From: Jeotgalicoccus saudimassiliensis
Lineage (GTDB): Bacteria; Bacillota; Bacilli; Staphylococcales; Salinicoccaceae
NCBI RefSeq assembly: GCF_000756715.1
Contig: NZ_CCSE01000001.1
Coordinates: 1,766,001 to 1,830,000 of the forward strand
Reading direction: 5' to 3'
Length of the DNA stretch: 64,000 bases
The notes under the pieces were generated by a model. It ran no database searches and was not told the DNA's origin. It saw nothing but the letters and a program-made list of their open reading frames with translations. Numbering within the stretch: the stretch's first letter is position 1; every line of letters begins with the position of its first letter. Below are positions 1 through 64,000 of the stretch, piece by piece. The position numbers and the translations under genes are program-made.

Positions 1-2
1 AC

Positions 3-221
3 GAGGTCGTTGCGGTGCATACACCGCAGGCATTTGAATACCGTATTTTAAAACAGGCGTATGCACATGCGAAAGCACGTAATCTCGAGGTGACGGATGA
101 CTCGATGATGGTTGAGGCGACGGGCAAAGAAGTCTACTTAGTCGAATCGACTTATGATAATATTAAAATAACGACAAGCGAAGATCTGCAGCTTGCGCAT
201 ATGATTCTTAAAGGAAAGTAG
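3..221 (+). CDS. ispD: IspD, C-terminal part (cut by window start)
   Basis: C-terminal 72 residues of 2-C-methyl-D-erythritol 4-phosphate cytidylyltransferase, the enzyme that joins CTP to MEP in the non-mevalonate isoprenoid pathway. The frame is open from base 3. Visible family features are the TPQ.F segment near the beginning and the closing K-I-T-(T/P)-x-D-L segment that contributes to the substrate pocket. It is followed 7 bases later by ispF, the usual pathway partner, so the two are read together. The N-terminal nucleotide-binding half lies outside the window. Confidence 0.9.
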
Positions 222-228
222 TGAGAAA

Positions 229-711
229 ATGAGGATCGGTCACGGTTATGATGTGCATGCATTTGATGCATCCCGTCCGCTTATTTTAGGCGGTATGGAA
301 ATTCCCCACGACTTCGGGTTAAAAGGGCATTCCGATGCGGATGTGCTGCTGCATACAATTACAGATTCAATACTGGGTGCACTGGCGCTCGGTGACATCG
401 GGAAGTTTTTCCCGGATACAGACGAGAAATTTAAAGATGCGGATTCGCGTGTGCTGCTCGGTGAAGTAGTCGCAATGATGCATGAAAAAGGTTATGAAAT
501 CGGCAATATCGATGCAGTTGTGATTGCTGAAAGGCCGAAATTAAGAGGGTATATTGACGACATGCGCGAAAATGTTGCAGCGCTTTTGAAGACGGATATG
601 TCAAATGTTAATATTAAGGCAACAACATCTGAAAAACTGGGGTTTACAGGCAGAGAAGAAGGCATCGCGAGTGAAGCGGTCGTCTTACTTCAAAAACAGG
701 AGGCAAAATAA
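229..711 (+). CDS. ispF: 2-C-methyl-D-erythritol 2,4-cyclodiphosphate synthase
   Basis: 160 residues, normal length for IspF, which cyclises CDP-ME 2-phosphate to MEcPP with release of CMP. The N-terminal G-x-D-x-H (D8, H10) and the downstream SDADVLLH segment supply the metal ligands; the [11 protein letters not shown] stretch near the C-terminus is the family signature that binds the nucleotide. The stop codon overlaps the gltX start (TAATG), so the genes are translationally coupled. Presence of MEP-pathway genes here separates this genome from mevalonate-dependent staphylococci. Confidence 0.97.
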
Positions 712-2162
712 TGAGTAAAGTAAGAGTGAGATACGCACCAAGTCCGACCGGATTCCTGCACATCGGTAACGCACGTGCAGCACTGTTTAACTATTTATTC
801 GCACGCCATCACGGCGGAGACTTCATCATCCGGATTGAGGATACAGACAAGGCAAGACACGTTGATGAAGGAGAGGAGTCTCAGCTGAACTACTTGAAGT
901 GGCTCGGTATTGAGTGGGATGAAAGCGTCGACGTCGGAGGGGATTACGGCCCGTACCGTCAGTCTGAGCGCGGAGATATTTATGCACCATACATTCAAAA
1001 ATTACTGGATAACAACCTGGCATACCGCTGCTATATGACGTCTGAGGAGCTTGAAGCTGAAAGGGAAGAACAGCTTAAAAACGGACAGACACCGATGTAC
1101 GGAGGCAAACATGCGAACCTGACAGCTGAACAGGAAGAAGCATTCAAAGCCGAAGGCAGAGAACCGTCGATCCGTCTCCGTGTGCCGAAAGATAAGACGT
1201 ACACATTCAACGATATGGTTAAAGGCGACGTATCGTTTGATTCAAACGGTTTCGGCGACTGGGTTATCGTGAAAAAAGACGGTGTGCCGACATACAACTT
1301 TGCTGTTGTAATCGATGATCATGAAATGGAAATCACCCACGTACTTCGCGGTGACGACCATATTTCAAACACACCGAAACAGATGATGGTTTACGAACTG
1401 CTTGATCTGCCGCTGCCGGCATTCGGCCATACGGCATTAATCGTTAACGAAGAGAAGAAAAAATTATCAAAACGCGACGCTTCAATCATTCAGTTCATCG
1501 AACAGTATGAAGCGCTCGGCTATCTGCCGGATGCGATGTTTAACTTTATCGCGCTGCTCGGCTGGTCTCCGGAAGGTGAAGAGGAAATTTTCACTAAGGA
1601 AGAACTGATAGCGAATTTTGATGAAAACAGATTGTCAAAAGCGTCTGCGTTTTTCGATAATCAGAAATTAATGTGGATTAACAACCAGTACATGAAACAG
1701 AAAAATTCTGAAGAAATTTTCGAGATGGCACTGCCGTTCCTGAAAGAGGCGGGCAGAATTTCAGAAAACCCGGATGAGACTGAACTGGACTGGGCGCGTA
1801 AGCTTGTGCAGCTGTATCAGCCGCAGATGAGCTACGCTGCTGAAATTACAGCACTTTCTGAGCAGTTCTTTAAAGATCACGTGGAGTTTGATGAGGAAGC
1901 ATCGGAAGTGCTTCGTCAGGAACATATTCCTGAACTGATGACTGCACTTTTCGAACATTTCACAGCACTTGAAGACTTCTCTCCTGAAGGTATTAAAGCA
2001 GAGATTAAAGCTGTACAGAAAGCAACGGGTATTAAAGGCAAGAAATTATTTATGCCGATCCGCGTTGCAGCAACGGGCGAAACGAAAGGTCCTGAACTGC
2101 CGGATGCCATTTCATTAATCGGCAAAGAGACAGTGCTTGAACGCATTAAGCGCCTGATCTAG
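711..2162 (+). CDS. gltX: Glutamyl-tRNA synthetase
   Basis: 483 residues, full length for a class I GluRS that charges tRNA-Glu (and probably tRNA-Gln, which is corrected by GatCAB in this group). The HIGH motif is HIGN at residues 17-20, and the KMSKS-like loop reads KLSKR near residue 250. The anticodon-binding C-terminal domain is complete. It lies between ispF and the cysE-cysS operon, the Bacillus-type order. A separate promoter and T-box leader follow it, so cysE-cysS need not depend on gltX transcription. Confidence 0.98.
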
Positions 2163-2171
2163 GCTGAACGG

Positions 2172-2200
2172 TTGAAATAGACGGCTTTCTGCCGTATGAT
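2172..2200 (+). promoter_or_regulatory. Sigma-A promoter for the cysE leader
   Basis: TTGAAA at 2172-2177 and TATGAT at 2195-2200, separated by 17 bases, lie just after the gltX stop and just before the T-box leader. The predicted transcript start is near 2207. It was found by eye. Confidence 0.6.
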
Positions 2201-2206
2201 ATAAGT

Positions 2207-2390
2207 GTTAAAAGTTAAGTATATAAACCGCTGGACACAAAGAGATTATCCAACTGCTGAAAAGGATAACAAGGCGTTTGTAGAATTGCGCTTTTAATTT
2301 TGAATGAACTCTATATTAAAAGTGATAAAGCAGAGTGGAACCGTGCGTAAGCGCCTCTGTCCGATTACCGGGCAGAGGCGCATTTTTATG
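2207..2390 (+). promoter_or_regulatory. T-box leader (probably tRNA-Cys sensing) for cysE-cysS
   Basis: The conserved T-box segment AGAGTGGAACCGTGCG is at 2332-2347. It is followed by a strong terminator: GCGCCTCTGTCC (2351-2362) pairs with GGGCAGAGGCGC (2370-2381), followed by a T tract. A stem I-like region lies upstream, and a TGC triplet at 2287-2289 could be the cysteine specifier. T-box leaders read uncharged tRNA and suppress termination; placed before cysE and cysS, cysteine is the expected ligand. The specifier choice is inference, the T-box and terminator are direct. Confidence 0.88.
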
Positions 2391-2407
2391 AGTTTAGGAG
2401 GACGAAG

Positions 2408-3064
2408 ATGTTTCAGAGAGTGAAAGAAGATTTGGACATGGTACTGACACTGGATCCGGCAGCGAAAAACCGTTTCGAAGCGTTTTTTACGTACTCGGGT
2501 GTCCATGCGGTATGGGCGCATCTGATTGCACACTGGTTTTATAAAAAGAATTTTAAAGTGATTGCACGCGTGATTTCACAGCTGAGCAGGTTTGTGACAG
2601 GTGTGGAAATTCATCCGGGGGCCAAAATCGGCAGACGGCTGTTTATCGACCACGGTATGGGTGTCGTTATCGGTGAAACGTGTAACATCGGCAATGATGT
2701 GACGATATATCAGGGGGTAACACTCGGCGGAACGGGTAAAGAAGACCATAAACGCCATCCGGATATAGATGATAATGTCCTGATTGCAGCAGGTGCCAAA
2801 GTGCTCGGAAACATCCGCGTCGGAGAATCATCGAATGTCGGTGCGAACTCCGTCGTACTGAAAAATGTACCGCCTCACTCGACTGTAGTCGGCATACCGG
2901 GGCATATTGTGAAACAGCACGGACAGCGTGTCAGAAAACATAACAACTTTGACCACCGGGATATTCCGGATCCATTATTTGAGAAATTGCTTGAACTCGA
3001 AAAAGATATTAATAACTTCAGAAGAGAAGTTGGAAATGAGGTAAAAGATGGTTCGCATATATAA
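2408..3064 (+). CDS. cysE: Serine O-acetyltransferase
   Basis: 218 residues. Acetylates L-serine with acetyl-CoA to give O-acetylserine, the first step of cysteine synthesis. An N-terminal helical segment is followed by a left-handed beta-helix of hexapeptide repeats (from about residue 70: [40 protein letters not shown]). The active-site D-H pair is in the FIDHGMG segment. Its start has an AGGAGG-type site (taggaggacgaagATG). The 3' end overlaps cysS by 17 bases, so expression is coupled under the T-box. Confidence 0.97.
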
Positions 3065-4442
3065 TACGATTACGAGACAAAAGGAAGAATTTAAGCCGCT
3101 TGAAGAAGGTAAAGTAAGCATGTACGTCTGCGGCCCGACAGTTTATAACTATATTCATATCGGTAACGCACGTCCTGCGATTGCATTTGACACGGTCCGC
3201 CGCTATCTGGAGTACAAAGGCTACGAAGTGAAGTACGTATCGAATTTTACGGATGTCGATGACAAGCTGATCAAAGCTTCCAAAGAACTTGGTGAAACTG
3301 TTCCTGAAATTGCGGAACGTTTTATCGAAGCATTCTTTGAAGATACAGGCGCACTTAACGTTAAAAAAGCGGATGTGCACCCGAGAGTGATGAATCATAT
3401 GCCGGACATTGTCGAATTTATTAAAGTGCTTATCGACAAAGGTCACGCTTACGAATCGGATGGCGATGTATACTTCAGAACGCGCTCATTTGACGGCTAC
3501 GGTAAATTATCGCAGCAGTCGGTGGATGATCTGAAAGTCGGTGCGCGCATCGATGCAGGCGACAAGAAGCAGGACCCGCTCGATTTCGCATTGTGGAAAC
3601 AGGCAAAAGACGGGGAAATCAGCTGGGACTCACCGTGGGGCAAGGGACGCCCGGGCTGGCATATCGAGTGCAGTGTCATGGCGCGTGAACACCTCGGCAA
3701 TACGATAGATATTCATGCCGGCGGACAGGACCTGACATTCCCGCACCACGAAAACGAAATTGCGCAGAGTGAATGTATGACGGATGAAACTTTTGCGAAT
3801 TACTGGATGCATAACGGCTATATTAATATCGATAATACGAAGATGTCGAAATCACTCGGCAACTTTATACTGGTGCACGATATTATTAAGGAAATCGAGC
3901 CGAATGTACTGCGCTACTTTATGGTGAGCGTACATTACCGCAACCCGATCAACTATAACCGCGAACTTGTGGATGCGGCGCGGAACGGCCTGATGCGCAT
4001 CCAGGACAGCTATCACCAGGCGGCAGAACGTCTTGAAAAAGCAGTCGGTACAGAAACAGACGATAAAATTCTCGCTAAAATTGACGGCAACATTAAATTA
4101 CTTGAAAAACACATGGATGATGACTTCAATACAGCAAATGCCATTGCAGCCTGGCACGAAATCACAGGCGAACTGAACAAGTATCTGCGTCAGCCTTCAA
4201 CGGCAAAAGAAGTGCTTGAAAAATTCATGGGGGCATTTGAGACGTACTCGGAAATTCTCGGGGTCAGCCTCGACAGAAAAGAACTGCTGCTGGATGAAGA
4301 CATCGAAGCACTGATTGAAGAACGTGAAGCAGCACGTAAAAATAAAGATTTCGCACGTGCAGATGAAATACGCGACAACTTAAAAGCAGAAGGTATAGTA
4401 CTTGAAGATACGAAAGACGGCGTGAGGTTTAAACGTGGATAA
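3048..4442 (+). CDS. cysS: Cysteinyl-tRNA synthetase
   Basis: 464 residues, complete class I CysRS. The zinc-site cysteine is in VCGPTVY near residue 28, HIGN lies around residues 37-40, GWHIECS and [10 protein letters not shown] supply further zinc ligands, and KMSKS begins at residue 265. It starts inside the end of cysE and ends inside the start of mrnC (8-base overlap), so cysE-cysS-mrnC form a tight operon that couples cysteine supply to its use. Confidence 0.98.
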
Positions 4443-4836
4443 ATTTAATACGGATACAGTGCCGTCGCTGTCCCTGGCATTTTTAGGTGATGCAGTATAC
4501 GCTGTGCACATCCGCGAATATTTAATCAGGAACAAACCATATTTAAAGCCGGATGTGCTGCACAGGGAAGCGAACAAGCTGGTCAGTGCGCGGGCACAGT
4601 CGGATGCACTGCACTTTTTAAAAAACTTGGAACTGCTGAGTGAAGAGGAATGGGATATTGCGAAAAAAGCGCGCAACAAATCGAGTGCCACACGTGCCAA
4701 AAACGCTTCGATTAAAGAGTACCGGAACGCTTCCGGACTCGAGGCGCTGATCGGTCACCTTGAACTGACGGGGAACAAAGCGCGTATTACAGAGCTGATG
4801 GAACAAATTATTAAGAACGGGAGTGAAGTGCAATGA
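4435..4836 (+). CDS. mrnC: Mini-ribonuclease III
   Basis: 133 residues with a GTG start that overlaps cysS. Mini-III is a double-strand RNase with a catalytic RNase III domain but no dsRNA-binding domain; in Bacillus it matures the ends of 23S rRNA. The [17 protein letters not shown] stretch holds the catalytic acidic residue, and the later [13 protein letters not shown] is the second signature helix. It follows cysS and precedes rlmB exactly as in other Firmicutes, which fits a role in rRNA processing next to an rRNA methylase. Confidence 0.95.
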
Positions 4837-5576
4837 GCAGTTCAGCAATAGCAGGACGTCACGCAGTTAAAGAACTGCTGCGTTCAAACAGCGATATTAA
4901 TAAAATTTATATCCAGGATACTGTCAACAAAAGCCAGCTGAAAGAGATTCTCGATCTCGCGAAAAAACAGCGCGTCGTAGTATCGACAGTACCGAAAAAT
5001 AAAATAGACGGTCTGACAGAGGAACGCCATCAGGGTATCGTAGCACTCGTCAGCGCGCATGAATACATGCCGTTTGAAGAGCTGCTCGAAAATATCGAAG
5101 GAAAAGACGCCAACGTTATTATTCTGGACGGTCTGGAAGATCCGCATAACCTCGGTTCTATTTTAAGAACATGTGATGCGGTTGGCTTCGATGCAGTCAT
5201 TATCCCGAAACGACGATCGGTACTTTTAACGGATACGGTGGCGAAAACGTCAACGGGTGCGATTGAGTACGTGCCGGTTGTGAGGGTAACGAATATTAAC
5301 CAGACGATCGATAAGCTGAAAGAGCATAATTTCTGGGTCATCGGCAGCGACGGCACAGGAACGATGGATTACCGTGAAATGAACGCGAAATCAGGCAGTA
5401 CTGCGCTCGTTGTCGGAAGCGAAGGTGAAGGCATCAGTAAAAAGACGCTTGAGAAATGCGACTTCACGGTTAAGATTCCGATGGTCGGGGAAATTACGAG
5501 TCTGAATGCGTCGGTTTCTGCAGCGCTTCTGATGTATGAAGTGTTCCGCCAGCAGAATCCGCCCGGACGTGATTAA
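4833..5576 (+). CDS. rlmB: 23S rRNA (guanosine-2'-O)-methyltransferase RlmB
   Basis: 247 residues, TrmH/SPOUT family. The N-terminal substrate-binding domain (AGRHAVKELL) is followed by the knotted SAM-binding domain with N-L-G-S-I-L-R-T near residue 107, VVGSEGEGIS, and IPMVGEITSLNASVSAAL at the C-terminus. It modifies G2251 (E. coli numbering) in the peptidyl-transferase P loop. It begins in the mrnC stop (ATGA), so it is translationally coupled. Confidence 0.95.
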   Translation: MSSSAIAGRHAVKELLRSNSDINKIYIQDTVNKSQLKEILDLAKKQRVVVSTVPKNKIDGLTEERHQGIVALVSAHEYMPFEELLENIEGKDANVIILDGLEDPHNLGSILRTCDAVGFDAVIIPKRRSVLLTDTVAKTSTGAIEYVPVVRVTNINQTIDKLKEHNFWVIGSDGTGTMDYREMNAKSGSTALVVGSEGEGISKKTLEKCDFTVKIPMVGEITSLNASVSAALLMYEVFRQQNPPGRD

Positions 5577-5578
5577 TT

Positions 5579-6103
5579 ATGCGGAAAAAACGGAGGCTGC
5601 TGCTGGTCGACGGCTATAATTTAATCGGTGCGAATTCGAGACTCTTTGCAGAATCCAGAATTTCACTGCAGCTTGCAAGAGAAGAACTGCTGAAAGCGCT
5701 GAGTGAATATCAGGCGCTGCAAAACTATGAAATTATTTGTGTGTTTGATGCATACGAAGTGAAAAATCAGGAGTCAGTGCTCGATTATTACGGCATTACA
5801 GTAGTGTATACGAAGGAAAAAGAAACAGCCGACGAATATATCGAACGGTTCGTTTATGACAATTATCATCCGCATTTGTGCGACATCAGTGTGGTCACGA
5901 GTGACCTGACAGAGCAAAATGCGATATTTGCCTACGGGGCATACCGTATTCCTTCGAGAGAAATGTGGCTCAATCTGGCAGAGGCTGATAAAAATATCAG
6001 TGCTCATATCGAGACGATAAATGAAAAACTGCCAAGGACAAAACTGGATATCAGTGACGAAGTCCTCGCAAAAATGGAAAAACTGCGACGCGGCGAAGAA
6101 TGA
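5579..6103 (+). CDS. rae1: Rae1/YacP ribosome-associated endoribonuclease (NYN domain)
   Basis: 174 residues, normal for YacP. The N-terminal LLLVDGYNLIGA carries the first PIN/NYN acidic residue, the central ETADEYIERF the second, and VVTSDLTEQ the third. Rae1 of Bacillus enters the ribosomal A site and cleaves mRNA during translation. It lies two bases after rlmB, the conserved Firmicutes arrangement. Assignment rests on motif order and context. Confidence 0.92.
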   Translation: MRKKRRLLLVDGYNLIGANSRLFAESRISLQLAREELLKALSEYQALQNYEIICVFDAYEVKNQESVLDYYGITVVYTKEKETADEYIERFVYDNYHPHLCDISVVTSDLTEQNAIFAYGAYRIPSREMWLNLAEADKNISAHIETINEKLPRTKLDISDEVLAKMEKLRRGEE

Positions 6104-6107
6104 CGCC

Positions 6108-6136
6108 TTGAACGGGCGCCCTGAACCCCATATATT
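6108..6136 (+). promoter_or_regulatory. Candidate sigma-A promoter for sigH
   Basis: TTGAAC (6108-6113) and TATATT (6131-6136) with a 17-base spacer, overlapping the end of the rae1 region. A short leader carries an unusually G-rich ribosome site (gaggggggg) before the ATG at 6169. Confidence 0.5.
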
Positions 6137-6168
6137 AGAAGTACTATAAAAGAGGGGGGGCGCGGCGG

Positions 6169-6804
6169 ATGTACAGCATACGATCATTTTATATTTACGT
6201 CCGGGAATCCGGCACGGATGTTATTTATAACAGCAGTGCACTGAGAGTGAAAGACGGGGACTTTGATGCGTTCGACGAAATCGATGTCCGGCTGCGTCCG
6301 CTTATCAGACGGATGACATTCAAGTACGATATGAATGAATATGACCGCGAAGACCTGATTCAGGAAATGATGTTCACGGCGTTGATATTATGTTTGAAAT
6401 ACGATTATGTAAAAGGGCATTACAGACATTACGTATTACGGAGCATCAGGCTGAAGATGTACGATTATATTAACTATTGCAGTGCATGGCATCAGGTTGA
6501 GCTCGACCCTCATGAGATGCTGATGTTTGAACACAAGCATGCACTGTCCCAAATTATATTAAAAGAGGCGCAGGCGGAATACGCCGGGGCGGCCGGGGAT
6601 TTATCGAATTATGAAAAACAGGTGCTGAAATTACTGTTGGAAGACCGCATGCTCAATGATATCGCCGGTGTCTGCGGCAAAACGCCGGAGTCGGTAATCA
6701 ATACGCTCTACAGGATAAAAACCAAGTTCAACGCAGTTGAAGATTTACACGCTGTTGTTGACAATGACGCCCTGAGCCGATATAGTATATTAGAATTGAA
6801 ATGA
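6169..6804 (+). CDS. sigH: SigH-type RNA polymerase sigma factor
   Basis: 211 residues. The position (rae1 - this gene - rpmG - secE - nusG) is that of sigH, which drives competence genes in Staphylococcus and early sporulation genes in Bacillus. Region 2 is recognisable around residues 55-85 ([19 protein letters not shown]) and a region 4 helix-turn-helix near the C-terminus ([20 protein letters not shown]). The sequence is divergent and about 20 residues longer at the N-terminus than the usual form. The downstream zinc-ribbon L33 gene is 10 bases away. The family is fairly sure, the regulon is unknown. Confidence 0.85.
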
Positions 6805-6814
6805 GGATTTTAAG

Positions 6815-6952
6815 ATGAAAATTGCTCTAATTTGCAGTGACTGCGGCTCTCGTAATTATTCATTAAACAAGCCGGTTCACAATGAAAGACTCGTCATGAA
6901 AAAACATTGTCCAAAATGCAATAAGCATACAACGCATAAAAGTTCTATATAG
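6815..6952 (+). CDS. rpmG: 50S ribosomal protein L33 (zinc-ribbon form)
   Basis: 45 residues, read directly from the DNA. Two C-x-x-C pairs (CSDC near residue 8 and CPKC near residue 32) show the zinc-binding form of L33. The spacing GAGGATTTTAAG-ATG gives an acceptable ribosome site. It precedes secE and nusG, the standard position of rpmG3 in staphylococci. Confidence 0.95.
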
Positions 6953-6969
6953 TTCAGGAGGAACGGTTG

Positions 6970-7146
6970 ATGAATAATAATAATAACTTCTTCCAAAATG
7001 TTGTTAGCGAGATGAAAAAAGTCAGCTGGCCAACAGGGCAGGAAGTAGTCCGTTATACGACGACAGTAGTACTTACTGTAGTATTTTTTCTGGCATTTTT
7101 CTACGTGCTGGATATCGGCATCACAGCACTAATTGATCTTATGTAA
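6970..7146 (+). CDS. secE: Preprotein translocase subunit SecE
   Basis: 58 residues. It has the short amphipathic segment with the conserved EMKKVSWPT motif (residues 14-22) followed by one membrane helix (about 31-55, [19 protein letters not shown]). SecE stabilises SecY in the protein-export channel. A TTG directly before the ATG could serve as an alternative start. The AGGAGG site (caggaggaacggttg) lies at the expected distance. It is followed by nusG after 18 bases. Confidence 0.95.
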
Positions 7147-7164
7147 TTTAAAAGGAGCGGTAAA

Positions 7165-7704
7165 ATGTCTCTAGACAAGCATTGGTATGCAGTACATACC
7201 TATTCAGGCTATGAAAACAAAGTAAAGGCAAACCTAGAGGCGCGCCTTGAATCGATGAATATGCAGGATTTAATTTTCCGCGTAGTCATTCCCGAAGAAG
7301 AAGAAACAACAATTAAAGACGGGAAAAAGAAAACGGCAATGAAGAAAACATTCCCGGGATACGTTCTCGTTGAATTAGTAATGACAGATGAATCATGGTA
7401 CGTTGTCCGTAATACGCCGGGCGTTACAGGGTTTGTCGGCTCACAGGGTGCAGGAAGCAAACCGAACCCGCTGCTGCCGGAGGAAGTTAAATTCATCCTT
7501 CGCCAGATGGGCATGTCCGAGAAAATTGTTGATGTTGAAGTCGCTGTCGGCGAATCGATCAACATTATTGCAGGACCATTCAATAATCAGAGCGGTGTAA
7601 TCGAGTCGATCGACGAAGATCACTACAAGCTTACAGTGCTTGTTGAGATGTTCGGGCGTGAAACACCGGTTGAAGTTGAATTCGATCAAATCGAAAAACT
7701 TTAA
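7165..7704 (+). CDS. nusG: Transcription termination/antitermination protein NusG
   Basis: 179 residues, standard length. The NGN domain (WYAVHTYSGYENKVKANLE, then FPGYVLVELVMTDESWYVVRNTPGVTGFVG) binds RNA polymerase, and the C-terminal KOW domain (VGESINIIAGPFNNQSGVIESID) contacts ribosome or Rho. It closes the rpmG-secE-nusG group; a hairpin terminator follows. Confidence 0.98.
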   Translation: MSLDKHWYAVHTYSGYENKVKANLEARLESMNMQDLIFRVVIPEEEETTIKDGKKKTAMKKTFPGYVLVELVMTDESWYVVRNTPGVTGFVGSQGAGSKPNPLLPEEVKFILRQMGMSEKIVDVEVAVGESINIIAGPFNNQSGVIESIDEDHYKLTVLVEMFGRETPVEVEFDQIEKL

Positions 7705-7712
7705 TTTTATTA

Positions 7713-7742
7713 TTGAAATATGTAACTATTATGTGCTATACT
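7713..7742 (+). promoter_or_regulatory. Extended -10 promoter for rplK-rplA
   Basis: TTGAAA at 7713-7718, an 18-base spacer, and TATACT at 7737-7742 preceded by TGC, which makes an extended -10. The predicted start falls in the nusG terminator hairpin, so one sequence ends nusG and begins the rplK transcript. Confidence 0.65.
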
Positions 7743-7745
7743 TTC

Positions 7746-7776
7746 ATGGTCGCAAATTTGCGGCCATCTTTATTTA
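7746..7776 (+). terminator. nusG terminator
   Basis: ATGGtCGCAA (7746-7755) pairs with TTGCGgCCAT (7758-7767) and is followed by a T-rich tract. It could also form at the 5' end of the rplK transcript. Confidence 0.7.
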
Positions 7777-7790
7777 TGTATACAGATGAA

Positions 7791-7828
7791 GAGTGGGAGG
7801 ATGAAATCTAAACATCCTGTGACCACAT
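7791..7828 (+). promoter_or_regulatory. L1-type autoregulatory site upstream of rplK
   Basis: GTGGGAGGATG (7793-7803) and TGACCAC (7820-7826) can pair around an internal loop, with AGGATG/CATCCT forming the inner stem. In the L1-binding part of 23S rRNA, GGTGGGAGG faces ATACCACC, so the leader looks like an rRNA mimic through which L1 would repress its own operon. Binding is inferred. Confidence 0.6.
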
Positions 7829-7853
7829 CACGATTATGAGGAGGTGCAACATC

Positions 7854-8279
7854 GTGGCTAAAAAAGTTATTAATGTTGTGAAATTGCAAATTCCTGCAGG
7901 TAAGGCGAACCCGGCACCACCGGTAGGTCCGGCACTAGGTCAGGCAGGCGTAAACATCATGGGATTCTGTAAAGAATTCAACGCACGTACACAAGAGCAG
8001 GCAGGTCTGATTATCCCTGTTGAGATCTCAGTATTTGAAGATCGCTCATTCACATTTATTACAAAAACTCCACCGGCAGCTGTTCTTCTTAAGAAAGCGG
8101 CAAACGTTGAGAAGGGTTCTGGCGAACCTAACAAAAACAAGGTGGCAACTGTTACAGCGGATCAGGTTCGTGAAATCGCTGAAACGAAAATGGAAGACTT
8201 AAACGCAGCATCAGTAGACGCAGCGGTTAAAATGGTAGAAGGTACAGCTAGAAGCATGGGCTTCACTGTCGAAAAATAA
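7854..8279 (+). CDS. rplK: 50S ribosomal protein L11
   Basis: 141 residues from the GTG at 7854, which has AGGAGG nine bases upstream; an in-frame ATG at 7836 would add six residues ahead of the conserved start and overlap the ribosome site. The proline-rich N-terminal domain ([28 protein letters not shown]) binds thiostrepton-type antibiotics and factors, and the C-terminal domain binds the GTPase-centre rRNA. First gene of the L11-L1 operon. Confidence 0.98.
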
Positions 8280-8298
8280 ATTAAGTATTAATACGGTC

Positions 8299-8328
8299 GT
8301 GGGAGGATTAACCCCGCTATAACCACAA
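8299..8328 (+). promoter_or_regulatory. Second L1-type site, overlapping the rplA ribosome site region
   Basis: GTGGGAGGATT (8299-8309) faces ATAACCAC (8319-8326) in the 61-base gap between rplK and rplA, directly before the AAGGAGG of rplA. The 3' element is nearly the same as the ATACCAC of the 23S rRNA L1 site. This places a second possible L1 target inside the operon. Confidence 0.6.
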
Positions 8329-8340
8329 GGAGGAATATAT

Positions 8341-9039
8341 ATGGCTAAGAGAGGTAAAAAGTATCAGGCTGCTCTAGAGAAGTTTGATCAAAACTCTACA
8401 TTCTCAATTGAAGAAGCAATTAAACTTGCTAAAGAAACGCATGTTGCCAACTTTGACGCTTCAGTTGAAGTAGCTTTCCGTCTAGGTATTGATACGCGTA
8501 AAAATGATCAGCAGATCCGTGGAGCACTAGTATTGCCGCACGGTACTGGTAAGTCACAGCGTGTATTAGTATTTGCTAAAGGCGAAAAAGCTAAAGAGGC
8601 AGAAGCTGCAGGCGCAGACTACGTAGGCGAAGCAGAATTAGCACAAAAGATTAACGGTGGATGGTTTGATTTCGATGTTATCGTTGCAACACCGGACATG
8701 ATGGGCGAAGTTGGTAAACTTGGTCGCGTACTTGGACCTAAAGGATTAATGCCAAACCCTAAAACTGGTACAGTAACTATGGATGTAACGAAAGCAGTTG
8801 AAGAGATTAAAGCTGGTAAAGTTGAATACCGCGCTGAAAAAGCTGGTATTGTACACGTTGGAATCGGTAAAGTTTCATTTGGCGAAGAACAGCTTGTAGA
8901 AAACTTTAAAGCAATTCACGATGCTCTTGATAAAGCTAAACCTGCATCAGCTAAAGGTGTTTACTTCAAATCAGTTACAGTTTCAAGCACGATGGGTCCT
9001 GGAATCACAGTTGATCCAAACGCTGTAAGAACTGTCTAA
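8341..9039 (+). CDS. rplA: 50S ribosomal protein L1
   Basis: 232 residues, complete. It forms the mobile L1 stalk that guides E-site tRNA out of the ribosome and is a known translational repressor of its own operon in several bacteria. Signature [13 protein letters not shown] is central; the family N-terminus (MAKRGKKYQ) follows an AAGGAGG site. It is transcribed with rplK; the L10 promoter begins directly after the stop. Confidence 0.98.
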
Positions 9040-9049
9040 AAAATAAATA

Positions 9050-9078
9050 TTGACAAGTGTAGATATATCGGTTATATT
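9050..9078 (+). promoter_or_regulatory. Sigma-A promoter for the L10 leader
   Basis: TTGACA (9050-9055), a 17-base spacer and TATATT (9073-9078). This is a near-consensus promoter directly after rplA, so rplJ-rplL have their own start in addition to read-through. Confidence 0.75.
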
Positions 9079-9084
9079 TACACT

Positions 9085-9223
9085 TGTAAATTTTAAAGAT
9101 TACCTAAGACAGCAGGAGCTGATTTTTCAGCTTAATAATAATCCTGCCGAGGCAAATAAAAATGACTTGAATGAACTATATAAATTCAAGCACTTTTTGC
9201 CGCGGGTAAAAGGTGCTTTTTTA
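9085..9223 (+). promoter_or_regulatory. Ribosomal protein L10 leader with attenuator
   Basis: The conserved segment from ACCTAAGACAGCAGGAGC to the pairing AATAATCCTGCCGAGG (about 9102-9154) is the L10(L12)4 kink-turn binding region of the known L10 leader family. It is followed by a terminator at 9188-9223 (AAGCAC...GTGCTT plus T tract). When L10 is in excess it binds the leader and favours termination, which adjusts the supply of L10 and L7/L12. Confidence 0.9.
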
Positions 9224-9255
9224 TTTGCACCAAAAAATAATGGAGGTGTAACTAC

Positions 9256-9759
9256 ATGTCAAACGTGATTGAGAAAAAACAACAGCACGTTGAAGTTATC
9301 GCAGAACAGCTTAAAAACTCAGTATCTACTGTATTAGTAGACTACCGTGGTTTAACAGTTTCTGAAGTAACTGAACTACGTAAGCAATTACGTGATGCTG
9401 GAATTGAATTCAAAGTTTACAAAAACACGATGGTTCGCCGCGCTGCGGATTCACAAGGCTTATCTGAGCTAAATGAATTCCTGGTAGGTCCAAGTGCAAT
9501 TGCATTTTCTAACGAAGATGTTATCGCTCCTGCGAAAATCATCCACGAATTCGCTAAAAAACACGAAGCTTTAGAAATTAAAGCAGGTGTTGTTGAAGGT
9601 AGTTTCGTACCGGCAGAAGATGTTAAAGCAATTGCATCTCTACCATCAAGAGACGGTTTACTTTCAATGCTGTTATCAGTATTACAAGCACCAGTACGCA
9701 ACTTCGCATATGCAGTTAAAGCTGTCGGTGAAAAAGAAGAAGAGAACGGCGAAGCTTAA
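9256..9759 (+). CDS. rplJ: 50S ribosomal protein L10
   Basis: 167 residues, complete. It anchors L7/L12 dimers at the stalk base. The N-terminal rRNA-binding domain contains [19 protein letters not shown] and the helix [12 protein letters not shown]; the C-terminal helix that binds L12 dimers runs from about residue 135. The 5' leader regulates it, and rplL follows after 45 bases with its own GGAGG site. Confidence 0.98.
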
Positions 9760-9804
9760 TAATAAGCACGCTTAAAAACCAACAAAAAATGGAGGAATAT
9801 TATC

Positions 9805-10170
9805 ATGGCTAACAATGAACAAATCATTGAAATGATCAAAGAAATGTCTGTTTTAGAATTAAACGACTTAGTAAAAGCAATTGAAGAAGAATTTGGCGTA
9901 ACTGCTGCTGCTCCTGTAGCTGCTGCAGGTGGCGGGGAAGCTGCTGCTGCTGAAGAGAAAACTGAATTTGATGTAGAACTTACATCTGCAGGTTCATCTA
10001 AGATTAAAGTAATCAAAGTAGTTCGTGAAGCTACTGGTCTTGGTCTTAAAGATGCTAAAGAGCTAGTTGACGGTGCTCCGAAACTTGTTAAAGAAGGTCT
10101 TTCTAAAGAAGACGCTGAAGCTCTTAAAGCTCAACTTGAAGAAGTTGGCGCTGGCGTAGAAGTTAAGTAG
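9805..10170 (+). CDS. rplL: 50S ribosomal protein L7/L12
   Basis: 121 residues. An N-terminal dimerisation domain (residues 1-35), an alanine-rich hinge (about 37-52) and the factor-binding C-terminal domain with [28 protein letters not shown] make the complete protein that recruits elongation factors. Its codons are strongly biased to GCT and GAA, as expected for a highly expressed gene. A strong terminator follows. Confidence 0.98.
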
Positions 10171-10188
10171 TCTATATAAATTTGTCAC

Positions 10189-10229
10189 AAAAAAGTTCCC
10201 GTAAACATAAGTTTATCGGGAACTTTTTT
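10189..10229 (+). terminator. rplJL terminator
   Basis: AAAAAAGTTCCCG (10189-10201) pairs perfectly with CGGGAACTTTTTT (10217-10229). The A and T tracts on both sides would make it work in either direction. Confidence 0.92.
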
Positions 10230-10259
10230 GGTTACTTTTACCGATTGGGGGGAGATTTA

Positions 10260-10847
10260 ATGTCTCACTATTTTACTACGGACAATACACCGCATGAATT
10301 CAGCGAAATAAAGTTCAGTTTCAACGGCCATGTATACCGTTTTAAAACAGACCGCGGCGTATTTTCTAAAAATCAGATTGATTACGGTACGGAAGTGCTG
10401 ATCAAAACTGTATTTGAAGATTTTAAAGGCGCAGGTCAGCTGATAGATATGGGTGCAGGATACGGTCCGATCGGCACTGTGCTCGGGAGAGAGCTTGGCA
10501 TGGAACCGGTAATGGTCGAAGTTAATGAAGATGCGATACAGTTATCCATTGAAAATACAAGTCGTGAAAACATTGAAGCCGGCGTGCTCGACCGTGAAAG
10601 TTACAGCGAAATGGATTTCTCCGTACCGCTGTACGTAACAAATCCGCCGTTCAGGGCGGGGAAAGATACAGTGACCGGCATTTTAAATGACGGTTTTGAA
10701 CGCCTTCAGAAAAAAGGTGTTCTTTATATGGTTGTCCAGAAAAAGCAGGGCATGCCGTCTTACAAAAAGCATTTAAAATCACTGTTTGGCAACGTCGAAA
10801 TTGCATCGAAAGATAAAGGTTATTACATCTTAAAAAGCATAAAATAA
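10260..10847 (+). CDS. RsmC-like class I SAM-dependent RNA methyltransferase (YbxB family)
   Basis: 195 residues from the ATG at 10260, which has GGGGGGAG upstream. Longer in-frame starts would run through the rplL terminator and were refused. The SAM-binding motif is LIDMGAGYGPIG near residue 62, and the catalytic NPPF tetrapeptide (about residue 127) indicates N-methylation of guanine or adenine in rRNA, as in RsmC and RlmG. The gene sits between rplL and rpoB as in most Firmicutes. The exact rRNA target is not known for this branch. Confidence 0.88.
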   Translation: MSHYFTTDNTPHEFSEIKFSFNGHVYRFKTDRGVFSKNQIDYGTEVLIKTVFEDFKGAGQLIDMGAGYGPIGTVLGRELGMEPVMVEVNEDAIQLSIENTSRENIEAGVLDRESYSEMDFSVPLYVTNPPFRAGKDTVTGILNDGFERLQKKGVLYMVVQKKQGMPSYKKHLKSLFGNVEIASKDKGYYILKSIK

Positions 10848-10861
10848 AAGAAATTATATAT

Positions 10862-10896
10862 TTGACTTGACAAATTGTATATGTTATTCTTATAGA
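10862..10896 (+). promoter_or_regulatory. Promoter region of rpoBC
   Basis: TTGACT (10862-10867) overlaps TTGACA (10867-10872); TATTCT (10885-10890) and TATAGA (10891-10896) are placed 17 and 18 bases downstream respectively. Either or both may be used. The remaining leader to 11084 (about 180 bases) holds no gene and no clear regulator motif. Confidence 0.6.
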
Positions 10897-11084
10897 ATGT
10901 TAAATTAATATCAATAAGTATGTACTTTTCTGTGCAGCTGTTGAATGGAGCATTCTAAACAAGTGTCCAGTTTAATAGGAAATGGAGTTGAATACGATTC
11001 CGTTTTCTTTTTGTCTTTTGAACTGCTGTGCACTCAAATGTACCATTATAGTTTACGCAAATATTATTAGGGGTGAATCTGTCG

Positions 11085-14000
11085 ATGAGTCAATTGATTC
11101 AGTATGGAAGACATGCACAACGTAGAAGTTATGCGCGTATCGAAGAGAAGTTAGAATTGCCTAACTTAATTGAGATTCAGACGAAATCGTACGAGTGGTT
11201 TTTAGAAACCGGTCTAATCGAAATGTTTAAAGATATTTCTCCGGTAGAGGATTTTACAGGGAATATGTCTTTAGAGTTTGTCGATTACAAGCTCGGCGAA
11301 CCGAAGTATAACGAGGAAGAAGCGAAAGATCACGATTCCACTTACTCAGCACCGCTGAGAGTGAAAGTTCGTTTAGTCATCAAAGAAACCGGCGAAGTAA
11401 AAGAGCAGGATGTATTTATGGGAGATTTCCCATTGATGACAGATACAGGGACGTTCATTATTAATGGAGCTGAACGTGTAATCGTTTCTCAATTAGTAAG
11501 AAGCCCGTCTGTATATTTCTCTGAGAAGTTCGACAAGAATGGTAAGCTGAACTTCGGAGCAACAGTCATCCCTAACCGTGGCGCATGGTTAGAATATGAA
11601 ATCGACGCAAAAGATGTCGTATATGTAAGAATCGACCGCACTCGTAAATTACCGATTACGGTATTACTGCGTGCGTTAGGTTTTGCAACTGATGAAGAAA
11701 TTATCAACCTTCTCGGCGATAACGAGTACCTTCGTAACACGCTTGAGAAAGATGCGACTGAAACTGTCGACCAGGCCCTGTTAGAAATTTACGAAAGATT
11801 GCGTCCAGGCGAACCGCCAACAGTAGAAAACGCACGTAATTTATTATATTCGAGATTCTTTGATCCAAAACGTTACGACTTAGCAAACGTCGGACGCTAT
11901 AAGATGAATAAGAAACTTCATCTGCAAAACCGTCTCTTCAACCAGGTACTTACAGAACCGGTTGTAGACTCAGAGACAGGTGAAATTATTGCTGAAGCAG
12001 GTTCAACTATCGACCGCCGTACACTGGATGCGATTATGGACCAGCTTGAGACAACTGCGAACCTGAAAACTTACCACCTTGAACAGGGTCTTTTAGACGA
12101 GCCTGTTGAGATTCAGTCGGTAAAAGTAAGATCACGCAATAACGAAGAGCATTCAACGACAGTAATCGGCAATGCTTTCCCTGACGTGGAAGTTAAATCA
12201 ATCACGCCTTCTGACATCATTTCTTCAATGAGTTATTTCTTTAACTTATTGGAAGGTGTCGGCTTCACGGATGATATCGACCACCTAGGAAACCGCCGTC
12301 TGCGTTCAGTTGGTGAGCTTCTGCAGAACCAGTTCCGTATCGGTGTTTCACGTATGGAGCGCGTTGTCCGCGAAAGAATGTCTATTCAGGACACTGAGAC
12401 TGTAACACCTCAGCAGCTGATCAATATCCGTCCGGTAATTGCATCTATTAAAGAGTTCTTCGGAAGCTCGCAATTATCACAGTTCATGGACCAGACAAAC
12501 CCGCTTGCCGAATTGACGCATAAACGCCGTCTGTCAGCATTGGGGCCCGGCGGTCTTACTCGTGAACGTGCCGGCATGGAAGTTCGTGACGTTCACTACT
12601 CTCACTACGGACGTATGTGTCCGATCGAGACACCGGAGGGGCCGAACATCGGTCTGATCAACACGCTGTCAAGTTATGCACGTGTTAACGACTTCGGTTT
12701 TATCGAAACACCGTACAGAAGAGTAGACCCTGAAACTAATAAAGTGACGAATCAGATCGATTACTTAACAGCTGACGAGGAAGACAGCTATGTTGTTGCA
12801 CAGGCGAACGCAGTTCTTGGAGAAGACGGTTCATTCCTCGATGAGGAAGTTATCTGTCGTTTCCGCGGAAACAACACGCAGATGCAGCGCGACCGTATGG
12901 ACTACATGGATGTATCTCCTAAGCAGGTCGTATCAGCGGCGACAGCTTGTATTCCATTCCTTGAGAACGATGACTCGAACCGTGCACTGATGGGTGCGAA
13001 CATGCAGCGTCAGGCAGTTCCATTATTAAACCCTGAATCACCGTTTATCGGTACAGGTATGGAACACGTGTCTGCACGCGACTCAGGTGCTGCTGTAGTA
13101 TCACGCTACAGAGGGCGCGTTGAACATGTTGAAGCTAAAGAAATTCACGTCCGCCGTATTGAAGATAAGAACGGTAAAGACGTAGAAACTGAAAAAGATA
13201 TTTACAGAATGTCTAAATTCGTGCGTTCAAACGCAGGAACATGTTATAACCAGAAACCGATTATTGCTGAGGGCGACATTGTTTCCAAAGGTGAAATTTT
13301 AGCGGACGGTCCTTCGATGGACAACGGTGAAATGGCACTCGGACGTAATCTTGTTGTCGGCTTTATGACCTGGGATGGTTATAACTATGAGGATGCTGTA
13401 ATTATGAGTGAACGTCTTGTGAAAGATGACGTATACACTTCAATTCACATTGAAGAATACGAATCTGAATCAAGAGACACTAAACTTGGACCTGAAGAAA
13501 TTACGCGTGACATTCCAAACGTATCTGACAGCGCACTTAAGAAGCTCGACGACCGCGGAATTGTTCACATCGGTGCTGAAGTTAACGACGGCGACATTCT
13601 CGTTGGTAAAGTAACGCCTAAAGGTGTAACGGAACTGACTGCAGAAGAGCGTCTGCTTCACGCAATCTTCGGTGAAAAAGCACGTGAAGTCAGAGATACT
13701 TCACTGCGTGTGCCACACGGTGCAGGAGGTATCGTGCTGGATGTTAAAGTATTTAACCGCGAAGACGGAGACGAATTATCACCTGGTGTGAACCAGCTCG
13801 TACGTGTTTATATCGTTCAGAAGAGAAAGATCTCTGAAGGTGACAAGATGTGTGGACGCCACGGTAACAAGGGTGTTATTTCGAAGATTTTACCGGAAGA
13901 AGATATGCCTTACATGCCGGATGGTACACCAATTGACATCATGCTTAACCCGCTTGGGGTTCCATCACGTATGAACATCGGTCAGGTACTTGAGCTTCAC

Positions 14001-14627
14001 CTTGGTATGGCAGCTCGTGCAATGGGCTTAAGAATGGCATCTCCTGTATTTGACGGAGCGAACGAAGAAGATGTGTGGTCTACAATGGAAGAAGCAGGAC
14101 TTGCACGCGACGGTAAGACGGTACTTTACGACGGACGCACAGGCGAACCGTTTGAAAACCGTATTTCCGTAGGTGTTATGTACATGCTGAAACTTGCACA
14201 CATGGTTGACGATAAACTTCACGCAAGAAGTACCGGACCATACTCACTTGTTACACAGCAGCCACTCGGCGGTAAAGCCCAGTTCGGTGGACAGCGTTTT
14301 GGTGAGATGGAAGTATGGGCACTTGAAGCATACGGTGCCGCGTACACATTACAGGAAATCCTGACAGTTAAATCAGACGATACTGTCGGACGTGTGAAAA
14401 CTTACGAAGCAATCGTTAAAGGTGAAAACCTGCCGAAACCTGGTGTTCCTGAATCATTCAGAGTATTGATGAAAGAACTTCAGAGTCTCGGTCTCGACGT
14501 AAGTATCATGGATGAAAACGACGAAGAAATTGAATTGCGCGATACAGAAGATGATGAGATTCAAAGCCAACCGACTCAATCGGACGACGTAACTGCTTCA
14601 GCTAAAAATGAAAATGTTACTGAGTAA
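11085..14627 (+). CDS. rpoB: RNA polymerase beta subunit
   Basis: 1180 residues from the ATG at 11085; a GTG four codons earlier overlaps the ribosome site and is less likely. All conserved parts of the beta subunit are present: the rifampicin region ([20 protein letters not shown], then [16 protein letters not shown]), the catalytic-centre segment [15 protein letters not shown] and the C-terminal [19 protein letters not shown] clamp part. The rifampicin pocket shows the susceptible residues D, H and S. It ends with an acidic tail. rpoC follows after 38 bases. Confidence 0.99.
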
Positions 14628-14665
14628 TGTGCTGAGCTTGAGAAAACTTTAGGGAGGAAAGCTCA

Positions 14666-17600
14666 TTGATAGATGTTAATAGATTTAAATATATGAAAAT
14701 TGGTTTAGCGTCACCGGAAAAGATCCGTTCATGGTCTTTCGGTGAAGTGAAAAAACCGGAAACAATCAACTACAGAACATTAAAGCCGGAACGTGACGGT
14801 TTATTCTGTGAGAAAATTTTCGGACCAACAAAAGACTGGGAATGCAGCTGTGGTAAATACAAACGTGTCAGATATAAAGGTATGGTCTGTGACCGCTGCG
14901 GTGTTGAAGTTACACGCGCTAAAGTAAGACGTGAAAGAATGGGGCATATTGAACTTGCAGCTCCTGTAACTCACATCTGGTACTTTAAAGGAATCCCGTC
15001 ACGCATGGGCCTTCTTTTAGATATGTCACCGCGTTCACTTGAAGAAATCATCTATTTCGCATCTTATGCTGTAATTAAGCCGGGACCTACGGGTCTCGAG
15101 CCTAAACAGCTGTTAAGCGAACGTGAATACCGCGAGTATTACGATAAATTCGGCAATACGTTCACAGCGAAAATGGGTGCTGAAGCAATCAAGGAATTAC
15201 TTCAGCAGGTAGATTTAAACGCAGAGCTGGATATGCTTAGAAAAGAACTGGAAACTGCAACAGGTCAGCGTCTGACACGTGCGATTAAACGACTTGAAGT
15301 CGTGGAGGCGTTCCGTCATTCAGGTAACGATCCGTCGTGGATGATTCTTGATGTGCTGCCTATTATTCCACCGGAGATCCGTCCGATGGTACAACTTGAC
15401 GGCGGCCGTTTTGCGACGAGTGATATGAACGACTTATACCGTCGTGTTATTAACCGTAACAACCGTCTGAAACGCCTTCTTGATTTAGGTGCACCCGGGA
15501 TTATCGTTCAGAACGAAAAACGCATGCTGCAGGAAGCTGTAGATGCGCTTATCGATAACGGACGCCGCGGCCGTCCTGTTACAGGACCGGGTAACCGTCC
15601 GCTTAAATCTCTGTCTCACATGCTTAAAGGTAAGCAGGGACGTTTCCGTCAAAACCTTCTTGGTAAACGTGTTGACTACTCAGGCCGTTCAGTAATCGTT
15701 GTTGGACCGGGTCTGAAAATGTATCAGTGCGGGCTGCCTAAGGAAATGGCGCTGGAACTGTTCAAGCCGTTCGTTATGAAAGAACTTGTGGCACGTGATT
15801 TAGCTACAAACATCAAAAATGCCAAAGGTAAAATCGAGCGTATGGAAAACGAAGTATGGGATGTGCTGGAAGACGTTATTTCAGAACACCCGGTACTGTT
15901 AAACCGTGCACCGACACTTCACCGTCTTGGTATTCAGGCTTTCGAAGCGAAACTTGTTGAAGGCCGTGCAATCCGTCTTCATCCGTTAGTAACAACAGCA
16001 TATAACGCTGACTTTGACGGTGACCAGATGGCAGTACACGTTCCTTTATCAAAAGAAGCACAGGCTGAGGCGCGTATGCTTATGCTCGCAGCTCAAAACA
16101 TCCTTAACCCTAAAGATGGCAAGCCGGTAGTTACACCGTCCCAGGATATGGTACTTGGTAACTACTACTTAACACTTGAGCGCGAAAGCATGAAGAATGA
16201 AGGTCATATCTTCAAGAGTATCGATGAAGTTGTGATGGCTTACCAGAACGGTTACACATCACTTCATACACGCATCGGTCTTCACACTCAGGTGCTTTCT
16301 GAAGAGAAAGTTTCAGCGGAGAACAAAGGCAAACTCCTTATGACGACTGTCGGTAAAGTAATCTTTAACCAGATTATGCCGCCATCGTTCCCGTATATTA
16401 ATGAACCGACACGCGAAAACCTTGAGCGTAAAACACCAAATCATTACTTCATCGACGGTAAAGACCTTGGTGAAGAAGGTTTAGTTGAAAAGATCAGAGA
16501 AATGCCTCTTGTTGAACCGTTCAACAAGAAATTCCTCGGTCAGGTTATCGCGGAAGTCTTCAATAAGTTCCACATTACAGAAACATCTGTCATGCTTGAC
16601 CTTATGAAAGACCTCGGCTTCAAATACTCCGCTAAAGCCGGTATTACGGTAGGGGTAGCAGATATCGTCGTTCTTCCTGAGAAACAGGTTATTATCGACG
16701 AGACTGAAGAAAAAGTTGAAAAAGTTCAGAAGCAGTTCTCACGCGGTTTAATTACTGAAGAAGAACGTTACAACGCTGTTATTGAACTTTGGACTAAGGC
16801 GAAAGATATTATCCAGGACAAGCTGATGGCATCATTACACCGTCTGAACCCGATCTTTATGATGAGTGATTCAGGTGCACGTGGTAACGCATCAAACTTT
16901 ACGCAGCTTGCGGGTATGCGTGGTCTGATGGCCAACCCGTCCGGTGAAATTATCGAGCTTCCAATCAAATCAAGTTTCCGTGAAGGACTGACAGTACTCG
17001 AGTACTTCATTTCAACGCACGGTGCGCGTAAAGGTCTTGCCGATACAGCACTGAAAACGGCTGACTCGGGTTATCTGACACGCCGTCTTGTTGATGTGGC
17101 TCAGGACGTTATTGTCCGCGAAGAAGATTGCGGTACGGATAAAGGACTCAGCGTTTCTGCACTTACAGAAGGTTCGGAATTAATCGAGCCGCTGATCGAC
17201 CGTCTTGAAGGCCGTTATGTGAAAGAAACAGTAAGACATCCGGAAACAAACGAAGTAATTCTCGGCAGTAACGAACTGATTACACCGGATATTGCGAAAG
17301 AAATTGTAAACTCTGGAATTGAAGAAGTTTATATCCGTTCTGCATTTACATGTAACACACGTCACGGTGTGTGTGAACGCTGTTACGGTAAAAACCTTGC
17401 AACAGGTGACAAAGTTGAAGTTGGGGAAGCAGTTGGTACAATTGCAGCCCAGTCAATCGGTGAGCCTGGTACACAGCTTACAATGCGTACATTCCACACA
17501 GGTGGGGTAGCAGGTAGCGATATCACGCAGGGTCTTCCGCGTATCCAGGAATTATTCGAGGCGCGTAACCCGAAAGGTCAGGCGCAGATTTCGGAAATTC

Positions 17601-18286
17601 ACGGTACGGTAACGGATATTGAAGTCGTTAAAGACCGTCAGCAGGAAGTTAAAGTTAAAGGTGAGCACGAAACTCGTACTTACATGATTCCCGGAGCTGC
17701 ACGCCTGCTGGTTGAAATTGGCGATAAAGTCGGTCCGGGTGAAGTATTAAACGAAGGTTCAATCGAACCGAAACAGCTGCTTCAGGTGGCAGGTTTAAAT
17801 ACTACACAGGAATATCTGCTTAAAGAAGTACAGAAAGTATACCGCATGCAGGGGGTAGAAATCGGTGATAAACACGTTGAGGTTATGGTTCGTCAAATGC
17901 TGCGAAAAGTACGCATTATCGATGCCGGAGACACTTCGTTATTACCGGGTGCTTTAGTAGAAATTCACACGTTCACTGACGCAAACAAAGAAATCTTCAA
18001 ACAGAGAAAACGTCCGGCAACGGCGAAACCGGTACTGCTCGGTATTACGAAAGCATCACTTGAAACGGAAAGCTTCCTGTCAGCAGCCAGCTTCCAGGAA
18101 ACAACACGTGTTCTTACTGATGCAGCGATTAAAGGTAAGCGCGATGATCTTCTCGGTCTTAAAGAGAACGTTATTATCGGTAAGCTTATCCCTGCAGGTA
18201 CAGGAATGCCGAAGTACAAAGACGTAGATATAGATGTAGCTGAAAAAGCAGTATCTGAAGATGAAGCAGTCCTTTTAGAAGACTAA
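14666..18286 (+). CDS. rpoC: RNA polymerase beta' subunit
   Basis: 1206 residues with a TTG start behind AGGGAGGAAA, the same start type and N-terminus ([18 protein letters not shown]) as in staphylococci. The N-terminal zinc ribbon is [20 protein letters not shown], the magnesium-binding active site NADFDGD is at residues 447-453, and the trigger loop follows the [18 protein letters not shown] segment. A second zinc cluster ([13 protein letters not shown]) is near residue 900. Transcribed with rpoB and followed by a terminator. Confidence 0.99.
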
Positions 18287-18346
18287 TTCACGGAAGATAT
18301 TAATAAGAGAAATATATGTATCTATGGGTCAGATATGTATACAGCT

Positions 18347-18375
18347 GCCGCTCCTTTTAGGAGCGGCTTTTTTTA
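18347..18375 (+). terminator. rpoBC terminator
   Basis: GCCGCTCC (18347-18354) pairs with GGAGCGGC (18360-18367), and eight T residues follow. No gene is visible between 18287 and 18654; related genomes often carry an L7Ae-like gene here, and it is absent. Confidence 0.92.
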
Positions 18376-18474
18376 TAAAAACCGGTCAAATCCCGGGTTT
18401 TTCATAGCCATCAAGCAGTATTTATGTTAGTCTGTGTATGTCTTATCGATATGAATTTTTTATATCGGGAATGC

Positions 18475-18504
18475 TTGACACTGAAGTTGCCGCGATGGTA
18501 TTAT
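18475..18504 (+). promoter_or_regulatory. Promoter of the rpsL-rpsG-fusA operon
   Basis: TTGACA (18475-18480), an 18-base spacer and TATTAT (18499-18504). This is a strong-looking sigma-A promoter about 150 bases before rpsL. Confidence 0.7.
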
Positions 18505-18519
18505 AGTTAAGGTTACTTT

Positions 18520-18654
18520 ATGAGGGACTTTGTGCCCTGTCATGAAGGAGACAAAGTGTATTTAGTGTAAGATTTATATCTTACAGATTTTTTATACTCT
18601 GAAAATGAACCACCTGGATGTGTGGATTAAGAAAAAGAGAGGAGGACATTCGAT
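18520..18654 (+). promoter_or_regulatory. Structured leader of rpsL
   Basis: Three possible stems are visible. ACTTTGT (18527-18533) can pair with ACAAAGT (18551-18557). TGTAAGAT (18566-18573) pairs with ATCTTACA (18578-18585) and is followed by a T run, like a weak attenuator. A CCAC...GTGG stem lies just before the AGGAGG of rpsL. No known riboswitch class was recognised. Confidence 0.45.
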
Positions 18655-19074
18655 ATGCCAACTATTAATCAGTTGATCAGAAAGTCACGCAGTACTAAAT
18701 CATCAAAATCTGACTCGCCTGCATTAAACAGAGGGTTTAACAGTCTTAAGAAACGCGTTACAACTGACGCTGCGCCACAAAAACGCGGTGTTTGTACACG
18801 TGTAGGTACTATGACTCCTAAGAAACCGAACTCTGCTTTACGTAAATATGCACGTGTTAGATTATCAAATAACATTGAAGTTAACGCGTACATTCCTGGG
18901 ATTGGACACAACCTGCAAGAACACAGTGTTGTACTTATCCGCGGAGGACGTGTTAAAGACTTACCGGGGGTACGTTACCACGTAGTCCGTGGTGCACTTG
19001 ATACTTCAGGTGTTGAAGGTCGCAGACAGAGCCGTTCACACTACGGTGCCAAAAAGCCTAAAGGCGACAAGTAA
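18655..19074 (+). CDS. rpsL: 30S ribosomal protein S12
   Basis: 139 residues, complete, with the decoding-site loops [11 protein letters not shown] and [16 protein letters not shown] intact; the lysines at the usual streptomycin-resistance positions are wild-type. First gene of the str operon; rpsG follows after 69 bases. Confidence 0.98.
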
Positions 19075-19143
19075 GATTCAATTACTTTAAATGCGAAAGC
19101 AAATTAAAATAATGATAAAATGAAAATTGGAAGGAGGATAATT

Positions 19144-19614
19144 ATGCCACGTAAAGGTCCAGTACCAAAAAGAGATGTTTTACCGGATCCGATTCACAAC
19201 TCTAAGCTTGTGACTAAACTCATCAACAAGATGATGATCGACGGTAAACGAGGAACTTCGCAAAAAATTCTTTATAACGCATTTGATCTAGTACAAGAAC
19301 GTTCTGGTAAAGATGCTATGGAGGTTTTTGACGAAGCAATTGAAAACATTATGCCACTTCTTGAAGTTAAAGCACGCCGTGTTGGTGGGTCAAACTATCA
19401 AGTACCGGTTGAAGTTCGTCCAGAACGCCGTACTACTCTAAGCTTACGTTGGCTTGTGAACTACGCACGTCTGCGTGGGGAAAAGACAATGGAAGAAAGA
19501 TTAGCTAACGAAATTCTTGATGCTGCAAACAACACAGGTGGAGCAGTTAAGAAACGCGAAGAAAGCCACAAAATGGCTGAAGCTAACAGAGCATTTGCAC
19601 ACTACCGCTGGTAG
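19144..19614 (+). CDS. rpsG: 30S ribosomal protein S7
   Basis: 156 residues from the ATG at 19144, which has GGAAGGAGG seven bases upstream; the earlier in-frame ATG at 19120 lies before this site and would add eight non-conserved residues. S7 nucleates assembly of the 30S head and lines the E site. Family N-terminus ([16 protein letters not shown]) and the [12 protein letters not shown] loop are present. fusA follows after 59 bases. Confidence 0.98.
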
Positions 19615-19673
19615 TATGCTTTGCCTTTTAGTATTTAAATCTAATCCATTCCTGGAAGGAGAAAAGAATACTC

Positions 19674-21755
<2,082 letters not shown>

Positions 21756-21810
21756 GTCATATACTTGATTTTTTAGAATAAATGCTTTATAAGTGTTGTA
21801 AGAAAGACTT

Positions 21811-21842
21811 CGAGGCGGGTTTGTCCCGTCCTCGGGTTTTAT
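21811..21842 (+). terminator. Hairpin between fusA and tuf
   Basis: CGAGGCGGG (21811-21819) pairs with CCCGTCCTCG (21825-21834) with one bulge, followed by GGTTTTAT. It could end part of the str transcript or attenuate tuf. A weak promoter (TTGATT at 21766, TATAAG at 21788) lies just upstream, so tuf may also be expressed separately. Confidence 0.55.
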
Positions 21843-21881
21843 ATAAAAAATAATGTTCTATATAAGGAGAGGTATTTTACA

Positions 21882-23066
21882 ATGGCTAAAGAAAAATTTG
21901 ACCGTTCGAAAACACATGCCAACATTGGTACAATTGGTCACGTTGACCACGGTAAAACAACTTTAACAGCTGCTATCGCAACTGTATTATCTAAGCACGG
22001 TGGCGGGGAAGCACAAAGCTACGACATGGTAGACAACGCACCGGAAGAAAAAGAGCGTGGAATCACAATCAACACGTCTCACATCGAGTACGAAACTGAA
22101 AAACGTCACTACGCACACGTAGACTGCCCAGGACACGCTGACTATGTTAAAAACATGATCACTGGTGCTGCACAAATGGACGGCGGTATCTTAGTAGTAT
22201 CTGCTGCTGATGGCCCAATGCCACAAACTCGTGAGCACATCCTTCTTTCACGTAACGTAGGTGTACCTGCACTTGTTGTATTCTTAAACAAAGTTGACAT
22301 GGTAGACGACGAAGAATTACTTGAATTAGTTGAAATGGAAGTTCGTGAATTACTTTCTGAGTATGACTTCCCTGGCGACGACGTTCCAGTAATCGCTGGT
22401 TCAGCTCTTAAAGCTCTTGAAGGCGACGAAGAGTACGAACAAAAAATTCTTGACCTTATGAACGCTGTTGATGAGTACATTCCAACTCCGGAACGTGACT
22501 CTGACAAGCCATTCATGATGCCTGTAGAGGACGTATTCTCGATCACTGGTCGTGGTACAGTTGCTACAGGACGTGTTGAGCGTGGACAAGTTAAAGTCGG
22601 CGAAGAAGTTGAAATCATCGGAATCACTGAGTCATCTAAAACAACTGTTACAGGTGTAGAAATGTTCCGTAAGCTTCTTGACTACGCTGAAGCTGGTGAC
22701 AACATCGGTGCTCTTCTACGTGGTGTATCACGTGAAGATATCCAGCGTGGACAGGTATTAGCTGCTCCAGGTTCAATCACACCACACACAAACTTCAAAG
22801 CTGAAGTTTATGTTCTTTCAAAAGAAGAGGGTGGACGTCACACTCCATTCTTCACTAACTACCGCCCACAGTTCTACTTCCGTACAACTGACGTAACTGG
22901 CGTATGTAACTTACCAGAAGGAACTGAAATGGTTATGCCTGGTGACAACGTAGAAATGACAGTAGAACTTATTTCACCAATCGCTATTGAAGACGGTACT
23001 CGTTTCTCAATCCGTGAAGGTGGACGTACTGTAGGATCAGGCGTTGTAACTGAAATCCAAAAATAA
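21882..23066 (+). CDS. tuf: Elongation factor Tu
   Basis: 394 residues. GHVDHGKTT (G1), DCPGHADY (G3) and NKVDM (G4) mark the GTPase domain; domains II and III are complete to the closing [10 protein letters not shown]. It delivers aminoacyl-tRNA to the ribosome. Highly biased codon use marks high expression. A bidirectional terminator separates it from convergent genes. Confidence 0.99.
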
Positions 23067-23092
23067 TAATTTTTGAATTGTTATAACTATAC

Positions 23093-23128
23093 AAAAAAGA
23101 GCTGAGATTTTATCTCAGCTCTTTTTTT
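23093..23128. terminator. Bidirectional terminator between tuf and the M20 operon
   Basis: GAGCTGAGAT (23099-23108) pairs with ATCTCAGCTC (23112-23121). A six-A tract before and a seven-T tract after make it suitable for both convergent transcripts. Confidence 0.92.
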
Positions 23129-23138
23129 GTGTTCTGTT

Positions 23139-24317
23139 TTATTTTGCTCTTTTATCGAAATTCAGTACTGCTTTCAAGAGTGTTTCAACACCTGTTTTCA
23201 TACCGTCTTCGTCGATGTCAAATAAAGGATGGTGATGCGGAATATCTGCCTTTTTGTCACTGTTGCTGACCCCTGTGTAGAAGTAGCAGCCGGGCTTTTC
23301 CTGAATGAAGTACGAAAAGTCTTCACCGCCCATTGCAGGACCGACTTCTTCAACACCCGAAACAAATGCGGCATTTTCTCTGACATTATCAGCGACATAG
23401 TCGAGCAGTGCATGATCGTTTTTCATGGAAGGATAGCCGTACATAATTTCAAGATCGGCATTAACATTGAAACTCGCGCTGATACCGAGACAAATTTGTT
23501 CGAGACGTTTCGCCACAATCTCTCTGACTTCAGGTGTGTATGTTCTGAATGTCCCTTTAATTTCCGCTGTGCCCGGTATAACGTTAAATACCGTTCCGGC
23601 ATTGTAAGCACCAATCGTGACAACTGCAGAGTCGAGCGGGCTGACAGAACGGGATACGATTGTCTGGACCTGCTGAATCAGTGACGCAGAGGCGATAATC
23701 GGGTCATGGGTAACCTGTGGAGTTGCGCCGTGGCCGCCAAGCCCGCGTACCGTAATTTTAAATGAGTCTGCATTGGCGTACATCGTGTCGTAGTTATATT
23801 TAACCGTGCCGACCGGGAATTTAGTGGATACGTGCGTGCCGAATACGTAATCGACGCCTTCAAGCGCGCCGTCTTCAATCATTGCTTTCGCTCCGCCCGG
23901 CAGCAGTTCTTCTGCGTGCTGGTGTAAAAAGACGACATTGACCGGCAGCTCTTCTTTATGAGCTGTTAAAATTTTAGCCATCGTAATGAGCATGGCTGTA
24001 TGTGCATCGTGTCCGCAGGCGTGCATGACACCCGGAGTTTTAGATCTGTATGGTACATCTTTTTCGTCGTGAATTGGCAATGCGTCAAAATCTGCACGGA
24101 GTGCCACAGTTTCGAAATCATCATTGACCTGCAGACGGGCAACTATACCGTTACCGCCGACATCCTGCCTGATCTCGAGACCGAGATCTTTGATCTGATC
24201 GTAGATCCATTTTTTTGTATTCATTTCCTGGAAAGAGATTTCAGGATGCTGATGCATATATCTTCGAAGTTCCACCATTGAGTCGTAGTGGTCATTGATT
24301 ATTTGTTTTATATCCAT
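23139..24317 (-). CDS. M20 family metallo-amidohydrolase, copy 1
   Basis: 392 residues. M20D family: zinc enzymes that remove acyl groups from N-acylated amino acids or related amides. The metal ligands lie in MHACGHDAHTAM, in HQHAEELLPGGA and in GGEDFSYF near the C-terminus; a dimerisation domain separates them. It is the last of three tandem paralogues. Its start codon shares one base with the stop of copy 2, and an AAAAGGAGT site lies within copy 2. A single homologue occupies this place in staphylococci. The substrate is not determinable from sequence. Confidence 0.9.
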   Translation of the reverse strand: MDIKQIINDHYDSMVELRRYMHQHPEISFQEMNTKKWIYDQIKDLGLEIRQDVGGNGIVARLQVNDDFETVALRADFDALPIHDEKDVPYRSKTPGVMHACGHDAHTAMLITMAKILTAHKEELPVNVVFLHQHAEELLPGGAKAMIEDGALEGVDYVFGTHVSTKFPVGTVKYNYDTMYANADSFKITVRGLGGHGATPQVTHDPIIASASLIQQVQTIVSRSVSPLDSAVVTIGAYNAGTVFNVIPGTAEIKGTFRTYTPEVREIVAKRLEQICLGISASFNVNADLEIMYGYPSMKNDHALLDYVADNVRENAAFVSGVEEVGPAMGGEDFSYFIQEKPGCYFYTGVSNSDKKADIPHHHPLFDIDEDGMKTGVETLLKAVLNFDKRAK

Positions 24318-25504
24318 TATCGGGACTCCTTTTCAAAATACGTAAATACAGATTCGAGCATAACGCTCACGGCGTTGACCATGCCTTTTTCATCGATGTC
24401 GAAATGGGCGTGGTGGTGAGGGAAATCTGCTTTGAAGCTCGAGTTTTTGACACCTGTATAAAAAAATGTGCCTGGCACGCGCTGCAGATAATAAGAAAAA
24501 TCTTCTCCGCCGAGGTCCGGCTCCAGTCTGATAGTTTCATTGACTGTGGAAATTCTCGCTGCACTTTCGATAACGATATCGGTCATTTGATCATCGTTGA
24601 CGACAGGCGGATAGCCTTTCATATAGTCGAGGTCGAATGACACACCTGTCGTTCTGACCAGTCCTTCAAGCGTCCGGTTCAGTTCTTTAATCATCGTCTC
24701 CTGCATTTCATGATTAAACGAACGGATAGTGCCGCCGATGGTTACTTCATCGGGAATGACGTTATGCTGATTGCCTGCGTTAAACATCGTAATGGACAGC
24801 ACGACTGAATCCATTGCATTTGTCCGTCTCGTCACGGCATACTGCAGCTGATTGCACAGTGCAATGCCGGCAGCAACCGGGTCGATAGTATCGTGAGGAC
24901 GTGAAGCGTGTCCGCCACGACCTTTCAGTTTAATAGTAAAGTCGTCGGGAATGCCTGTTGCTGTTCCGTATTTATAGCCGATCTTTCCGACGTCCAATGA
25001 CGTTGATACATGCTGTCCAAAGATGGCATCGACACCGTCGAGACAACCGTCGGCAATCATCTGGATTGCACCGCCGGGATCTACTTCTTCTGCATGCTGA
25101 TGAATAAAAACGATATTTCCTTTTAATTCATCTTTCATTTCGCTTAAAATCTTCGCTGCAGTCAGCACGACTGCCGTATGGGCATCGTGGCCGCAGGCAT
25201 GCATAACGCCGGGTACTGTCGATTTGTACGGTGCATCTTTTAAATCCTGAATTGGCAGTGCATCGAAATCGGCTCTCAGAGCTACTGTAGGGAGCGATTC
25301 ATCAACGATCAGCCTGCCGACCACGCCGCGTCCGCCGACGCCTTCACGCACATCGATATCAAGGCTGCGTAGGTAATTTGCGATGTATGCAGGCGTCTGT
25401 ACTTCCTGAAATGACAGCTCGGGATACATGTGAAGGTGTCTCCTGTGCTGGACCATCTCTCCAAACTGCTTATTTACTGCCCTTTCTAATTTTCTTACAT
25501 CCAT
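24317..25504 (-). CDS. M20 family metallo-amidohydrolase, copy 2
   Basis: 395 residues, same architecture as its neighbours: HACGHDAHTAVV, HQHAEEVDPGGA and GGEDFSYYL carry the metal-binding residues. It starts within the last bases of copy 3 (10-base overlap). The three copies differ along their whole length, which points to old duplication and separate substrate use rather than a fresh repeat. Confidence 0.9.
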   Translation of the reverse strand: MDVRKLERAVNKQFGEMVQHRRHLHMYPELSFQEVQTPAYIANYLRSLDIDVREGVGGRGVVGRLIVDESLPTVALRADFDALPIQDLKDAPYKSTVPGVMHACGHDAHTAVVLTAAKILSEMKDELKGNIVFIHQHAEEVDPGGAIQMIADGCLDGVDAIFGQHVSTSLDVGKIGYKYGTATGIPDDFTIKLKGRGGHASRPHDTIDPVAAGIALCNQLQYAVTRRTNAMDSVVLSITMFNAGNQHNVIPDEVTIGGTIRSFNHEMQETMIKELNRTLEGLVRTTGVSFDLDYMKGYPPVVNDDQMTDIVIESAARISTVNETIRLEPDLGGEDFSYYLQRVPGTFFYTGVKNSSFKADFPHHHAHFDIDEKGMVNAVSVMLESVFTYFEKESR

Positions 25505-26682
25505 CTGATCACCGATTCTTTTTCGAGAATTTTCATAAACATCATCAGTGCCGTTTCCATCGCGTCTTCATCGATATCAAACATATCGGTATGATGCGCC
25601 GGTGTTGTCTTCTTGTCTTCGTTTCCTGTTCCTGTATAGAAGAAGGCACCGGGTTTATCCAGGATAAAGTACGAGAAGTCCTCACCGATCATTAACGGAT
25701 CTGCTTCTTTGAACGGCAGACCGAGATCTTTCGCCGCATCTTCTATAACCTGAGCTTCTTCTTCATGATTTATAACAGCCGGATAGCCGAATGAATACTG
25801 CAGATCAGCAGTGCCGCCGCGTTTTTTAGTGGTATATTCGACTTCCTCTTTAAAGATTTCATATATTTTCTCTTTAACTTCCTGTTTGAACGTACGAACG
25901 GTCCCGGTAATGCTGACCGTGTCCGGAATGACGTTGAACGCGTCGCCGCCGTTAACGCTGCCGACTGTAACTACTGCGTTGTCTATCGGTGAAATCTGAC
26001 GGGAGACCGCTGTCTGCAGATTCGTAATCAGTTCTGCTGCGATGACGATCGGGTCGACTGTACGTTCAGGATATGCCGCGTGGCCGCCGGAGCCCTGAAG
26101 TGTAATGTAGAATCCGTCGGGACTTGCAATCATTGCGCCCGCTTTTGTCTGCACTTCGTGCGTATCAAACTGGCTCCAGTAATGCTGACCGTATACTTTG
26201 TCGATACCGTCGAGAACATTGTCCTCTACCATGGATTTTGCACCGCCGGGCTGTACTTCTTCGCCGTACTGGAAAATAAACGACACAGTACCGCTTAAAT
26301 TGGCTTTATTAGCCACTACAGTGTCCACGAGAGCAAGCAGGGTACTTGTATGGCCATCGTGGCCGCAGGCGTGCATAACGCCCGGATTTTGCGATTTATA
26401 AGGAACATCTTTCTGATCCTGTATTGGAAGTGCATCAAAATCAGCGCGGACAGCAATATGAGGACTGCCCGTTCCAATGGAAGCAACGATACCGGCACCT
26501 TCGTTTACATCGTTTTTACCGACATTTTCACGAATGTTCAATTCAGGGTGCTGCTTGAGCTTGCCTAAAATAAACTGGTATGTTTCTTTCTCTTTAAATG
26601 AAACTTCCGGATGCATATGCATATGTCTTCTGTTTGTAACCATCTCGGGAAGTTTTGATGATGCGATATCTTTAATGCTCAT
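25495..26682 (-). CDS. M20 family metallo-amidohydrolase, copy 3 (first in operon)
   Basis: 395 residues, promoter-proximal gene of the three. Metal-binding segments are HACGHDGHTSTL, FQYGEEVQPGGA (FQYGEE instead of HQHAEE) and IGEDFSYFI. The HQH-to-FQY change next to the catalytic glutamate sets it apart from copies 1 and 2 and probably alters the substrate pocket. A GGAGG site lies eight bases before its ATG. It is divergent from kbl, with about 160 bases between them. Confidence 0.9.
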   Translation of the reverse strand: MSIKDIASSKLPEMVTNRRHMHMHPEVSFKEKETYQFILGKLKQHPELNIRENVGKNDVNEGAGIVASIGTGSPHIAVRADFDALPIQDQKDVPYKSQNPGVMHACGHDGHTSTLLALVDTVVANKANLSGTVSFIFQYGEEVQPGGAKSMVEDNVLDGIDKVYGQHYWSQFDTHEVQTKAGAMIASPDGFYITLQGSGGHAAYPERTVDPIVIAAELITNLQTAVSRQISPIDNAVVTVGSVNGGDAFNVIPDTVSITGTVRTFKQEVKEKIYEIFKEEVEYTTKKRGGTADLQYSFGYPAVINHEEEAQVIEDAAKDLGLPFKEADPLMIGEDFSYFILDKPGAFFYTGTGNEDKKTTPAHHTDMFDIDEDAMETALMMFMKILEKESVIRWM

Positions 26683-26798
26683 GGTTGAACCTCCATAACT
26701 GTTTTCTATTCATATTATCAGAGCCGGGGGCACTTTAAAATATAAAATGCTTAAAAGTGAGAAAATTACAACAATATAAACAATTCGTAATCGCTCAA

Positions 26799-26823
26799 AG
26801 AAAGCGCTTAGATATGCTAAAAT
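26799..26823 (+). promoter_or_regulatory. kbl promoter with cre-like (CcpA) site
   Basis: AGAAAGCGCTTAGA (26799-26812) matches the catabolite-responsive element TGAAAGCGCTTTCA at 11 of 14 positions with a perfect AAAGCGCTT core. It lies directly before the extended -10 TGCTAAAAT (TAAAAT at 26818-26823). CcpA bound here would block initiation when glucose is present, sensible for threonine catabolism. Binding is inferred. Confidence 0.55.
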
Positions 26824-26845
26824 ACTATGTAAGGAGGGGACGTAA

Positions 26846-28036
26846 ATGTCACAGAAATTAGAACAGTATTTACAATCGAATTTAGAGTATTTGAAGGATA
26901 ACGGATTATACAATGAAATAGATGTAGTAGAAGGTGCAAACGGTCCTGAAATCACAGTAGCGGGCAAGAAACTGATTAACTTATCATCGAATAACTATTT
27001 AGGTCTTGCAACAGATGAAAAATTGAAAGAAGCAGCGATTGAAGCGGTTAAAACTCACGGTGTAGGTGCCGGTGCGGTACGTACGATTAACGGTACGCTC
27101 GACCTTCACGTGGAGCTTGAAAAGACACTTGCAGAGTTCAAAGGAACTGAAGCTGCAGTAGCATTCCAGTCAGGTTTCAACTGTAATATGGCGGCAATCC
27201 AGGCAGTAATGAATAAAGAAGATGCGATTTTATCAGATGAACTGAACCACGCATCGATTATCGACGGATGCCGCTTATCAAAAGCGAAAATTATCCGCGT
27301 TAACCATTCGGATATGGACGATCTCCGCGCTAAAGCGAAAGAAGCGGTGGAATCGGGGCTATACAAAAAAGTAATGTACATTACAGACGGTGTATTCTCG
27401 ATGGACGGGGACGTTGCAAAACTTCCTGAAATCGTTGAAATCGCCAAAGAGTTCGACTTAATTACTTATGTCGACGATGCACACGGCTCAGGTGTAATGG
27501 GCAAAGGTGCCGGCACGGTTAAGCACTTCGGTCTTGAAAAGGAAATCGATCTGCAGATGGGTACTTTATCGAAAGCAATCGGAGTAGTCGGCGGATACGT
27601 TGCCGGTTCACAGGATTTAATCGATTACCTGAAAGTAGCGGCACGTCCGTTCCTGTTCTCGACTTCATTAACACCGGGAGATACGAAAGCAATTACAGAA
27701 GCGGTTAAAACGCTGATGGCTTCAACTGAACTGCACGATAAACTATGGGAGAACGGTGATTACCTGAAAGCCGGCCTGAAGGATTTAGGCTTTGAAATCG
27801 GCAATTCCGAAACACCGATTACACCTTGTATTATCGGTGATGAGAAGAAAGCCCAGGAATTCTCGAAACGTCTGAAAGAAGAAGGCGTTTATGCGAAGTC
27901 AATCGTCTTCCCGACAGTGCCTAAAGGTACAGGTCGCGTAAGAAACATGCCGACAGCGGCACACACGAAAGAAATGCTCGACAACGCGCTTGAAATTTAC
28001 GCTAAAGTTGGCCGTGAAATGGGAATTATCAGCTAA
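26846..28036 (+). CDS. kbl: Glycine C-acetyltransferase (2-amino-3-ketobutyrate CoA ligase)
   Basis: 396 residues, PLP-dependent alpha-oxoamine synthase family. Splits 2-amino-3-oxobutyrate with CoA into glycine and acetyl-CoA, the second step of threonine breakdown. [12 protein letters not shown] holds the PLP-ring aspartate, and the Schiff-base lysine is in [16 protein letters not shown]. It follows a strong AAGGAGGGG site and is co-transcribed with the threonine dehydrogenase 33 bases downstream, which makes its unstable substrate. Confidence 0.95.
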
Positions 28037-28069
28037 ACCACAAACTTTTTTGAATAAGGGGAAACAATC

Positions 28070-29026
28070 ATGGAACGAATTATAGTTACAGGGGCGCTCG
28101 GTCAGATTGGAACAGAGTTAACCGTTAAATTAAGAGAGATTTACGGTGAGGACAACGTTCTGCCGACGGATATTAAAGAACCTGTGGATTCACCGCTCGA
28201 AGGCAAAGCTTTCGAAATTCTGGATGTTACGGACCGTGAAGCGATGGAGCGCATCGCCCGTGAATTCAAAGCAGATACGATTATGCATCTGGCGGCACTG
28301 TTAAGTGCCACATGTGAAAAGGATCCGATGCTGGCGTGGAATATTAACATGGGCGGTCTTGTAAACGCGCTGGAAACAGCACGTGCACTGGACATGCAGT
28401 TCTTCACACCAAGTTCAATCGGTGCCTTCGGTCCTGAAACGCCGAAGGAAAATACACCTCAGACGACAATTCAGCGTCCGACAACGATGTACGGGGTAAA
28501 CAAAGTATCGGGAGAACTGCTGTGTGATTACTATTTCGAGAAATTCGGCGTAGACACTCGCGGCGTGCGTTTCCCGGGGCTGATCTCACACGTGAGAGAA
28601 CCGGGCGGCGGTACGACGGACTACGCTGTTGAAATTTACTTTGAAGCGGTGAAAAACGGCAAGTACACGTCATTTATCGGCAAAGATACATTTATGGACA
28701 TGATGTATATGGATGACGCAATTCAGGCGATTATCGACCTGATGGAAGCGGACGGCAGCAAGCTTGAGGACCGTAACGCATTCAACGTAACAAATATGAG
28801 TCTTGAACCGGAAATGGTGGCGGCATCGATCCGCCGTCACTACCCGGATTTCGAATTAAACTACGATGTGGATCCTGTCAGACAGGGTATCGCTGAAAGC
28901 TGGCCGGACAGCATCGATGCATCTGAAGCGAAACGTCAGTGGGGCTTCAACGCAGCTTTTGATTTGGATAAAATGACTGATACAATGATAGAAGCGATAC
29001 AGAGTAAGAACCGGGCCGGGAATTAA
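28070..29026 (+). CDS. tdh: L-threonine 3-dehydrogenase, short-chain (epimerase-like) type
   Basis: 318 residues. NAD-binding Rossmann start [12 protein letters not shown], catalytic tyrosine and lysine in [18 protein letters not shown]. This SDR form of threonine dehydrogenase, unrelated to the zinc-type Tdh of E. coli, oxidises threonine to 2-amino-3-oxobutyrate. Pairing with kbl confirms the role. In databases it is often called an NAD-dependent epimerase. Confidence 0.92.
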
Positions 29027-29061
29027 TAGCGATGCCCCGTCCGGTTCGTGGAGGGTGACGA

Positions 29062-30264
<1,203 letters not shown>

Positions 30265-30535
30265 GTTTGTGGTGTGGTTCAGTTTATGGGTGATGAGCTG
30301 TTAATCGCTCTAATATATCGGGCTTTAAACTTTAAATATATCAGGAATCGAGCAGTATTTATATAGAGTTCGGTGAAATTCACCATCCATTTAATACCAG
30401 TAATCAGCATGTTTGTGTAATATTACCATCAGTTTCGTGAAAACTGCTAAAACATAACTTTTTTAAAAGGAAAACGCACTTTTTGCCTATATATAGGGTA
30501 AGAGGTACTTTTTTAATTTTAAAGGAGGGGTTTAA

Positions 30536-31519
30536 ATGTTTTTAAACAAACGCGGTATGCCAATCGAACTTTTATATTACAATGCACTGTCTTCGAGAAA
30601 AGATTTTAACCGTCAGGAGCAATATGAAAAAGAAAAATTGCAGAAAGGTTACGAAGGTGAGTGCAAGTATGATCAAATTCTGGATGAAGTCGGTCACGAC
30701 AATATTTATATCATCAGGGATGTTTATCTGAAGACAGGAAATACACATACTCAATATGACACGATAATTATTTCGGAAAATAGAGTAGTTATTAATGAAA
30801 TCAAAAACTTTACAGGAGACTATCACTTTGAGAACAACAGGTGGTACAGAAATAACAGAGCTGTAAATGATAATGCATTTGCGCAGCTCGACAGGGCGAA
30901 GGGTAAACTCATGAACCTGATGGATGCATCGGAGATAAATGTAAAAGTTGAAGCGGCATTAATATTTCCGAGCGATGATGTGAGAGTAATATCTGAAGAT
31001 CAGCGGATATGGCAGCACACGATTGTGCGTAATCACCTGAGAAAGTACCTGCGCCAGTTTCATAATGAACGCGTTGGAAATAAAGCTAAAAACATCGCGA
31101 ATATTATACGCAATGTTATTGTGGATAATACATATTTTTCGGAAACGGCTGATATTAATCAGCTGCAGCGCGGATTATATTGCAGCGAATGCGGCAGCTT
31201 TAATTTGATAAAGAAACGATTTCAGTACGCTTGTCAGGAATGTGGAACTATTGAAAGCCTGGATTCGCATTTACTACGCGCTATGTATGATCATAAATAT
31301 TTGTTTTACAATCAGCCTATGACTCAGCGTTCGCTCACTTATCTTATAAACGATGAAATTAACAGGAGTACCATCTACAGAGCTTTTCAGAAGTATTGTT
31401 ATATAAATAAAAAAGGAAATTATACAAATTACACATTGAAATACCCGGATTTGGAAGAAGCTTTAGCGATGCATCGGAAAGTGCAGCGCTATAGAGATAA
31501 GTTAGCTGCTAAAGAATAG
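30536..31519 (+). CDS. NERD-domain protein with C-terminal zinc ribbon
   Basis: 327 residues. The N-terminal NERD (nuclease-related) domain spans about residues 35-140, with G-x-x-G-E at the start, QYDTIIISENRVVINEIKNFTG as the core (D and E-x-K spaced like restriction-endonuclease folds) and a closing helix. Near residue 218 a ribbon CSECG...CQECG would bind zinc. A helical C-terminus follows, perhaps DNA-binding. It stands alone between tadA and the first repeat array, with a strong AAGGAGGGG site. Its role is unknown; NERD proteins are thought to process DNA. Confidence 0.8.
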   Translation: MFLNKRGMPIELLYYNALSSRKDFNRQEQYEKEKLQKGYEGECKYDQILDEVGHDNIYIIRDVYLKTGNTHTQYDTIIISENRVVINEIKNFTGDYHFENNRWYRNNRAVNDNAFAQLDRAKGKLMNLMDASEINVKVEAALIFPSDDVRVISEDQRIWQHTIVRNHLRKYLRQFHNERVGNKAKNIANIIRNVIVDNTYFSETADINQLQRGLYCSECGSFNLIKKRFQYACQECGTIESLDSHLLRAMYDHKYLFYNQPMTQRSLTYLINDEINRSTIYRAFQKYCYINKKGNYTNYTLKYPDLEEALAMHRKVQRYRDKLAAKE

Positions 31520-31534
31520 ATATATATATGATTT

Positions 31535-32015
31535 GGATTTCTATGAACGCGCTTCATAGGAATCCGTGGTGTTTAGAAGTTCTATGAATGCTGCTCATAG
31601 GACTCCGTGTTATTTAGAAGTTCTATGAATGCTGCTCATAGGACTCCGCGGCGTTTGGAAGTTCTATGAACGCTCTTCATAGGAATCCGTGGCGTTTGGA
31701 AGTTCTATGAATGCTGCTCATAGGAATCCGTGGTATTTAGAAGTTCTATGAATGCTGCTCATAGGAATCCGTGGCGTTTGGAAGTTCTATGAACGCTCTT
31801 CATAGGAATCCGTGGCGTTTGGAAGTTCTATGAACGCTCTTCATAGGAATCCGTGGCGTTTGGAAGTTCTATGAATGCTGCTCATAGGACTCCGCGGTGT
31901 TTAGAAGTTCTATGAACACACTTCATAGGAACCCGCAGCGACCAGAAGTTCTATGAACACACTTCATAGGAATCCCACAGCGACCAGAAGTTCTATGAAC
32001 ACGGCTCATAGAGCG
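31535..32015. repeat. Tandem array A of a 41-bp hairpin repeat (12 units)
   Basis: Units begin at 31535, 31576, 31617, 31658, 31699, 31740, 31781, 31822, 31863, 31904, 31945 and 31987 (the last partial). Each has GAAGTTCTATGAA, a 5-7 base centre, then TTCATAGGAATCC or close variants, and a short GTGGCGTTT-type joint. CTATGAA and TTCATAG pair, and the outer GGA/TCC extends the stem. Centres are mainly CGCTC or TGCTG. 41 is not a multiple of three and there is no open frame, so it is not coding. There are no unique spacers, so it is not CRISPR. Confidence 0.95.
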
Positions 32016-32035
32016 CCCAAACCATAAAAGCGCAT

Positions 32036-32064
32036 CAAAAAAACCGAAACCCGCGGGTTTCGGT
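32036..32064 (-). terminator. folE2 terminator
   Basis: ACCGAAACCCGCGGGTTTCGGT (32043-32064) is a perfect palindrome that, read on the - strand, is followed by seven T residues. Confidence 0.85.
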
Positions 32065-32083
32065 CCTAATATATTTATCAATC

Positions 32084-32962
32084 TTATTTCTGGTATTTAA
32101 GTCTGCTGAATGCATCGTGCTGGTGGATGCTTTCTTCGTTGCGGCATTCAAGTTCGAATCCTTTTACCCAGTCGAGTTCGACTAAGTCGTATGCGACAAG
32201 ACGGATAAGGTCTTCGACGAAGCGCGGGTTTTCGTATGCGCGTTCTGTAACCATTTTTTCGTCTGTGCGTTTAAGAATAGGATAGAGCTGGCTTGACGCG
32301 TTGATTTCCAGCACTTCGTATAAGTCTTCTTTATAAGTTTCAGGGAGTTCAACGCTGTCATCGATATCGATTAACACTTTAACGTTGCCCCTCTGGTTGT
32401 GTGCACTGTATTCACTGATCTCTTTTGAGCATGGGCAGAGTGTTGTCACCTGTGCCGTCATGCCGAATTGTTTGCGTGTGAATTTTTCGCCGTCGAATTC
32501 TGCCGAGTAGACTACGTCTGCATTTGCAATCGCATCCAGACCTGTACCTGGTGATGGCTTATTAAAGAACCATTTACCGTCGACAGTAAGTTCTGCTGAA
32601 TTCTGTTTCATACGGTCGCGGAGTCTTGTAAGCAGCTCTTTGATCGTGTCAAAGTTAAGTGGAACGCCGTTGCTGTTTACCGTTTCCAGTGATTCGATTA
32701 AGCGGCTCATGTTGATGCCTTTTTCGTCTTTTTCAAGACTTGTAGCCAGTTCGAAGTTTCCGACTGACTGGAAGTCACCGATAACTACAGGGTACGTTAA
32801 GTTGTTTATGCCGACAGAGTCAACTTCAAAAAGGAAGTCTTTACGTGAGTTTTGTAAATCTGCCATATCTTCTTTATTTTTTGGTTTAGTACCTTCAACA
32901 GGATCAACAGAACCAAAATGTTTAAAACGACCTTCTCTTGTCGTTAAGTCAAATTCTTCCAT
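32084..32962 (-). CDS. folE2: GTP cyclohydrolase I, FolE2 type
   Basis: 292 residues, zinc-independent IB class that makes 7,8-dihydroneopterin triphosphate for folate. [10 protein letters not shown] holds the catalytic cysteine, and SAHNQRG and the C-terminal [11 protein letters not shown] segment are family features. First gene product of the pathway in organisms that lack or supplement FolE. It starts with AAGGAG before the ATG and follows bshB2 by 12 bases. Confidence 0.96.
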
Positions 32963-32974
32963 TTATAATGCTCC

Positions 32975-33649
32975 TTAATCAATTTCGTATGAATAAAAAT
33001 TCTCGTATCTCATCCAGCGGTTGCGTGCATCGTCTCCCTGCTGTGTATCTGAAGCAAGGTCTTCGAGCAATTTGCCCGTCTGTGAGCGGTGAGCTGCCAT
33101 GACGTCCAGTTTCCGTTCTGTATAGCCTTCAATATCGATGACGATATCAGGGTCGCCAAGGTCATCAAAAGTACGGTTATCAAATGCAACAAGCTGAAGT
33201 GCCGGGCGTTTATCGGCCGGTATTTCCTCCAGTGCTTCTATAACAGCATCGGCAGTCGCCTCGTGGTCGGGATGGACTGAATAGCCGGGATAGAATGTAA
33301 TAATCCGTGTCGGGGCAAGTTCCTGAATCATATCGGTAATAACGCCTCTCAGTTTACCATGTTCTTCGAATTCGAGCGTCTTATCGCGGAATCCGAGCAG
33401 GCGGAGATCGTCAACGCCCATTATACGCGCTGACTCTTCGACTTCGGCTTTACGGATAGAGTGGAGTGATTCGCGCGTTGCAAACGGCGGATAGCCGAGG
33501 TTGCGCCCCATATCGCCGAAAGTCAGACATGCATAAGTGACAGGCACTCCCGCATCTCTGTATTTCATTATTGTTCCGCTCACACCGAATGCTTCGTCAT
33601 CGGGATGAGGGAAAACAACAAGTACGTGATTTTCCTGTGAAAAATCCAT
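32975..33649 (-). CDS. bshB2: Bacillithiol biosynthesis deacetylase BshB2
   Basis: 224 residues, PIG-L/LmbE zinc deacetylase. HPDDEAFG (residues 15-22) carries the metal ligands and catalytic aspartate; the third ligand is in YSVHPDHEATA. It removes acetate from GlcNAc-malate in bacillithiol synthesis. It lies with yojF, its regular neighbour in bacilli and staphylococci. Confidence 0.93.
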   Translation of the reverse strand: MDFSQENHVLVVFPHPDDEAFGVSGTIMKYRDAGVPVTYACLTFGDMGRNLGYPPFATRESLHSIRKAEVEESARIMGVDDLRLLGFRDKTLEFEEHGKLRGVITDMIQELAPTRIITFYPGYSVHPDHEATADAVIEALEEIPADKRPALQLVAFDNRTFDDLGDPDIVIDIEGYTERKLDVMAAHRSQTGKLLEDLASDTQQGDDARNRWMRYENFYSYEID

Positions 33650-33660
33650 GTGATTTCCTC

Positions 33661-34029
33661 CTACTTAAAGAATGGTTTCGTTGAAATTTCAAGTGCTGAG
33701 GCAAGTTTACCTTCACCGTTAAAGCCGTGCATGATAAACTCCCCGTTCTCGCCTTCAATGTAATGCGTTAAACCGAGAACATATACCCAGCCGCCGTTGT
33801 CGAGTTTTAAGCCGACGCGGTGTTCTTTGGAACGGTTGCCGCCGCGAATCGTCGCCTGAATGAATTCCACCTGAATGTTACGGAGGAATGTACCCGCGTT
33901 AAAGACGTTACCGTCCAAGTGACTCGCGTACATACCGCTGGTAATTTCAACGTGTAAGTAGACGGGTGTATTTTCGTAAGCTGTTAAGATTTCCTGGACA
34001 TCCTGTTTTACAATTTTCTTCATTTCCAT
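33661..34029 (-). CDS. yojF: YojF family protein (DUF1806)
   Basis: 122 residues from the ATG at 34029, ten bases behind AGGAG; the open frame extends 18 codons further upstream but without a ribosome site or family similarity. YojF always accompanies BshB2 and is small and soluble; its action is not known. It is read just ahead of bshB2 (12-base gap), so yojF-bshB2-folE2 form one operon. Confidence 0.85.
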   Translation of the reverse strand: MEMKKIVKQDVQEILTAYENTPVYLHVEITSGMYASHLDGNVFNAGTFLRNIQVEFIQATIRGGNRSKEHRVGLKLDNGGWVYVLGLTHYIEGENGEFIMHGFNGEGKLASALEISTKPFFK

Positions 34030-34067
34030 GAATAGAAAACTCCTATAATCATAATATCGGTTACACA

Positions 34068-34093
34068 TTAAAAGAGATAGCAAGCTATCTCTT
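34068..34093 (-). terminator. pdxK terminator
   Basis: AAGAGATAGC (34072-34081) and GCTATCTCTT (34084-34093) form a perfect inverted repeat that overlaps the pdxK stop region; on the - strand it is followed by TTTTAAT. Confidence 0.75.
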
Positions 34094-34925
34094 AGTTTAA
34101 TACTTTATCTACAACTTCGATTTTTTCTACTGAATTGTAAGCACCGTGTCTGACAACGCCGACATGCTCGTTCATCTGCCAGCCGTTTTTAATTGCGCTT
34201 GTTACGAATGCTTTCGCCTGCTGAACTGCTTCAAGCGGCTCTTTGCCGTTTGCCAGGTTTGCTGCGATTGATGCTGCGAAAGTACAGCCTGCACCGTGGT
34301 TAAATGCAGTATCGAATTTTTTCGATTCGAGCAGATGAAGTTCGCTGCCGTCGTAAAATACGTCGATTGCCGAATCACCTTCGATGCCTGTGCCGCCTTT
34401 AACGACAACGTAGTTCGCACCTTTAGCGTGAATTAATTTCGCCGCTTCCTTGATTTCATCGAGCGTGCGCGGTGTTTTAACACCCGCAAGGTGACCCGCT
34501 TCCACAAGGTTCGGTGTAACGACCGTGGCATTCGGAATCAGGTTCTCGATCATTGATTCCACAAGGCCGGGGTTAAGAACTTCATCGTCACCTTTACAGA
34601 CCATTACCGGGTCGACGACGAAATGCTTGGCATTTGAATTTAAAAATGCGTCCTTCGAAAGTTCTACAACTTCTTCTGAAGGCAGCATTCCCGTTTTAAT
34701 TACATCGGGATTTAAAGATAATGCTGTTTCCAGCTGGTTTTTAACATCTTCTATTGGGATTGGGCTCACACGGTGAGACCATGTTGATGGTTCCATTGAT
34801 ACTACAGTTGTTAACACACTGTAGCCGTAAGTTTCATGTTCCTGGAATGCTTTTAAATCTGCTGCGATTCCAGCGCCGCCGCTGACGTCGGTACCGGCTA
34901 TTGTTAACGTTTTTGCAAGTGCCAT
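34092..34925 (-). CDS. pdxK: Pyridoxine/pyridoxal kinase, ThiD-like
   Basis: 277 residues, ribokinase fold. N-terminal TIAGTDVSGGAGIAADLKAF is shared by HMP kinases and ThiD-like pyridoxal kinases; the anion-hole segment NHGAGCTFAASIAA has A in place of the T of typical ThiD, as in Bacillus and Staphylococcus PdxK. It makes pyridoxal phosphate by phosphorylating B6 vitamers, perhaps also HMP. It stands as a single transcript between two terminators. Confidence 0.85.
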   Translation of the reverse strand: MALAKTLTIAGTDVSGGAGIAADLKAFQEHETYGYSVLTTVVSMEPSTWSHRVSPIPIEDVKNQLETALSLNPDVIKTGMLPSEEVVELSKDAFLNSNAKHFVVDPVMVCKGDDEVLNPGLVESMIENLIPNATVVTPNLVEAGHLAGVKTPRTLDEIKEAAKLIHAKGANYVVVKGGTGIEGDSAIDVFYDGSELHLLESKKFDTAFNHGAGCTFAASIAANLANGKEPLEAVQQAKAFVTSAIKNGWQMNEHVGVVRHGAYNSVEKIEVVDKVLN

Positions 34926-35010
34926 TGTATTGCCCCCTAATTCTACTGATAGATATTGTCATTTTACTATAATTAGCCGTGTAATTCTAGAGCATTGCTT
35001 ATAACGATGA

Positions 35011-35016
35011 TATAAT
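35011..35016 (+). promoter_or_regulatory. Extended -10 promoter for the ung operon
   Basis: TGATATAAT, a consensus -10 with the TGn extension, lies 28 bases before the ung start. No clear -35 is visible. Confidence 0.6.
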
Positions 35017-35044
35017 GAATCTTTAGTATGGAGGAGCGTGGAAA

Positions 35045-35710
35045 ATGGCTGATTTAACATGGGAGGAAATCTTCCGCAGTATTACTAATAATCACGATTT
35101 TACGACGATGAGACAGACGCTGAATGAACGTTACAGAACGGGGGAAGTATATCCGCCGGAAGAAGAAGTGTACACGGCATTTGAGCTGACACCGTTTAAC
35201 GGTATTAAAGCAGTGGTGCTCGGTCAGGATCCGTACCACGGAAAAGGCCAGTCGCACGGTCTTGCGTTCTCGGTCAATGAAGGGATTAAAATACCGCCGT
35301 CACTCCGCAACATTTATAAAGAGCTGGAAAGCGACCTCGGCATCGTCCGGACATCCGGTAATCTGTCGGACTGGGCACGTGAAGGTGTACTCCTGTTAAA
35401 CACAGTGCTGACAGTAGACGCAGGTGATGCGAATTCGCACCGCGGACTCGGCTGGGAGAAGTTTACGGATGATATTATCCGCACGATTTCAAAAGAACAC
35501 GAGCATGTGGTTTTTATCTTGTGGGGGAATCCTGCACAAAAGAAAATTAAATTAATCGATACAGATAAACATAAAATTATTACGTCGGTGCACCCGAGTC
35601 CTTTATCTTCCTACAGAGGCTTCTTCGGGTCGAAACCGTTCAGCCAGACAAATGACTACCTGGAGTCAGTCGGGCGCGGAGCAATAGATTGGAGCGAACA
35701 GAATGAATAA
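35045..35710 (+). CDS. ung: Uracil-DNA glycosylase
   Basis: 221 residues, family 1. Water-activating GQDPYHG (about residues 60-66) and the DNA-intercalating [13 protein letters not shown] (near residue 185) are intact. It removes uracil from DNA in base-excision repair. First gene of an operon that matches ung-ywdI-...-ywdK of Bacillus; overlaps ywdI by eight bases. Confidence 0.97.
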
Positions 35711-35945
35711 GCGTATTGCAGCGGAATTGAAAAAGGAACTGAGTTTTATAGAAGCGGGCGTCGATGTGGAAAAGCATGCCTATGCGATGGAACGGCTCCT
35801 CGGCCTTCTGACGGACGCAGACGATAAACACCCGGAACCCGGAGTGAAATTAGAAGATAATGTGACAATATACCGTACGCCTATTGCAAAAACTGCGGCA
35901 GACGAGGATGATGACGGTAACGGCAAAGATATTTTTGATTTTTAA
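35703..35945 (+). CDS. ywdI: YwdI family protein (DUF5327)
   Basis: 80 residues, acidic, no membrane segment. A helical N-terminus of about 45 residues with [15 protein letters not shown] is followed by a low-complexity acidic tail ending in DIFDF. Small soluble proteins of this family stand after ung in bacilli and staphylococci; function unknown. Confidence 0.7.
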
Positions 35946-35963
35946 TGGAGGTCATCTCACCTA

Positions 35964-36230
35964 ATGATATTATTCATCATAGTTGGTTCAGTGTTTTTCA
36001 TTCTTTCTTTTGTGTTCGGCATTCATAGAAAAAATCTGAGGGAAAATCATATAAAACCGTGGAATAAAGCGTTGAAATATATGAGGTATACTTCACTGGC
36101 ACTAATTCTTGCAGGGCTTTTGTATGTGCCCGAAGTGCAAATATTAAAGTTCGGCGGATGGTTGTTTATTTTCAGTCTGATACTGTATTCAAGTTCGCTG
36201 TATCTTATTTTTATTAAAAACAGAGAGTAA
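35964..36230 (+). CDS. Small membrane protein of unknown function
   Basis: 88 residues with three hydrophobic segments (about 1-20, 40-58 and 62-82) joined by a basic loop (HRKNLRENHIKPWNKALKYMR). It has an acceptable GGAGG site 12 bases upstream and sits in the ung operon between ywdI and ywdK. Not recognised beyond its context. Confidence 0.7.
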   Translation: MILFIIVGSVFFILSFVFGIHRKNLRENHIKPWNKALKYMRYTSLALILAGLLYVPEVQILKFGGWLFIFSLILYSSSLYLIFIKNRE

Positions 36231-36249
36231 AGAGGGGTAAATTAATCAC

Positions 36250-36615
36250 ATGAAATTATTTATTATATTAGGTGCAGTCAATGCATTTATCGCCGTCGCG
36301 TGCGGTGCATTCGGTGCGCACGCACTGGAAGGAAAACTGAGCGATCATTATTTGGACGTATGGGAAACTGCAGTTAAATACCAGTTCTACCATGCACTTG
36401 GTCTGATTGCGATCGGCATTTTAATCCAGGTAACAGGCGCGCAGTTCCTCGTTGCAGCAGGATGGTTCATGACAGCAGGAATCGTGTTCTTTACAGGCTC
36501 ACTGATGGTGCTTGCATTCACGGGGATTTCTATTCTTGGTGCAGTCACACCTATAGGCGGCGTCATGTTCCTGATCAGCTGGACGCTGGTTATTATCGGA
36601 ATCGTAAAACTTTAG
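36250..36615 (+). CDS. ywdK: DUF423 membrane protein (YwdK)
   Basis: 121 residues, four predicted membrane helices. The first carries the family signature CGAFGAHALEGKL, followed by WETAVKYQFYHALGLI. DUF423 proteins are small conserved inner-membrane proteins without known function. Last gene of the ung operon; a terminator follows after 15 bases. Confidence 0.88.
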   Translation: MKLFIILGAVNAFIAVACGAFGAHALEGKLSDHYLDVWETAVKYQFYHALGLIAIGILIQVTGAQFLVAAGWFMTAGIVFFTGSLMVLAFTGISILGAVTPIGGVMFLISWTLVIIGIVKL

Positions 36616-36630
36616 TATTTATACGGGGGA

Positions 36631-36657
36631 GCCGGGACAATATGTCCCGGCTTTTTT
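36631..36657 (+). terminator. ung operon terminator
   Basis: GCCGGGACA (36631-36639) pairs with TGTCCCGGC (36643-36651), followed by six T residues. Confidence 0.92.
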
Positions 36658-36680
36658 GTATGGAGTGAAGTCTGTGATTG

Positions 36681-37205
36681 GAAGTTCTATGAAGGGGTTT
36701 CATAGGAATCCGTGGCGTTTGGAAGTTCTATGAAGGGGTTTCAAAGGAATCCGTGGCGTTTGGAAGTTCTATGAAGGGGTTTCAAAGGAATCCGTGGCGT
36801 TTGGAAGTTCTATGAACGTTCTTCATAGGAATCCGTGGCGTTTAGAAGTTCTATGAACGTTCTTCATAGGAATCCGCAGGGTTTGGAAGTTCTATGAAGG
36901 GGTTTCATAGGAATCCGTGGCGATTGGAAGTTCTATGAAGGGGTTTCATAGGAATCCGTGGCGATTGGAAGTTCTATGAAGGGGTTTCATAGGAATCCGT
37001 GGCGTTTGGAAGTTCTATGAAGGGGTTTCATAGGAATCCGTGGCGATTGGAAGTTCTATGAAGGGGTTTCATAGGAATCCGTGGCGTTTGGAAGTTCTAT
37101 GAAGGGGTTTCAAAGGAATCCAGAGAGTTTGGAAGTTCTATGAACGTTCTTCATAGGAATCCAGAGAGTTTAGAAGTTCTATGAAGGCTCTTCATAGAAC
37201 TCCGA
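36681..37205. repeat. Tandem array B of the 41-bp hairpin repeat (13 units)
   Basis: Units start every 41 bases from 36681 to 37173. The unit is the same as in array A (GAAGTTCTATGAA - centre - TTCATAGGAATCC - joint), but most centres read GGGGT and some read CGTTC, so the arrays have amplified separately. Three units have TTCAAAGG in place of TTCATAGG, which weakens one arm. The joint is GTGGCGTTT, GTGGCGATT or AGAGAGTTT. It fills most of the 750-base gap between ywdK and the gntR gene. Confidence 0.95.
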
Positions 37206-37257
37206 ATATCTTTATCGCCATAAATACCTACAGTACTAAAATATTTCAAACAAAATG

Positions 37258-37286
37258 TTTACAAATTACGCTATTGGTTATATAGT
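37258..37286 (+). promoter_or_regulatory. Promoter of the gntR-ABC operon
   Basis: TTTACA (37258-37263), 17-base spacer, TATAGT (37281-37286). The operator dyad covers the -10 and the predicted start. Confidence 0.6.
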
Positions 37287-37307
37287 TATATACATAGATA
37301 TATAACT
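37284..37307. promoter_or_regulatory. Operator dyad for the YtrA-type regulator
   Basis: AGTTATATA (37284-37292) and TATATAACT (37299-37307) form a perfect 9-base inverted repeat around a 6-base centre, overlapping the -10 of the gntR operon. GntR/YtrA proteins bind such dyads as dimers and are usually autoregulated. The left half and its surroundings recur at 39369 and 43216. Confidence 0.65.
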
Positions 37308-37366
37308 GGATGACCTAAACGCACAAAACATAAATAGGGCATGCATTAAAGAAAGGAGGACGCGCT

Positions 37367-37741
37367 GTGTCGAAGCTGCTGAATGAGAAGAAGCCGATTT
37401 TTGTACAGATCAGAGACTGGCTGGCTGATCAGATTATTGATGAAACACTTGTTGAACACGATAAAGTGCCGTCGACGAATGAAATTGTCACATATTTTAA
37501 AGTGAATCATATAACTGTATCGAAAGGTGTAACAGAACTTGTGGAAGAAGGCGTACTATACAAAAAACGGGGTGTTGGAATGTTTGTTGAAGAGGGGGCG
37601 CGCAAAAAACTGCTGGCATCGAGACGTGAAGGGTTTGTAGAGGAATACCTGAAGCCGATGCTTGAAGAGGCGAAGAAACTGGATTTAACAGAAAGTGATA
37701 TACAAAAAATGATCGATGTAAACAGGGGGGACAAAGAATGA
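37367..37741 (+). CDS. GntR family regulator, YtrA subfamily
   Basis: 124 residues, GTG start behind GAAAGGAGGA. The N-terminal winged helix-turn-helix (residues 8-75: PIFVQIRDWLADQII, PSTNEIVTYFKVNHITVSKG) is typical of GntR, and the short C-terminal helical dimerisation region without ligand domain marks the YtrA subfamily. These proteins repress linked ABC transporters and respond to cell-envelope stress in several Firmicutes. It overlaps the ATPase gene by four bases. Confidence 0.9.
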   Translation: MSKLLNEKKPIFVQIRDWLADQIIDETLVEHDKVPSTNEIVTYFKVNHITVSKGVTELVEEGVLYKKRGVGMFVEEGARKKLLASRREGFVEEYLKPMLEEAKKLDLTESDIQKMIDVNRGDKE

Positions 37742-38616
37742 CGTTAAAAATAAATAACGTAAGTTTAAATATTAAAAAAGAGACGATTCTGAGGGATATC
37801 AGTCTGGAACTTGAAGCGGGGAAAATTTACGGGCTCCTCGGGAGGAATGGTGCGGGGAAAACTTCACTGCTGTCGCTCATTGCATCTTACAGAAAAGCGA
37901 CGGATGGCAGTATCACACTGGACGGCAAGAAAGTATATGAGCAGGACGATGTGATGCAGCATATTAACTTCCTGTACAACCCGAAGGAAACGAGTACGGA
38001 AAACGATAAGATTACGGAATACATCGAATCGGGTTCGCTGTTCCGCAGTGACTTTGACGAGGCGTACGCGTATCGACTCCTAGACACATTCGACATCGAT
38101 ACGGATAAATCATACAGCGCACTGTCACAGGGGCAGCAGGCGGCAGTGAATGCAACGCTCGGTCTCGCATCGTTATCGAAAGTAACTATTTTTGATGAAG
38201 TGACGAACGGCATGGATGCACCGACACGAGAATTATTCTACGGCGAGGTACTTGAAGCGGCGAACCGCGCGGAACGTATTATCATTCTCTCGACGCATAT
38301 TATTTCGGAAATGGAGCACTTATTCGATGACATTATTATGATTCATAACGGACAGGTGCTGCTTCATGAACCGACTTTTGAACTGCTTGAGAAGGGCTAC
38401 ACGATCGCCGGTAAAGCGGAAAAAGTCAGAACGTTTACAGAAAACAAAAATGTAATTAACGTCAAATTCCTCGGTGCGCTGCAGATCGATACGGTGCTCG
38501 GCACCATTACACAGGAAGAGATGGAAACCGCTGAAGATAATCATCTGGACATTTCGCCGCTGAAACTGCAGGAAATGTTTATCAGCCTGACGGATAAAAA
38601 GAAAGATGGGAAGTGA
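37738..38616 (+). CDS. ABC transporter ATP-binding protein
   Basis: 292 residues. Walker A GRNGAGKTS near residue 37, signature LSQGQQAA, Walker B VTIFDEVTNGMD with the catalytic E, and H-loop LSTHIISEMEHLFDD are all present. The signature Q-G-Q-Q-A replaces the common S-G-G-Q. A C-terminal extension of about 80 residues follows, as in YtrB-type ATPases. It pairs with the permease immediately downstream as an exporter-like system under the GntR repressor. Confidence 0.92.
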   Translation: MTLKINNVSLNIKKETILRDISLELEAGKIYGLLGRNGAGKTSLLSLIASYRKATDGSITLDGKKVYEQDDVMQHINFLYNPKETSTENDKITEYIESGSLFRSDFDEAYAYRLLDTFDIDTDKSYSALSQGQQAAVNATLGLASLSKVTIFDEVTNGMDAPTRELFYGEVLEAANRAERIIILSTHIISEMEHLFDDIIMIHNGQVLLHEPTFELLEKGYTIAGKAEKVRTFTENKNVINVKFLGALQIDTVLGTITQEEMETAEDNHLDISPLKLQEMFISLTDKKKDGK

Positions 38617-38620
38617 TATT

Positions 38621-39289
38621 ATGACAACTAAACTAAAAGACATGACGAAGATTTTCACGGGTATTTTTCCGGTCTGGTCGCTGTGGTACCTCGGAATTCT
38701 GTTAATTATATATATCATCTCGAATATCTTTGCAAGTGACGGTATTACATCGTTCTTCGGTTTTGGCATGACTGCAAACCGCACATATCTGTTTGTGCTC
38801 GGGATTCTGTCGGTGCTGATGTTTACGGAATGGGCGGTAAATATGGGAGTCTCGAGAAAGACTTTCTATAAATCCTTAATGATTACAGGGCTGATTACTG
38901 CGGTGTTCATCACGGCAGTTACTGGGATTATCACGTTCGGACTTTCGTTTACACCGTTTGCAGGCGAATATATGACGCCGGAAGACATGAAATATTTAAG
39001 CGGGTTTGAGTACGGCGTTTTCCATTTCATCAGCGGTCTGATGTTCTGGGCGCTCGGTATACTCATTGCAGCGGCTTTTTACAGAGGGTTCTGGGCTGGA
39101 ATGCTGTCGATTTTTTCCGGACTCCTCGCACTGGTATTTCTGATTTTCAATGAACAGCTGCTGAACTACTTCAGCGTGCTCGGAAACATGTCAGTGCTTG
39201 TCGGGTATGCACTGCTGATTGCTTTAATACTCCTGTACAGCTGGATCGGTTTCAGAGTGATAAAAAATATACCGGTAAAATTCGGATAA
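38621..39289 (+). CDS. ABC transporter permease subunit
   Basis: 222 residues from the ATG at 38621 (GGGAAG site eight bases upstream); a start at 38606 inside the ATPase gene is also open. About six membrane helices, with no signal peptide. It resembles membrane partners of YtrB-like ATPases by size and context, not by a specific motif. A terminator follows, so gntR-ATPase-permease are one unit. Confidence 0.8.
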   Translation: MTTKLKDMTKIFTGIFPVWSLWYLGILLIIYIISNIFASDGITSFFGFGMTANRTYLFVLGILSVLMFTEWAVNMGVSRKTFYKSLMITGLITAVFITAVTGIITFGLSFTPFAGEYMTPEDMKYLSGFEYGVFHFISGLMFWALGILIAAAFYRGFWAGMLSIFSGLLALVFLIFNEQLLNYFSVLGNMSVLVGYALLIALILLYSWIGFRVIKNIPVKFG

Positions 39290-39299
39290 CAGTAAGGGG

Positions 39300-39326
39300 C
39301 CTCACCGGGTGTGAGGTTCTTTTTTA
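39300..39326 (+). terminator. ABC operon terminator
   Basis: CCTCAC (39300-39305) pairs with GTGAGG (39311-39316), followed by TTCTTTTTT. Confidence 0.85.
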
Positions 39327-39368
39327 TTGTGAAAAAGCAATTTTCAACAAATTCATACAGAAGAGGCG

Positions 39369-39412
39369 TATAGTTATATACAGAGACTTTTCTGAAAGGA
39401 AGGATAACTATA
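39369..39412 (+). promoter_or_regulatory. GntR-operator-like box and RBS-flanking inverted repeat, YczE-like copy 1
   Basis: TATAGTTATATACAGAGA (39369-39386) is the same as the sequence at the gntR promoter (37281) apart from one base. TATAGTTA (39369-39376) and TAACTATA (39405-39412) form an inverted repeat that encloses the AAAGGAAGG ribosome site. It could be an operator, a -10 element and a leader hairpin at once. Confidence 0.5.
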
Positions 39413-40165
39413 AAGCATATAAATATTACAGCTAAACGATTAACGTTATATCTTTTCGGTTTGTTTTTTCTTTCTGCGGGCGTAAGTTTATCGATACAGG
39501 CGAACCTCGGGGTTTCACCGGTGTCCTCACTGCCTTACGCACTGACTTTGACGACTGGTATTTCTATCGGCATGATGACGATAGCTGCCAACATTATGTT
39601 TATCGTTATTCAAATATTTTTAAGTAAACGATTTAATTTCAGAGAATCCGTCGTACAGATTTTAATTGCATTTCTCTTTGGATTTATGATGGATTTTACA
39701 CTATACCTTATACAGATGATGCCGGCGCCGGAATCATTGTTAATGCGCTTTGTATTTGTAGGGCTCAGCTTATTTGTAGTGTCTTTTGGACTGCTCGGCT
39801 ATTTCAGCGCGAAATTCCCGCTGATGCCCTATGACGAACTGACGCACGTCATCAGCGAGAAGTTCAGGATGCAGTTCGGTAAAGCAAAGGTGGCGAGCGA
39901 TCTGACGAACGTTATTGCAGCAGCGGTTATCTGTCTGATCTTTATTAATTCACCCGGCTCAATCGGTATCGGTACACTGCTTGCCGCGTATTTTGTCGGG
40001 AAGATTGTCGGCTGGATGATGAAGAAATATCAGCAACATTTAATCGAATGGACCGGACAGCGTAATGCCATTGCTGAAGAAGTTATAGAAACTGCAGCTC
40101 CGGAAAAAGAAACGGTCTTCGAAGACGAATTTCCGAAACCCGGGGAAAATCCGACAACACTATAA
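39392..40165 (+). CDS. YczE/YitT-like integral membrane protein, copy 1
   Basis: 257 residues if read from the CTG at 39392; no ATG, GTG or TTG precedes conserved sequence, so the start is uncertain (ATA at 39410 has the better ribosome-site spacing). About five membrane helices, beginning with LFFLSAGVSLSIQANLGVSP, the family signature, and a charged C-terminal tail ending in a Glu-rich stretch. YczE-type proteins are conserved membrane proteins; one in Bacillus affects a surfactin pathway, but no transport activity is shown. It is followed by an acyltransferase, and the pair is duplicated at 43239. Confidence 0.8.
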   Translation: MKGRITIKHINITAKRLTLYLFGLFFLSAGVSLSIQANLGVSPVSSLPYALTLTTGISIGMMTIAANIMFIVIQIFLSKRFNFRESVVQILIAFLFGFMMDFTLYLIQMMPAPESLLMRFVFVGLSLFVVSFGLLGYFSAKFPLMPYDELTHVISEKFRMQFGKAKVASDLTNVIAAAVICLIFINSPGSIGIGTLLAAYFVGKIVGWMMKKYQQHLIEWTGQRNAIAEEVIETAAPEKETVFEDEFPKPGENPTTL

Positions 40166-40173
40166 CAGACGTA

Positions 40174-40204
40174 AAGAATCTCCAGAGAGGGAGGTTCTTT
40201 TTTT
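40174..40204 (+). terminator. Terminator after YczE-like copy 1
   Basis: AAGAATCTCC (40174-40183) pairs with GGAGGTTCTT (40190-40199, one G-T pair), followed by T residues. Confidence 0.8.
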
Positions 40205-40302
40205 GTAATCGAATCGTTAAACAGGATATTACTTCCATTATGATAAAATATTTTATAACATATTACGCAATGCAGAAAATTAAAAGGGAAAGGAAACTTA
40301 CA

Positions 40303-41283
40303 ATGAACCGCATGCCGTTCTTTGATAACGCGCGATTGATTCTTATTTTTCTCGTAGTATTTGGTCATATGATTCAGCCGTTTGCGTCTGACTCGCAGCT
40401 AATCAACTCGATTTATGCTTTTATTTATATTTTCCATATGCCGATGTTTATCATGCTGGCAGGATTTTTCGCGAAAGGTATCGGTGAACCGAAGTACATT
40501 TTAAATCTTGCAAAAAAACTGCTGCTGCCGTATTTGATGTTCCAGGGTCTGTACACCGTGCTGTACTTTCTCCTCGGACGCGAAAGCTGGTATAACGGCA
40601 TACTGCATCCGCAATGGGCAATGTGGTTTTTAGTCAGTCTCTTCAGCTGGCATATTCTGCTCGTATTGTTTAAACGCATTCCGGCAATGGTGAGTGTTCC
40701 GGCGGCGATATTTCTCGGCATTGCTGTCGGCTACGTCGACCTGTCGTCATTCGGCCTCAGCCTGTCTCGGACGTTCGCATTTTTCCCGTTCTTTTTAGCG
40801 GGCTACTTTATGACGAAAGAGCATGTCACGCTGATAAAAACCAAAGGCTTAAGTATTGCGGGAATTATTTTTATGATTGCGCTGTTTACGTTTATTTATC
40901 TCTTTATCAACGTGGATGTGACGCTCGATACAGACTGGCTGTCAGGGGCTGTTGCATACAGACGTCTTGAAGCGGAAATCAGCGGCGGGCTGATGCGCCT
41001 CATTATTTATATTCTGGCGGCGCTGCTGATTATCAGCATGATTGCTTTAATACCGTCCGGTGATTACGGCTGGCTGACGAAAATCGGTGAGAAAACATTA
41101 TACGTTTATCTGCTGCACGGATTTATTATTCAGCCGTTCAGGGAGTTTGATATTTTATGGTACAACAAATGGTATGAAACATTCTGGCTCATACTGCTGT
41201 CGGCACTTGTTGTGATTGTGCTGTCGAGCAGACCTGTGGTCGCACTGACAAGGCCGTTAGTTGAATTGAAGTGGAAACAGTAG
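40303..41283 (+). CDS. Membrane acyltransferase (acyltransferase 3 family), intact copy
   Basis: 326 residues from the ATG at 40303 (AAAGGAAA upstream); the frame runs 21 codons further back without a ribosome site. About ten membrane helices. The first has FFDNARLILIFLVVFGHM with the family R and H residues, and the late YLLHGFIIQPFRE segment is characteristic. These enzymes acetylate sugars or wall polymers at the surface. It forms a pair with the YczE-like gene. The IS element begins 15 bases after its stop, where the broken paralogue has its terminator. Confidence 0.85.
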   Translation: MNRMPFFDNARLILIFLVVFGHMIQPFASDSQLINSIYAFIYIFHMPMFIMLAGFFAKGIGEPKYILNLAKKLLLPYLMFQGLYTVLYFLLGRESWYNGILHPQWAMWFLVSLFSWHILLVLFKRIPAMVSVPAAIFLGIAVGYVDLSSFGLSLSRTFAFFPFFLAGYFMTKEHVTLIKTKGLSIAGIIFMIALFTFIYLFINVDVTLDTDWLSGAVAYRRLEAEISGGLMRLIIYILAALLIISMIALIPSGDYGWLTKIGEKTLYVYLLHGFIIQPFREFDILWYNKWYETFWLILLSALVVIVLSSRPVVALTRPLVELKWKQ

Positions 41284-41328
41284 AGTGGTAAAAAGATGGG
41301 GCTGGGACATAAGTCTAGTCTCTAAATC

Positions 41329-41414
41329 AAAAAGCGCACTTGCTTTCCAGGGGCGTCGCGTGAGCCTGTAGTCTCACGCGACGCTACTCCCCTAGGAGTC
41401 AAGTGCGCTTTTTT
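41329..41414. repeat. Long imperfect palindrome at the IS left end
   Basis: AAAAGCGCACTTG (41330-41342) pairs with CAAGTGCGCTTTT (41400-41412); inside, AGGGGCGTCGCGTGAG (41349-41364) pairs with CTCACGCGACG (41373-41383) and CCCCT (41389-41393). It would form a long stem that ends in a T run just before the transposase, likely protecting it from outside transcription. Confidence 0.85.
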
Positions 41415-41501
41415 ATATGGAAATATACGATATATCTACAAAAAAATAAGACCCTCATATACAATGTAGTTACCACAACACACAAAGGAAAGAGGAATCT
41501 T

Positions 41502-43144
41502 ATGTATAAAAATTATAACATGAACCAAATCACACTGCCACTCGAAACAGAAATCCTGATCCCAGATAGCGATATATCAAAAGCGGTGCATACGCTGGTC
41601 GAAAGCATGCCGGAAGATGTGTTTGATGGCTTTAGACCCTCCCAGGGCGCGTCGTCCTATCATCCCAAAATGATGCTGAAAATCTTACTCTGTGCCTACA
41701 GCCAGTCTGCATTTTCCGGTCGTAAAATCGAAGCATTACTGCAGGACAGTATCCGAATGATGTGGCTGGCCCAAAATCAAACTCCATCGTATCGAACGAT
41801 TAACCGATTCCGCGCGCATCCGAAGATGGCTGCGCTGCTTCAATCTGCATTCATCCAGTTTAGAACTCAGCTGGAATCCAATGGCTTAATTGAGTCGGAT
41901 GCGATTTTTATAGACGGTACAAAAATTGAAGCGAATGCCAATAAGTATACGTTTGTCTTTAGAAAGAATATCGACCGGCACGAAGCTGCGTTGCTGGAAA
42001 AATCCAAAGCAAAATATGAAGCCCTGGTTGAATCAGAAGTGATTCCGGAAATGATTCGGGAATCGGAGGGGCCATTAACGGCATCAGAATTGGCGCATAT
42101 CCATACGCAACTGATAGAAAGCGAAACCGGTTTAACTGAACAGATTAACGGTACGGAAGATATGCCAACCCGTAAAGCCATTCGGTCGGAACGCTCAGAG
42201 ATTCGCAAATCCAAGAAAGCGATGAAGGATTACTTGGACCGACGGCTCAACTACCAGAGACAACGCTCACTGATGGGCGATCGCAACAGTTATTCCAAAA
42301 CCGATACGGATGCGACATTCATGAGAATGAAAGATGATCACATGCAGAACGGTCAGTTGAAATCCGGATATAACTTACAGATTGCGACCAACAATCAGTT
42401 TGTACTGGGATACGATATTTATTGGAATCCCACCGATACCCGCACGCTCGATCCATTTCTTCATACGATGCAGCACACGTTCCAACACCTGCCGGAATAT
42501 ATTGTCGCCGATGGAGGGTATGGCAGTGAATTCAATTATGAGTGCGTGGCCGACAAATATGAACGTGAGGCATTGATTCCCTACAATACGTACTATAAAG
42601 AACAAAAGAAACGGTATAAAACAGATGCGATACATCCGAATCATTGGGAATATAACGAAATCGATGATTACTATGTCTGTCCGAACAATCGCCGACTACC
42701 TTTGAAACGTCATACCACTCGAACGGACACATATGGTTATCAGCGAGTATTTAAAATATATGAATGCGAGGACTGTCGGGATTGTCCGTTGATGGCGTTG
42801 TGTAAAACATCTGCACCGGACCAGCGGAACGGATTCAAAAAAATATGAACCTGGAGTATTTCAAAGCCCAGGTGACGCAGACGCTTTCAAGCCCAGAAGG
42901 TCGACGTCGATACGCCCAACGCAAAATCGATGTCGAAACGACTTTTGGGAATTTGAAGGCGAATTTAGGGTTCACTCGGATGTCTGTACGAGGGAAAGAT
43001 CCGGTGCGTAACGAGCTGGGCATCGCTTTAATGGCGGTGAACCTGAGAAAACTCGTCCGGCAACCTGTACTTTCTATACTCAAACAATCACAAAACGGCT
43101 TGGACATCTTAAAATCAAGATGTCCAAGCCGTTTCTCTTATTGA
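41502..43144 (+). pseudogene. IS1182-family transposase, frameshifted
   Basis: Two frames encode one transposase: 41502-42848 (448 residues, start behind AGGAAAGAGG) and 42845-43144 (99 residues). The first has the N-terminal domain (GASSYHPKMMLKILLCAYSQ), the DDE-domain entry (DAIFIDGTKIEANANKYTF) and VADGGYGSEFNY; the second carries the last catalytic part (RKIDVETTFGNLKAN with the E). The break is in a run of seven A at 42837-42843: one more A restores a single frame of about 547 residues. Thus inactive unless slippage occurs. Confidence 0.88.
43096..43136 (+). terminator. Terminator hairpin at the transposase end
   Basis: CGGCTTGGACATCTT (43096-43110) pairs perfectly with AAGATGTCCAAGCCG (43117-43131), followed by TTTCTCTTATT. 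It is inside the last codons of the transposase. Confidence 0.8.
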
Positions 43145-43215
43145 TTCAGGGCTTTTGTCCCAGCCCCTTTTCTGTATAAAAAAGCAACCCTCAACAAATG
43201 AAACAAAAAGAGGCG

Positions 43216-43259
43216 TATAGTTATATACAGAGACTTTTTTGAAAGGAAGGATAACTATA
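43216..43259 (+). promoter_or_regulatory. GntR-operator-like box, YczE-like copy 2
   Basis: TATAGTTATATACAGAGA (43216-43233) is the same as at copy 1, with TAACTATA at 43252-43259 beyond the AAAGGAAGG site. The preceding 40 bases also resemble the copy 1 upstream region, so the duplication includes the promoter. Confidence 0.5.
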
Positions 43260-44012
43260 GCCCACATAAACATTACTGCTAAGCGTTTAATCTTATACTT
43301 TTTCGGTTTGTTTTTTCTTTCTCTCGGTGTCAGTTTTTCTATTCAGGCAAATCTGGGTGTATCGCCCGTATCCTCATTAGCTTATGCATTTACACTTTCC
43401 ACAGGAATATCTATCGGCCTGATGACGATAGCCGCGAATGTCCTGTTTATTATTATTCAAATCATTTTAAGTAAAAAATTTAATTTAAGAGAAGCAATAT
43501 TTCAGCTGATTATTACTTTTCTTTTTGGTTTTATGATGAATTTTACATTGTTCCTCGTACAAATATTGCCGGCACCTGAAACATGGATTATGCGCAGTGC
43601 ATTTTTAGTAATCAGTTTATTTGTTGTTTCAACAGGACTGCTCGGTTATTTCAGCACAAAATTCCCGTTGATGCCATATGATGAATTAACACACGTAATC
43701 AGTGAAAAGTTCAATATGCAGTTCAGCAAAGCTAAAATTACGAGTGACTTGCTGAACGTTGCTGCAGCAGGTCTCATCTGTATTATCTTTATTCAGTCAC
43801 TCGGTTCAATAGGTATAGGCACATTAATTGCGGCGTATTTTATCGGAAAAATTACCGGTTGGATGATGAAGGAATATCAGCATCATTTAATAGACTGGTC
43901 GGGACAGCGTAAAGCAATCGCAGAAGAAGTAATAGAAACTGCAGAGCCTGGAAACGATACGGGATTCGAAGAAGAATTGCCAGAGCCTTTTGAAAATCCA
44001 ACAGCCCCATAG
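43239..44012 (+). CDS. YczE/YitT-like integral membrane protein, copy 2
   Basis: 257 residues from TTG at 43239, at the place of CTG in copy 1. Strongly similar to copy 1 over the whole length (same helices, same LFFLSLGVSFSIQANLGVSP start and charged tail), but diverged at many positions, and AT-richer. It is intact while its acyltransferase partner is broken. The start is uncertain for the same reason as in copy 1. Confidence 0.8.
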   Translation: MKGRITIAHINITAKRLILYFFGLFFLSLGVSFSIQANLGVSPVSSLAYAFTLSTGISIGLMTIAANVLFIIIQIILSKKFNLREAIFQLIITFLFGFMMNFTLFLVQILPAPETWIMRSAFLVISLFVVSTGLLGYFSTKFPLMPYDELTHVISEKFNMQFSKAKITSDLLNVAAAGLICIIFIQSLGSIGIGTLIAAYFIGKITGWMMKEYQHHLIDWSGQRKAIAEEVIETAEPGNDTGFEEELPEPFENPTAP

Positions 44013-44022
44013 CAGACAGAAG

Positions 44023-44048
44023 GAATCTCATTTGAGATTCTTTTTTTT
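44023..44048 (+). terminator. Terminator after YczE-like copy 2
   Basis: GAATCTCA (44023-44030) pairs with TGAGATTC (44033-44040), followed by eight T residues. Confidence 0.82.
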
Positions 44049-44136
44049 ATGCAAACAGGCTTTTACTTTCATTCTGATAAAATGTTTAATAACATATTAC
44101 GAAATACAGAAAATAAAAAGTGAAAGGAAGCTTATC

Positions 44137-44324
44137 ATGAGCCGTATGCCGTTTTTTGATAACGCCAGATTAATATTAATTTTTCTCGTTGTATTTGGTC
44201 ATATGATTCAGCCGTTTGCGTCTGATTCACAGCTGATCAACTCGATTTATGCATTTATATATATTCCATATGCCAATGTTTATAATGCTGGCAGGCTTTT
44301 TTCGCCAAAGGCATCGGTGAACCG
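44137..44324 (+). pseudogene. Acyltransferase copy 2, 5' fragment
   Basis: The first 43 codons match the intact copy at 40303 (MSRMPFFDNARLILIFLVV). Relative to it, two bases are missing near 44264 (ATTCCAT for ATTTTCCAT) and the T run at 44297-44302 has one extra base, so the frame is lost before the island. DNA similarity then ends exactly at CGGTGAACCG (44315-44324). The rest of the gene continues at 56049. Confidence 0.92.
44315..44324. other. attL core
   Basis: CGGTGAACCG with chromosome (acyltransferase) to the left and the element arm to the right, which ends in AGGGTAAAAC (44336-44345). The central GA (44319-44320) is a likely crossover dinucleotide. Confidence 0.85.
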
Positions 44325-44348
44325 TACCATAAGTGAGGGTAAAACTGA

Positions 44349-44370
44349 AAGGGACCTCAATGTGTCCCTT
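44349..44370 (-). terminator. Terminator of the large recombinase gene
   Basis: AAGGGAC (44349-44355) pairs with GTCCCTT (44364-44370); on the - strand, moderately T-rich sequence follows. Confidence 0.55.
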
Positions 44371-44424
44371 AGCTCTTTTTCCGTTGGATTCACTTTATTT
44401 AAGGGCGACAAATCAATGTTGCTA

Positions 44425-45897
44425 TCAGGAGCATAGCTCGCCATCTTTAGGAGAAGGCTTTTTGACTTTTTTTACTGCTTCTGGAGTAAAGTCAAAGTAT
44501 AACTTAATATTAGTAACCTCTCGTCCTTTCTGTCTTCCATGGCTCCTTTTTTCAGCCGAAGGCGTAATCTCAATCTGTTCCACAATCATACGTAAAAGTT
44601 CCTTCTTTTCCTCGCCACTTACTTTGTCCAGTATCTCATCGATATTTTTAATAAGATGGTGAAACGCCATTAAATCAATTGGTTTTGTATTGATGCTGGT
44701 AAGCTCTTCCTCAACTTCCTCCAGCTGTTTCTGGTTAGATATTTTCTCACTTTGCTGCTCTTTCAATCTTTCTGCAAATGAGGAAACTAAATCAGGGTCC
44801 TTCATTAGCTTATCAGTAATATTCGCAATATAGGTCTCATTTTGTTTTATTCTTGATTCAATATATTCCTTTTGTTTAATTAACGGTTCAATGGCGTGTT
44901 CTCTTTCCTGGTTCAGCTTTGCGACCAATTGTTTGATGAAACTAGAGTCTGTTACAATACGTTTAATTTCATCTAGTACTTGTGCCTCAGCAATATCTGC
45001 ATTGATACTATTCGATGAACATACAGATGACCCTTTGTTATGGAAGGTGCCACATACATAATAACGATATGTTTTAGTTCTCCCTTTGGACTTTGCAGAT
45101 ACCATTCCAGCACCACATTGTGGACAACGTATAAGTCTAGATAGAAAGTAAGGTTTGGAGGACTGTACAGCTTTATATGAGCGTCCTTGTCTTTTTAGTT
45201 GTATACTATCCCATAATTCTTTATCTATAATGGGCTCGTGTATTCCATCAACTATAATAGTCTCCTTGTTTTTCCCTTTTCTTCTTTTTTCAGCCCAATT
45301 TTCATGTTGATTGAATCGGAGTTTTCCAATATACATGGGGTTGTCTAATATCCTCTTTACTGTTGCAATGGAGAACTCATTTCCCTTTTTCGTTTTATAT
45401 CCTTTACGATTAATGATTCCAGTTATCTTTTTGTATCCATGCCCCTTGTCGGCAAGTTGGAATATCTCTTTTACAATGATAGCTTCATTAGGATTTACAA
45501 AAAGTTGCTTGTCCTTGGAATCATAGCCTATACATTGACCGCCATTCCATTTCCCTTCCTTGGGCCTTTGTGTCATGCCCATCTTCACACGACCAACTAT
45601 TTGCTCTCTTTCCATTTCTGCCAATGAGCTTAATACGGTATAAAACATTCGTCCATGAGGAGTGATTGTATCAATGCTTTCGGATAAACTGATGAGTTGT
45701 ACTCCATGATTATTTAATGTTTCAGCAATTTCCAGTGAATCTCTTGTTTTTCTAGCAAGACGGTCTAGCTTATAAATGATGACAGTATCAAATTTCTTTT
45801 GAGCAGCATCTTTAAGCAATTTCGTCATTTGTGGTCTTCCAGAAATACTTTTTCCACCTTGCATTGGTAGGCTGACAATATTGTTTTCTTTTACCAT
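44425..45897 (-). CDS. Large serine recombinase lacking the N-terminal catalytic segment
   Basis: 490 residues. Starts where normal members are about 45 residues into the catalytic domain: GGKSISGRPQM and IYKLDRLARKT (near residue 40) are present, but the upstream Y-x-R-V-S-T segment with the nucleophilic serine is not. The recombinase domain (about 130-250), zinc ribbon (CPQCGAGM...YVCGTFHNKGSSVC, about 275-315) and a coiled coil (about 350-420) are complete. A perfect GGAGG lies seven bases before the ATG and a stop codon stands in frame just upstream, so no hidden extension exists. It should be inactive alone. Confidence 0.88.
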   Translation of the reverse strand: MVKENNIVSLPMQGGKSISGRPQMTKLLKDAAQKKFDTVIIYKLDRLARKTRDSLEIAETLNNHGVQLISLSESIDTITPHGRMFYTVLSSLAEMEREQIVGRVKMGMTQRPKEGKWNGGQCIGYDSKDKQLFVNPNEAIIVKEIFQLADKGHGYKKITGIINRKGYKTKKGNEFSIATVKRILDNPMYIGKLRFNQHENWAEKRRKGKNKETIIVDGIHEPIIDKELWDSIQLKRQGRSYKAVQSSKPYFLSRLIRCPQCGAGMVSAKSKGRTKTYRYYVCGTFHNKGSSVCSSNSINADIAEAQVLDEIKRIVTDSSFIKQLVAKLNQEREHAIEPLIKQKEYIESRIKQNETYIANITDKLMKDPDLVSSFAERLKEQQSEKISNQKQLEEVEEELTSINTKPIDLMAFHHLIKNIDEILDKVSGEEKKELLRMIVEQIEITPSAEKRSHGRQKGREVTNIKLYFDFTPEAVKKVKKPSPKDGELCS

Positions 45898-45924
45898 GTT
45901 ATCTCCTCCATTCTCCGTTTATTT

Positions 45925-46161
45925 CTATTTCTGCTGGACGTAAAAAGGAACTCGATTTCCCAATTCATTATTGCAGTTGTAGTAAGCATACTTAGCAATA
46001 ATATTCTCCAGCTCCTCTAGGCTTGTAATTTTAACTTTCATACCAAGACACCAGAGACCATTGATATGTGCTGGGTGCACCTTATTTGCTACAAGGAACC
46101 CAGTCCAATAACCTTCCTTTCTAATAGCAGCTTTTACAGTATTTTTGTGTTGACGTAACAT
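45925..46161 (-). CDS. Small protein of unknown function, upstream of the large recombinase
   Basis: 78 residues from the ATG at 46161 with GAAGGTG before it; the open frame extends 29 codons further without a site. Basic N-terminal half (LRQHKNTVKAAIRKEGYW), then mixed sequence with two cysteines; no known domain recognised. It ends 27 bases before the recombinase, in the place where the missing catalytic segment would be expected, but it has no similarity to it. It may be a recombination accessory protein. Confidence 0.6.
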   Translation of the reverse strand: MLRQHKNTVKAAIRKEGYWTGFLVANKVHPAHINGLWCLGMKVKITSLEELENIIAKYAYYNCNNELGNRVPFYVQQK

Positions 46162-46445
46162 GTTCTCACCTTCTTTCAATTCATCAATAAAATAACCCCT
46201 CATAAAAAGGGGGTGGCCACCAAACGTTTGAAATAACAATTTATACATACATAACTAGAGGTTGGATTTTTTGTTATTTTTAAATCCTAAAGAGTGATTT
46301 TTGTAAGAGTAACCTGTTTCAATGGGGTACTCTACTGGGATGAAATATAGATGTGGATTTTACTGGATTCATAGTTTCCCATTTACATGTTCCAAAATTA
46401 GATATAAAATAATAGTAAATAAAATTCATATTTGGAGTGTGAAGT

Positions 46446-47036
46446 ATGATATACGGTTATGCTCGTGTATCCAACAAAGACCAAAATTTAGCTAGGCAAA
46501 TCGAGGCATTAAAAAATGAAGGATGCGAAAATATTTTTAAAGAGATGGTAAGCGGTGCAAATTTAAATAGACCAGCTCTACAAAATTTATTAGAAGAACT
46601 TAATGCTGGTGATATTGTAATCGTTCATAGTTTAGACCGTATTAGCCGCTCGACAGTAGACTTACTTAATTTAGTAGAAATGATGAAGAAAAAAGGAGTT
46701 TTTATGAAGTCACTTCAAGATGCTTGGTTTGATATGACAGATGATAATCCTTTTTCAGATTTTCTTTTAACAATTATGTCTGGACTATCTGAATATGAAA
46801 GAAAAATGATTAAGAGTAGGCAGCGTGAAGGAATAATTCAAGCTAAAAAAGAGGGGAAATATAAAGGAAGGATAAGAAAATATACGGAAAATCATGTTGG
46901 AATGAACCATGCTATTGAACTGTACCATTCTGGTGCGAAAACTGTGAAAGAAATATGTGATATCACAAAAGTAAGTAAAAGTGCATTATATCGTGAGTTA
47001 AAAAGGCGTGAAGGGGATATTCTAGTTAAGTCATAA
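46446..47036 (+). CDS. Small serine recombinase (resolvase/invertase family)
   Basis: 196 residues, complete. The catalytic serine is S9 in YGYARVSN; HSLDRISRSTVDLL and the long E helix with SGLSEYERKMIKSRQREGI follow. The C-terminal helix-turn-helix (KTVKEICDITKVSKSALYREL) binds DNA. It has a GGAG site eight bases before the ATG. It is divergent from the large recombinase and points to the defence operon. It may resolve or invert DNA, or assist the large enzyme. Confidence 0.92.
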   Translation: MIYGYARVSNKDQNLARQIEALKNEGCENIFKEMVSGANLNRPALQNLLEELNAGDIVIVHSLDRISRSTVDLLNLVEMMKKKGVFMKSLQDAWFDMTDDNPFSDFLLTIMSGLSEYERKMIKSRQREGIIQAKKEGKYKGRIRKYTENHVGMNHAIELYHSGAKTVKEICDITKVSKSALYRELKRREGDILVKS

Positions 47037-47068
47037 AAATGGATTGATGGGAAGAGGAGGGAAATCTA

Positions 47069-50000
47069 ATGCAAATAATAGATAATATCCATCAGAAATT
47101 AAATGACGACTTAAAAAACACAATAAAAAAGGATAGTAAAGTTTCTATTGCTGCTGCTTATTTTTCAATTTACGCTTACCAAGAATTGAAAAAACAACTG
47201 GAACAAGTAGATGAACTAAGGTTCTTATTCACTTCGCCTTCATTTACTTCTGATAAGACAAAAAAGGAAAAACGTGAATTTTATATTCCTCGTCTAAATA
47301 GAGAAAAGAGTCTATATGGTACGGAGTTCGAGGTGAAATTAAGAAATGAGCTAACACAAAAAGCTATAGCAAAGGAATGCGTAGACTGGATAAAGAAAAA
47401 AGCTCAATTTAAGTCAAATGTTACCCAGGAACACATCTCTGGTTTTATGAATGTTAATAGTTCAGACGATTACACTTATGCTCCATTAAATGGCTTCACA
47501 ACAATTGATTTAGGTGTAGAGAAAGGGAATCATATGCACGGTTTGGTTAATCGTGTTGAAGGGGAAAATGCATTATATTATAAGCGTACTTTCGACCAAA
47601 TCTGGAATGATAAGGAAAAACTACAAGACGTCACAGATGAAGTTATAGATAACATCACAACAGTCTATAAAGAAAACGCACCTGAATTTATTTATTTCCT
47701 GACATTATATAATATCTTCAATGAATTCTTGGATGATCTATCTGAAGATGTGTTACCAGATGAAGCAACAGGTTTTAAAGAATCGGCTATTTGGAATAAG
47801 TTATATGATTTTCAAAAAGAGGCATGTTTGGCGATGATAAATAAATTAGAAAAATATAATGGATGCATTTTAGCCGATAGTGTAGGGCTGGGTAAGACAT
47901 TTACTGCTTTAAGCGTAATTAAGTATTACGAAAATCGAAATAAGACTGTTTTGGTTCTCTGTCCCAAAAAGCTATCAGATAATTGGAATACATATAAACA
48001 AAACCTTTTAAACAATCCAATTGCAGATGACCGTTTAAGATATGATGTACTATACCATACTGATTTATCTAGAGATAAGGGATACTCCAATGGAATTCCT
48101 TTGGATAGAATCAATTGGGGTAATTATGACTTAGTGGTTATTGATGAATCACATAACTTCCGCAACGGAGGACAAGTATATGGTGAAAATGATGAGAAGG
48201 AAAATCGTTATTTAAAATTATTAAATCGTGTTATTCGTCAGGGAGTGAAAACGAAAGTATTAATGTTATCTGCAACCCCAGTAAACAATCGATTTACAGA
48301 TTTAAAAAACCAATTGGCACTAGCATATGAGGGGGAAGAGGATAAACTTAATCGAAAACTCAATACTAAAACGACAATCGATACTATTTTCAGACGAGCC
48401 CAAGCTGTTTTTAATACTTGGAGTGAATCACCAGCTGAGAAACGGACAACAGACCAATTACTTAGAATGCTGGATTTTGATTTCTTCGAATTGCTTGATA
48501 GTGTGACTATTGCACGTTCTAGAAAGCATATCGAACAATACTATGATAAGGTTGAGGTTGGCACTTTTCCAGAAAGGAGAACACCTATATCCATTAGATG
48601 TAACCTTTCAAACATAGAAAATCTCATGGATTATAACACTATATATGAACATTTATCAATGTTGAATTTAGGGATTTATAAGCCTACAGAGTATATATTA
48701 CCTAGTAAAATATCCAAGTATGAAGAGATATACGGGACAGATATGGCACATACTAGGTTTAAACAATCTGACAGAGAACAAGGTATCTTAGTATTGATGA
48801 GAACAAACTTACTAAAACGCCTTGAAAGCTCGGTATATTCTTTCCGTTTAACGATGGAACGCATGTTAACTAATATTAACAACACGATACAGACAATTAA
48901 TGATTATCGTGAAGGAAAGAGTGTAGAGATTAATAATATCAATAGAGATGATTTCGATATAGATGACCAGAATACTGACTTTTTCAGCGTGGGTTCTAAG
49001 GTAAAAATCATTCTAAATGATATGGATTACCAATCCTGGCTTGATGATTTAAATGATGATAAAGAAATTTTGATTAAATTAATTGATGAAATGAAACGTG
49101 TTAGTCCACAAAATGATGAGAAGCTCTTCCAATTAATAAAAACGATTGAACACAAGATAAATAATCCTATTAATGAGCAGAATAAAAAAGTCATTATTTT
49201 TTCAGCTTTTTCAGATACAGTTGAGTATCTGTATAAACATGTAAGTACATATTTTAGAGATAAATATGGTTTGAATTCAGCCATGGTAACTGGTGGGGAT
49301 GGAGGAGCGAATACCGTAAAAGGGTTGTCTAATGACTTAAACACCATATTGACTTGTTTCTCGCCTAAATCAAAAGATAAAGAGCTGATTCTTCCAAATC
49401 AAACAGAAGGTATTGATATATTAATTGCTACCGATGTCATATCAGAAGGGCAAAACCTTCAAGACTGTGATTATCTTATTAATTATGACATACATTGGAA
49501 TCCTGTGCGAATCATTCAACGGTTTGGACGTATAGACCGTATTGGAAGTACGAATAAAGAGATTCAGTTAGTGAATTTTTGGCCAGACATGGATTTAGAT
49601 GACTACATTAACTTAAAAGCACGTGTAGAAACAAGAATGAAAATTACGGTTATGACATCAACAGGTGATGATAATCCAATTGATGATGAAAGTGGTGACT
49701 TAGAATATAGGAAGCAGCAGTTGGAACGGCTACAGAAGGAAGTTGTTGATATTGAAGAAATGACAAGCGGTGTTTCTATAATGGACCTTGGCTTAAATGA
49801 ATTCCGCATGGATTTGCTGGGCTATATTAAAGAAAAACCAAGCTTAGAAGAAGCTCCAATGGGAATGCATGCAATTGTACCTAGTTCTGATGAGCACCCC
49901 CCTGGTGTCGTATATATCCTAAAAAATATTAACAATGATATTAATGCAAAAAGCCAGAATCGCCTCTATCCCTTTTATTTAGTTTATATATCAGAAGAGG

Positions 50001-50299
50001 GAGAAGTGATACACAACCATTTAGACCCTAAAACAATCCTTGATTTACTGAGATTAAAATCAAGAGGATTTACTGAGCCAATTATGAATCTTTGTCGGAG
50101 CTTTAATGAAGAAACCAGTGATGGTCGAAATATGGAGAAATACTCAGACCTTCTCCAAGATACAATTAGTTCCATTATAAACGTAAATGAAGAAAGTGAT
50201 ATCGATAGTCTCTTTAAGGCTGGAGGTACAACAGCACTTAGAACACATGTTAAGGGATTAGATGATTTTGAACTAGTCTCATTTATGGTGGTGAGGTAA
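47069..50299 (+). CDS. SNF2-like helicase with PLD-like N-terminal region
   Basis: 1076 residues. The N-terminal 200 residues (VSIAAAYFSIYAYQELKKQL at about 25-44) resemble the degenerate phospholipase D-like part found before such helicases, but no HKD motif is visible. Motif I is ADSVGLGKT (residues 269-277), motif II DESH (359-362), SATPVNNR motif III, and motif VI QRFGRIDRIG from residue 817. A C-terminal part of about 200 residues has no known fold. Start behind GGAGGG; the stop overlaps the next gene (TAATG). It likely translocates on DNA for the Mod/Res pair. Confidence 0.88.
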   Translation: MQIIDNIHQKLNDDLKNTIKKDSKVSIAAAYFSIYAYQELKKQLEQVDELRFLFTSPSFTSDKTKKEKREFYIPRLNREKSLYGTEFEVKLRNELTQKAIAKECVDWIKKKAQFKSNVTQEHISGFMNVNSSDDYTYAPLNGFTTIDLGVEKGNHMHGLVNRVEGENALYYKRTFDQIWNDKEKLQDVTDEVIDNITTVYKENAPEFIYFLTLYNIFNEFLDDLSEDVLPDEATGFKESAIWNKLYDFQKEACLAMINKLEKYNGCILADSVGLGKTFTALSVIKYYENRNKTVLVLCPKKLSDNWNTYKQNLLNNPIADDRLRYDVLYHTDLSRDKGYSNGIPLDRINWGNYDLVVIDESHNFRNGGQVYGENDEKENRYLKLLNRVIRQGVKTKVLMLSATPVNNRFTDLKNQLALAYEGEEDKLNRKLNTKTTIDTIFRRAQAVFNTWSESPAEKRTTDQLLRMLDFDFFELLDSVTIARSRKHIEQYYDKVEVGTFPERRTPISIRCNLSNIENLMDYNTIYEHLSMLNLGIYKPTEYILPSKISKYEEIYGTDMAHTRFKQSDREQGILVLMRTNLLKRLESSVYSFRLTMERMLTNINNTIQTINDYREGKSVEINNINRDDFDIDDQNTDFFSVGSKVKIILNDMDYQSWLDDLNDDKEILIKLIDEMKRVSPQNDEKLFQLIKTIEHKINNPINEQNKKVIIFSAFSDTVEYLYKHVSTYFRDKYGLNSAMVTGGDGGANTVKGLSNDLNTILTCFSPKSKDKELILPNQTEGIDILIATDVISEGQNLQDCDYLINYDIHWNPVRIIQRFGRIDRIGSTNKEIQLVNFWPDMDLDDYINLKARVETRMKITVMTSTGDDNPIDDESGDLEYRKQQLERLQKEVVDIEEMTSGVSIMDLGLNEFRMDLLGYIKEKPSLEEAPMGMHAIVPSSDEHPPGVVYILKNINNDINAKSQNRLYPFYLVYISEEGEVIHNHLDPKTILDLLRLKSRGFTEPIMNLCRSFNEETSDGRNMEKYSDLLQDTISSIINVNEESDIDSLFKAGGTTALRTHVKGLDDFELVSFMVVR

Positions 50300-50955
50300 T
50301 GTTTGATTTCCCTAAAAGTACTTTATTTGACCGTAGAATACCAAAGACGAAATTCTATGAGCATTTACAAGTTAACAATAAGCTCGAACAAATGTTTATC
50401 AAAGAGATTGATAAAATAATATGGAAATATAAATTGTCACCAGATACCTTGAATATTGATTCTGGTAATTATATTAGTGAGATAGAGTTACTGGAGGTTC
50501 ATTTAAGGCAGGAAAAGGTGAGTCATAATATTATTGAACAAATTGATAGAGAAATACCATATCATATTGTATTCATTATAAATTATGCAAATAAATATCA
50601 ACTCTGGGTCAGCTACAAAGAGCAACATAAAAATAGAGAAGGGAAATTCAAAGTAGACACCTACTTTAAAACGGATTGGATTAAACAAGAAAATCTTGAG
50701 CTGAAAATAGAAGGACTTAATTTGGACCAGGTATATGAATCTTTCATTCAGCAAATTGGTCAAGACCAAATAATAGTTGATAAAGATGAAGGGCTTAAAA
50801 GGGCTGTTGAGCAATCAAAGGAAAGAGATAAGCTAAAAAGGAAAATCCATTTAATGGAAAAAAAGATTGCTAAAGAAAAACAATTTAAAAAGCAAGTTTC
50901 CATGATGAGTGAATTAAGGCAGCTCAAAGCCCAATTAGATGGTGAGCAGCCATAG
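50299..50955 (+). CDS. DUF4391 family protein
   Basis: 218 residues. It begins with FDFPKSTLFDRRIPKTKFYEH and contains a conserved centre (IPYHIVFIINYANKYQLWVSYKE), as in DUF4391 proteins that stand between helicases and type III methyltransferases in defence loci. The C-terminal 50 residues form a basic coiled coil (KLKRKIHLMEKKIAKEK). No catalytic motif was recognised. It is coupled to the helicase gene by one shared base and precedes mod by 16 bases. It may link the helicase to Mod. Confidence 0.75.
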   Translation: MFDFPKSTLFDRRIPKTKFYEHLQVNNKLEQMFIKEIDKIIWKYKLSPDTLNIDSGNYISEIELLEVHLRQEKVSHNIIEQIDREIPYHIVFIINYANKYQLWVSYKEQHKNREGKFKVDTYFKTDWIKQENLELKIEGLNLDQVYESFIQQIGQDQIIVDKDEGLKRAVEQSKERDKLKRKIHLMEKKIAKEKQFKKQVSMMSELRQLKAQLDGEQP

Positions 50956-50971
50956 AAAGGATTGAAGTTAA

Positions 50972-52927
50972 TTGGATAGAATGAAAATGGAATCAGCAAA
51001 TATAAGAGAGCGAAATATTGATAAAATTGCAGAATTGTTTCCTAATGTTATTACTGAAGCCAAAGATGAGGATGGCAATATAAAAAAAGGAATAGATTTT
51101 GACCTATTGAAGAAGGAACTTGCAGAAAATCTAGCAGATGAACAAGAGCGTTATGCATTTAATTGGGTAGGTAAAAAAGAAGCTATTGCAAAAACATATG
51201 AACCAATTACAAAAATTTTAAGGCCTGTTAAAGACAAAAGCAAAAACTGGGAGAATACTGAAAATATATTTATTGAGGGAAACAATATTGATACGTTAAA
51301 GATTTTACAAGAATCCTATTTAAATGCCGTACAAATGATATACATTGACCCTCCTTATAATTCTGGTGAGGACTTTATTTATAAAGATGACTATAGTATG
51401 GATACCGATGATTACAACGCACAGATAGGGATGTTTGATGAAGAAGAGAACAAACTGTTTAAAAATACAGAATCGAATGGGCGATTTCACTCAGACTGGT
51501 GTAATTCAATGTATCCAAGTCTAAAGCTTTCACAAAACCTGTTAAAAGATGACGGTATAATTTTTATTAGTATTGATGATAACGAATTATATAACCTAAA
51601 GAAAATGTGTGATGAAATATTTGGTGAGAGCAATTTTATAGCAAACATTGTACGCAATACTAACAGTTCTAAAAATCAGAGCCTGTTTGTTTCTGTTAGT
51701 CATGAGTATTGCTTAGTTTATGCTAAAAATATAGAAACCTTAAAATTAAAACATAGGGATAATAAATGGTCGGTACCAAAAAACAATGTTGATGAATACA
51801 TGAAAAGGGTTAGTCAACTTGAAAAGGAAGGTCTTTCAACAGAGGAAATAACAGCGGAGTTAAAAAGCTTAACCAGGTATCCGAGGTTTATCGACTTTAC
51901 CAATTATTGGTATTTTGACGACAGAGGTCTTTATCGTAAAGATAATATAGGTGGCGTTAGAAACGGGAATTTAAATCCAGTTTATAATCCATTAACAAAA
52001 CAAAATGACCCTGTACCACCAGGTGGTTATAGGTATAAGGAAGAAACTTTAAAACAATTGATAGATGAGGATAGAATTCATTTTCATACGGATGGAAGCT
52101 TACCTACTGTAAAAAGATACTTACATGAAAATATGGAACAAAGACCTAAGTCGATTATGTCAGATGACCAACGTCCAGATTATTCTATGATGAAAGCATT
52201 TAACACTCCCTTTGATAATCCAAAGCAATTATCTTTTATTAAACGGATTTTAAGTTTAGCGGATAAAGATGCAATTATAATGGACTTTTTTGCGGGTTCT
52301 TCCACAACCGCACACGGTGTTATGAAATTAAACAAAGAAGATGGTGGTCAAAGGAAATATATTATGGTTCAACTTGATGAAGAGGTTAATCCAAAAAGTG
52401 AAGCATATAAGAAGGGTTATAAGACTATTACAGATATATCCATTGAAAGAATTCGTAAGGCTGGCGAAGCAATAGTTGATGACGTTAATAAAAGTCAAGG
52501 AGAGAAGTTGCAAGTGCCTGATGTAGGCTACAGATATTTTAGATTAGATGATTCGAATATGAAAGATATTTATTACTCGGCTAACGAATACTCTCAGGAT
52601 ATGATTGCATCTTTAGAATCTAATATAAAAGAAGACCGTTCCGATTTAGATTTACTTTACGGTGTAATGATTGATTGGGGCTTACCACTGTCATTGAATC
52701 ATGAAACAGAAGAGATGGATAATGCCACTGTCCATATTGTCGATTGTGGGTCTCTAGTGGCTTGTTTTGAAGATAGCATTACAGACGATGTCGTAAAAGG
52801 TATTGCACAGAAGAAACCATTAAGAGCAGTCTTTAGAGACAGTAGCTTTAGAAATAGCCCAGATAAAATCAATGTAACTGAAATCTTTAAACTTTATGCA
52901 CCTAGTACAACAGTAAAAGTGATTTAG
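50972..52927 (+). CDS. mod: Type III restriction-modification methyltransferase (Mod)
   Basis: 651 residues if read from TTG at 50972; ATG at 50981 or 50987 is possible, none has a strong ribosome site. N6-adenine beta-class order: DPPY (residues 126-129) precedes the SAM-binding DFFAGSSTTAHGV (438-450). Between them lies the target-recognition region (about 220-390), which sets the DNA site. Mod would recognise and modify one strand and direct Res. The full length fits type III Mod proteins. Confidence 0.9.
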   Translation: MDRMKMESANIRERNIDKIAELFPNVITEAKDEDGNIKKGIDFDLLKKELAENLADEQERYAFNWVGKKEAIAKTYEPITKILRPVKDKSKNWENTENIFIEGNNIDTLKILQESYLNAVQMIYIDPPYNSGEDFIYKDDYSMDTDDYNAQIGMFDEEENKLFKNTESNGRFHSDWCNSMYPSLKLSQNLLKDDGIIFISIDDNELYNLKKMCDEIFGESNFIANIVRNTNSSKNQSLFVSVSHEYCLVYAKNIETLKLKHRDNKWSVPKNNVDEYMKRVSQLEKEGLSTEEITAELKSLTRYPRFIDFTNYWYFDDRGLYRKDNIGGVRNGNLNPVYNPLTKQNDPVPPGGYRYKEETLKQLIDEDRIHFHTDGSLPTVKRYLHENMEQRPKSIMSDDQRPDYSMMKAFNTPFDNPKQLSFIKRILSLADKDAIIMDFFAGSSTTAHGVMKLNKEDGGQRKYIMVQLDEEVNPKSEAYKKGYKTITDISIERIRKAGEAIVDDVNKSQGEKLQVPDVGYRYFRLDDSNMKDIYYSANEYSQDMIASLESNIKEDRSDLDLLYGVMIDWGLPLSLNHETEEMDNATVHIVDCGSLVACFEDSITDDVVKGIAQKKPLRAVFRDSSFRNSPDKINVTEIFKLYAPSTTVKVI

Positions 52928-52937
52928 GAGGTTTATT

Positions 52938-55900
52938 ATGAAGCTACAATTTAAACATCAAAAGTTCCAGGCGGATGCAGCAGCTGCTGTCTGTAAAGTG
53001 TTTAATGGACAACCTAAGTTAACCCCAACTTACATTGTTGATAAAGGTGTACTTCAAGACAGGCAGTTGACAATGGATGATAATGAAACGTTAACAGGTT
53101 ATAACAATAAAAAAATATTACTTTCTGATAACCAAGTCCTAGAAAATTTACAAAAAGTCCAGCGAGAAAATCAGCTGGAACCGTCAAAACACTTAGAGGG
53201 CAAGTTCAATCTAACTGTTGAAATGGAGACAGGAGTTGGGAAAACGTACACTTATATTAAAACAATGTTTGAGTTGAACAAATTATATGGTTGGAGTAAA
53301 TTTATCGTCGTTGTACCATCAGTAGCAATCCGTGAAGGTATTTATAAGTCGTTTCAGGTAACACAAGAACATTTTAGTTTAGATTATAATAAGAAGGCAC
53401 GCTTCTTCATTTATAACTCAAAAGATTTAACAAAGGTTGAACAATTTGCTAGCGATAGTGGAATCAATGTAATGATAATAAACTCTCAGGCATTTAATGC
53501 AAGAGGTAAAGATGCAAGGCGAATATACATGGAACTGGATGACTTTCAATCAAGAAGGCCGATTGATGTTATTGCAGCCACCAACCCTATTATGATTATA
53601 GATGAACCACAATCTGTAGAGGGAAAAGCTACAAAGGAAAAGTTAAAAGAATTTAATCCATTAATGACTTTGCGATATTCAGCAACACATAAAAAAGATT
53701 CAATTTACAATATGATTTATCGTTTGGATGCCCTAGAAGCTTATAATAAGCGCTTAGTTAAGAGAATTGCTGTCAAAGGTATCTCGGTATCTGGAACCAC
53801 TGGAACGGATAGCTATTTATATTTAGAGAGAATCAACTTATCAGGTGATAAGCCACCAACCGCTTCTTTAGGCTTTGAAAAAAAAGGTAAAAACAAAGTG
53901 CGACGTATTACACGTCATGTTCGTGAAGGAGATAACCTGTTTGATTTGTCTGATGGTCTTGAACAATATAAAGGATTCACTATTGCTCGTATTAGCGGTC
54001 TTGACAACAGTGTAGAGTTTACGAATGGCATAATAATATACGCTGGAGAAGTAGTTGGTGAAGTCAATGAAGAGCACCTAAGACGCATTCAAATAAGAGA
54101 AACAATCCAGTCTCATTTAGAAAAAGAACGCGATTTATTTTATAAAGGTATCAAAGTATTATCGCTATTCTTTATTGATGAGGTTGCAAAATATAAACAA
54201 TATGATGAAGCTGGGCAAGAGATGAATGGCATTTATGGTGATATTTTTGAAGAGGAATATGAATCAATTCTAAATGAATGGCAAATCCAATTTGGGGAAG
54301 ATGATTATCTCAATTATGTTAATAAAATAGATGCATCAAAAACGCATAAAGGCTATTTTTCAATCGATAAAAAATCTAACCAATTTAAAGAAAGCAAAAT
54401 TAATAATCGTAAGGAAAGTACTTCCGATGATGAAGATGCATATGACCTCATTATGAAGGATAAAGAACGTTTATTAGATATGAAAGAACCAGTTCGTTTT
54501 ATTTTCTCACATTCAGCATTACGTGAAGGTTGGGATAATCCCAATGTTTTTCAAATATGTACATTAAAGCAAAGTAGCTCGGATGTTCGTAAAAGACAAG
54601 AAGTAGGGCGTGGATTAAGACTTAGCGTGAATAATGTAGGGGAAAGAATGGATGCTACCATACTTGGTGAAGATGTACATACGGTTAATACCTTAACAGT
54701 TGTTGCAAATGAAAGCTATGAGGATTTTACGAAAAGCTTACAATCAGAAATTGCAGCAGTTGTTGCAGATAGACCAAGAGAGGTAACATATGATCTATTT
54801 GAAAATAAAGTGATTAAAGATGAAAATGGATTAAATGAACAAGTCGTTGACCGAAAACTAGCCATGAAAATCACCAATGGTTTAATAAGGAATGATTACT
54901 TAAATGATAGCAATGAATTAACAGAGACCTATTATAGCGATGTAAAGAATGGTGAACTAAAAGTTGCTGAAGAACTTGCACCTTATACTTATGAAATTGT
55001 AGGGATTCTTGATTCAATTTATGACCCTAATGCCATGAAACCTGAAAATGCTAGAGATAACAACGTTGAAGCGAAAGTGGATGAAACCAAGCTCCAAATG
55101 GAAGAATTTAAAGCACTTTGGAACAAAATTAATCATAAGTCAGCTTATGTTGTTAATTTTGACACAGATGAACTAATTAGTAAGTCCATTAATGAATTGG
55201 ACCGTAAGTTAAGAGTATCAAAGATTTACTTTAAAATTGATGCAGGTGAAATGGAGTCCATTAAATCAAAAGAATCATTAGAAGCGGGAGAAGATTTTAA
55301 AAAGACTTCCTCTGATGATAAGGAAGTGGATTCTATGGTAAATGCAAATGTGAAATATGATTTAATTGGGCAGATTGTGGAACAAACTGAACTCACTAGA
55401 CACAACGTTAGTCAAATCCTAAGAGGAATTGCAAAAACAACATTTGACCAATTTAAGATGAATCCAGAAGAATTCATTATAAAATGTTCAAATTTAATTA
55501 ATGAGCAAAAAGCGACGGTTATTATTGAACACATTTCTTATAATAAACTAGATGAGTCATATACAACTGATATTTTCACAGAGCCAACGTTAAAGGGTAA
55601 GCTCGAAGTAAATGCAATGAAAACTAACAAGCATTTGTATGACCATTTAATTTATGATTCAACAAATGAACGTAAATTTGCAGAAAGCCTTGATTCAAAA
55701 GAGAACGTTGCAGTGTATATTAAACTGCCTAATGGCTTCTATATAAATACACCAGTTGGAAAATACAACCCTGACTGGGCAATCGCTTTTGAAGAAGGAA
55801 CGGTTAAACATATTTATTTTGTGGCTGAAACAAAAGGAAGTATGTCATCCATGGACATTCGAAAGGTCGAGAAGCTAAAGGAACATTGTGCTAAAGAACA

Positions 55901-55985
55901 TTTTAAGAAAATAAGCGATAATACTGTTAAGTACGATATTATTTCAAACTTTGACGAACTTTTGAACTTTGTGAATTCGAATTAA
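52938..55985 (+). CDS. res: Type III restriction subunit (Res)
   Basis: 1015 residues with an AGGAGG site. Walker A METGVGKT at residues 96-103, DEPQ motif II, SATH motif III, and RQEVGRGLRL motif VI give the SF2 translocase. At the C-terminus NPDW (D946) and ETKG (E964, K966) form a PD-(D/E)xK nuclease site, so the cutting function appears intact. It follows mod by ten bases and ends 60 bases before the island end; a terminator comes after. Confidence 0.92.
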   Translation: MKLQFKHQKFQADAAAAVCKVFNGQPKLTPTYIVDKGVLQDRQLTMDDNETLTGYNNKKILLSDNQVLENLQKVQRENQLEPSKHLEGKFNLTVEMETGVGKTYTYIKTMFELNKLYGWSKFIVVVPSVAIREGIYKSFQVTQEHFSLDYNKKARFFIYNSKDLTKVEQFASDSGINVMIINSQAFNARGKDARRIYMELDDFQSRRPIDVIAATNPIMIIDEPQSVEGKATKEKLKEFNPLMTLRYSATHKKDSIYNMIYRLDALEAYNKRLVKRIAVKGISVSGTTGTDSYLYLERINLSGDKPPTASLGFEKKGKNKVRRITRHVREGDNLFDLSDGLEQYKGFTIARISGLDNSVEFTNGIIIYAGEVVGEVNEEHLRRIQIRETIQSHLEKERDLFYKGIKVLSLFFIDEVAKYKQYDEAGQEMNGIYGDIFEEEYESILNEWQIQFGEDDYLNYVNKIDASKTHKGYFSIDKKSNQFKESKINNRKESTSDDEDAYDLIMKDKERLLDMKEPVRFIFSHSALREGWDNPNVFQICTLKQSSSDVRKRQEVGRGLRLSVNNVGERMDATILGEDVHTVNTLTVVANESYEDFTKSLQSEIAAVVADRPREVTYDLFENKVIKDENGLNEQVVDRKLAMKITNGLIRNDYLNDSNELTETYYSDVKNGELKVAEELAPYTYEIVGILDSIYDPNAMKPENARDNNVEAKVDETKLQMEEFKALWNKINHKSAYVVNFDTDELISKSINELDRKLRVSKIYFKIDAGEMESIKSKESLEAGEDFKKTSSDDKEVDSMVNANVKYDLIGQIVEQTELTRHNVSQILRGIAKTTFDQFKMNPEEFIIKCSNLINEQKATVIIEHISYNKLDESYTTDIFTEPTLKGKLEVNAMKTNKHLYDHLIYDSTNERKFAESLDSKENVAVYIKLPNGFYINTPVGKYNPDWAIAFEEGTVKHIYFVAETKGSMSSMDIRKVEKLKEHCAKEHFKKISDNTVKYDIISNFDELLNFVNSN

Positions 55986-55990
55986 TATTA

Positions 55991-56018
55991 AAGGTAGCCA
56001 GAAAGACTAGGCTACCTT
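55991..56018 (+). terminator. Terminator of the defence operon
   Basis: AAGGTAGCC (55991-55999) pairs with GGCTACCTT (56010-56018), followed by ACTTCTTGTGTTTT. It is only 30 bases from the right end of the island. Confidence 0.82.
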
Positions 56019-56048
56019 ACTTCTTGTGTTTTACCCTATCCAACGTTA

Positions 56049-56058
56049 CGGTGAACCG
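56049..56058. other. attR core
   Basis: CGGTGAACCG with the element arm on its left, which begins with GTTTTACCCT (56029-56038), and chromosome on its right. Joined to the attL arm it gives 25-base arms on both sides of the central GA. Confidence 0.85.
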
Positions 56059-56850
56059 AAATACATTTTAAATCTCGCAAAAAAACTGCTGCTGCCTTAT
56101 TTAATATTTCAGGGGCTGTACACAGTCTTATATTTTCTGCTCGGGCGTGAAGAATGGTACAAAGGCATCCTGCATCCGCAGTGGGCGATGAGGTTTTTAG
56201 TCAGCCTGTTCTGCTGGCACATTCTGCTCGTACTGTTTAAAAGAATACCGGCAGCGGCAAGTATCCTCCTTGCGGTCTTTATCGGCATCGCAGCAGGCTA
56301 TGTCGACCTGTCTGCATACGGCCTCAGCCTTTCCAGAACATTAGTATTCTTTCCGTTCTTTTTAGCGGGTTACTTTATGACGAAAGAGAATGTTCAGCTG
56401 ATAAAAACCAAGGCCTTAAGTATCGCAGGCATTATTTTTATGACAGCGCTGTTTGCATTTATTTATCTCTTTATCAATGTGGATGTAACGCTCGATACGG
56501 ACTGGCTGTCCGGGGCAGTCGCTTATCAGCGTCTGGAAGCGGAAATGAGCGGCGGTTTGATGCGTCTCATTATATATATTCTGGCGGCACTCTTAATTAT
56601 CAGTATGATTGCGTTGATACCGTCGGGAGATTTCGGCTGGCTGACAAAAATCGGCGAGAAGACCTTATATGTTTATCTGCTGCACGGTTTTATCATTCAG
56701 CCATTCAGGGAGTTTGAAATACTGTGGTATAACCATTGGTATGAAACGTTCTGGTTCGTGCTGCTGTCGGCACTGGGGGTCATAGTGCTGTCGAGCAGAC
56801 CGGCAGTGGCGCTCACGCGGCCGCTTGTTGAATTGAAATGGAAAAAATAA
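56049..56850 (+). pseudogene. Acyltransferase copy 2, 3' fragment
   Basis: From GEPKYILNLAKKLLLPYL onward it matches residues 60-326 of the intact copy nearly throughout, with no further frameshift. It has most of the membrane helices and the YLLHGFIIQPFREF segment, but no proper start: the only in-frame ATG before it is in the element end. With the 44137 fragment it would rebuild one 326-residue gene after correction of the two indels. Confidence 0.92.
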
Positions 56851-56864
56851 TGGTGGGAAAATCG

Positions 56865-56896
56865 GTGCGGGAGCCTGAATGGCTCCTGCACTTTTT
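56865..56896 (+). terminator. Terminator after acyltransferase copy 2
   Basis: GTGCGGGAGCC (56865-56875) pairs with GGCTCCTGCAC (56881-56891), followed by TTTTTAATTTT. The intact copy lacks this hairpin because the IS starts at the corresponding place. Confidence 0.88.
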
Positions 56897-56982
56897 AATT
56901 TTATGTATTTTTCTGTCATGAACGGGTAATAGATATTAATAAGATATTTTATATAATTAAATAACGGTAATGGGGGATTAAC

Positions 56983-57180
56983 ATGAACATAAATGTTAGT
57001 GAACTGATGCCATTTCTAATTCCGTTAATAATTCTGCAGCTGCTGTTAATGGTTTCCGCGTTAATGATGATTGCCCGGCAGCGGCGTTTTAAATATTTAA
57101 ACAGAGCGGCGTGGATAATAATCGTAGTTGTTTTTAATATTGTCGGGCCTGTCCTGTATTTCGTGCTGGAACGCAAGTAA
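56983..57180 (+). CDS. Small PLDc_N-type membrane protein
   Basis: 65 residues, two membrane helices (about 8-30 and 43-62) with RQRRFKYLNRAAWIIIVV and FNIVGPVLYFVLER, the pattern of the cardiolipin synthase N-terminal domain family, found alone in short proteins such as YxlE of Bacillus, where they work with envelope stress systems. A GGGG site precedes it. Function not known here. Confidence 0.8.
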   Translation: MNINVSELMPFLIPLIILQLLLMVSALMMIARQRRFKYLNRAAWIIIVVVFNIVGPVLYFVLERK

Positions 57181-57222
57181 ATGTAAAACTGATGATGCAG
57201 AGATCCGTAAGGGTTTCTGTTT

Positions 57223-57945
57223 TTACAGTTCCTCAGTTTCAATTTCTTTACGGAGCGCCGAAACTTCTGTGCGCGTCATCGGGGCAAGATGCCCGTGGAT
57301 ATAAGTTTCGTACGGGATTTTGTCGACACTTGTAACGTAATCATAAAATTTGTTCGCGTCATAACCGCCGTCCAGTTCGTAAAAGTCACCCGTGTCGGCA
57401 TCGCCGGCGAAGAGTACTTTATCTTCTTTAATATACACGACTGCACCGTCATCAGAATGCGGGTTTGCGATTGGAGTGACCTCAACTGTAACGTTGCCGG
57501 GATTAATAGTTAAATTGCCGTCGAATTCAACGTCTGCACGAACGACTTTAATTTCTGTAATATCGTCGTATTCAATTTTAATATGCGTGTCGCAGAATTC
57601 GCATTCCTCACCGGTTTTAAGACGTTCGTTCATTGCTTCCGGCGTCCATTTCCATTTTGTGAGATCGTTGAGAATTTCATTGGTTTTAGTATGCGTCATC
57701 GTTGTGCCTGGGAAAGCGTGCATGCCGAATGTATGGTCCCAGTGCCAGTGGGTGATCAGCGCGATTGCCGGCGCGGGAAGGTTCGCATCTTTAATTGCTT
57801 TCAACATCGTGTTCAGATGCGCTTTGGAATTGCCTGTATCGACGAGCAAGCTGAATTTTTCGCCGTGTATGTAACCGAGATTCGGACGGTCGCGTTGACT
57901 GTCGAACGGCAGTATGTAAACGTGCGGTGATATTTGGGTGAGCAT
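57223..57945 (-). CDS. MBL-fold metallo-hydrolase
   Basis: 240 residues from the ATG at 57945, eight bases behind AAAGGA; two closer upstream ATGs overlap the site. Metal-binding THWHWDHTFG near residue 70, a central H in ANPHSDDGA, and D in FAGDADTGDF, then HGH near the C-terminus. This is the beta-lactamase fold used in many hydrolases; substrate unknown. A short extension of basic residues ends it. Confidence 0.85.
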   Translation of the reverse strand: MLTQISPHVYILPFDSQRDRPNLGYIHGEKFSLLVDTGNSKAHLNTMLKAIKDANLPAPAIALITHWHWDHTFGMHAFPGTTMTHTKTNEILNDLTKWKWTPEAMNERLKTGEECEFCDTHIKIEYDDITEIKVVRADVEFDGNLTINPGNVTVEVTPIANPHSDDGAVVYIKEDKVLFAGDADTGDFYELDGGYDANKFYDYVTSVDKIPYETYIHGHLAPMTRTEVSALRKEIETEEL

Positions 57946-57973
57946 AATCATCATCCTTTATATAGACAGACAG

Positions 57974-58000
57974 AAAACCACTTAACATGTGTTAGGTGGT
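57974..58000 (-). terminator. Terminator of the 39-residue gene
   Basis: ACCACTTAACA (57977-57987) pairs with TGTTAGGTGGT (57990-58000) apart from the central mismatch; T residues follow on the - strand. Confidence 0.7.
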
Positions 58001-58012
58001 TTTTATCTTGTC

Positions 58013-58132
58013 TTATTTTCTTTTCTTGCTCTTCGAAGAAGATTTGTCATCTTTGTTAAGAAATTTCTGTACAACTTTATTTATAATAATTGGTGCGATA
58101 AAAATTGCCGCACGTCTGAGTAAACGTCCCAT
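58013..58132 (-). CDS. Basic 39-residue protein
   Basis: Too short for usual gene calls. It begins with ATG behind a perfect AGGAGG and ends in TAA 13 bases before a terminator. The N-terminal half is a basic amphipathic or membrane-seeking helix (GRLLRRAAIFIAPIIINKVV), and the tail is very rich in Lys and Ser (SSSKSKKRK). A palindrome similar to the GntR operator (58158-58169) is in its promoter. Function unknown. Confidence 0.7.
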   Translation of the reverse strand: MGRLLRRAAIFIAPIIINKVVQKFLNKDDKSSSKSKKRK

Positions 58133-58157
58133 AAGTTTACCTCCTAAATGATAGATA

Positions 58158-58169
58158 GTTATATATAAC
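58158..58169. promoter_or_regulatory. Palindrome before the 39-residue gene, like the GntR operator
   Basis: GTTATATATAAC is a perfect 12-base palindrome that shares the AGTTATATA half-site of the dyad at 37284. It lies 26-37 bases before the ATG, in the -10 region on the - strand. The rest of 58170-58300 shows no gene. Confidence 0.4.
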
Positions 58170-58302
58170 CATTATCTCACATCGTAAAACCAACTGGTTA
58201 GAAAAACGCATGGGAAAGAGCCTTTACCAGTGCTGCAGCAGGTGAGAAGACAACATTGCAGTCGTATGAGCGGAGCTCATCGGACTCAACCAGCCCACCC
58301 GC

Positions 58303-58334
58303 AAAAAAAAGACGATTCCATCGAGGGAACCGCC
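58303..58334 (-). terminator. hemQ terminator
   Basis: On the - strand GGCGGTTC pairs with GAATCGTC (two G-T pairs) and eight T residues follow. Confidence 0.75.
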
Positions 58335-58348
58335 TTCCAATATAAGAT

Positions 58349-59098
58349 TTATCCGAAGTAGTCCGCGATTGCGTCGTTCGGAATGTGTCCGCCGACGTAG
58401 AAATCGCCGAAGACGCCGTAGCGCGCACTTGTTTCGTCGAATCTCATTTCGTAGATAATTTTTTTGAATTCGAGCATGTCATCCGATAATAATGTAACTG
58501 CCCATTCGTATTTGTCGAGACCTTGTGAGCCTGTGATGTACTGCTTGATCTTGCCTGCGTATTTACGGCCGATCATGCCGTGGTCACGCATTAACTGTTT
58601 GCGCTCTTCCATCGGAAGCATGTACCAGTTGTCGTCAAGGTCGCGTTTTTTATCCATCGGATAGAAGCAGATATATTTGGATTTTTCCAGTGAAGGATAT
58701 AATCTCTGCTTGATGTGCGGGATTTCCATCATTTCTTCAGGAGTTTTGTTCCCGCCTAAATAACTGCTCATCTCGATAATGGATACGTAAGAGTAAGTCG
58801 GGATTAAGTAGTCCGCGATTGCGAGTTTGTTAATTTCAAGTTCAAGCTTGATCAGTTCGTCCGCAGTCGGGCGCAGCAGCCACATGATGATATCTGCTTT
58901 ATGTCCCATGATGTTGTAAAATGCATAGTCACCTTCGTGTTTTTCATGCACTTCTTCCTGTCTGTTTAAAAATGCCTGAAGTTCATCTGTCAGCGCATTT
59001 CTTTCATCTTTGTCCAATACACGCAAACCTGCCCAGTCCACGCTGTAAAGCAGGTGTAAACTGTACCAGCCATCTATTGTACTTACCGGTTCACTCAT
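58349..59098 (-). CDS. hemQ: Coproheme decarboxylase HemQ
   Basis: 249 residues, chlorite dismutase-like fold without dismutase activity. It turns coproheme III into haem b in the Gram-positive (coproporphyrin) pathway. [22 protein letters not shown]-type loop and the [20 protein letters not shown] segment are family hallmarks; the reactive tyrosine is in [14 protein letters not shown] or next to it. It starts behind AAGGAGA and is divergent from pta, as in other staphylococci. Confidence 0.95.
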
Positions 59099-59143
59099 CT
59101 AAACTCTCTCCTTATTTAAGTCATTACTTCTATTCTAGACCAA

Positions 59144-59199
59144 TGGAAAACGTTTTAACAAGAGATTCTGTTTAAAAGATGTGACAAAACACGTATAAT
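59144..59199 (+). promoter_or_regulatory. pta promoter with possible CcpA site
   Basis: TTTAAA (59171-59176), 17-base spacer, TATAAT (59194-59199). The AT-rich palindromic TGGAAAACGTTTTAACA (59144-59160) just upstream resembles a spaced cre; in Bacillus, pta is activated by CcpA from such a place. The promoter is likely, the cre is a weak call. Confidence 0.45.
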
Positions 59200-59232
59200 A
59201 TATTTTAAAGTATAGTAGCCAAGGAGGATATA

Positions 59233-60222
59233 ATGAGTACATTCATTACAGATCTTAAAAATAATTTAAATGGTGAAAACATCAAGATTGTATTTCCGGA
59301 AGGTACGGATACGAGAATCCTTACTGCTGCAGCGGAACATTTAAAAAACAGCTACGTGCATCCGATTGTAATCGGCGATGCTGACGAGCTTCAAAAAATC
59401 GCTGCTGATAAAAATATTGATATTGAAGGCTTGGAAATTATAAATCCGAAAACGTCTGAGTTAAGCGGCAGTCTTGCCGAAGAGTTCTGCGAAGTCCGAC
59501 AGGGCAAAGTAACGCTTGAACAGGCTGAAGATATTGTTCAGAACATAAACTATTTTGGCACGATGCTTGTACATACAGGATATGCTGACGGGATGGTTTC
59601 CGGTGCGATGCATTCGACACCTGACACGGTGCGTCCGGCACTTCAGATTATTAAAACTAAAGACGGCGTATCGAAAACGAGCGGTATTTTCTTCATGCGC
59701 CGCGGCGATGAGCTGTATGTCATGGGGGATTGTGCAATTAACCCGACACTGACCGCAGAAGAATTATCGGAAGTGGCGGTTGAGACCGCGAAGACGACAC
59801 AGAGTTTTGGGATTACACCGCGTGTGGCACTCTTAAGCTTCTCTTCAAAAGGGTCTGCTAAAACAGAAGAGGCGGAAAAAGTCCGTCTTGCTACAGAATA
59901 CGCACAGGATAAACTGCCCGATACTTTAATCGACGGCGAGCTGCAGTTTGATGCGGCGTTTGTTCCCGGTGTGGCGGAGAAAAAATCTCCGAAATCACCG
60001 CTTGAAGGTAACGCGAACGTCTTTATCTTCCCGTCACTTGAAGCGGGCAACATCGGTTATAAAATTGCACAGCGCTTAGGCGGCTTTGAAGCATACGGCC
60101 CGATTTTACAAGGGCTGAACAAACCGGTGAACGACCTGTCCCGCGGTACGACGACTGAAGAAGTATATAACCTTGCTCTGTTTACGGCAACGCAGGTAAT
60201 GGCAAATCGTCATGACAGCTGA
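59233..60222 (+). CDS. pta: Phosphate acetyltransferase
   Basis: 329 residues, short Bacillus-type Pta. It interconverts acetyl-CoA and acetyl phosphate in acetate overflow. The region MVSGAMHSTPDTVRPALQII and the C-terminal GPILQGLNKPVNDLSRG(T/C) are signatures. AAGGAGG lies before the ATG. It overlaps lipL by 11 bases, the Bacillus order. Confidence 0.97.
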   Translation: MSTFITDLKNNLNGENIKIVFPEGTDTRILTAAAEHLKNSYVHPIVIGDADELQKIAADKNIDIEGLEIINPKTSELSGSLAEEFCEVRQGKVTLEQAEDIVQNINYFGTMLVHTGYADGMVSGAMHSTPDTVRPALQIIKTKDGVSKTSGIFFMRRGDELYVMGDCAINPTLTAEELSEVAVETAKTTQSFGITPRVALLSFSSKGSAKTEEAEKVRLATEYAQDKLPDTLIDGELQFDAAFVPGVAEKKSPKSPLEGNANVFIFPSLEAGNIGYKIAQRLGGFEAYGPILQGLNKPVNDLSRGTTTEEVYNLALFTATQVMANRHDS

Positions 60223-61027
60223 ATTTTTTAACGGACCGCTGGAAGTAATCGGCAAAATGCAGACGGCTCATCCATTTGAGTCCTTTGCATTTGATGACTT
60301 TCTGCAGCATCAGATTAGTGAAGATAATGTCCCGAAAGTGCGTTTCTGGGTGCATTCACCATACATAATACTGGGGCTGCAGGATGCGAGGCTGCCGAAA
60401 CTGACATTCGGACTCGATTATATTTCAGATGCAGGATTTGACTTTATCGTACGTAACAGCGGCGGACTGGGTGTGGTTCTGGATGAAGGGGTCCTGAACA
60501 TTTCACTCGTACTGCCGAAAGCCGATTTTCCGTATATAGAAAAAGGCTATGATATAATGACAGAGTTAGTGACGAAAATGTTTCCGGAAGGAAAAGTTGA
60601 AGCTTATGAAATTTCTGCAAGCTACTGCCCGGGTACTTACGATTTAAGTATCGGCGGTAAAAAGTTTGCAGGGATTTCACAGCGCCGCATTAAAGACGGT
60701 GTCGCCGTGCAGATATATTTATGTGTGACGGGGAGCGGTTCGGAGCGTGCGCAGTTTATGAAAGACTTTTACCGCTATGCACATGCAGAAGACAGCGAGA
60801 AGTTTAGTTATCCGGTAATTAATCCGGATCATATGGCATCTTTGAACGAGCTGCTTGATGCAGATTTCTCTATTGAAGACGTGGAGCGCCGTGCGCTTGA
60901 AACACTTCAGAGTATGGGAGCGGAACTGGAAGATTATCCGGGTCCTGATGATAATCAGCAGGCCATGTATGAACAGTTCCTCGGAAACATTAAAGAGCGT
61001 AATAAAAAATACGTAACTTTTGACTGA
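60212..61027 (+). CDS. lipL: Lipoyl-[GcvH]:protein N-lipoyltransferase
   Basis: 271 residues, lipoate ligase/transferase (LplA-LipB) fold. The catalytic cysteine is in ASYCPGTYDLSIGGKKFAGISQRR, and VRNSGGLGVV is the RRxxGG-like loop. As in YwfL of Bacillus (next to pta), it moves lipoyl or octanoyl groups from GcvH to the E2 subunits. No ATP-ligase extension is present. A short terminator follows. Confidence 0.88.
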   Translation: MTAEFFNGPLEVIGKMQTAHPFESFAFDDFLQHQISEDNVPKVRFWVHSPYIILGLQDARLPKLTFGLDYISDAGFDFIVRNSGGLGVVLDEGVLNISLVLPKADFPYIEKGYDIMTELVTKMFPEGKVEAYEISASYCPGTYDLSIGGKKFAGISQRRIKDGVAVQIYLCVTGSGSERAQFMKDFYRYAHAEDSEKFSYPVINPDHMASLNELLDADFSIEDVERRALETLQSMGAELEDYPGPDDNQQAMYEQFLGNIKERNKKYVTFD

Positions 61028-61056
61028 CCAGTATAAATTGAATACTGGTCTTTTAA
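61026..61056 (+). terminator. pta-lipL terminator
   Basis: GACCAGTAT (61026-61034) pairs with ATACTGGTC (61042-61050), followed by TTTTAATTT. Confidence 0.82.
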
Positions 61057-61078
61057 TTTGCATGAAAGAAGGAATACC

Positions 61079-62257
61079 ATGTCGACAAGTTCTTATGCTC
61101 CGAAAATATGGACGAAAGAATTTACAGTAATATTTGTGTTTCATTTTATTTTAATGGGTGCAATGTATTCAACATTAGTAACAATCAGCAACTATGCGAT
61201 CGAAAAATATGCTGTCAATCCGAGTATTGCCGGTTTTGTCGCCAGCATATTTATCGTCGGGGTACTGATTGGACGAGCCGTTACAGGGTTTCAGATAAAC
61301 TATCTCGGCGGACGGAAAATTATGTACATCGGAACAGTTTTATATTTTCTGACTTATGTTCTTTATTTCTTTGATTTCGGATTAACGTTTCTGATTATTA
61401 CGAGACTGCTTAACGGTATTGCGACAGGTATTATCAGTACGGCGCTGAATACACTGGCGACGATATCGGTGCCGGAAGAGCGCCGGGGTGAGGGCATCAG
61501 CTACTTCAGTTTAAGTATGGTCGTAGCGAGCGCAGTGGGGCCGTTCATTTCATTCCTGCTGCTTGAATTCATCACGTTTGAAATGATGCTGATTTACGTC
61601 GGCGTGCTAATGATCGGTGTTGTACTGATGCTCCCGATGATTAAAATTAACAACGTGACAAAGGCAACGGCAATCAAACCGTCAAAATTTGTTTTAATCG
61701 AACGGAAGGCACTCCGTATGCTGCTGCCGATATTTCTTATGGGACTGGCATACTCGAGTGTTCTGTCGTTTCTTAATACTTATGCGATTGAAATCGACGT
61801 CGTTACCGCAGCAAGCTTCTTCTTTATTATCTATGCAGGAGCGGTGCTGACAACGCGTCCGTTTACCGGCAGACTGATTGACCGGAAAGGACCTAATATT
61901 GTCGTTTACCCGACATTTATACTGATGGCGCTCGGATTTCTCATGCTCGGTTACGGAACGTCCGGATTTGTCGTGCTCGCGGCCGGGTATATAATCGGTC
62001 TCGGCTGGGGGAACTTCCAGTCGGCCGCCCAGATTATCTGCGTGAATATGGCGCCGAAAGAAAATGTCGGCCTCGCCACATCGACGTTCTTTATCATCCT
62101 TGAGATCGGTCTCGGCTTCGGCCCGCTATTCCTCGGGCTGCTCGTGCCGTTCGCAGGATACAGCGGTATGTATCTCCTGATGATTGTACCGATACTTGCT
62201 GCAGGTTTCATTTACTTTATGATGGTAGGCAAACGTGGAACAGGTTCATACAGCTAA
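61079..62257 (+). CDS. MFS transporter
   Basis: 392 residues from the ATG at 61079 behind AAGGAA. Twelve membrane helices in two halves; the loop 2-3 motif reads GFQINYLGGRKIMYIG and the second-half equivalent GRLIDRKGPNIVV. Resembles drug/sugar efflux type MFS (YwfA-like neighbours), but no specific substrate can be given. It is monocistronic between two terminators. Confidence 0.88.
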   Translation: MSTSSYAPKIWTKEFTVIFVFHFILMGAMYSTLVTISNYAIEKYAVNPSIAGFVASIFIVGVLIGRAVTGFQINYLGGRKIMYIGTVLYFLTYVLYFFDFGLTFLIITRLLNGIATGIISTALNTLATISVPEERRGEGISYFSLSMVVASAVGPFISFLLLEFITFEMMLIYVGVLMIGVVLMLPMIKINNVTKATAIKPSKFVLIERKALRMLLPIFLMGLAYSSVLSFLNTYAIEIDVVTAASFFFIIYAGAVLTTRPFTGRLIDRKGPNIVVYPTFILMALGFLMLGYGTSGFVVLAAGYIIGLGWGNFQSAAQIICVNMAPKENVGLATSTFFIILEIGLGFGPLFLGLLVPFAGYSGMYLLMIVPILAAGFIYFMMVGKRGTGSYS

Positions 62258-62266
62258 ACAGGTTGA

Positions 62267-62293
62267 AACGGTCGGCTTTGCCGGCCGTTTTAT
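62267..62293 (+). terminator. MFS gene terminator
   Basis: AACGGTCGGC (62267-62276) pairs with GCCGGCCGTT (62280-62289), then TTTA. Confidence 0.75.
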
Positions 62294-62327
62294 GATATTA
62301 TTGGGGTGTTAAGGGAGGCGTAAAAGC

Positions 62328-63629
62328 GTGATGATGAGTGACTACAGCAGGAAACAATTACAGGAAGAAAAAGTCTTTAAAGATCCGGTCCACCGGTACG
62401 TTCACGTCCGCGACCAGGTCATCTGGGACCTCGTGAAAACGAAAGAATTTCAGCGGCTTAGGAGAATCAAGCAGCTCGGCACATTATATCTGGCGTTTCA
62501 CAGCGCGGAACATTCGCGTTTTAACCATTCGCTCGGTGTTTATGAAATTGTGCGCCGCATGATTGAGAACTTTGAAGAATATCCCGAATGGAACAACGAC
62601 GACCGTCTGCTCGCACTGGCAGCAGCATTGCTGCATGACCTTGGGCACGGGCCGTTTTCCCATACGTTTGAAGATATATTCCATACTGATCACGAAGAAT
62701 ATACGAGGAAAATTATTCTCGAAAATACAGAAGTCAACGCAGTGCTGTCGAAAGTCTCGCCGGATTTCCCGCGTGAAGTGGCGGAAGTCATCAATAAGAC
62801 GCATCCGAACAAGCTTGTCATCAGCATGATTTCGAGTCAGATTGATGCCGACAGAATGGATTATCTGCAGAGGGATTCCTACTATACGGGTGTCAGTTAT
62901 GGTACGTTCGATATGGAGCGGATTCTCCGTGTGATGCGCCCGTCAAAAGACGAAGTGCTGATTAAGGAAAGCGGGATGCATGCGGTGGAGGATTACTTAA
63001 TGAGCCGTTATCAGATGTACTGGCAGGTATATTTCCATCCGGTATCGCGCGGCGGTGAAGTGATGCTGAACCTCGTTATGCAGCGTGCGAAAGCATTGTA
63101 TAAATCGGACTACAGCTTTAAACAGCAGCCGACGTATTTCATTCCGTTCTTTAACGAGAACGTCACGGTGCACGATTATCTGCGCCTTGATGAAATGGTC
63201 GTTAACTTTTATCTGCAGGAATGGGTGCAGGAAGATGATGAAATACTGAGCGATCTTGCCGGCCGTTTCGTCAACCGCGACCTGTTTAAATATTTACCGT
63301 TTGACGGTTCGATTATTACGATTTCCGAACTGAATGAACTGTATAAAAAAGCGGGTATCGATCCGGATTATTACGTCTTCAGCGACAGCTACTCCGATCT
63401 GCCGTATGATTATGACAGACCGGGACAGAACCGCAACAGACGTCCGATTCACCTGCTGCGTCCGAACGGTGACATCAGGGAAATCAGTTCGCAGTCGGCG
63501 ATTATTAACTCCATTACCGGTATTCACCGTCTGGGTTCGAGATTGTATTATCCGAAAGAAAAGATTTTGGCGATTAAAGATTTAAGCGTCAAAGCAGAAA
63601 TTATTAATTTACTGAATGAACTTGACTAG
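62328..63629 (+). CDS. ywfO: HD-domain phosphohydrolase (YwfO, dNTPase-like)
   Basis: 433 residues; GTG with two ATG codons directly following, behind GGGAGG. HD metal motif: H in HSRFNHSLGVYE, HD in AALLHDLGHGPFSHT, and the later D in SSQIDADRMDYL. The full architecture is that of SAMHD1/dGTPase-like HD proteins. YwfO-type enzymes hydrolyse nucleoside triphosphates in vitro. ywhD follows after 11 bases. Confidence 0.9.
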   Translation: MMMSDYSRKQLQEEKVFKDPVHRYVHVRDQVIWDLVKTKEFQRLRRIKQLGTLYLAFHSAEHSRFNHSLGVYEIVRRMIENFEEYPEWNNDDRLLALAAALLHDLGHGPFSHTFEDIFHTDHEEYTRKIILENTEVNAVLSKVSPDFPREVAEVINKTHPNKLVISMISSQIDADRMDYLQRDSYYTGVSYGTFDMERILRVMRPSKDEVLIKESGMHAVEDYLMSRYQMYWQVYFHPVSRGGEVMLNLVMQRAKALYKSDYSFKQQPTYFIPFFNENVTVHDYLRLDEMVVNFYLQEWVQEDDEILSDLAGRFVNRDLFKYLPFDGSIITISELNELYKKAGIDPDYYVFSDSYSDLPYDYDRPGQNRNRRPIHLLRPNGDIREISSQSAIINSITGIHRLGSRLYYPKEKILAIKDLSVKAEIINLLNELD

Positions 63630-63640
63630 GAGGTATAACA

Positions 63641-64000
63641 TTGGCTGAAGAACAACCAAAGAAAAAGCCTGGATTCCAGTTTAATATTATTAAAAACGAC
63701 CCGCTAGACGGGCACAGGGGACAAAACTTCGGTGCAATCAGTCTTGAAAATATTGCACCTGTCTATATTAATATCGACACGCAGGAAGCGGAACTCGATA
63801 TCGGTGGTCTGCACGGCAAAGCCGAAGTGGAAAAACGCGTAAAATGGATTAAAGATAAAGCGGAAGCCGAAGGTCCGGATGCGAAAGAATATTTCCTGAT
63901 ATGGATCGCGGTGGAGCGTACAGAGGCAGGACCGGTTTATAACGGTGCAGGTGCATGCTACCTAATGGTCAATAAAGAAAAGCGCCGCGGCTACAAAATG
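63641..64000 (+). CDS. ywhD: YwhD family protein (cut by window end)
   Basis: First 120 codons, TTG start behind TAGGAGG. FQFNIIKNDPLDGHRG near the N-terminus is typical of YwhD, a conserved Firmicutes protein of unknown function. Likely in one operon with ywfO. Confidence 0.85.
   Translation, partial: MAEEQPKKKPGFQFNIIKNDPLDGHRGQNFGAISLENIAPVYINIDTQEAELDIGGLHGKAEVEKRVKWIKDKAEAEGPDAKEYFLIWIAVERTEAGPVYNGAGACYLMVNKEKRRGYKM

What the first reader, a model, noticed from the sequence alone, without database searches (positions are those of the whole stretch)
47069..55985. Four-gene helicase-DUF4391-Mod-Res operon: an extended type III-like defence system
Seen: four adjacent + strand genes with 1-base overlap, 16-base gap and 10-base gap. 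They code for a SNF2-like helicase with an odd N-terminal region, DUF4391, a beta-class adenine methyltransferase and a Res subunit with intact Walker A and PD-(D/E)xK site. Known: classical type III systems need only Mod and Res. Inference: the helicase and DUF4391 protein are functional parts of an extended system, with DUF4391 perhaps as adaptor.
Basis: partly seen in the sequence, partly recalled or inferred. Interest (0 to 1): 0.8.

Follow-up and report, generated by a model that had tools for sequence, protein, structure and literature searches.

The report
Four-part type III restriction system
This mobile bacterial gene block carries a type III restriction system together with two further proteins, a DNA motor and a small protein of unknown function, that travel with it in nearly every relative of the motor examined across many bacterial phyla, so the textbook two-protein picture of this kind of antiviral enzyme looks incomplete for a large branch of it.

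Summary
Observation confirmed: four intact + strand genes at 47069-55985 (HEL, DUF4391, Mod, Res), 1-base overlap, gaps of 16 and 10. In 398 phylum genomes, 29 of 30 HEL places adjoin DUF4391, but 11 of 55 Res places lack the pair (17 undecidable). HEL's odd N-terminus is a phospholipase-D (PLD) fold without its active site. DUF4391 is predicted as an alpha/beta domain plus coiled-coil hairpin without a conserved catalytic set. Distance covariation gives the chain HEL-DUF4391-Res-Mod, fitting an adaptor. Gaps between core genes hold diverse defence-type cargo. The block is an 11.7 kb serine-recombinase element in an acyltransferase gene, with a 10-bp repeat. Function is inferred, not shown. 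Verdict: new variant of type III restriction-modification.

The parts
44315..44324 (.). Left copy of the 10-bp direct repeat CGGTGAACCG, left junction of the insertion
   Evidence: Left flank aligns to the uninterrupted gene in relatives up to this base; the two flanks overlap by 10 bp in the empty site L181:1506-1515
44425..45897 (-). CcrB-like large serine recombinase that lacks the start of the resolvase domain (profile positions 1-43), so probably inactive
   Evidence: Pfam Resolvase 44-145/145, Recombinase, Zn_ribbon_recom; NCBIfam CcrB 340.1 bits, below cut-off 900; missing N-terminus not seen in the three frames just upstream
45925..46248 (-). Small ORF of 107 aa of unknown function
   Evidence: No Pfam, PADLOC, NCBIfam or PHROGs match at E <= 0.001
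46446..47036 (+). Small resolvase/invertase-type serine recombinase, 32 bases before HEL; not part of the conserved cassette
   Evidence: Pfam Resolvase 140.8 bits + HTH_7; relatives of either window recombinase (phmmer E <= 1e-8) in 5 of the 147 loci L032-L178
47069..50299 (+). HEL: pseudo-PLD domain (about 1-195) + SNF2-type translocase motor (about 240-860) + conserved C-terminal part
50299..50955 (+). DUF4391 protein: alpha/beta domain (1-140) + antiparallel coiled-coil hairpin (about 160-218), proposed adaptor
   Evidence: Pfam PF14335 190.9 bits; AlphaFold2 pLDDT 94.3, pTM 0.86
50972..52927 (+). Mod: type III adenine methyltransferase
   Evidence: PADLOC MTase_III 681.6 bits; EcoP15I Mod 4zcf_A E 4.3e-67
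52938..55985 (+). Res: type III restriction subunit, SF2 motor + PD-(D/E)xK endonuclease domain
   Evidence: PADLOC REase_III 979.1 bits; Pfam RE_endonuc 116.8 bits; EcoP15I Res 4zcf_C E 1e-65
56049..56058 (.). Right copy of the 10-bp repeat CGGTGAACCG, right junction of the insertion
   Evidence: Right flank aligns to the uninterrupted gene in relatives from this base on

Best explanation
An extended, four-subunit type III restriction-modification system carried by an 11.7 kb serine-recombinase element. Mod reads a DNA site and methylates host DNA, and Mod plus Res form an EcoP15I-like restriction core (inferred from homology). HEL is a second ATP-driven DNA translocase whose N-terminal PLD domain has lost its nuclease site, so it probably holds or senses DNA or dimerises rather than cuts. 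DUF4391 is the adaptor: it binds the C-terminal part of HEL on one side and Res on the other, coupling the second motor to the Mod-Res core. The likely benefit is restriction that does not depend only on two correctly oriented sites, or one that senses stalled or blocked restriction; gaps between the core genes serve as slots for back-up effectors. Shown: gene content, intact motifs, conservation of the unit, predicted folds, covariation, insertion. Inferred: the complex, the contacts, the role of HEL, antiphage activity.
For: All four genes in the same order and strand in 66 of 80 HEL loci, the other 14 reaching contig ends, and on three plasmid records and one phage record looked at. 29 of 30 HEL places over 370 bits in 398 genomes adjoin DUF4391. 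Res clade of 89 rows (support 99): 80 associated, 8 undecidable at contig ends, 1 without but with a HEL remnant. Distance covariation over 77 loci: HEL-DUF 0.81, HEL-Res 0.84, DUF-Res 0.82, largest shuffled value of any pair 0.28. Partial correlations (70 loci): HEL-DUF 0.54-0.55, DUF-Res 0.33-0.40, Mod-Res 0.35-0.54; DUF-Mod 0.06-0.09, HEL-Res 0.13-0.14, HEL-Mod 0.08-0.15; cut in three, only the C-terminal part of HEL keeps a link to DUF, 0.42. DUF4391 structure of high confidence, no conserved catalytic set. PLD fold of the HEL N-terminus without its active site. The four nearest rows of Pasteurellaceae locus L109 are Bacillota for each of the four genes, as if moved as one unit.
Against: No experiment; no complex could be predicted here. 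HEL C-terminal part and DUF4391 are neighbours in the DNA, so linkage alone could give their covariation; distances between loci are not independent, noise differs between proteins, and no unrelated gene was used as a control. Of 55 type III Res places examined in 398 genomes, 11 lack HEL and DUF4391 (2 with HEL remnants, 2 Res fragments, 1 orphan broken Res, 6 with full-size Mod and Res) and 17 cannot be judged. One truncated HEL of 657 aa (G377, L098) stands without any partner. DUF4391 matched no solved fold outside the coiled coil. The NCBIfam type III endonuclease model scores the window Res below its cut-off.
Confidence: 0.6

Rival explanations
1. HEL + DUF4391 is a separate two-gene defence system that merely sits beside a self-sufficient type III Mod-Res pair.
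For: HEL and DUF4391 are the most tightly joined pair: 11 of 109 HEL-DUF gaps exceed 200 bp against 41 of 101 DUF-Mod gaps. Mod-Res can live without them in 6 loci with full-size Mod and Res.
Against: Every HEL-DUF4391 pair with more than about 1.6 kb of sequence after DUF4391 has Mod downstream. The order is the same across phyla. DUF4391 covaries with Res beyond what HEL explains, partial 0.33-0.40.
Confidence: 0.15
2. HEL + DUF4391 is a control or safety module: the motor clears, resets or inhibits Res on host DNA (a restriction-alleviation role) and is not needed for cutting phage.
For: Same co-occurrence data; the PLD nuclease site of HEL is lost, so HEL need not be an effector; some Res relatives without HEL/DUF4391 remain full-size.
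Against: Classical type III Mod-Res need no such module (established knowledge). The diverse cargo in the same operon looks more like an attack or back-up layer than a safety layer.
Confidence: 0.2
3. DUF4391 is itself an effector nuclease released by HEL, as HamA is by HamB in Hachiman.
For: Helicase plus small DUF protein pairing; Hachiman shows that a DUF can be a nuclease (PMC12278908; start of abstract and passages seen).
Against: No catalytic set is conserved: of 75 sequences only P5 is invariant and K16, W127, E193, Q195 nearly so, the last two in the coiled coil; no nuclease fold among the matches (absence of a match is weak evidence); Res already has a nuclease domain with its motif.
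Confidence: 0.05

Closest known systems
Classical type III restriction-modification (EcoP15I Mod-Res)
   Same: Mod and Res both align with the solved EcoP15I subunits (E 4.3e-67 and 1e-65); adjacent mod and res; motifs present
   Different: Two further conserved proteins upstream, a pseudo-PLD SNF2-type motor and DUF4391; most associated Res form a clade of their own, and the loci L083 and L085 without the pair lie on a branch of length 2.19
SauUSI, and CglI/NgoAVII restriction systems (PLD nuclease + ATPase)
   Same: N-terminal domain of HEL has the PLD fold, best match SauUSI (Z 12.9, 147 residues, rmsd 3.5), also NgoAVII R (Z 11.6, 157 residues, rmsd 4.0) and BfiI (Z 10.7), with other PLD proteins such as FAM83B close behind (Z 11.9); motor fused to a PLD domain as in SauUSI; separate methyltransferase gene as in CglI
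   Different: The PLD active site is lost in the window protein; cutting can rest on the PD-(D/E)xK domain of Res. Papers: PMC4267653 abstract and one section; SauUSI from a passage of PMC12707154
BREX-related (BR) type-2 systems: DUF499 + HKD-SNF2 helicase + DUF3780 + N6-methyltransferase (PMC12839542, passages seen)
   Same: Similar logic: PLD-SNF2 motor, one small alpha/beta DUF protein, an adenine methyltransferase; embedded back-up effectors
   Different: No DUF499 in the window element; here a type III Res is present and the PLD site is dead
DISARM DrmD and the PLD-helicase anti-phage protein NF042964
   Same: Related SNF2-type motors (152.6 and 136.1 bits)
   Different: Far below the curated cut-offs of 610 and 1100 bits
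UvrD-Cas4 fusion proteins beside type III Mod/Res (PMC5704561, section 8 read)
   Same: That paper already notes extra helicase genes, WYL and Schlafen-type genes around type III loci; here a UvrD-type gene lies between DUF4391 and Mod in L160 and L190, with a WYL gene before HEL in L190
   Different: The section names neither the SNF2-type motor nor DUF4391; figures are not held, so the drawn loci could not be checked. UvrD is one of many cargo types here

Membership tests
Type III restriction-modification | Mod subunit related to EcoP15I Mod with DPPY and the beta-class motif order | tested here: met
   4zcf_A E 4.3e-67; DPPY at 126 and FAGSS at 440 (EcoP15I reads FAGSG in the alignment); PADLOC MTase_III 681.6 bits
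Type III restriction-modification | Res subunit with SF2 motor and C-terminal PD-(D/E)xK endonuclease domain | tested here: met
   ResIII and RE_endonuc; GVGKT, IDEP, NPDW, ETK; 4zcf_C E 1e-65
Type III restriction-modification | Adjacent mod and res genes | tested here: met
   10-base gap in the window; Mod and Res on one strand in 66 of 80 HEL loci
Type III restriction-modification | System consists of Mod and Res only | tested here: not met
   HEL and DUF4391 precede Mod-Res in the window and in the conserved unit. I therefore file it as a variant, not a plain member
NCBIfam type III endonuclease model PRK15483 (NF012027) | Res score above the curated equivalog cut-off | tested here: not met
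   372.4 bits over 1-1008, cut-off 564
Type III restriction-modification | Cutting needs two unmethylated, oppositely oriented sites and ATP; hemimethylation | not testable with these tools
   Needs biochemistry and a methylome
DISARM | DrmD equivalog | tested here: not met
   NF038317 152.6 bits, cut-off 610; NF038318 90 bits, cut-off 950
DISARM | DrmA, DrmB and DrmC genes | not tested
   Flanks of relatives were not scanned for these; HEL itself hits a DrmA model only at 80.8 bits
PLD-helicase anti-phage protein (NF042964) | Score above the curated cut-off | tested here: not met
   136.1 bits, cut-off 1100, best stretch 351-890
CglI/NgoAVII/SauUSI-type PLD restriction enzymes | PLD (HxK...GSxN) active site | tested here: not met
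   Window reads YAPLNGFT where deep-branching L036 reads GSSNFT after HGK; no H or H-x-K column is conserved in the main branch (comparison by eye)
BREX and BREX-related systems | PglZ or DUF499 component | tested here: not met
   None of the seven ORFs that I assign to the element matches either in Pfam; other loci were not scanned for them
SCC-type elements (CcrA/B/C) | Recombinase above the Ccr cut-offs | tested here: not met
   CcrB 340.1 bits (cut-off 900), CcrC 264.6 (900), CcrA 130 (700)

The most novel reading that the evidence does not exclude
A two-motor, four-subunit restriction machine: DUF4391 physically couples a second, nuclease-dead PLD-SNF2 translocase to Res, giving a type of restriction enzyme with its own mechanism, and the operon serves as a chassis whose inter-gene slots carry exchangeable back-up effectors that fire when the main machine is blocked. 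It would be a separate class beside type III, not a type III with passengers.
Probability: 0.35. Interest if true: 0.8.

Novelty: new variant of a known kind. Interest (0 to 1): 0.65.

Why it matters
Type III restriction enzymes have been modelled for decades as Mod plus Res. If a wide branch of them carries two further obligate subunits (DUF4391 occurs in 34 of 398 genomes sampled in this phylum), then many type III annotations describe half a machine, and work with Mod-Res alone from this branch may miss its activity. A clear gene-by-gene deletion test exists. The gaps between core genes are also a place to look for new defence effectors: 81 cargo proteins fall into 60 sequence clusters, 47 of them singletons.

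Tried and rejected
DUF4391 fold: Foldseek against PDB gave no match at E <= 0.001 (best 0.22), and the better VIA-align matches covered only the coiled coil, with a few scattered rows at Z below 5 over the alpha/beta part; a missing match is no proof of a new fold. Sequence search of PDB gave two designed coiled coils and mitofusin.

PADLOC label 'HKD+Snf2' (C3a139): it also scores 581 bits on a 1293-aa protein in L094 (G253) beside a DruE-like gene, in which my pattern search found no helicase motif and the HEL profile no match. The label is not specific. I dropped G253 from the HEL count, so 31 places over 370 bits became 30 (window included; G237 has a shortened frame of 829 aa). One search scored at most two candidates a genome, so it may miss HEL genes. 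Below 370 bits I did not count; among these are the split HEL of G320 and G159 beside DUF4391, and the truncated, partnerless HEL of G377 (L098, 657 aa).

Serine recombinases as part of the system: rejected, relatives in 5 of 147 loci. Conserved upstream gene: none seen; an ORF of 110 aa or more lies close upstream of HEL in 67 of 96 loci with sequence there (52 on the same strand); of 66 of these 67 scanned (L051 left out), no Pfam family is in more than 3.

PLD site: the pattern H.K.{3,6}D hits 9 of 104 HEL N-termini and the window at residue 8, mostly away from the PLD site. Two hits, in L038 and L178, lie near it, but at a spacing to the GSxN-like stretch unlike that of L036 (by eye), so I take them as chance; the pattern missed HGK in L036. 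My Res, Mod and HEL motif patterns were too narrow (in one search, 17 of 102 Res lack the PD...ETK pattern, 47 of 102 Res the IDEP pattern, 83 of 105 Mod the motif-I pattern, 13 of 104 HEL the motif-VI pattern); I draw no conclusion from those misses.

Literature: searches for DUF4391 (1 paper, a table entry), C3a139 (none) and combinations around type III, SNF2, phospholipase D, accessory helicase and embedded genes. One search was badly worded and useless. Passages only were seen of PMC10853773, PMC2292703, PMC6098607 (a Lactococcus plasmid PLD-SNF2 protein beside a methylase) and PMC3874151. I found no description of this four-gene unit there; subscription papers, including Gao et al. 2020 (not held), could not be checked.

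Prevalence in other phyla by whole-genome sampling was not obtained.
Full report
WHAT IS THERE. Pfam finds SNF2-rel_dom and Helicase_C in HEL, DUF4391 over residues 2-213 of the second protein, N6_N4_Mtase in Mod, and ResIII plus RE_endonuc in Res. The motor and catalytic motifs are present in HEL, Mod and Res. Mod and Res align with the solved EcoP15I subunits (4zcf; E 4.3e-67 and 1e-65), though the NCBIfam type III endonuclease model scores Res below its cut-off (372.4 against 564 bits). PADLOC recognises Mod and Res as type III, gives HEL a loose 'HKD+Snf2' label, and gives DUF4391 no match.

IT SITS IN A MOBILE ELEMENT. An Acyl_transf_3 gene is split: its start lies at about 44100-44320 and the rest from 56026 on. 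In seven of the eight other genomes of the genus the gene is uninterrupted across this point; in the eighth (G401) only a part with stop codons matches. The left flank aligns up to window base 44324 and the right flank from 56049, and the two overlap by 10 bases in the empty site (L181 1506-1515), which is the repeat CGGTGAACCG. The inserted stretch of about 11.7 kb holds a CcrB-like large serine recombinase (44425-45897, -) that lacks the start of its catalytic domain, a 107-aa ORF, a small resolvase (46446-47036) and the cassette. Of 33 genomes of the family, only this one has a relative of the DUF4391 protein, which fits recent acquisition. The genome keeps an uninterrupted paralogue of the target gene at 40240-41283, 87% identical over the aligned part.

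THE FOUR GENES ARE A CONSERVED UNIT. PF14335 occurs in 34 of 398 genomes of the phylum and in 0 of 14 control genomes. Of 31 places with the HEL model over 370 bits, one (G253) is not a HEL. Of the other 30 (window included; one, G237, with a shortened frame), 29 have DUF4391 beside them, in G374 only its first part before the contig ends; the exception (G312) is on a 4.75 kb contig where another gene follows HEL. One search scored at most two candidates a genome. A scan of one genome per species with the HEL alignment kept the 80 best of 552 relatives (more candidates existed than were read), 53-70% identical over full or nearly full length, from Bacillota, Bacteroidota, Pseudomonadota, Verrucomicrobiota, Planctomycetota, Spirochaetota, Actinomycetota, Fibrobacterota, Acidobacteriota, Thermodesulfobacteriota, a Campylobacter relative and others by their titles. 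In 78 of 80 DUF4391 follows on the same strand, directly or after a cargo gene. The two others are L110 (342 bp after HEL) and L119 (2384 bp after HEL, with a weak DUF4391 piece of 28 bits near its end). All four genes in this order are seen in 66 of 80; the other 14 have 342 to 5054 bp of sequence after HEL before the contig ends. The same unit lies on an Enterococcus, a Leuconostoc and a Raoultella plasmid and in a phage record; DUF4391 is weak on the Enterococcus plasmid (38.7 bits) and is annotated as a chemotaxis protein in the phage record. In 97 of 72,556 plasmid records one place covers at least 80% of HEL, and in 3 of 50,697 phage records; only these four records were looked at for the other genes.

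THE CONVERSE. RE_endonuc (PF19778) is found in 63 of 398 genomes. Of 57 places over 70 bits, 55 were examined (G018:C57 and G083:C442 were not fetched): 27 have HEL and/or DUF4391 upstream (in 2 of them only one of the two), 17 cannot be judged because the contig ends, and 11 lack both. Of the 11, two carry HEL remnants (L065, L087), two are Res fragments (L067, L086), one is an orphan broken Res (L076), and six have full-size Mod and Res without the pair (L068, L069, L073, L078, L083, L085); L068 and L073 have a different SNF2-type gene nearby (59 and 45 bits to the HEL profile), and in L078 Res precedes Mod. So the pair is near-obligate for HEL but not for every type III Res.

RES TREE. In a quick maximum-likelihood tree of 105 Res proteins (88 associated, 9 undecidable, 8 without; two pairs of rows are identical), an 89-row clade (support 99) holds 80 associated, 8 undecidable and 1 without, and that one (L065) has HEL remnants; the window lies in it. 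L083 and L085 sit on a branch of 2.19. A 10-row group mixes 4 associated, 5 without and 1 undecidable, and 4 associated rows form a further clade. The label 'associated' needs 12 changes on the tree against a shuffled mean of 16.0 (1 of 500 shuffles as low), undecidable rows counted as different. Rows from outside the phylum sample were found through HEL, so the tree over-represents associated loci; the 55 places above are the fairer count.

COVARIATION. Over 77 loci with all four full-size genes (79 before removal of identical HEL), distance matrices correlate at 0.67-0.84 for every pair, against shuffled maxima of 0.16-0.28. Within the main clade (70 loci) partial correlations leave a chain: HEL-DUF4391 0.55, DUF4391-Res 0.33, Mod-Res 0.54, with HEL-Res 0.13, DUF4391-Mod 0.09 and HEL-Mod 0.08. 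With the variable recognition part of Mod left out they are HEL-DUF4391 0.54, DUF4391-Res 0.40, Mod-Res 0.35, HEL-Mod 0.15, HEL-Res 0.14, DUF4391-Mod 0.06; cutting HEL into three, only its C-terminal part keeps a link to DUF4391, 0.42 (motor -0.03, N-terminus 0.07). Gene order is HEL-DUF4391-Mod-Res, so linkage alone would favour DUF4391-Mod over DUF4391-Res; the reverse is seen. The HEL C-terminus-DUF4391 link could still be linkage. This is indirect evidence: loci are not independent samples, and I ran no unrelated gene as a control.

STRUCTURES. DUF4391 is predicted with high confidence (pLDDT 94.3, pTM 0.86): an alpha/beta domain followed by an antiparallel coiled-coil hairpin. Across 75 sequences only P5 is invariant and K16, W127, E193 and Q195 nearly so: no catalytic set. 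The HEL N-terminus (residues 1-244, pLDDT 73, with low stretches at 61-83 and 202-233) has a PLD fold. Foldseek's only three matches at E <= 0.001 are two SauUSI chains and NgoAVII R (5.5e-6 to 6.6e-5); VIA-align gives SauUSI Z 12.9 (147 residues, rmsd 3.5), then FAM83B 11.9, NgoAVII R 11.6 and many other PLD proteins. At the active-site strand the window reads YAPLNGFT. The deep-branching L036 keeps HGK...GSSNFT; other deep relatives keep only part (GSSDFT in L038 and L054, GTVDFT in L032). The simplest reading is an ancestral PLD nuclease-motor that lost its nuclease site in the main branch.

CARGO SLOTS. HEL and DUF4391 are mostly joined (gap over 200 bp in 11 of 109 loci), whereas larger gaps are common between DUF4391 and Mod (41 of 101) and between Mod and Res (34 of 93); a few gaps come from broken core genes. 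Of 101 ORFs of 70 aa or more in these gaps, 90 are on the operon's strand. The 81 same-strand ones of 110 aa or more form 60 clusters, 47 of them singletons. Pfam families include Schlafen AlbA_2 (8 of 81), RhuM (6), Fic (6), AAA_21 (4), and SIR2_2, HerA (DUF87), Abi_C and OLD-type TOPRIM (2 each), and single cases of TIR, Trypsin_2, GmrSD_N and UvrD. The window's slots are empty. Effectors embedded in restriction operons are known for type I (PrrC) and BREX (PMC12707154 and PMC12839542, passages seen).

HOW IT MOST LIKELY WORKS. Mod-Res as the EcoP15I-like core; HEL as a second translocase without nuclease; DUF4391 as coupling piece between the HEL C-terminus and Res. The benefit is unknown; the two options I favour are wider restriction than two head-to-head sites allow, or sensing of blocked restriction with the embedded effectors as second line. 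The contacts and the function are inferred.

NOVELTY. No paper in the held library describes this unit under the searches listed in Tried and rejected; DUF4391 occurs in one paper, as a table row. PMC5704561 (section 8 read) reports UvrD-Cas4 genes beside type III loci, but that text names neither HEL nor DUF4391, and its figures are not held. I cannot exclude subscription papers. Mechanistic relatives are the PLD-ATPase systems CglI/NgoAVII (PMC4267653; abstract and one section) and the BREX-related type-2 systems (PMC12839542, passages). I file it as a new variant of type III restriction-modification: the sequence features of type III Mod and Res are met, but the two-subunit composition is not.

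I withdrew L038 as a second case of a complete PLD site, set out the contig-end cases more exactly, and added the PRK15483 cut-off, the partnerless HEL of G377 and the limits.

Noticed in passing
window 44315-56058: The cassette lies in an 11.7 kb insertion with a 10-bp direct repeat, in an acyltransferase gene that is uninterrupted in seven of eight other genomes of the genus.
   Followed up: yes
window 44425-45897: The large serine recombinase of the element lacks the start of its catalytic domain, so the element is probably stuck unless another recombinase acts.
   Followed up: partly
window 45925-46248: A 107-aa ORF between the recombinases has no match in Pfam, PADLOC, NCBIfam or PHROGs.
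   Followed up: partly
window 43990-44436: The left remnant of the split acyltransferase gene also seems to have shifted frame before the junction (read by eye).
   Followed up: no
L040:10696-14216; L060:5171-8706; L041:2134-3033; L044:10296-13395; L160:5796-11114: Variable defence-type genes (SIR2+HerA pairs, TIR, an AAA ATPase with a small partner, GmrSD, UvrD) sit between core genes of related cassettes.
   Followed up: partly
L036:10319-13573 (-): This deep-branching HEL relative keeps HGK...GSSNFT, an apparently complete PLD site, which the window's branch has lost.
   Followed up: partly
L102:13899-17649; L107:13995-18311; L142:4945-8865: Three related cassettes carry two Mod-like ORFs in a row, perhaps two recognition specificities.
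   Followed up: no
L094:7129-11010: PADLOC model C3a139 ('HKD+Snf2') scores 581 bits on a protein in which I found no helicase motif, next to a DruE-like gene; the model looks mixed.
   Followed up: partly
L068:2-1885; L073:7794-9110: Mod-Res loci without DUF4391 have a different SNF2-type helicase gene nearby, so motor genes beside type III loci may recur independently.
   Followed up: no
L192:15234-15947 (MF172979.1): A DUF4391 protein in an Erysipelothrix phage record is annotated as a methyl-accepting chemotaxis protein.
   Followed up: yes
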